From Chloroflexota bacterium (GTDB lineage: Bacteria > Chloroflexota > Ktedonobacteria > Ktedonobacterales > Ktedonobacteraceae): a DNA stretch of 24,104 nucleotides. The position numbers and the translations under genes are program-made. This document shows, one piece after another, positions 1 through 24,104 of the stretch. The notes beneath the pieces are model-generated. The model saw nothing but the letters and a program-made list of their open reading frames with translations, searched no databases and had not been told where the DNA came from. The stretch is taken from positions 1 to 24,104 of the forward strand of contig CADDYT010000095.1 of NCBI GenBank assembly GCA_902810755.1, given 5' to 3'. Each line of letters opens with the position of its first letter. Within the stretch, counting starts at the first letter, position 1.

Positions 1-3
1 CAC

Positions 4-32
4 TTCCAACACAGTCCCAAAAGCGGTATAAT
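4..32 (+). promoter_or_regulatory. Putative uvrC promoter
   Basis: A perfect -10 hexamer TATAAT lies at 27-32, with a weak -35 (TTCCAA, 4-9) at 17-bp spacing. Transcription would begin near 39-40, about 40 nt before the uvrC ATG. No palindromic operator is visible beside it. Confidence 0.5.
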
Positions 33-79
33 AGAGGAGCAAATTTTCTACTTTCCCGCAAACGTAAGTGAGCATCTCT

Positions 80-2110
80 ATGAACGAAAAAATACAATCT
101 GTCTTAAACTCGTTGCCGCATAAGCCGGGCATCTATCTGATGAAGGATGCTGAGGGGACGATTCTCTATGTGGGCAAGGCCATTTCGCTGTATAACCGCG
201 TGCGCTCCTATTTTCAGGAATCGACCGATCTGAGTCCCAAGAACCGCAGTATGGTGGCGAAAGTCGATGATATCGAGTTTGTGGTGGTCAAGAACGAGGT
301 CGAGGCGCTGGTGCTGGAAAGCAACTATATCAAGCAGTATCGCCCGAAATATAATGTGCTGCTGCGCGATGACAAGAACTATCCATATATCAAGGTCGCG
401 CTGACGGAGGATTTCCCCCGCGTCTACCGCGTGCGCAGCTTCCAGCGCGACGGCAACCGCTACTTTGGCCCCTATACCAATTCCGGCGCGGTCGATGCCA
501 CGCTCGACCTGCTCAACAAACTTTTCGCCTTCCGCACCTGCCGCTACGATGCCAGCGCGTGGGCGCCGCCGCGCGGCACGTTGCCCACGTTGCCTGCCAG
601 TGGAGAGCAAACGGGTAATGGCTCAAACGAAGCAGCCGTTGGCGAGGCCGCGAAAGGGGCGGCGACCGAATGGAAACAGAAGCTGCTGCCGCGCCCCTGC
701 ACGCAGTACTATATCCATCGTTGCATCGCGCCGTGCGTTGGCTATGCCACGCGAGAGGAGTATGATGCCGTCATTCAGCAGGTGATTCTCTTCCTGGAGG
801 GCAAGCACGACGAGGTGCTGAAGCAGCTTGAGAAGAAGATGGAGGAGGCGGCGGAAAACCTCAATTTCGAGGAGGCCGCGCGCATGCGCGACCGTATTAA
901 GGCCGTGGAGAGCATTCTGGAGAAGCAGCGTATCATCTCGACCGAGGGGCAGGACGATCAGGATGTGATCGCGCTGGCGAGCGGCGACGACGAGACCTGC
1001 GCCCAGGTGTTCTTCTTCCGCTCCGGCAAGCTGATCGGGCGCGAATACTTCATCCTGCAAGGCACACGCGACAGCAGCCCGGCGGAGGTGATGAGTTCGT
1101 TCCTGCAACAGTTCTACGAGACGGCGGCGCATATCCCGGCTGAAATCGTCGTCGAGGTGGAACCCGAAGATAAGGCTGTCATCCAGGCATGGCTGAAAGA
1201 ACGGCGCAAGGGCGCGCTCAGCATTAGCGAGCCGAAGCGCGGCGAGAAGCGGCGGCTGGTCGAGATGGTCAAACAGAACGCGCAGGAGGTATTGGAGCAG
1301 CAGCGCATCAAGTGGCTGACCGATAGCCAGAAGACGCAACTGGCGCTGGAAGAGTTGCAGGCCGCGCTCAACCTGGCCGCGCCGCCGCAGCGCATCGAAT
1401 GCTATGATATCTCCAACACGCAGGGAACCAACTCGGTCGGCGCGATGGTCGTCTTCGAGGGCGGGCGACCGAAGAATAGCGAGTACCGCCGCTTCAAGAT
1501 CAAGACCGTCGAAGGCCCCAACGACTTCGCCAGCCATCAGGAGGTGCTGCGCCGCCGTTTCCGCCGCGTTGCAAAGGCCGAGGCGGAGGCGATAGAGAAA
1601 GAGGCCGGAGAAAGCATGGGCGTCGAGCCGGTAGAGGAAGAGGGCGCCGGGCCAGCCGAACACGCCCACGACTGGGCTTTGCCTGACCTGATTATCATTG
1701 ACGGCGGCAAGGGACAGCTCAGCGCCGCGCTGGAAGTCCTGCACGAACTGCATGTCGACATCCCGACGGTGGGACTGGCAAAAGAGAACGAGGAAATTTT
1801 TATTCCCGGCTCGCCTGACCCCATCATCCTGCCGCGTTCGTCGCAGGGCCTCTACATGGTGCAGCGCATCCGTGACGAGGCGCACCGCTTCGGCATCACC
1901 TACCACCGCAAGCTGCGCTCTGACCGCACCTTCAAATCCGTGCTGGATGAGATTCCCGGCATCGGCCCCAGACGCAAACAGGCGCTCATGAAGCACTTCG
2001 GTTCCATCCGCGCCATCAGCGCCGCCAGCCTGGAAGAACTCGCCGCCCTCGACGGCATGAACCGCCAGGCCGCCGAAAAAGTCAAAGAGTATATCGGGCG
2101 TATCGAATAA
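80..2110 (+). CDS. uvrC: UvrABC excinuclease subunit C (UvrC)
   Basis: UvrC makes both incisions flanking a DNA lesion in nucleotide excision repair, after UvrA and UvrB have located the damage. Numbered from the ATG at 80 (676 aa), the N-terminal GIY-YIG nuclease has GIY at 17-19 and YVG at 30-32. A UvrB-binding UVR coiled coil spans about 250-280. The RNase H-like nuclease shows CYDISN near 443 and IDGGKGQ near 541, and tandem helix-hairpin-helix motifs begin at PGIG near 626. The ATG at 80 is preferred over the GTG at 68: it has a modest AAGTGA upstream and gives the usual 15-17 residue lead into GIY. Two low-complexity insertions, about 156-203 and 500-532, sit between conserved blocks and make the protein longer than typical 590-620 aa homologues. 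The reading frame is intact. Identification is very secure. Confidence 0.97.
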   Translation: MNEKIQSVLNSLPHKPGIYLMKDAEGTILYVGKAISLYNRVRSYFQESTDLSPKNRSMVAKVDDIEFVVVKNEVEALVLESNYIKQYRPKYNVLLRDDKNYPYIKVALTEDFPRVYRVRSFQRDGNRYFGPYTNSGAVDATLDLLNKLFAFRTCRYDASAWAPPRGTLPTLPASGEQTGNGSNEAAVGEAAKGAATEWKQKLLPRPCTQYYIHRCIAPCVGYATREEYDAVIQQVILFLEGKHDEVLKQLEKKMEEAAENLNFEEAARMRDRIKAVESILEKQRIISTEGQDDQDVIALASGDDETCAQVFFFRSGKLIGREYFILQGTRDSSPAEVMSSFLQQFYETAAHIPAEIVVEVEPEDKAVIQAWLKERRKGALSISEPKRGEKRRLVEMVKQNAQEVLEQQRIKWLTDSQKTQLALEELQAALNLAAPPQRIECYDISNTQGTNSVGAMVVFEGGRPKNSEYRRFKIKTVEGPNDFASHQEVLRRRFRRVAKAEAEAIEKEAGESMGVEPVEEEGAGPAEHAHDWALPDLIIIDGGKGQLSAALEVLHELHVDIPTVGLAKENEEIFIPGSPDPIILPRSSQGLYMVQRIRDEAHRFGITYHRKLRSDRTFKSVLDEIPGIGPRRKQALMKHFGSIRAISAASLEELAALDGMNRQAAEKVKEYIGRIE

Positions 2111-2135
2111 AGCGGTTAGCACTCTCCTGAGACGA

Positions 2136-2164
2136 TTGACAAGTTATCCTGAGCAAGTTACTAT
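2136..2164 (+). promoter_or_regulatory. Putative promoter of the zinc-ribbon gene
   Basis: A perfect -35 TTGACA (2136-2141) is followed after 17 bp by TACTAT (2159-2164). This gives a leader of about 120 nt before the ATG at 2293. The leader holds two short inverted repeats: GCGCGA/TCGCGC (2183-2201) and TATCAT/ATGATA (2261-2278), the latter directly before the ribosome-binding region. Confidence 0.55.
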
Positions 2165-2292
2165 ATTATTGGAAGTTGGGAAGCGCGAACCCAGGTCGCG
2201 CTGTTATAGAGAGTAGGCAACCTGTCTCTGGTCAGTCCAACGTAGCAGGAAGTTGTGCGTTATCATCGTAGTATGATAGGGGTATCTGGAAT

Positions 2293-2607
2293 ATGCCAAC
2301 ATATGAGTACGTGTGTCATGATTGCAACAATCGTTTTGAAAAATGGCAGAAAATGAGCGAAGCGCCGCTCACTACCTGTCCCACCTGCGGTGGCTCTATC
2401 CGCCGCGTTTTTTATCCCGCCGGAATTGTTTTTAAAGGTTCAGGTTTTTATAAGACGGATCATTCCGGAAGCGCGGGCGTGAACGGGCATACACATAGCG
2501 AGCAAAAGAGCGAGAGCAAGGCCGAGCCAGCCGCCACAGCCTCTTCAGCTTCCTCTGGCGAAAGCAAAGCGGCCAGCGCGACGGAAAGCAAAGCATCCTC
2601 AACCTAG
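2293..2607 (+). CDS. FmdB-type zinc-ribbon protein
   Basis: The 104-aa product opens with MPTYEYVCHDC, the hallmark of the FmdB/CxxC_CxxC_SSSS regulatory-protein family. The zinc ribbon uses C8-x2-C11 and C29-x2-C32. Residues 33-55 keep the family's RRVFYPAGIVFKGSGFYKTD segment. The tail from about 60 is a low-complexity run rich in Ser, Ala, Glu and Lys and probably disordered. The molecular role of the family is poorly defined; regulation of C1 metabolism has been proposed for FmdB itself. A structured leader and a good promoter precede it. The 70-codon gene 11 bp downstream is probably co-transcribed. The family call is firm and the function is not known. Confidence 0.88.
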   Translation: MPTYEYVCHDCNNRFEKWQKMSEAPLTTCPTCGGSIRRVFYPAGIVFKGSGFYKTDHSGSAGVNGHTHSEQKSESKAEPAATASSASSGESKAASATESKASST

Positions 2608-2618
2608 AGAGAAAAACG

Positions 2619-2831
2619 ATGCCCGAATCGGTACTCGCATCCATGCAGAGGCGGCAAATCGAAATCACCGTCGGCGAGCTGCTGCTCACCAGCGATCATT
2701 ATATGCGCCAGGAGATCATCGAGCGCCTGCGCCACCTGATCGCGCACGCCGATCCCAGCCTCGATAAATCCCAGTTGAGTGAATTCGCACTGGAAGAATT
2801 ACAGGAGTTGAATCTCATCCCACCAGAATAG
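2619..2831 (+). CDS. Small helical hypothetical protein
   Basis: This 70-aa protein is not recognised. It is predicted to be almost entirely helical and charged, with no membrane segment, no cysteine and no catalytic motif. It starts 11 bp after the zinc-ribbon gene, with a purine-rich AGAGAG just upstream of the ATG, so translation in the same operon is likely. The codon pattern and GC-rich third positions match the neighbours. It could be a small regulatory or adaptor protein, but the sequence gives no direct clue. Confidence 0.6.
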   Translation: MPESVLASMQRRQIEITVGELLLTSDHYMRQEIIERLRHLIAHADPSLDKSQLSEFALEELQELNLIPPE

Positions 2832-2872
2832 GGGATTTTCTATAGGATAAAACTCCTAGTGGTCTGGTGTTT

Positions 2873-2903
2873 TTGCACATTCTGGTATGTCAGAATGTAT
2901 ACT
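2873..2903 (+). promoter_or_regulatory. Putative kinase promoter with an inverted repeat in the spacer
   Basis: A -10 of TATACT (2898-2903) lies 19 bp after a weak -35 (TTGCAC, 2873-2878). A perfect 7-bp inverted repeat, CATTCTG and CAGAATG with a 6-nt gap, fills 2878-2897 between them. That is the position of many repressor operators. The leader to the kinase ATG would be about 85 nt. Confidence 0.35.
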
Positions 2904-2992
2904 AAGCACAGGGGGTTCTGTAGCGTGGGAGATACAGGGGCCTCCGGCGATTGCGTTTTTACTGCCGGTGAGCGGAGCAAGCAGGTAGAGAC

Positions 2993-3793
2993 ATGCAGGT
3001 GCAGCGCGAGCAGTCCAACGAAGAGATTATTGCGGCCTTACAACGTCAGATCACAGAACTGAGTGCATCCAATCTCGCTCTCAAAGAGCAGCTAGAGCGG
3101 CGCGAGCAATTCAACGCGATGGTTGCTCATGAATTGCGTGGCCCGCTGACCCCCATTATCAACTACGCGGAACTGCTGACGCGCCCGAATTTGAAGCCGG
3201 AGGCAGTTGCGCGACGCGCCCAGATCATTATGAGCCAGGCGCGCCGCCTGGAACGGCTCGTCAACGATCTGCAAGACGCCTCGCGTCTCTCTGATGGTCA
3301 GTTCATGCTCGAGCGCGCCCCCTGCGATATCGCTGCGCTGGCCCGTGAAGTGGTGGAGCAGCTCAGCCCGGTGGCTCCCTACCACAGATTCACCATCGAG
3401 ACACCCACCGAACCCGTTACCGGCAACTGGGACGCGGGCCGCCTGCAACAGGCGCTCGGCAACCTGCTCGATAACGCCATCAAATACTCAGATGAAGGCA
3501 CTACCATTACCGTGCGTATCACCGTCTGCGAGCAACCGGTAGCGCAGGTGCAGGAAAGCAAACGGGTGGTGCGTATCAGCGTCCATAATCAGGGCGCAGG
3601 CATTCCTCCGGCCGAGGTGGGGCAATTATTCCGTCCCTACGGTCGCCTGCAAAGCAGCGCCGGCCATCAAGGCTCCGGCCTCGGCCTCTACATCACTAAA
3701 TGCATCATCGACGCCCACAACGGCACGCTCCAACTCGAAGCCCCCACCCCCGAAACACCGGGAACGACGTTCTCGTTTGATCTGCCAGTGTAA
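2993..3793 (+). CDS. Soluble sensor histidine kinase (HisKA-HATPase_c)
   Basis: This 266-aa kinase has no transmembrane segment and no recognisable PAS, GAF or HAMP domain. Residues 1-40 form a probable coiled coil. The HisKA dimerisation helix follows, with the phospho-accepting H46 in MVAHELRGPL. The ATP-binding domain has the N box (LGNLLDNAIKYS, about 156-167), a G1-like NQGAGI near 202, and a G2 box GSGLGL near 225. The first Asp of the usual DxGxG G1 motif is Asn here. The ATG is preceded by AGGTAGAG. No response regulator is adjacent, so it is an orphan kinase. It probably senses a cytoplasmic or partner-delivered signal through the coiled coil. The kinase call is firm; signal and partner are unknown. 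Confidence 0.9.
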   Translation: MQVQREQSNEEIIAALQRQITELSASNLALKEQLERREQFNAMVAHELRGPLTPIINYAELLTRPNLKPEAVARRAQIIMSQARRLERLVNDLQDASRLSDGQFMLERAPCDIAALAREVVEQLSPVAPYHRFTIETPTEPVTGNWDAGRLQQALGNLLDNAIKYSDEGTTITVRITVCEQPVAQVQESKRVVRISVHNQGAGIPPAEVGQLFRPYGRLQSSAGHQGSGLGLYITKCIIDAHNGTLQLEAPTPETPGTTFSFDLPV

Positions 3794-3878
3794 AAGCATA
3801 GCATCTCCTCCCACTTTCCGTTATAATGCACAGTACAAACGGAGAGCTTTTACAGATGCTAGTGAAAGGGGTCGTGCT

Positions 3879-4625
3879 ATGGAGCAGACCGACAAAGAGA
3901 CGCCTGCGCAGACGAAACCGGCGAACACTGCCAGTACCACCAACACCGCTAACAGGCCCAGGAAGATACCGCATCCGGGCCAGACACTCGATCTGGAGAT
4001 ATTCCATAAGGCGTGGGTATCGCGGTGGACGGCTATTGCCGGCGCGCTGCTCATCGGCGTCCTCTACGCCTTTTTACCGGATAATCTAAGGGTCGGGCCG
4101 CCCTGGCTCTTGCTGGTGATTGAGGTCGTGCTGTTCTTGCCGGTTGCCTCATCCTGGGCAACCAGCAATTTCCTGTCATATAATCTTATCCGCACGTTGA
4201 GCCTGATTGTGCTGGGCTTTGCCGCGCTGGGAGTGGCGATTAGCCTGGTCTTGCTCATCAGGACGCTACAAAATATCTCGCAACCGGGCGTGTTGTTGCG
4301 CTCGGCGGGGCTGCTCTGGGTCTCCAACGTCCTCGTCTTTGGCCTCATCTACTGGGAGATCGATGGCGGCGGCCCGCGAGCGCGCCATATGAAGGGGCAT
4401 CGCGCCGCCGATTTCATGTTTCCACAGCAGGCCATCAACGAGCTTGATAACTGGATACCGCTTTTCTTTGACTATCTGTTCGTGGCCTTCACGGGAGCCA
4501 CTGCCTTCAGCCCGACCGATACCTACCCATTGACACGTCGCGCCAAAGCCCTCATGATGCTCGAAGGCACTCTCTCTTTGCTGATCGTCGCTATTCTGAT
4601 CGGGCGCGTGGCGAACATTTTCTGA
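3879..4625 (+). CDS. DUF1345-like multi-pass membrane protein
   Basis: Read from the ATG at 3879 the protein has 248 aa. That ATG has AAAGGGG 7 nt upstream, and a TATAAT at 3822-3827 would place the promoter inside the longer open frame, which argues against an earlier start. A Pro/Thr-rich hydrophilic N-terminus (1-40) is followed by about six hydrophobic segments near 51-67, 76-95, 104-128, 142-160, 192-210 and 225-247. The segment around 197-215 (FDYLFVAFTGATAFSPTDT) followed by a basic Thr-Arg-Arg loop resembles the signature of DUF1345 membrane proteins. A WEIDGGGP motif lies at 159-166. Function is unknown. The gene is convergent with the TerC gene 12 bp away. Confidence 0.75.
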   Translation: MEQTDKETPAQTKPANTASTTNTANRPRKIPHPGQTLDLEIFHKAWVSRWTAIAGALLIGVLYAFLPDNLRVGPPWLLLVIEVVLFLPVASSWATSNFLSYNLIRTLSLIVLGFAALGVAISLVLLIRTLQNISQPGVLLRSAGLLWVSNVLVFGLIYWEIDGGGPRARHMKGHRAADFMFPQQAINELDNWIPLFFDYLFVAFTGATAFSPTDTYPLTRRAKALMMLEGTLSLLIVAILIGRVANIF

Positions 4626-4640
4626 TAGAGCCTTGCTCTA
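4626..4640. terminator. Short hairpin between convergent genes
   Basis: A perfect 6-bp inverted repeat (TAGAGC/GCTCTA, 3-nt loop) fills the 12-bp gap between the convergent genes and includes the TerC stop codon. It has no T-run, so termination activity is uncertain. Confidence 0.25.
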
Positions 4641-5396
4641 CGCTTGCTCCGTTTCTGTTGACCTGCTCTCATGCAAGCGCAGCAGCACGTCGGCGAGAAG
4701 GACGATGGCGAAGGCGACGACGGGAATGACCAGTTGTGTCCAGGGGTACTGACTGAGCAGGGGGCCGAGGCGCAGGTCGTTGAGAATCATGTTCGCGCCC
4801 GCCCAGGCCAGCACGAGGGCTGCGCCATCCAGCAGCCAGGGCAGCAGACCGATCAATTCGGACACGAGCGCGCTGCCGAACAGGAGAATAATGACGCTGA
4901 ACACGATGCCCGTTGTCAGCAGGGTCAGGTTGCCCCGCGCCAGGCCGCCAACGGCGAGAACGTTGTCCAGGCTCATAGTCACATCAGCCGCCAGGATGGT
5001 CAACACCGCCGGTAACAGGCCTGGCGCGGGTTGTCTACCGCCGGGCTTGCCGCATTCTGTCAGGAGCGTTTCGTCTGTTGTCTCTTTCGCCGCCGTCGTC
5101 TGTGCCAGGGAGGGCTTTACGGCAGGCATTTTCTCTCTGCGCGCCGCCAGCAAACGAATGGCGATGAGGAGGAGCAGGAAACCACCCAGCGCCTGTAAGA
5201 GGGGAAGCTGGAGCAGTAGCGTGGTGAGAATGGCGAAGACGAGGCGCAGAACAATGGCCGCGCCGCCGCCCAGCAGGACAGCAAGTCGTCGCCTTTGCAG
5301 ACCGGCAGCGATCGCGCCGATGACCAGCGCGTTATCCCCGCTCAGAATCAAATCCACCAGCAGGATGCCGCCCACCACACTCAGTATATCCAGCAA
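4638..5396 (-). CDS. TerC family integral membrane protein (YjbE/YkoY type)
   Basis: This 252-aa membrane protein carries the two TerC signature blocks: DLILSGDNALVIG near residues 15-27 (D15, D21, N22) and AADVTMSLDNVLAVGG near 136-151 (D138, D144, N145). A hydrophilic cytoplasmic loop at about 86-125 separates the two halves. Related Bacillus proteins are linked to manganese export, and the paired acidic residues are thought to contribute to metal handling; the substrate here is inferred only. The start is a TTG at 5396 with AAAGGAG ending 8 nt upstream, and no in-frame ATG fits better. A 12-codon ORF with a stronger ribosome-binding site overlaps this start, suggesting translational coupling. 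I looked for a manganese riboswitch upstream and did not find one. Confidence 0.88.
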   Translation of the reverse strand: MLDILSVVGGILLVDLILSGDNALVIGAIAAGLQRRRLAVLLGGGAAIVLRLVFAILTTLLLQLPLLQALGGFLLLLIAIRLLAARREKMPAVKPSLAQTTAAKETTDETLLTECGKPGGRQPAPGLLPAVLTILAADVTMSLDNVLAVGGLARGNLTLLTTGIVFSVIILLFGSALVSELIGLLPWLLDGAALVLAWAGANMILNDLRLGPLLSQYPWTQLVIPVVAFAIVLLADVLLRLHESRSTETEQA

Positions 5397-5419
5397 AAAC
5401 GTTGCTCCTTTCGTCTCAT
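5381..5419 (-). CDS. Possible leader peptide ORF overlapping the TerC start
   Basis: An ATG at 5419 opens a 12-codon frame (MRRKEQRFCWIY, then TGA). AGGAGGTGA, a complete match to the 16S anti-Shine-Dalgarno sequence, lies 4 nt upstream. The frame runs through the TTG start of the TerC gene in another register and stops 13 nt inside it. Ribosomes loading here would terminate beside the weak TTG, an arrangement consistent with translational coupling or attenuation. Whether the peptide is made is unproven. Confidence 0.4.
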   Translation of the reverse strand: MRRKEQRFCWIY

Positions 5420-5651
5420 CGCCTCACCTCCTCACCACCTGAAAATCCTCTTATTCCTGCGGTCTTATCTATCTACTTATGTGATACCTTTTCAGACGGC
5501 AAGAATCACCAGCAAAAGTGCCTAAAAGCCGGTCTGCAATTTTACTGACGCCGAAATAGCGCACATTTTTAATCGTATGATAAGGGTCAGGGCAGACAAA
5601 GAGAACTGGCGGCGACATGTCAGAGTCCGTTTCTCATGGCACTTGTTTTGC

Positions 5652-5680
5652 TTGACGCTGAGACCCCACTCACCTACAAT
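5652..5680 (+). promoter_or_regulatory. Promoter of the methyltransferase gene
   Basis: TTGACG (5652-5657) and TACAAT (5675-5680) are separated by 17 bp. Transcription would start near 5687. This rules out translation from upstream in-frame codons and supports the ATG at 5724. Confidence 0.65.
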
Positions 5681-5723
5681 GGAGAAGTCAGAGAGTATCA
5701 AACATCGAATAGGAGCGGAGGAC

Positions 5724-6575
5724 ATGGCTCAGCCTGCTGTTGTATTGTCGTATGTGCAGGTCGCGCCCCTGCTGGAGGCGCGGCGGAGGGGGGTAGCCCA
5801 GGTTGAGATCTCGCCCGACCTGGGGTTGACGAAGGTTCCGGCAGAGATCAACACCGAAGGGGTAACCTTTGCGAGTGGAGAACAGTTGAGCTGGGAACAG
5901 GTTGAGAAAATTCAGCGATCCGAGTCTGTGTGTTTCCTCGTGGAGTATGGGGTAGCGCGGCCTATCCAGGTTTTCTCCGGGGAGACGAATCGCCTGTGCA
6001 GCCTCTACCCGACCAGAGGGGCGCCGAGCATGCTCATCGGCGGCTTCGTCATGCACCGCGTCAAGGATATCGACCCCATACAGGATACGCTAAGGAAGGT
6101 GCGTACCCTTGCGCCGATCAGCGGGCGCGTGCTGGACACAGCCACCGGGCTGGGCTATACCGCCATCGAAGCCGCGAAAAGCGCGGACGAGGTTGTGACA
6201 ATTGAGCTTGATCCGGGCGCGCAGGAGATCGCGCGCCTCAATCCCTGGTCGCGGGGGCTTTTCGAGAATCCGAAGATCACGCAGTTGATGGGCGATGCCT
6301 TCGAGGTGGTGCCAGCCTTTGAGGATGAGAGTTTCACGCGCATTCTACATGATCCGCCCGCCTTCAGCCTGGCCGGTCAGCTCTATTCTGGCGAATTCTA
6401 TCGCCAGCTCTATCGCGTTCTCAGGCGCGGCGGTCGCCTTTTCCACTACATCGGCGACCTCAACAGCAAATCAGGCGGCACAGTAACAAAAGGGGTGCTG
6501 CGCCGCCTGCAAGAGGCCGGTTTCACGCGCATCACGCGCCGCCCCGAAGCGTTCGGCGTCGTCGCGTATAAATAA
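5724..6575 (+). CDS. SAM-dependent methyltransferase (class I, COG2521-like)
   Basis: From the ATG at 5724, preceded by AGGAGCGGAGG, the protein is 283 aa. The C-terminal half is a Rossmann-fold methyltransferase. Motif I is [11 protein letters not shown] (137-147), the acidic ribose-binding residue is E161 in VVTIELDPG, and motif IV is HDPPAF (209-214). An N-terminal domain of about 120 residues has no clear relative. The overall plan resembles predicted archaeal-type methyltransferases (COG2521). A DPP motif often marks methylation of an exocyclic or ring nitrogen, but the substrate here is unknown. It is transcribed alone from its own promoter and followed by a REP-like inverted repeat. 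The methyltransferase call is firm, the subfamily tentative. Confidence 0.85.
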
Positions 6576-6586
6576 ATGAGCGCGAG

Positions 6587-6675
6587 CAGGCCAGCCGCAA
6601 GAGGTGGCCCTACTATATACGTCAGGCTCGGCTGGCGGATCGTGTAGAGTAGGGCCACCTCTTGCGGCTGGCCTG
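6587..6675. repeat. REP-like inverted pair, family A copy 1
   Basis: Two perfect 28-bp arms (6587-6614 and 6648-6675) in inverted orientation flank a 33-nt loop. Each arm is itself a small hairpin around the loop CGCAAGA, followed by the tail CTACT. The left copy continues with the full ATATACG tail, while the right copy has diverged there. It lies between the convergent methyltransferase gene and the 72-aa ORF and could act as a bidirectional terminator. Confidence 0.9.
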
Positions 6676-6682
6676 GGGGTTA

Positions 6683-6901
6683 TCACGCTGTTTTCTTCTG
6701 CCCTGCGAGGGACGCGCTCCGTTTCTTCCGACCGGTGTACTGGCGTGCCTGCGCTTGCGAGCAGCGATTGTATTCCTCAAGGGCCTGCATGTAGGTGGCA
6801 TACAGGTCCTCAAGCTCCTGCTCGCTGGCGCCGCGCTGTTCCGCCATCACCAGTTCATACCATCGCTGTTTCATACGCTGTTCAGCATATTCCAGCTTCA
6901 C
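6683..6901 (-). CDS. Small charged helical hypothetical protein
   Basis: This 72-aa protein is not recognised. It is predicted to form a helical hairpin over residues 1-50 (rich in Glu, Gln, Tyr and Met) with a basic tail from about residue 52 (TGRKKRS and a final GQKKT). It starts with GTG at 6901; AAAGGA lies upstream at a rather long spacing of about 12 nt. An internal ATG at residue 10 is a weaker alternative because it has no ribosome-binding site. It lies 112 bp downstream of the Rad52-like gene on the same strand, with a single REP-like unit between, so co-transcription is possible. The basic tail would suit nucleic-acid contact, but this is inference. Confidence 0.5.
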   Translation of the reverse strand: MKLEYAEQRMKQRWYELVMAEQRGASEQELEDLYATYMQALEEYNRCSQAQARQYTGRKKRSASLAGQKKTA

Positions 6902-6951
6902 GGGGTTGACATCCTTTCTGGCGGCATCATGTCACACGTCATGCTGCCTGG

Positions 6952-6986
6952 CAGGCCACCCGCAAGAGGTGGCCCTACTATATACG
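6952..6986 (+). repeat. Single REP-like unit, family A copy 2
   Basis: One unpaired unit with a perfect 7-bp stem (GGCCACC/GGTGGCC), loop CGCAAGA and the conserved tail CTACTATATACG. It lies between the 72-aa ORF and the Rad52-like gene. No inverted partner is visible nearby. Confidence 0.85.
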
Positions 6987-7013
6987 TGTCCGCTCTCAGC
7001 GTCATTCTGCTGC

Positions 7014-7841
7014 TCAGGAAGCTTTGCGGCTGCGATATTCCTGGGTCAACTGGCCGATCAACTCTCTGGCGCCGTTGAAGCTCAGGGTGTCGGGGTTCTC
7101 TGGCTCCGGCCTGCCCAGGCGCTCGCACAGCTTGCGAATGCTTGACAACTGCTGCTCCGTCGCCGTCGCCGCCTCGCCCTCGCCCTCGGCTTCGCCGCTT
7201 CCGTTCGCGCCGGATGTTACCGCGTGCAGGCCGCTGCCGTTGCCACCGGTCTTGCTCGCGCCGTTGGTCGGGACGGGGCGCACGGCGGAAACGACCGGTC
7301 TGCGGGCTGTGCCATGGCCACTCGTGCTGCCACCGGCGCTATTCCCGTTGCCGTTGCCGCTGAAGTTGCTCTCCGCCGCAACGGCGCGCTCGACCGGGCT
7401 GTCGACGATGCGATGCTCCTCATTGAGTTCTGGCGCAAACTGTGTGCCGTATCCCAGTGCCGCTAAGGCTCGCCCTATCGCTCCAGTCTCACTTTTCTCG
7501 AGGTAGTCCGGGAAGGATGCGGCCTTTTCCATCTTTGTTCCGGTAGCAATCCCACCCTTCCCGTCCTTAACGGTCGCACGGAAAATGGCGATGCCTCTGG
7601 CCGTCTTGATGACCTTCTCGCTGCGCCGCTTCTCCTGATTCCAGACGTAGGTCTCTTCCTCAGTCTCTTTATCGAGATCGAGGTGAACCAGTTCGGTCTC
7701 GATCGTCCCGTTCGGACATTCCTGTCGGAACCAGACGAGACGCCACTGAACAGGCAGGTACTCAGTTGAACCCTGCCTGTTCTTGATGTTCATCAGATGT
7801 TCCCTTGGGTTGAAAGGGATGTTGCTGGTATTTTCACTCAT
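7014..7841 (-). CDS. Rad52/DdrA-like presumed single-strand annealing protein
   Basis: This 275-aa protein has three parts. Residues 1-150 form a compact domain with YLPVQWRLVWFR (28-39), a RGIAIFRATV strand (82-91) and the motif EKSETGAIGRALAALGYG (115-132). The last resembles the conserved helix of Rad52/DdrA-like and phage annealing proteins. Residues 152-227 are a Gly/Asn/Ser/Ala-rich linker. Residues 228-270 (ATEQQLSSIRKLCERLG, then GARELIGQLTQEY) form a small helical domain seen at the C-terminus of several recombination-related proteins. Such proteins bind ssDNA and promote annealing; that role is inferred from motif resemblance. The ATG at 7841 has TAGGAG 9 nt upstream. No phage genes surround it, so it looks chromosomal. 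A consensus promoter with an adjoining palindrome precedes it, suggesting tightly repressed, inducible expression. Confidence 0.7.
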   Translation of the reverse strand: MSENTSNIPFNPREHLMNIKNRQGSTEYLPVQWRLVWFRQECPNGTIETELVHLDLDKETEEETYVWNQEKRRSEKVIKTARGIAIFRATVKDGKGGIATGTKMEKAASFPDYLEKSETGAIGRALAALGYGTQFAPELNEEHRIVDSPVERAVAAESNFSGNGNGNSAGGSTSGHGTARRPVVSAVRPVPTNGASKTGGNGSGLHAVTSGANGSGEAEGEGEAATATEQQLSSIRKLCERLGRPEPENPDTLSFNGARELIGQLTQEYRSRKAS

Positions 7842-7886
7842 CGCTCAATGCTCCTAATCCGCCAGTCTATGACCTTGTTGTACCAG

Positions 7887-7904
7887 TTAGAATTTTTGTT
7901 CTAA
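7887..7904. promoter_or_regulatory. Palindromic operator candidate
   Basis: The perfect inverted repeat TTAGAA/TTCTAA with a 6-nt centre begins one base downstream of the -10 box of the Rad52-like gene, covering the expected transcription start. Read on the plus strand it resembles the AGTAC-N4-GTTCT style of LexA box described in cyanobacteria, with two mismatches in the left half-site. Which repressor binds is unknown. Confidence 0.5.
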
Positions 7905-7905
7905 T

Positions 7906-7934
7906 ATTATAGCCTGCCAGACACCTTCTGTCAA
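7906..7934 (-). promoter_or_regulatory. Perfect-consensus promoter of the Rad52-like gene
   Basis: On the minus strand TTGACA (7929-7934) and TATAAT (7906-7911) are separated by exactly 17 bp, the ideal housekeeping sigma-factor promoter. Such strength, with a palindrome overlapping the start point, is typical of a gene kept silent by a repressor. The leader would be about 60 nt. Confidence 0.75.
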
Positions 7935-7984
7935 GTTTCAGGCTACTTTGTTATTCTTTTCGCGGCGCTGGAAGGCGGTAATAC

Positions 7985-8021
7985 GTTCGTAGCTGCCTGC
8001 TGATAGCGGGCAGCTACGAAC
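7985..8021 (-). terminator. Strong hairpin after the DUF3054 gene
   Basis: A 13-bp perfect stem (7985-7997 with 8009-8021) extends to 16 pairs with one G-T pair and closes on the loop TGATA. It begins 28 bp past the DUF3054 stop codon, where the long ccm transcript should end. There is no T-run, so it may be a processing or Rho-type end, or simply a small palindromic repeat. Confidence 0.45.
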
Positions 8022-8049
8022 CTCAAGATATACGAGATTAAGAAGGCGA

Positions 8050-8538
8050 TCACTTCCGGTTCCTCATCTGATTGGTGAGGGCGTAGGGCCAGCGCCAGAC
8101 GAGCAGGAGGATGAGGTTAGTGATCAGGGCGATGGCGGCGAAGGTGGCCGGCGGGATGGCGTGATCCACGAAGAGGCCGCGCAGGGCCATCGCGACGGGC
8201 CAGGAGAGAATCCAGGCCAGGATGGTGCGCTGCGCCATTTTGCGCGGGCTGCTCATCAGCGCGCGGCGGTAGGCGCCGACGAAGGGCGCAACGAGGAACC
8301 AGCCTGCCGCGAAGGGCAGCGAGGTGAGGAAGATTTGCCAGATATCTGAGACCTCTCCATGACTGCGCCGCCCGATGGTGGCGAAAACGAGAAAGACGAG
8401 GAAGTCGCCCAGCACGAGCGTGCCGATACGCTGCCATTCGGGTATGGGCCGCGCTCCCCGGCGCGCTGTATTGTTTGTCACAGCGGTCTCGGTTGCGCTG
8501 CCAGCGTTAAGACGAGCTGTTCTACTGGTTTTTGGCAT
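8050..8538 (-). CDS. DUF3054 family membrane protein
   Basis: The 162-aa product has a hydrophilic N-terminus (1-35) and four hydrophobic segments near 39-56, 68-88, 105-125 and 130-148. The stretch LGDFLVFLVFATIGRRSHGE (43-62) matches the DUF3054 signature: an Asp in the first membrane helix followed by the IGRRSHGE loop. The function of the family is unknown. The ATG at 8538 has AAAAGGA about 10 nt upstream. It follows ccmD by 55 bp on the same strand and is probably the last gene of the ccm transcript. A TATAAT-like element within that gap could add an internal promoter. Its place in the operon need not mean a role in cytochrome biogenesis. Confidence 0.8.
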   Translation of the reverse strand: MPKTSRTARLNAGSATETAVTNNTARRGARPIPEWQRIGTLVLGDFLVFLVFATIGRRSHGEVSDIWQIFLTSLPFAAGWFLVAPFVGAYRRALMSSPRKMAQRTILAWILSWPVAMALRGLFVDHAIPPATFAAIALITNLILLLVWRWPYALTNQMRNRK

Positions 8539-8593
8539 GGTGGTATTGTCCTTTTGTAAGAGCGCAATCGATAGCGTTCCTCCAAATTATATC

Positions 8594-8779
8594 CTATTTC
8601 GTCTCTGTTTGCGCCTTGCGTTCCTGCTCGCGTTCGTGTTCATGCACGAGTTCTTCGACGGCGGCGAGTTCGGTGCGCACGGCACGGATGCGCATGGTGA
8701 TGAAGGCGAGATAGATGAAAAGGGCGACCCAGACGACGGCGTAGGCGGCGACCAGGTAGGTGACTCCTTCTCCTTGCAT
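8594..8779 (-). CDS. ccmD: CcmD-like small membrane protein
   Basis: A 61-aa protein with one membrane helix (about 7-28, TYLVAAYAVVWVALFIYLAFIT) followed by a charged, Glu-rich cytoplasmic helix. This is the size and topology of CcmD, which helps release holo-CcmE from the CcmABC complex. The ATG at 8779 has AGAGGAGG 7-8 nt upstream and lies 20 bp after ccmC, the standard position for ccmD. The open frame continues upstream inside ccmC, but that part is antisense-like shadow coding. The protein is too short for a sequence-only assignment; context makes it convincing. Confidence 0.85.
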   Translation of the reverse strand: MQGEGVTYLVAAYAVVWVALFIYLAFITMRIRAVRTELAAVEELVHEHEREQERKAQTETK

Positions 8780-8799
8780 GGAAAAAACCTCCTCTGACG

Positions 8800-9552
8800 T
8801 TATTCGACGCTGGCACGCAGGAGCCGGGCCTGCGTCTGCAATTTCTGGAACTGGTAGACCTGGATCATCAGGAAGCAGTAGAGCAGGGTGAAGGTGGCCA
8901 GCGAGAGCATGAGGGCGAGCAGCATCTGCGGCGGCAGGTTGGGCGAGGAGCCGATGGGCAGCACGGCCTGCGGGTGCAGCGTGCGCCACCAGTTGACCGA
9001 CTCGTAGATGATGGGAACATCGATGACGCCGACGATGCCCAGCACGGCTCCGGCCCGCGCGCCGGCAGGGGTGTGGCCCATGTAGCTGCGTAGCATGAGA
9101 TAGGCGATGTAGATGAACCAGAGAATGAGCGTGGTGGTGAGGCGAGCATCCCACGTCCACCACGTTCCCCAGATCGGTCGGCCCCAGAGCGAGCCGGTGA
9201 TGAGGGTGACGGTGATGAAGACAACGCCGATCTCGGCAGCGGCCCGCGCAATCCAGTCCCAGCGTTCGTCCTGTTTCCACAGGTAGACGACGCCCGCGAC
9301 GGCCAGCACGCAGAAGGAAAGCATGCCGAGCCAGGCTGACGGAACGTGGAAGTAGAAGATACGCTGCGCGTCGCCCTCGATGGCGTCGGTCGGCGCGTAG
9401 ATCAGGTCTGCCCAGATGGAGACCAGCATGCCGACGAGCGAGAGCGCGCCCAGCACGATGGAAACAACGGGCAGGCGGTCTGGCCGCGACCCGTGTGCGG
9501 CTGTAGCTGCCGCTCGCGGCTTTGTTTCAGTTGTGCGATTTGCTAATGCCAT
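8800..9552 (-). CDS. ccmC: Heme exporter/handling protein CcmC
   Basis: CcmC presents heme to the chaperone CcmE at the outer face of the membrane. The 250-aa protein has six membrane helices. The tryptophan-rich WWD motif, WGRPIWGTWWTWDARL, lies at 123-138, and the two conserved external histidines are H69 (YFHVPSAW) and H193 (WWRTLHPQ). The start chosen is the ATG at 9552 (MALANRT). The open frame extends nine codons further, but those lie in the REP-like element. The ribosome-binding site is weak (GGGGA, about 9 nt upstream) and is partly supplied by the end of that element. The repeat separates it from ccmB by 136 bp, the second widest gap inside the operon. Confidence 0.95.
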   Translation of the reverse strand: MALANRTTETKPRAAATAAHGSRPDRLPVVSIVLGALSLVGMLVSIWADLIYAPTDAIEGDAQRIFYFHVPSAWLGMLSFCVLAVAGVVYLWKQDERWDWIARAAAEIGVVFITVTLITGSLWGRPIWGTWWTWDARLTTTLILWFIYIAYLMLRSYMGHTPAGARAGAVLGIVGVIDVPIIYESVNWWRTLHPQAVLPIGSSPNLPPQMLLALMLSLATFTLLYCFLMIQVYQFQKLQTQARLLRASVE

Positions 9553-9561
9553 AGGATCAGT

Positions 9562-9670
9562 TCCCCAGGGTACCCGCAAGGGGTACCCCTACTATATACG
9601 CCCCTCGCCGCCCCACTCACGCCAGTGCTGGCGTATAGAGCAGGGGTACCCCTTGCGGGTACCCTGGGGA
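9562..9670. repeat. REP-like inverted pair, family A copy 3 (ccmB-ccmC gap)
   Basis: Perfect 29-bp arms (9562-9590, 9642-9670) flank a 51-nt loop. Each arm is an internal hairpin with stem GGGTACC/GGTACCC around GCAAG, followed by CTACTATATACG on the left and a slightly diverged tail on the right. The element ends 9 bp before the ccmC ATG. Confidence 0.92.
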
Positions 9671-9688
9671 GGGCCTGGGGCCGGATTG

Positions 9689-10363
9689 CTATTCCTCTAT
9701 TACATACTCAAATGTGAGCATGGAAACGCTCAGGAAGATAATGTCGAATGCGATCATCAGGCCGAGCCAGGGCGGTTCGCCGGGCGATGGGCCGGTTGGA
9801 ACCATCAGGGAGCCGGTGGCGCGCACGGCGCCGATGACGACCGGGACGATCAAGGGAAAGACGAGAATGGGCAGCAGGACATCGCGGGCCGAAGTCGCGG
9901 CAGCCATCGCAGAAAAGAGCGTTCCCACAGAGGCGATGCCCAGCGTCCCGGCGAGGACGATGAGCAGCAGCGGCCCCGTGAAGAGCGGGATGTTGAAGAG
10001 CGCCGCGAAGACGGGCAGGGCGATGATTTCGACCACGCCAATAAAGAGCATATTGCCCAGCAGTTTGGCAAGATAAATGGCCCTGCGGTCAACCGGGCAG
10101 AGCAGGAGGCGGTCCAGCGAGCCTTTTTCGCGCTCGGCGGCGATGGTGCGACCGAGGCCAAGCAGGCTGGCGAAGATGAAGGCGACCCAGAGCGCGCCGG
10201 GTGCGACGGCGGCTTTGTTGTCCACGCGCAGATCGAAGGCGAAATTGAAGATGACGAGGACGAGCAGGGCGAAGAGGCCCATGCCGAGCCAGACCTGCTT
10301 GCTGCGCAGTTCGCAGCGCACATCTTTCCAGAGAATGGCCCACACCTGCACCCAGAAGCTCAT
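9689..10363 (-). CDS. ccmB: Heme exporter subunit CcmB
   Basis: CcmB is the membrane subunit that joins CcmA and CcmC in the ATP-driven release of heme-loaded CcmE. The 224-aa length, six hydrophobic segments and the segment SLLGLGRTIAAEREKGSLDRLLLCPVDR (about 66-93), characteristic of CcmB, identify it. The ATG at 10363 overlaps the ccmA stop codon as ATGA and has a strong AGGAGGTG upstream, indicating translational coupling and a fixed stoichiometry with CcmA. Confidence 0.95.
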   Translation of the reverse strand: MSFWVQVWAILWKDVRCELRSKQVWLGMGLFALLVLVIFNFAFDLRVDNKAAVAPGALWVAFIFASLLGLGRTIAAEREKGSLDRLLLCPVDRRAIYLAKLLGNMLFIGVVEIIALPVFAALFNIPLFTGPLLLIVLAGTLGIASVGTLFSAMAAATSARDVLLPILVFPLIVPVVIGAVRATGSLMVPTGPSPGEPPWLGLMIAFDIIFLSVSMLTFEYVIEE

Positions 10364-11073
10364 CGCAGCACCTCCTGATAGACTTGCCGCACGCTCTCTG
10401 CTCCCAGTTCGTGTGTGGGACGGCGATAGACCACGCGCCCGTTGTGCAGCATAAGGATAGTGTCGCTCAACGCCATTGCGCGCTCCAGGCGATGCGTGGT
10501 GAAAATGAGGGTGCCGCCCTGCGAGCGGTGTTCGTCCAGAAGCGTTTCTAAGAGCGCGTTGCCCTCTTCGTCCAGGCCGGTGTCCGGCTCGTCGAGCAGG
10601 AGCAGGCGCGGGGAGTGCAGCAGCGCGCGCGCCAGGGAGAGACGCTGCGCCTGCCCGCGAGAGAACGTACCGACGCGCTCGCCTGCCTTGCGTTCCAGCC
10701 CGACGCGGCTCAGCAGAGCCAGCGCGCGCGCGCGCCCGTTACGCACAGAGTACATGCGAGCGAAAAAGAGCAGGTTTTCCAGCGCCGTCAGTTCGTCGTA
10801 GAGGTAGGGCTGGTGGGCTACGAAGCCGACGAGCGAGCGAAGCTGCTGCGCGTCCTCCACGATGTCCCGTCCGGCGATGGAGACGCGGCCTCCGTTCGGC
10901 TTCGTCAGCGCGGCCAGGATACGCAGCAGCGTCGTCTTGCCCGCGCCGTTGGGGCCGAGCAGGGCGGCGCGCTCGCCTGCCTCCACCGTCAGGTCGATGC
11001 CGCGCAGGACGGGTTTCAGGCCAAAGCTCTTTTTAAGGCTGCATATCTCCACGCAGGGACTGCTCGCGCTCAC
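10360..11073 (-). CDS. ccmA: Heme exporter ATP-binding subunit CcmA
   Basis: CcmA is the cytoplasmic ATPase of the CcmABCD complex. Of 237 aa, Walker A is GPNGAGKTT (40-48), the Q-loop lies near H87-Q88, the ABC signature is FSRGQAQR (137-144; the first Gly of LSGGQ is Arg, a change often seen in CcmA), and Walker B is LLLLDEPDTGLD (157-168), followed by the switch His in TTHR. The GTG start at 11073 has AAAAGGAGG upstream and overlaps the preceding gene's stop as GTGA. The 3' end overlaps ccmB. Confidence 0.95.
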   Translation of the reverse strand: MSASSPCVEICSLKKSFGLKPVLRGIDLTVEAGERAALLGPNGAGKTTLLRILAALTKPNGGRVSIAGRDIVEDAQQLRSLVGFVAHQPYLYDELTALENLLFFARMYSVRNGRARALALLSRVGLERKAGERVGTFSRGQAQRLSLARALLHSPRLLLLDEPDTGLDEEGNALLETLLDEHRSQGGTLIFTTHRLERAMALSDTILMLHNGRVVYRRPTHELGAESVRQVYQEVLR

Positions 11074-12374
11074 AACGCCTCCTTTTCGCTCAGCAGGGCG
11101 CGCAGCCGCGCTTTTGTTCTGGCCCGCTTCTCCTGGTACGCGGCCTTCGAGATTTTACCCTCCTCAAAGCTTCTGTCGAGCGCCAGCAATTCCTGGAGCA
11201 GGGCCTGTTCTTGCTCCCGCGGGCTGTTGCTCCTCTTGCCATTGCCGTTGACAGCAGCTTTCGTGGTTCTGTTACCAACGCCGGTCACTTTCGGGTTTGA
11301 GCTTTGCGCGGCTTTCGCGCCTTTTGCCGTCTTGCCATTGCTGGCTACCTTGCCCTCGCTCTCCGGCTGGCGACGCGCGCGATACAGGAACCACGTGACG
11401 GCCAGGATGGCAAGCATGACGAGCAGGCCGACGATGAGCCAGAGGATGATGGGATTGATGCTGTTATCGGCGGGGATCAGGGCCTTGTTGACGGGCAGAC
11501 CCTCGATCTCAGCGTGAATCTCGTTGCCCTGCAACAGCTTCTGCCCCTGCAAGAGCAGGTAGGGGTGATTGTTGGCGGTGGTGATGCCCTGCGAGGTGAG
11601 GGCGCTGGACGTGGCATGCAACTCGCTCGGCACCATCAGGGAAAGCTGCACCGTCGGCAGCATCACATCATAGCGAAAATCGTAGGTTGAGCTGGTGTAC
11701 GGGATGTCGAAGGTGAAGGAAAATCCCGAACTGCCCGGCGGCAGGGCGGCATCGCTGGCAAAGCCGGTACTGACAGCAACCGCGTGATAGCCGTTGAAGC
11801 CGTCGCCAAGCGAGACGTTGCGCGCCCCCACCGGCAGCGAGAAGAGCAGGGCGTCGGGCTTGCTCGTGCCGTTGCCCGTGTTGAGCGAGCCGACAAAGGT
11901 GTGCGTCGTCAGATTCTGGAACAGGTACAGTTCCGAGACGGTCACGCTGTTCTTCGAGGCATCCGGCTTCTGAAACAGGATCGTCACCTGCACAACGGCA
12001 ATATCCTTTGTACTCGTCGTTGCCTCATAAACGGTCAGATTCACCTGCTGCACCGACTTCTTATCCAGATGGACGAGGTCGCTGGTATACTGCGCCCCCT
12101 CGTAGTCGGTGAACAGCGCGTAGGCGGTAGATGAGTCGGTAGCGAGATTGGAAAAGGAAAACGAGCCGTGCGCGTCCGTCGTCACCTTTGTCAGATCGCG
12201 CGCGCTATTGCCCTGCGCCATCTGCAATGTCACGCTCTGCCCCGCCACCGGCGCGTTATGGTTCGTCCCATTCAACAACTGCCCGTAGATACGCCCGCTG
12301 CTGGCGGCGAAAGCGCAAGGGGTGAAAAATAGTAAGGATAGGATAAGGATACTGACTCCCAGCAGGATAGCCAT
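11070..12374 (-). CDS. Exported single-pass membrane protein of the ccm operon
   Basis: From the ATG at 12374 the 434-aa protein begins with a signal peptide (1-24, hydrophobic core ILLGVSILILSLLFF). An immunoglobulin-like/carboxypeptidase-regulatory fold follows (about 28-105: GRIYGQLLNG, then TTDAHGSFSFSNL), then a larger beta-rich extracytoplasmic region to about 300, a membrane helix (308-331), and a basic, Gly/Asn-rich cytoplasmic tail. The tail ends in a helical pair at 388-434 (LLALDRSFEEGKISKAAYQEK). The frame remains open to an ATG at 12563, but those 63 codons translate a REP-like repeat and would bury the signal peptide, so they are rejected. It overlaps ccmA by a GTGA junction. 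Function is unknown; an extracytoplasmic scaffold for cytochrome assembly is a reasonable guess. Confidence 0.75.
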   Translation of the reverse strand: MAILLGVSILILSLLFFTPCAFAASSGRIYGQLLNGTNHNAPVAGQSVTLQMAQGNSARDLTKVTTDAHGSFSFSNLATDSSTAYALFTDYEGAQYTSDLVHLDKKSVQQVNLTVYEATTSTKDIAVVQVTILFQKPDASKNSVTVSELYLFQNLTTHTFVGSLNTGNGTSKPDALLFSLPVGARNVSLGDGFNGYHAVAVSTGFASDAALPPGSSGFSFTFDIPYTSSTYDFRYDVMLPTVQLSLMVPSELHATSSALTSQGITTANNHPYLLLQGQKLLQGNEIHAEIEGLPVNKALIPADNSINPIILWLIVGLLVMLAILAVTWFLYRARRQPESEGKVASNGKTAKGAKAAQSSNPKVTGVGNRTTKAAVNGNGKRSNSPREQEQALLQELLALDRSFEEGKISKAAYQEKRARTKARLRALLSEKEAL

Positions 12375-12410
12375 AGCCGATGGGGTACCCGATCTCAAGA
12401 TACCCGATCC

Positions 12411-12528
12411 CAGGGTACCCGCAAGGGGCACCCCTACTATACGCGAATCCGTTTGCACACGCCGCGTGCAAACGATGGTGCGCGGAGATGGAGCGTATAT
12501 AGTAGGGGTACCCCTTGCGGGTACCCTG
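12411..12528. repeat. REP-like inverted pair, family A copy 4
   Basis: The left unit (12411-12443) and right unit (12494-12528) pair over their length, with one mismatch and a 2-nt deletion in the left tail. Internal hairpins use GGGTACC/GGTACCC around GCAAG. The loop holds a separate perfect 8-bp palindrome (GTTTGCAC/GTGCAAAC, 12451-12473). Additional GGTACCCGATC-like fragments at 12383-12410 suggest further degraded copies. Confidence 0.9.
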
Positions 12529-12546
12529 TTGGCAGGGAGGTCAGGT

Positions 12547-12927
12547 CTATGTAATCTGTTCATCCTGTTCTTTCAATTTCTGCAACTGCTGTTCGATCAT
12601 CTCATCGAGTTCCTGCTCGCGGTCATAGCGGGCTTTGAGTTCGCGCAGGGCGCGGCGCGTATAGCGTTCGCGCAGGGCGCGGTAATCGGCTGCGGTAATG
12701 TTGCCTAGCTGATAATCAAGCTCTACCTCGTGCAGCGCGGCGCGCGCCGCCTGCTCTCGCTCTGTCTGCCCGCCATCGGTTGAAGCCGACGAGGCGGGTG
12801 AAGCGATACCGGCATTATCATCCTGTGTCAGTTTGCCGCGCCTGCTCGCGCGCGCGCTGTAGAGCGGCTGAAGCACGAAGACGAGCGATAACAGGCCGAG
12901 CGCGACAGCGAGTAATAGAGAATCCAT
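12547..12927 (-). CDS. CcmI-like cytochrome c biogenesis protein
   Basis: The 126-aa protein has one N-terminal membrane helix (about 3-24) and a cytoplasmic helical region with AALHEVELDYQLGNITAADYRALRERYTRRAL (about 63-94). This pattern is typical of the N-terminal part of CcmI/CycH, which in other bacteria chaperones apocytochromes and works with CcmF and CcmH. The periplasmic TPR domain of full-length CcmI is absent. The gene follows the ccmH stop codon directly (TAA then ATG) with GGAGG 8 nt upstream. The same helical motif recurs at the tail of the next protein in the operon. The call is by motif and context. Confidence 0.65.
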   Translation of the reverse strand: MDSLLLAVALGLLSLVFVLQPLYSARASRRGKLTQDDNAGIASPASSASTDGGQTEREQAARAALHEVELDYQLGNITAADYRALRERYTRRALRELKARYDREQELDEMIEQQLQKLKEQDEQIT

Positions 12928-13509
12928 TTAATCGGCCTCCGTCTGCTGCTTTTCATGGCGTGCATATTGTGATGCAAAAACAGGGTCGTCGGCAGCCAGT
13001 TCCGCTTCAAGCTGCTGCCGGTAGAGGGCGAAATCCCCTTCATCGAGATCATCTGCCTCTGCCCCGGTATCGTTCCCTTTCGCTGTGCCGCCGGGGGCAA
13101 GCGAGGAGGCGGACCAGTCGCGCAGGATGAAAAACAGGAGTATGCAGCCGCCGGTAAAGAGGCCAAAGGGGACGAGGTAGGCGAGCATACTGAAGCCCTG
13201 CCAGGGGGGCGACCAGAGAATTTGCTGGCCGTAGCGGCTGACAAAGTAATCGATGACCTGCTGCTCCGATTCGCCAGATTGCAGCCGCTGGCGAATGACC
13301 GCGCGCATCTGCTGCGCGATCAGCGAGGGAGAGTCGGCCACCGATTCGTCCTGGCAGACGGGGCATTTCAACTGCGAAGCCACGTCCTGCACTTTCTGGT
13401 CAAGCGTCTTCTGCGGCGGTGTCGCAATCATGACATACGACCAGATGGCCGCCAGGACCGCCACCACCACCAGCACGAGCAGCAGGGGACGCCAGCGTTT
13501 CATTTTCAT
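12928..13509 (-). CDS. ccmH: Cytochrome c maturation protein CcmH
   Basis: CcmH is a membrane-anchored thiol-disulfide protein that reduces the apocytochrome heme-binding cysteines. The 193-aa protein has a signal anchor (8-28), the redox motif LKCPVCQDESVADS (C49, C52) in a helical external domain, conserved DYFVSRYGQQILWSPPWQG (about 87-105), a second membrane helix near 109-127 and a cytoplasmic tail with DEGDFALYRQQLEAEL. The ATG at 13509 overlaps the ccmF stop and has GAGGAGG upstream. Its presence matters because the neighbouring CcmE is of the cysteine type. Confidence 0.94.
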   Translation of the reverse strand: MKMKRWRPLLLVLVVVAVLAAIWSYVMIATPPQKTLDQKVQDVASQLKCPVCQDESVADSPSLIAQQMRAVIRQRLQSGESEQQVIDYFVSRYGQQILWSPPWQGFSMLAYLVPFGLFTGGCILLFFILRDWSASSLAPGGTAKGNDTGAEADDLDEGDFALYRQQLEAELAADDPVFASQYARHEKQQTEAD

Positions 13510-15629
13510 ATGACCGCCTCCTCATCCCGCTTACCTGTTGAGGATTGCGTATCTCCCGTTCGAGCGGAGCTGGCCTCCGCCCTGGTTTCCACCCCAACCC
13601 TATCATCTTCCTCCGTGACATTCTCGTTCCCCACAACCGTTCTGCCCTGCCCTCTACGGATGGCTGCTACAGGCTGAATAGCCGTTTTGCGACGGCGCGC
13701 GGGCCACCAGCAGATGAGGCCGCCACAGATCATGAGCAGGCCACCGTACCAGATGAGCGGGACAAGCGGGTTGACGAAGATGTGGATGGTGGCCGAGGTC
13801 GCACCCTGCCAGTTGTAGAGAATGACATAGATATCGGTCAGGCCGAAGGTGGGAATGGGGATCAGGCTGGCCGGCTGGTTGTCGAAATGCTGGTAGAAGG
13901 TGCGGCCAGGGTAGATGTAGCCGAGCAACTGGCCCTCGTGCCAGATTTGCAACTGGGCCGTGATGGTCTCGCTGCCGGGATTGATAGCATCGATGTTGCC
14001 GAGATAGGTGAACTGGTAGCCGATGACATTCATGCTCTGGCCGGGTTGCAGCACAGCGTTCTCCTGCGTCTGGAAAAACTGCGAGCCAATGACGCCGACG
14101 GCCAGCAAGACCAGCCCCAGGTGAACGATGTAGCCGCCGTAACGCTGGCGATACCTCTGGACAAGCTGGTAGAGCGCGACAGGATAGGGTTCGCCATGTT
14201 TGTGGCGCACGCGCATGCCGCGCCAGAGTTCGTAGAGGATGGCTCCGGCGGTGAAGGCGCAGACGGCGAAGCCGACATTGGCGAAGATATCACGCACGCC
14301 TGCCAGCGGTAAGATGGCGGCACAGGCGGCGGCGGCAAGGGCCGGGAGGCCGAGATTGCGCCAGAGGGCGCGCATCGATGTGCGCCGCCACGCCAGCAGA
14401 GGGCCAACGCCCATCGCCAGGATCAGCAAAGCGAAGAGCGGGCCATCGACGTGCTGGTAGAAGGGCGCGCCGACGGACATAGTTTCTTTGCTCAGCGCGG
14501 CTGAGATGAGCGGGAAGATGGTTCCCCACAGCGTGGCGAAGGCGATGCCGACCAGCAGCAGGTTGTTGAAGAGAAAAATGCCCTCGCGCGAGATCACCGA
14601 GTCGAATTCCTGCTCCGGGCGCAGCTTCGGCAGGCGGAAGACGAAGAGCGCCGTGCTGAAGACGATGATGATGACCAGGAAGGCAAAGAAATAGCCGCCG
14701 ATATCGGAATAGGCGAAGGAATGCACAGAACTGATGACGCCGCTACGCACCTCGAAGGTGCCGAAGATCGAGAGGGCGAAGGTGGCGACCACCAGGCAGA
14801 GGTTCCAGACCTTGAGCATGCCGCGCCGCTCCTGCACCATCGTGGAGTGCAGGAAGGCGGTCGCGGTCAGCCAGGGCAGCAAGGCCGCGTTCTCCACCGG
14901 GTCCCAGCTCCAGTAGCCGCCCCAGCCCAGCACGTGATAGGCCCACCACGCGCCGAGCAGCAGCCCCGTCGATTGAATCGTCCACGAGGCCAGAGTCCAG
15001 CGCCGGATGGTGCGCAGCCATTCGTTATCCAGCCGCCCGCTGAGCATGGCGGCGACGGCGATGGCGAAGGGGACGGAGAAGCTCATGTAGCCCATCAGCA
15101 ACATGGGCGGGTGAATAAGCATGCCAGGGTCCATCAGCAGCGGGTTGAGGCCCACGCCGTCAGCCGGGGGGTTGGGCAGGCGCACGAAGGGACTGGAAAC
15201 GGTCGCCAGCATGAACAGGAAAAAGACCTCAATGCCCATCAGCGTCGCCATCACATAGGGAACCAGCGCGGCAGGGGCGCGGCGCGAGGTGAAGACGAAG
15301 ATGGCGGAGAAAACCGAGAGCATCAGCGCCCAGTAGAGCAGCGACCCCTCCTGCCCGCCGTAGAAAGCGGCGAATGTATAGTACCAGGGCATGCTGAGAT
15401 CGGACTGTTGCGCCACGTAGCGCACGCCGAAGTCATGCACCAGGAACGAGATGACGAGCGCGCACGCGGCCAGCAGCAGCAGCGCAGCCACGACCAGCAC
15501 GCCGCGTTTTGCGCTGACCACCAGCGCCGGTATGCCACGCAGCGCGCCCAGCACCGCCACCAGAATCGTATAGACGGCAAAGCCCAGTGCAAGAATGATA
15601 GCAATAACGCCTACGTCTGAAAAATACAC
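13506..15629 (-). CDS. ccmF: Heme lyase subunit CcmF
   Basis: CcmF transfers heme from CcmE to apocytochrome c with CcmH. From the GTG at 15629 it has 707 aa and some 15 membrane helices. The WWD motif is WGGYWSWDPVENAALLPWL (236-254). Conserved histidines H173 (IHPPMLLMGY) and H261 (TAFLHSTM) fall at the same positions as heme-ligand histidines of E. coli CcmF. The GTG is chosen because GAGG lies 8 nt upstream and it begins MYFSDVGVIAI, a normal CcmF N-terminus; the 78 codons upstream overlap ccmE out of frame. The last ~55 residues form a charged cytoplasmic tail. It starts 19 bp after ccmE and overlaps ccmH by ATGA. Confidence 0.96.
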   Translation of the reverse strand: MYFSDVGVIAIILALGFAVYTILVAVLGALRGIPALVVSAKRGVLVVAALLLLAACALVISFLVHDFGVRYVAQQSDLSMPWYYTFAAFYGGQEGSLLYWALMLSVFSAIFVFTSRRAPAALVPYVMATLMGIEVFFLFMLATVSSPFVRLPNPPADGVGLNPLLMDPGMLIHPPMLLMGYMSFSVPFAIAVAAMLSGRLDNEWLRTIRRWTLASWTIQSTGLLLGAWWAYHVLGWGGYWSWDPVENAALLPWLTATAFLHSTMVQERRGMLKVWNLCLVVATFALSIFGTFEVRSGVISSVHSFAYSDIGGYFFAFLVIIIVFSTALFVFRLPKLRPEQEFDSVISREGIFLFNNLLLVGIAFATLWGTIFPLISAALSKETMSVGAPFYQHVDGPLFALLILAMGVGPLLAWRRTSMRALWRNLGLPALAAAACAAILPLAGVRDIFANVGFAVCAFTAGAILYELWRGMRVRHKHGEPYPVALYQLVQRYRQRYGGYIVHLGLVLLAVGVIGSQFFQTQENAVLQPGQSMNVIGYQFTYLGNIDAINPGSETITAQLQIWHEGQLLGYIYPGRTFYQHFDNQPASLIPIPTFGLTDIYVILYNWQGATSATIHIFVNPLVPLIWYGGLLMICGGLICWWPARRRKTAIQPVAAIRRGQGRTVVGNENVTEEDDRVGVETRAEASSARTGDTQSSTGKRDEEAVI

Positions 15630-15648
15630 AATCCTTCCCTCTTCCAGC

Positions 15649-16125
15649 TTACGGCGTGGGTGTCGCAGCCTGAAATTTCGATGGACATTTGGCGAGCAGC
15701 GTCTGCGCCCTGAACGGCCCGCTGCCAGTATAGTAGCCCTCGACGACAACGGTGATGCCGGGGCGGAAAATATCGGGGACGACGCCCGTATAGGTGACGG
15801 GCAGCGTCTGCGACCCCTGCGCGATGACGAAAGAGATCGTCTGCTGCGCGTCGTTGCGCACAATCGAGCCAGGCTTCACTACCCCGGCCACGCGCACATC
15901 CTGCGTCACGCAGGTCTTGCAGCTTTTCAGTTCCGACACGGTCATATAATAGACGGCATTTGCCTGCGTGTTCGAGACCACAAGGTAGATAACTGCGCCG
16001 AGGATGGCGATACCGGCGAAGAGGAAGCTGAGACGCAGGCGTTTGCGCCTGCGCGGCTTCCTTTCCGGCTGCGGGAGTTTTTCACCCCGTTCTTCCTCGT
16101 CCGTCAGTGAAAGAGTAGGCTGCAC
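15649..16125 (-). CDS. ccmE: Heme chaperone CcmE, cysteine-type variant
   Basis: CcmE carries heme covalently from CcmC to CcmF. The 158-aa protein has a basic N-terminus (22-31), a membrane anchor (33-50) and the beta-barrel heme-chaperone domain (NAVYYMTVSEL, DVRVAGVVKPGSI, PVTYTGVVPDIF, VVVEGYY). In the heme-attachment motif, the classical His-x-x-x-Tyr is Cys147-Pro-Ser-Lys-Phe151. The Cys is known from variant CcmE proteins of archaea and some bacteria, but the Tyr that normally follows is Phe here (codon TTT). A second pair, C69-K-T-C72, sits in the barrel. The GTG start at 16125 has a strong AGGAGG 7 nt upstream, 11 bp after the CopD-like gene. Confidence 0.93.
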   Translation of the reverse strand: MQPTLSLTDEEERGEKLPQPERKPRRRKRLRLSFLFAGIAILGAVIYLVVSNTQANAVYYMTVSELKSCKTCVTQDVRVAGVVKPGSIVRNDAQQTISFVIAQGSQTLPVTYTGVVPDIFRPGITVVVEGYYTGSGPFRAQTLLAKCPSKFQAATPTP

Positions 16126-16136
16126 GCTACAACCTC

Positions 16137-16595
16137 CTAATGGGGCGCGAGCGCAGCTTCAAACAGGCCGTTGAGCAGCGCGCCCAGTAAAAATACGAAT
16201 ATACCCAGGGCCAGCAGCAGTTGCGGCGCGGCCTGCGAGAGCCGCGTTGAACGCTTTGCCAGCCGACGAATATTGCTCTGCGCCATATACGCCGCCAGCG
16301 CGAACATGACCAGCGCGGCGGCAACCTTGATGCCCAGCACAACCAGGTACGGCCAGCCCAGCGTGGTCTGCGTCAGTCGGTCAAACGTCAGAAAGGCTCC
16401 GCTCAGCAGCAGGACACCGATGCAGGCGCTGACCATGCGCCGGAACAGGGCGGCGATTCTGGCCGCCAGCGCCGGAGTCGGTTCGGCCATACGCAGGGCA
16501 GGCGCCAGCACAAGCTGGTAGAAGATGCTGCCCCCGACCCACGCGGCAGCCGCCAGCAGGTGCGCCACCCGCATAATCAGGCGAATTTCAAACAT
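16137..16595 (-). CDS. CopD-like four-helix membrane protein
   Basis: From the ATG at 16595 the protein has 152 aa with four hydrophobic segments. It begins FEIRLIMRVAHLLAAAAWVGGSIFY, the pattern (His in helix 1 and AWVGG) shared by CopD-like and related heme or copper membrane proteins. The open frame extends 42 codons upstream, but those translate the inverted repeat at 16617-16700 and carry its typical artefact peptide, so the shorter start is chosen. The ribosome-binding site (GGAACGGG) is weak. It lies between ccmG and ccmE in the operon. A role in copper or heme delivery to the periplasmic side would fit the setting but is inference. Confidence 0.7.
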   Translation of the reverse strand: MFEIRLIMRVAHLLAAAAWVGGSIFYQLVLAPALRMAEPTPALAARIAALFRRMVSACIGVLLLSGAFLTFDRLTQTTLGWPYLVVLGIKVAAALVMFALAAYMAQSNIRRLAKRSTRLSQAAPQLLLALGIFVFLLGALLNGLFEAALAPH

Positions 16596-16616
16596 TGTTT
16601 GCCCGTTCCAATCCCC

Positions 16617-16700
16617 TGTCATGCTGAGGGAAGCGAAGCATCCAGTCGTCGGGCTGTCTGCAAGGGCTACATTGGATGCTTCGCTTCCCTCAGCATGACA
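16617..16700. repeat. Perfect 28-bp inverted repeat, family B
   Basis: Arms 16617-16644 and 16673-16700 are perfect reverse complements with a 28-nt loop. Each arm begins TGTCATGCTGAGGGAAGCG. Sequences of this type recur in many Chloroflexota genomes (recalled, not checked). It lies between ccmG and the CopD-like gene and differs from family A in having no internal hairpin. Confidence 0.9.
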
Positions 16701-16721
16701 TGCCCTTATATACAGGCGCAA

Positions 16722-17363
16722 TCAGCGCGTCGCCAGTTGCAGGCCGTGCTGGAAAGCCTGCTCGCTGAGCGGGCCTGCCACCCAGGCGACGATGATGCCT
16801 TTGCGATTGATAAAGAACGTTTCCGGCATGCCGGTGACGCCGTAGTTGATGGCGGTCGTGCCGCTGGCATCGACGACGTTGGGATAGCTGATGCCATATT
16901 TTTGCACGAAGCCGAGGCCATCGGGCTTTGTGTCCTGGTAATCGATGCCCAGGAAGACGACGCCGCGCGCGCGCGCCTGTTGCCACTGGCTCTGCAAGAA
17001 AGGCGCTTCCTGCTGACAGGGCCCGCACCACGATGCCCAGAAATTGAGCATCACCGGCTGCCCCTTATAGGCCGCAAGGGCCAGCGATGAGGCCGGGGAA
17101 CCGCTCAGGACAGAGAGCGTGAAGCCGGGCGCGGCATGCCCCACCAGCGCGTTGCTCGATGGAAGATCGGACGTGGCCGTATCTGGCTGGCGCGCTGGCG
17201 TCAGCAACTGCGTCCAGAGCAGGATGAGCAGGCCCGCGTTGAGCAGGCTCACCACGATAAAGATGGTAATGCTGCGCCTGCGCGATTTCACGCGCTTCCT
17301 GTTCAGCTTTTCACCTTCATCATCGGCAGCGATCGTCTCAAAAGAAATATGTTCTGTCTGCAT
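16722..17363 (-). CDS. ccmG: Thiol-disulfide oxidoreductase CcmG/DsbE
   Basis: CcmG is a membrane-tethered thioredoxin that supplies reducing power to the CcmH/apocytochrome system. The 213-aa protein has a basic cytoplasmic N-terminus, a membrane anchor (32-52), and a thioredoxin fold with WASWCGPC (C113, C116) and the cis-proline loop TGMPETFF. The acidic GIDYQDTKPDGLGFVQKYGISYP insert is typical of CcmG/ResA/TlpA proteins. It is the first gene of the ccm cluster. The ATG at 17363 has only a weak purine-rich site. A terminator-like hairpin lies 14 bp upstream, and I see no convincing promoter in the 154-bp gap to the glycosidase gene. Confidence 0.93.
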   Translation of the reverse strand: MQTEHISFETIAADDEGEKLNRKRVKSRRRSITIFIVVSLLNAGLLILLWTQLLTPARQPDTATSDLPSSNALVGHAAPGFTLSVLSGSPASSLALAAYKGQPVMLNFWASWCGPCQQEAPFLQSQWQQARARGVVFLGIDYQDTKPDGLGFVQKYGISYPNVVDASGTTAINYGVTGMPETFFINRKGIIVAWVAGPLSEQAFQHGLQLATR

Positions 17364-17376
17364 AGCTCAGTCTCTA

Positions 17377-17397
17377 TAAAACCTGTCCCACGACAGG
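17377..17397 (-). terminator. Small terminator-like hairpin just before ccmG
   Basis: On the minus strand CCTGTC and GACAGG pair over a 4-nt loop, followed immediately by TTTTAT. The stem is only 6 bp. It would end readthrough from the glycosidase gene, or act as an attenuator, 14 nt before the ccmG start codon. Confidence 0.35.
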
Positions 17398-17433
17398 CGT
17401 AGCGGGCAAATGAGCGCATATCAGTGTTGATTA

Positions 17434-17481
17434 TGAGGCGCGTGCCTGATAGCTGACTTGCAGCTTCCGGCACGCGCCTTA
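17434..17481. terminator. Large palindrome after the glycosidase gene
   Basis: AGGCGCGTGCC (17436-17446) pairs perfectly with 17469-17479, extended by flanking pairs. A nested AGCTG/CAGCT hairpin fills the loop. It lies 37 bp past the GH3 stop codon and is probably part of that gene's transcript end. No T-run follows. Confidence 0.4.
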
Positions 17482-17517
17482 CAATGACCTGAACGTTTCC
17501 TCCCGCAGAGAAGGGCA

Positions 17518-19110
17518 TCACTGTGGCGGCACTGCTGGCATCAGGTGGTACTGCATCTTCAGGGCGATGATGCGGGTAGCGGCCTGGTCGAGGCGGGCTT
17601 TGCTCAAGGTGCCGTTTTGCAGGGCGGCCTTGATGGCGTCGATGACGGCGATGGTCTGGTCCGCGCCGGTGGGGCCGAGGATCATATCGCAACCGGCCTT
17701 GAGGGCCAGCACTGCCGCTTCCGGCATGCTCCACTGATCGGTGATGCCCTTCATGTAGAGCGCGTCAGTCAGCACCACGCCGTCATAACCAAGCTGGTTG
17801 CGCAGGATATCGGTCATGAAGATGGGCGAAAGTTCGGCCGGCATCTTCGGGTCGATTGCAGGCATGAGCAGGTCGGTCGGCATGATAATGCCGGGGTTGA
17901 GCCATTTGTTGGACGACTGGATGAAGGCTTTGTAGGGCGCGAGTTCGGTAGCGTAAATCTGCGCCTTTGTGCGGTTGATGATAGGTAGCAACTGGTGCGC
18001 GTCTCCGGTGGCATCGCCGAGGCCGGGATAGTGTTTGATCGTGGCGATGACGCCCGCCTTTTGCAGCGCCTGCATATAGGCTCCGGCGTAGGTGATGACA
18101 GACTGCGGCGTGTTGCCAAAGGTGCGCGTCACCAGGTCATAGCCGGGAACCAGCTGCACATCGACATCGGGGGCAAGGTTGACGTTGATACCGAGCGCGA
18201 GCAACTGACGTGCCACCAGCGTCGCCTCATTGGCCGCGACCTGCGGATTGCCCGAATCGGCCATCTCTGTCGCCGACATGTGCGGGGGGTAGATGTGGAG
18301 GAGACGATGCACATATGGTCCGCCCTCTTCATCTGTCGAGATGAGCAGAGGGATTTTCGCGTTCTGCTGCATCTCAGCGATATCGTGTTTCGTCTGGTTG
18401 AAGGAGTTCATCTGGAACTCGTACATGATGACGCCGCCGGCGTGCAGGCTGGTAATCATCTCATTCAGGTCGGGCGAGTAATAGGTATCGGCGTACTCGA
18501 CCATGATGACCTGCCCGATCTCCTCATCCAGCGACATACGCTGCACGTAGAGGCTGGCAAGCTGTTTGTACTGCATATACGAGACCAGGTGATGCAGGGC
18601 ATTGATCTGTGCCGCGCTCAATTGCGGCTGCACGAAAGCTCCCGTATGGCCCGCGGGGGTCGGGGTCAACTGGGCCTCGGCGCCCGCGAAGAAGTGCGGC
18701 GAGAAGATTGCGCCGAAGCCGACGAGCAGGCAGAGAACCACCAGCGCGAGCAGGACGGGCAGGGCGACACGGCGCTTGCGGCGTCGCGGCAGCCGGGTCG
18801 GGGTCACGCTGACAGAAGCAGGCCCGGCAGGTATGACCGTTGGGATGGTCTGCTCGCGTTGCTGTGCGGGGGCGAATGCGGCAGGGGCCGATCTGTTCAT
18901 GCCATTGTTAGCTGAGACATAGCCGGGCATCCGGCCATTGCCGTTGGCCGACGCCGTTGATGACGACGGTGGTTGGACGGGTACAGGACGGCTATCATTG
19001 CCAGAGCGAGCAGGGGTGGCATCGTTATATTGTGAGGGCCTGGGTCGGCGCGGGATCGTCCGGCGGGAACGCGGCGCGGAAGGTTCCGCGCCTTCATCGT
19101 GCATAGTCAT
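17518..19110 (-). CDS. Membrane-anchored GH3 glycosidase (NagZ-like)
   Basis: This 530-aa protein has a Ser/Pro/Arg-rich cytoplasmic N-terminus (1-114), one membrane helix (115-137), a short linker and an external GH3 domain (about 190-525). GH3 enzymes of the NagZ type remove beta-linked N-acetylglucosamine from peptidoglycan fragments. Recognisable motifs are ISTDEEGGPYVHRL (257-270), KHYPGLGDATGDAH (359-372), with the Asp370/His372 pair used as general acid in NagZ, and VVLTDALYMKG (445-455), with D449 as the probable nucleophile. Two family residues differ: Leu364 replaces the His of PGHG, and Pro265 replaces the Arg of EGGR, so substrate preference may be altered. The ATG at 19110 has AGGAG 5 nt upstream. 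It lies 57 bp after the dehydrogenase gene and may share its transcript. Confidence 0.88.
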   Translation of the reverse strand: MTMHDEGAEPSAPRSRRTIPRRPRPSQYNDATPARSGNDSRPVPVQPPSSSTASANGNGRMPGYVSANNGMNRSAPAAFAPAQQREQTIPTVIPAGPASVSVTPTRLPRRRKRRVALPVLLALVVLCLLVGFGAIFSPHFFAGAEAQLTPTPAGHTGAFVQPQLSAAQINALHHLVSYMQYKQLASLYVQRMSLDEEIGQVIMVEYADTYYSPDLNEMITSLHAGGVIMYEFQMNSFNQTKHDIAEMQQNAKIPLLISTDEEGGPYVHRLLHIYPPHMSATEMADSGNPQVAANEATLVARQLLALGINVNLAPDVDVQLVPGYDLVTRTFGNTPQSVITYAGAYMQALQKAGVIATIKHYPGLGDATGDAHQLLPIINRTKAQIYATELAPYKAFIQSSNKWLNPGIIMPTDLLMPAIDPKMPAELSPIFMTDILRNQLGYDGVVLTDALYMKGITDQWSMPEAAVLALKAGCDMILGPTGADQTIAVIDAIKAALQNGTLSKARLDQAATRIIALKMQYHLMPAVPPQ

Positions 19111-19167
19111 ATTCGCTCCTGACAGAAGTAGATATATTAAGTAAGCAGTTCAAAAATGGCACGTTTT

Positions 19168-20562
19168 TTATGCTTCATCCGTTTCGTCTGGATCGCTCTC
19201 ATCGATAGAGGCAGCATCCGCGAAATCTCCCTTCACTCGTAGTAACGCGCTGGAAGGGGGGTTTGTCACGCCGGAATCCATCGATCTGGCGGAGGTACGC
19301 GCGGGCGCGGGGCGGCGGGCTGCTCGTACATTGGGAACGGTAGAGGCGGGGGTACGGGTAAAATCGAACACGACCTTGATAGCCTGGCTTTCTGCCTTGT
19401 TCCTGGCCGCGAGCAGCGCCTGGCGATATTCGTTGAACGCGAACCGGTGCGTTACCAGGCGGTCGAGGCGCAATTCTCCGCGCTCAACCATTTCCACGAC
19501 CAGCGCGTAGGTCGAGCGCAGGGTGCCGCTGCCCGTCGGCCATTCTTCCAGGCCATGCCCGCTCGAGCCGAGGAGGGCAAGCTCGCGATGCCAGATGGGG
19601 GTCAGGTCGATATACATGGGGTGCAGGCTATTGCCCACCAGCACCAGCGCCGCGCCGGCCCGCGACCAGCGCAGGGCATCGTGCAGCGTGCGCTTCGTCC
19701 CCACCGTGTCAAAAATGATATCGTAGCCCCCGGCGAGTAGCTGATTCCCCGGCAAACCGCGCACGAGTTGCGCACCGGTGACGCGCTCGACATCCTGATA
19801 GCGTTTCTGCGGGTAGATAATCGCATCGGCCCCCATGCGCGTCGCCTGCTCTACCTGAAAGGTATGGCGCGCCTGAACGCTGATCTCTGCATGCGGGGCC
19901 AGCGCCCGTAGCAGTTTGATGGTCAGCAGGCCCACCGTTCCGGCCCCGATAATCAACACGCGCTCCCCCGGCAGGGGCAGGCGGCGTAAAATGGCGTGCA
20001 GGGCGACGGCGGCAGGCTCCAGCAAGACGGCCTGCTCATCGTCGATGCTGGCAGGCAGGCGAAAGAGTTGCTGCTCCGGCACCAGCAGCTCTTCGCTCCA
20101 GCCACTGCCGATGGGCTGCGGGCCGGGGAACGAGACCCGCTCGCAGAGGGCATAGTTGCCGGAGGCGCACGAACGGCAGACAGGATACACCCCGGCGGCG
20201 CGACAGTTGAATGGATATTGTAAGGCCACACGATCCCCGACATGCAGTTGCCGCACATCTTCTCCGACCTCAATCACCTCGCCGACAACCTCACGCCCCG
20301 GCGCCGCCCGACCATACTCCGGCAGCGCGGCAATCGCGACTCGCGGGTCAATATTCGCGAAGACCAGTTGCAGGTCGCTGCCGCTGATACCCGCCAGCGT
20401 AGTGTGCACGCGCACCCAGTTTGGGGCTGGCAACGTCTGTCGGGGCAGGTTCTCCACGCGCAAGGGGGCGAAGGAGGTGAAATAGGCGCCGCGCCATACG
20501 CGCCCCATCAGTCGAGTTACGACCACTCGTGACGGTTCAAGGCTCAGTGTCGAGGTCCACAT
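19168..20562 (-). CDS. Medium-chain dehydrogenase lacking the canonical catalytic-zinc ligands
   Basis: From the ATG at 20562 (GGAGGG 8 nt upstream) the protein has 464 aa. It has the MDR layout: a GroES-like catalytic domain (about 20-190), a Rossmann nucleotide-binding domain with GAGTVG (206-211), and closing catalytic strands to about 400. Four cysteines C120, C129, C132 and C140 probably bind the structural zinc, although the first gap is longer than usual. The catalytic ligands are altered: GICGSDL reads GISGSDL (S60), and PGHE reads PGRE (R90); only E182 of LLEPAAVALHA remains. It may work without catalytic zinc, like quinone-reductase-type MDRs, or have another activity. Residues 401-464 form a basic-then-acidic, low-complexity tail not found in typical MDRs. 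Substrate is unknown. Confidence 0.85.
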   Translation of the reverse strand: MWTSTLSLEPSRVVVTRLMGRVWRGAYFTSFAPLRVENLPRQTLPAPNWVRVHTTLAGISGSDLQLVFANIDPRVAIAALPEYGRAAPGREVVGEVIEVGEDVRQLHVGDRVALQYPFNCRAAGVYPVCRSCASGNYALCERVSFPGPQPIGSGWSEELLVPEQQLFRLPASIDDEQAVLLEPAAVALHAILRRLPLPGERVLIIGAGTVGLLTIKLLRALAPHAEISVQARHTFQVEQATRMGADAIIYPQKRYQDVERVTGAQLVRGLPGNQLLAGGYDIIFDTVGTKRTLHDALRWSRAGAALVLVGNSLHPMYIDLTPIWHRELALLGSSGHGLEEWPTGSGTLRSTYALVVEMVERGELRLDRLVTHRFAFNEYRQALLAARNKAESQAIKVVFDFTRTPASTVPNVRAARRPAPARTSARSMDSGVTNPPSSALLRVKGDFADAASIDESDPDETDEA

Positions 20563-20735
20563 CGCAGCATCCCTCCTCTTTATGCGCATCCTGTACACTG
20601 CTCTACCATGCCATACCGTGACAAAGCATCGTGGACGTGCCATCCTGTTGGACGTGTCCAGCGGGATGACACGCCGGAGGCCAATTCTCATTGCATACTG
20701 CCACAACTATCCATGAGCTTTTGCCTGTTCTGTGC

Positions 20736-20764
20736 AGTGTATCATGCATCTGCATAGAGGTCAA
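20736..20764 (-). promoter_or_regulatory. Promoter of the dehydrogenase gene
   Basis: TTGACC (20759-20764) and TACACT (20736-20741) are 17 bp apart on the minus strand, and a TG one base before the -10 gives an extended -10. The leader is about 165 nt and holds a direct repeat TGGACGTG (20632-20639 and 20649-20656, 17 bp start to start). The same promoter may also serve the GH3 gene. Confidence 0.55.
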
Positions 20765-20794
20765 TCAATATAGGACAAATGCCTATCTCTCCAT

Positions 20795-22534
20795 TTAATC
20801 TGCGGCAGGCAGAGTAATTGTGAAAGTTGTCTCCCGGGCTTCACCGTTTGAGGCAGAGACGGAGGAGGCGGTGATGTCGCCTTGATGAGCCTGTACGATA
20901 GCGAGGGCGATGGAGAGGCCGAGGCCGGTCCCGGTCACCGGCATACTTTGCCCTGCGAGCGTGGGCAGGTTCCTGCCCCGATAGAAGCGGTCGAAGATGT
21001 GCGGCAGGTCATCGGCATCGATGCCGTCTCCGTTATTGATGACCTGCGCGATGACCTGCTCGTCACGCCTATCCAGGACGAGCTTGATCCAGCCTTCCGG
21101 CCCCTGTTCGCCGTACTTCAGAGCGTTGTCGAAGAGGGCCACCAGTGCCTGCTTGAGCAGGTCGACGTCGGCCTGCACGCCCAGCCGCTCCTCGCTGGCG
21201 AGATGCAGCGTGATGGCGCGTCCGTCCGTCGCCATCAGCTTTGCCTGCTCGACCGCTTCGACGGCGATTTCAACCAGGTCGACATAGTGCATACGCAGAG
21301 TACTCCTCTCATCGAGGCGGGAGAGTGTCAGCAGGTCGTTGACGAGCCGGGACATGCGTTCGGCTTCGGTCTTCATCATGCGCAGCACGCGGTTCAAGGT
21401 GGCCGGGTCGTCCTTTGCGCCGCGCAGGAGCAGCTGAGTAAAGCCGTAGATCGAGGTGAGCGGCGTGCGCAGCTGGTGCGAGGCGTCGGAGAAAAAACGC
21501 CGCGCGCGCTCTTCCGCCGAGCGATAGCTGGTAGTAGCCCGCTCCATCTGGTCGATCATATGCCCGATGCTGGTTGAGAGCTGGCCGATCTCATCATCGG
21601 TATGTGGCAGCCGCCTGCGCTGGGGCAGGTCGCCCAGCGCGATGGCCTGCGCGGCATCACGCATATGAACCAGAGGTTTGAGCATAAAGCCGGTGATGAC
21701 GAAGACCAGTGCCGTCCCCAGCACGGTCAGCGTCCCGGCCACCAGGCCGATCAGCAGCAACAGCCGCATGAGCGTGGCGCTCTCTCCCGCGTAGGAAGTC
21801 GTGACAACCAGATAAGCTGCCGGGGTAGTTGCGTTCGCGCAATGGCTTGTAGAGGGTAACTGTAACGAAACCAGAGCCGCGTCAACCGGACCACCGGCTG
21901 TCTGTTGAAGATGAAAGATCTGTGGGGTGCCGATATTCTGCGCGGCAGGAAAGACGCTGGCGGGGAGATATGGCAACGATCGGTTCAGTAGCGTTCCGTT
22001 ACTACTGGCAATTACGCGACCGTCTGCATCGGTTACGTAGACAGCATCGATATCGCCGGTGCCAACGTCCAGCCTGATATCCTTGAAGGCGCTGGATAGA
22101 GGGAGCCTGTTACAATCAACTTCATCAAGAAGTAACGCCTTCAATTGCGTGGTATGCTGAATCAACTTGCCCTGGTCGTCGGCGTAGAGCAGGGTAGAGG
22201 CGGTGTTGTAGAGAAAGAGGCTCACGAGAAAGGCGAAGAGGGCGAAAAGGGCAATATACACCAGCGCCAGCCGCCAGCGCAGGCTGGAGAAGCGGCGCAG
22301 CCAGGATGGCATCCGTCTGCGTCGGTGCGGCTGAGATTGGCTCAACGGATTCTCAAAGGTATTCTCCTGCCGCCCGGCAGGAGAAGGTACCTGCTTTATC
22401 GCCGTCATAAGAGCTGGAAGCGGTTCTGGTCGGCTCAGTTGCTCTGCCTGTTGTTCGATATGAAACACACTCATCCACCGCACAAAGCTACGTTTGAGAG
22501 CAGTGAGGGCGCTGGTTGTGGGCGCAATAGACAT
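20795..22534 (-). CDS. Membrane sensor histidine kinase with HAMP domain
   Basis: The 579-aa kinase has an unusually long cytoplasmic N-terminus (1-85), a first membrane helix (88-110), an external sensor region of about 140 residues (112-250), and a second helix (256-284). A HAMP domain (about 284-338), HisKA with H353 in FFSDASHQLRTPL, and a HATPase domain with LFDNALKYGE, NNGDGI and GTGLGLSIA follow. The family is that of OmpR-partner kinases. The G1 box begins with Asn rather than Asp, as in the other kinase in this window. The ATG at 22534 lies 7 bp after the response-regulator stop codon, so both are translated from one transcript. The external region has no recognisable ligand-binding motif, so the signal is unknown. 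Confidence 0.92.
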   Translation of the reverse strand: MSIAPTTSALTALKRSFVRWMSVFHIEQQAEQLSRPEPLPALMTAIKQVPSPAGRQENTFENPLSQSQPHRRRRMPSWLRRFSSLRWRLALVYIALFALFAFLVSLFLYNTASTLLYADDQGKLIQHTTQLKALLLDEVDCNRLPLSSAFKDIRLDVGTGDIDAVYVTDADGRVIASSNGTLLNRSLPYLPASVFPAAQNIGTPQIFHLQQTAGGPVDAALVSLQLPSTSHCANATTPAAYLVVTTSYAGESATLMRLLLLIGLVAGTLTVLGTALVFVITGFMLKPLVHMRDAAQAIALGDLPQRRRLPHTDDEIGQLSTSIGHMIDQMERATTSYRSAEERARRFFSDASHQLRTPLTSIYGFTQLLLRGAKDDPATLNRVLRMMKTEAERMSRLVNDLLTLSRLDERSTLRMHYVDLVEIAVEAVEQAKLMATDGRAITLHLASEERLGVQADVDLLKQALVALFDNALKYGEQGPEGWIKLVLDRRDEQVIAQVINNGDGIDADDLPHIFDRFYRGRNLPTLAGQSMPVTGTGLGLSIALAIVQAHQGDITASSVSASNGEARETTFTITLPAAD

Positions 22535-22541
22535 CTTGAAG

Positions 22542-23288
22542 CTAGCCTTTCAAGACATAGCCCACTCCACGCACGGTCTGGATTAAGCGCGGGGTACTGG
22601 GCGAATCCTCGATTTTCTCACGCAAGTAGCGCACGTAGACTTCAATAATGTTTGTCTCACCGAGAAAATCGTACCCCCAGACGCGGTTCAAAATCGTCTG
22701 TCGATCCAGAACCTGGCGTGGATGGCTCATGAACAGGTGCAGCAGGTTATATTCGGTGGCCGTCAGTTCAATTAAACGCCCGCCGCGCGTAACCTCGCGG
22801 GTTGCCATGTTGAGCTGCAAATCGGCGAACTGCAAAATCTGATTTGGCGATTCGCCACCCTGTTCTGCTCGCTGCGCCCGCTGCTGCCGCCGCAGGATGG
22901 CTTTGACACGCGCCACAAGCTCTTCAAAATCAAACGGCTTGGTCAGATAGTCGTCTGCGCCGGTGTCCAGCCCGGTCACGCGGTCATGCACCTCATCTTT
23001 GGCGGTCAGCATCAAGATTGGTATGTCCTGTGTGGTCGGATTGGCGCGCAGGCGGCGGCAGACCTCCAGGCCATCCATACCGGGCAGCATGAGATCCAGG
23101 ATGATCAGATCGGGATTGAGACGCTGCGCGGCTGAGATGGCATCGGGGCCGTTCGAGGCCGATTCAACCTGAAACCCCTCGTAACGCAAGCCCAGGCGGA
23201 TCAGTTCCTGAATATTTTCCTCGTCATCGACAATCAGCACCTGCATAGATGGTTTCTTCTCTTGATTTTGATTCGTTTGCCATGCCAT
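22542..23288 (-). CDS. OmpR/PhoB-family response regulator
   Basis: From the ATG at 23288 the regulator has 248 aa. The receiver domain shows acidic D21-D22 (VDDEE), the phospho-acceptor D65 (IILDLMLPGMDG), Thr95 of MLTAKDE and K117 (LTKPFD). A winged-helix DNA-binding domain follows, with LTATEYNLLHLFMSHPRQVLDR and the recognition region LGETNIIEVYVRYLREKI, ending in TVRGVGYVLK. GGGAG lies 6 nt before the chosen ATG; in-frame ATGs at 23294, 23312 and 23246 are weaker alternatives. The partner kinase follows immediately. A good -10 lies about 120 nt upstream. Targets are unknown. Confidence 0.94.
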   Translation of the reverse strand: MAWQTNQNQEKKPSMQVLIVDDEENIQELIRLGLRYEGFQVESASNGPDAISAAQRLNPDLIILDLMLPGMDGLEVCRRLRANPTTQDIPILMLTAKDEVHDRVTGLDTGADDYLTKPFDFEELVARVKAILRRQQRAQRAEQGGESPNQILQFADLQLNMATREVTRGGRLIELTATEYNLLHLFMSHPRQVLDRQTILNRVWGYDFLGETNIIEVYVRYLREKIEDSPSTPRLIQTVRGVGYVLKG

Positions 23289-23407
23289 ACTCATCTCCCT
23301 GTCTGCCTTCATCGGCTCAATGGTGAGGAAAATGCTTCTCCGGCGCGCTGCCGGGAGCGTCAACCATGCTTTCCAGAAGCACGTTCATACATCTTACCAC
23401 AACATGT

Positions 23408-23437
23408 ATTATAGATACCTGCTTCCTGCAAGCGCAA
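23408..23437 (-). promoter_or_regulatory. Putative promoter of the two-component operon
   Basis: On the minus strand a perfect TATAAT (23408-23413) follows TTGCGC (23432-23437) with an 18-bp spacer. The leader to the regulator start would be about 110 nt. Confidence 0.5.
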
Positions 23438-23596
23438 GAAGTCATGAGCTATGCCTGCCTTTCTCAGCAGAAATTAATGCAGTGCGTATCCTCCATTTCT
23501 CCTACAAACGATGACTTTCTCGTCTCCAACCGGTAAAATGGCAGGAAGAAAAGCGCAAATAAAAAGCACCGCAGAGAGAGGAATACCATACCAGTT

Positions 23597-24031
23597 ATGA
23601 AGACAATCAACAACAAATTGCTCATTATCATCGGCGTCCTGATCGTCGTCGTGCTTGGTCTCGGCGCGGCGGCAGTGGTCGCCGTCATGGCCCATGCCAG
23701 CGCCAGCAATACATCAACGACCATCACTCCAACGGCGTCGGTGGCCTCTACCGGCACCACCAGGCCGAAGTCTCGCAAGATTACCGGCACCATTCAATCT
23801 ATCAACGGTCAGTCAATCATCGTCATGCCCGCGAAAGGAAAGAAGCCTGTCACCATCATGCTAACTGCCACGACAAAATATAAGACCTCTACCGGCAAAG
23901 CGTCGCTCAGCGATCTCAAAGTCGGCGAGACCGTTCAGGTGAATGCGACTCTTGACTCCCAGACCGGCGAACTGGATGCCATCCGCATCACCATCGAACC
24001 GGCCAGCGCGACACCCACCGCGACGCCCTGA
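23597..24031 (+). CDS. Small exported protein with DUF5666-like domain
   Basis: The 144-aa product has a signal anchor (8-32, LLIIIGVLIVVVLGLGAAAVVAV), a Ser/Thr-rich linker (34-58), and one small beta-rich domain (61-133: ITGTIQSINGQSIIVMP, then TTKYKTSTGKASLSDLKVGETVQVNATLD). This pattern of GTI, a V/I-rich strand, and LKVGETVQV matches the DUF5666/OB-like repeat of exported proteins of unknown function. The end is Pro/Thr/Ala-rich. The ATG has only a distant AGAGAGG. A weak TAAAAT (23534-23539) is a possible -10. It is divergent from the two-component operon and could be one of its targets, though nothing in the sequence shows this. Confidence 0.75.
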   Translation: MKTINNKLLIIIGVLIVVVLGLGAAAVVAVMAHASASNTSTTITPTASVASTGTTRPKSRKITGTIQSINGQSIIVMPAKGKKPVTIMLTATTKYKTSTGKASLSDLKVGETVQVNATLDSQTGELDAIRITIEPASATPTATP

Positions 24032-24067
24032 CCGTTGCTCATTCCATCTGCCGCTGGCTACCCTTGG

Positions 24068-24104
24068 CAGGCCACCGGTTGCAGGCCACCGGTTGCAGGC
24101 CACC
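24068..24104 (+). repeat. 14-bp tandem repeat, possibly the edge of another family A element
   Basis: CAGGCCACCGGTTG occurs at 24068-24081 and 24082-24095, and a third copy begins at 24096 and is cut by the window end. CAGGCCACC is identical to the first nine bases of the family A unit at 6952, so the next bases may continue into a REP-like element. Confidence 0.7.

Follow-up and report, generated by a model that had tools for sequence, protein, structure and literature searches.

The window, by which we mean the whole stretch of 24,104 nucleotides analysed, carries a ccm gene cluster on the minus strand in the order ccmG-copD-ccmE-ccmF-ccmH-orf-orf-ccmA-ccmB-ccmC-ccmD. The first gene (16722..17363) encodes a ccmG/ResA-like thiol-disulfide oxidoreductase with a WCGPC motif. 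Between ccmG and ccmE lies a gene for a copD-like membrane protein (16137..16721; PF05425). The 5' part of its frame holds a perfect 28-nt inverted repeat (window 16617-16700), and the copD-like gene therefore probably starts later. Downstream of ccmE are ccmF (13506..15629; 707 aa, counted from a GTG immediately following ccmE) and ccmH (12928..13509; PF03918, 5e-32), the latter with a CPVC motif. Two open reading frames follow. One, of 126 aa (12547..12927), has a weak match to CcmI below the cut-off (TIGR03142, E 0.03, 14.6 bits against 29.3). The other, of 497 aa (11070..12563), has a weak carboxypeptidase-regulatory-like match, also below cut-off, and its true start is probably further in. 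The cluster ends with ccmA (10360..11073; TIGR01189, over cut-off), ccmB (9689..10363; PF03379), ccmC (8800..9579; TIGR01191, 177.9 bits, slightly below the cut-off of 186) and ccmD (8594..8797; TIGR04391, over cut-off). The ccmC and ccmF products contain tryptophan-rich heme motifs, WGTWWTWD and WGGYWSWDPVEN respectively, both seen by eye. Inverted repeats of one family, 31-41 nt around short spacers, occur at window 6586-6675, 6951-6987, 9562-9670 and 12410-12528, some of them within the ccm cluster; the family looks like a mobile hairpin repeat.

The ccmE gene (15649..16125, minus strand) starts with GTG at 16125 and stops at 15649. A plus-strand frame over the same interval is an antisense shadow of this real frame. 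The 158-aa product scores 97.2 bits (8e-28) with the CcmE profile PF03100, whose cut-off is 24.6, and falls below the cut-offs of the narrower NCBIfam CcmE models. When we searched by sequence for solved relatives, we recovered 8ce8, 1sr3, 2kct (D. vulgaris) and 1j6q. In the model predicted by AlphaFold2 (mean pLDDT 85.4, pTM 0.68), the protein has the single N-terminal membrane helix (32-53) and OB-fold domain of a CcmE; residues 59-61 form a strand, 63-68 a helix (helix 1) and 76-83 the first barrel strand (strand 1), and strands span 76-145. With this model as the Foldseek query, PDB ranks 1-4 were all CcmE (8ce8, 1sr3, 1lm0, 1j6q), the Cys-type 2kct came sixth behind an unrelated OB-fold, and OB-folds of unrelated proteins scored close behind the CcmE structures. 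Most likely the product functions as an ordinary CcmE.

The protein has only three cysteines, C69, C72 and C147. Residues 147-151 read CPSKF, in agreement with the original prediction of Cys in place of His and Phe in place of Tyr. Cys147 (TGT, 15685..15687) lines up with the motif region in PDB 2kct and 1sr3 and supplies the His or Cys of the heme-attachment position; that it carries heme is predicted by homology only. Phe151 (TTT, 15673..15675) stands where the Tyr iron ligand would be. The C69-K-T-C72 pair (TGC and TGC, 15910..15921) had been placed in the barrel. The pair is real, but the model puts it outside the strands, beside the barrel, in the loop that connects helix 1 with strand 1.

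Comparison with known systems

E. coli CcmE (PDB 1sr3, 8ce8) shares with the window protein the membrane anchor, the OB-fold, the position of the heme site and the CcmABCD/CcmFH partners. However, it has His130 and Tyr134 in place of Cys147 and Phe151, and its aligned segment shows no counterpart of the C69/C72 pair. Desulfovibrio CcmE (System I*; D. vulgaris 2kct) has in common with the window protein Cys for His, the KCP motif and the OB-fold, but PMC3884852, which reports the D. vulgaris Cys-type structure, gives its motif as CxxxY where the window protein is CxxxF.

The window thus has the Cys-type CcmE of System I*, with Phe151 instead of Tyr four residues after the Cys. System I* was originally defined by the lack of CcmH, and the Desulfovibrio operon is described as lacking CcmG as well (PMC3601427); the window encodes both. 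The cluster, with ccmG and ccmH alongside the Cys-type ccmE, is a full System I, unlike the CcmH-less System I* as first described. According to the 2011 review (PMC3601427), Chloroflexi are among the groups with Cys-type CcmE, about one third of these CcmE are accompanied by CcmH, and absence of CcmH is not characteristic.

We read 123 CcmE frames in 121 loci from a sample of Chloroflexota, the phylum of Ktedonobacter racemifer, in which 265 of 400 genomes had a match. Below, two letters give the residues at the heme-attachment and Tyr positions (CF for CxxxF, and so on). A CcmH gene turned up in the same genome for 20/20 His-type, 47/60 CF and 26/39 CY frames, counts that ignore kinship and come from drafts that can miss genes.

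Conservation and distribution of the C69/C72 pair

A homologue search with CcmE gave 2155 matches, 120 of them listed; one was the window's own cluster, and we compared the 119 others. All 119, which reach down to 66% identity, keep C69, C72, C147, P148, S149, K150 and F151, although in one (P0068) the pair is spaced CxxxC. Among the matches listed, the named homologues at 85% identity or below are Ktedonobacteraceae. The original prediction would have fallen if close relatives had Tyr at position 151; none of the 119 does, and its expectation that relatives conserve Phe and the pair was borne out. Neither C69/C72 nor Phe151 is a local mutation.

A genome scan matched 131 CcmE loci, of which 80 were kept. 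The pair is present in 34 of these, namely all 31 placed in the class Ktedonobacteria plus 3 whose titles say only Chloroflexi, and is absent from the other 46. Across the 34 loci, columns 69, 72, 147 and 151 have zero entropy, whereas columns 68, 70, 71, 73 and 74 have 1.4-2.7 bits. This C/C/C/F pattern is far beyond chance. In the Chloroflexota sample the pair occurs in 25/123 frames, and it was absent from all 121 frames of three other phylum samples (G004, G005 and G545, described below). CxxxF CcmE from other Chloroflexota and from the Myxococcota- and Actinobacteria-titled samples have the same Cys/Phe heme motif but no C69/C72 pair.

We mapped these characters on an unrooted tree built, with the motif and pair columns removed, from 234 rows chosen to represent 325. 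The pair required 1 change, where 20 shuffles gave 21 or more, and no later loss was seen. From this distribution we infer that the pair was gained, once, in the ancestor of Ktedonobacteria. A single change is also what a neutral lineage marker would give, with both cysteines fixed by descent and no selected role. That reading is already disfavoured and seems to us extremely improbable, as positions 69 and 72 are invariant amid strongly variable neighbours and both cysteines persist in every one of the 119 homologues over their full identity range. We found no literature on the C69/C72 pair of CcmE; relative to printed work the pair is the new part, CxxxF being in print already.

Other cysteines were seen in these samples. 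Three His-type CcmE of the G005-phylum sample (L287, L291, L292) have a different Cys pair, C-x10-C, spanning the stretch from helix 1 to strand 1. In CcmF, C436, C457 and C640 (707-aa numbering), which lie in membrane helices as judged by eye, are kept in loci with CxxC-bearing CcmE and not in other loci.

Phenylalanine in place of the heme-motif tyrosine

Bacterial CcmE are stated to carry HXXXY or CXXXY (PMC9084895). The Tyr of the heme motif had been called normally invariant, a description that is not supported. Among 36 Cys-type CcmE compared in 2011, CPSKY was found in 25 and Phe in 4 (PMC3601427), a 2018 count put Phe at about 3% of CcmE (PMC6204919), and the Tyr has been reported as not essential. 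Among Cys-type CcmE of our Chloroflexota sample, Phe and Tyr occur with similar frequency: the 123 frames comprise 60 CF, 39 CY, 11 HY, 9 HF, 3 CL and one Cys without an aligned fifth residue. The sample leans to high-scoring matches, with CF in 59/93 high-scoring and 1/30 low-scoring frames; weighting by the size of both score parts gives about 36% CF and 41% CY. Leaving out the 25 frames with the extra pair, CF accounts for 35 and CY for 39 of 98.

The other samples were drawn from the phyla of G004 (via a Myxococcota-titled locus), G005 (via an Actinobacteria-titled locus) and G545 (via a Deltaproteobacteria-titled locus; this phylum includes the genome of a Dadabacteria-titled locus). Phylum samples consist of the best-scoring 30 (20 for the G545 phylum) plus spread picks and are not random draws. 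The 50 frames of the G004 phylum are 25 HY, 19 CY and 6 CF; the 51 of the G005 phylum are 19 CY, 16 HY, 12 CF, 3 CM and one without the motif; all 20 of the G545 phylum are CY. Phe at the Tyr position is therefore found in both Cys-type and His-type CcmE, and CxxxF in two phylum samples (G004, G005) besides Chloroflexota. As a replacement for Tyr, Phe151 is widespread. Earlier counts included CxxxF as a rare form; what is updated here is how frequent it is in Chloroflexota, together with the HxxxF group.

The HxxxF proteins of the Chloroflexota sample, mostly KHGPEF, are L160, L166, L169, L170, L172, L294, L299, L301 and L307. Leu (CPSRL) or Met (CPSKM) stands at the Tyr position in L173, L297, L305, L252, L274 and L279. 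Several Actinobacteria-group genomes have two adjacent CcmE matches in one frame (G723:C1:33999-34547 and similar places), one of the two ending before the heme motif.

On the 234-representative tree, no fewer than 7 changes were needed for Phe/Tyr and no fewer than 3 for Cys/His, where 20 shuffles called for 63 or more and 46 or more respectively. With a FastTree of 296 rows the two counts were 9 and 3. Because only 2 independent CF/CY pairs sit on well-supported branches, the number of Phe origins is uncertain.

If Phe151 removes an iron ligand, the heme might be held by another ligand, such as the conserved Tyr59/Tyr60 or water, and released differently, which is compatible with any role of the pair. 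Tyr60 is present in 87% of 93 CF rows versus 51% of 80 CY rows, and Tyr59 is invariant in a 76-row alignment (A2). However, Tyr59/60 are present in Tyr-type CcmE too, and two independent CF/CY pairs give the comparison no power. We consider this substitution of ligands unlikely.

Candidate roles for the C69/C72 pair

Two roles were rejected. Neither Val73 here nor the following residue in any of 59 CxxC frames (some genomes may be counted in both contributing sets) is the His of a CXXCH heme c site, and the heme binding suggested for the pair finds no support in this form. A thioredoxin-like active site does not fit the OB-fold model, in which the pair lies just past the end of helix 63-68, nor the unconserved XX residues.

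The simplest account of the pair is a disulfide staple: the intervening residues are variable, one insertion in the spacing is tolerated, the protein lacks a thioredoxin-like fold, and three CcmE of another phylum sample carry paired cysteines over this segment. Here the product would be a working CcmE, the heme chaperone of System I, which makes c-type cytochromes. CcmABCD would present heme outside the membrane, Cys147 would bind it, with a thioether to a vinyl group as the probable linkage, and CcmE would hand it on to CcmF/H. Phe151 would pack near the heme with no iron ligation, an arrangement shared by other CcmE lineages, and an extracytoplasmic intramolecular disulfide between C69 and C72, acquired once in the Ktedonobacteria ancestor, would fasten the end of helix 1 to where the barrel begins. 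One proposal has CcmE never lifting heme fully off the membrane (PMC10457321). A point against this reading is that D. vulgaris CcmE is reported to bind heme non-covalently through its Cys (PMC3884852). Against a staple, a purely structural role need not keep the pair invariant in 34 diverse loci, and CxxC spacing is also typical of redox-active and metal sites. We give this overall reading about an even chance of being right.

The invariance of both C69 and C72 also suits redox-active thiols working with Cys147, which might keep the heme thiol reduced or help break the heme-Cys bond at hand-over with electrons from CcmG/CcmH. The heme site is Cys-type in 59/59 CxxC frames, and how Cys-type CcmE break a thioether is a recognised puzzle (PMC3601427). 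The putative electron donors are at hand: CcmG was found in 32/34 and CcmH in 31/34 CxxC loci, with the CcmG cysteines in 32/32 rows and the CcmH cysteines in 29/30 and 30/31 aligned rows. Among CF frames of the Chloroflexota sample, CcmH was found for 24/25 with the pair versus 23/35 without it, again ignoring kinship and subject to genes missed in drafts. However, many Cys-type CcmE manage without the pair (35/60 CF and 39/39 CY frames in that sample), the XX dipeptide is unconserved with CxxxC in one homologue, and a single tree change provides no independent test. We judge a redox role rather unlikely. A fuller version, decidedly unlikely in our judgement, is a self-servicing Ktedonobacteria CcmE in which a built-in CxxC draws on CcmG/CcmH and either maintains Cys147 in reduced form or assists in releasing heme from a stable thioether, in a lineage that also lacks the Tyr ligand.

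The CxxC spacing would also suit a zinc or copper ion bound by C69/C72, possibly with Cys147 or across a dimer, and the adjoining copD-like gene is present in 33/34 CxxC loci versus 10/46 others. But this synteny tracks the clade and is not independent, and besides Cys147 the domain has no third and fourth invariant Cys or His, His68 occurring in 19/34 loci only. A metal site is, in our view, very doubtful.

In a current model of heme release, iron passes from a CcmC His to CcmE Tyr134 in a ligand switch (PMC9616876). The sizeable natural set of Cys- and His-type CcmE with Phe suggests that this His-to-Tyr134 step is not universal, and it offers test proteins. The Ktedonobacteria-only CxxC is a clean, clade-wide handle on the loading or release of Cys-bound heme. 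A thiol role of C69/C72 with Cys147 would be the interesting outcome, and a self-servicing CxxC, if true, would solve the heme-release problem of Cys-type CcmE.
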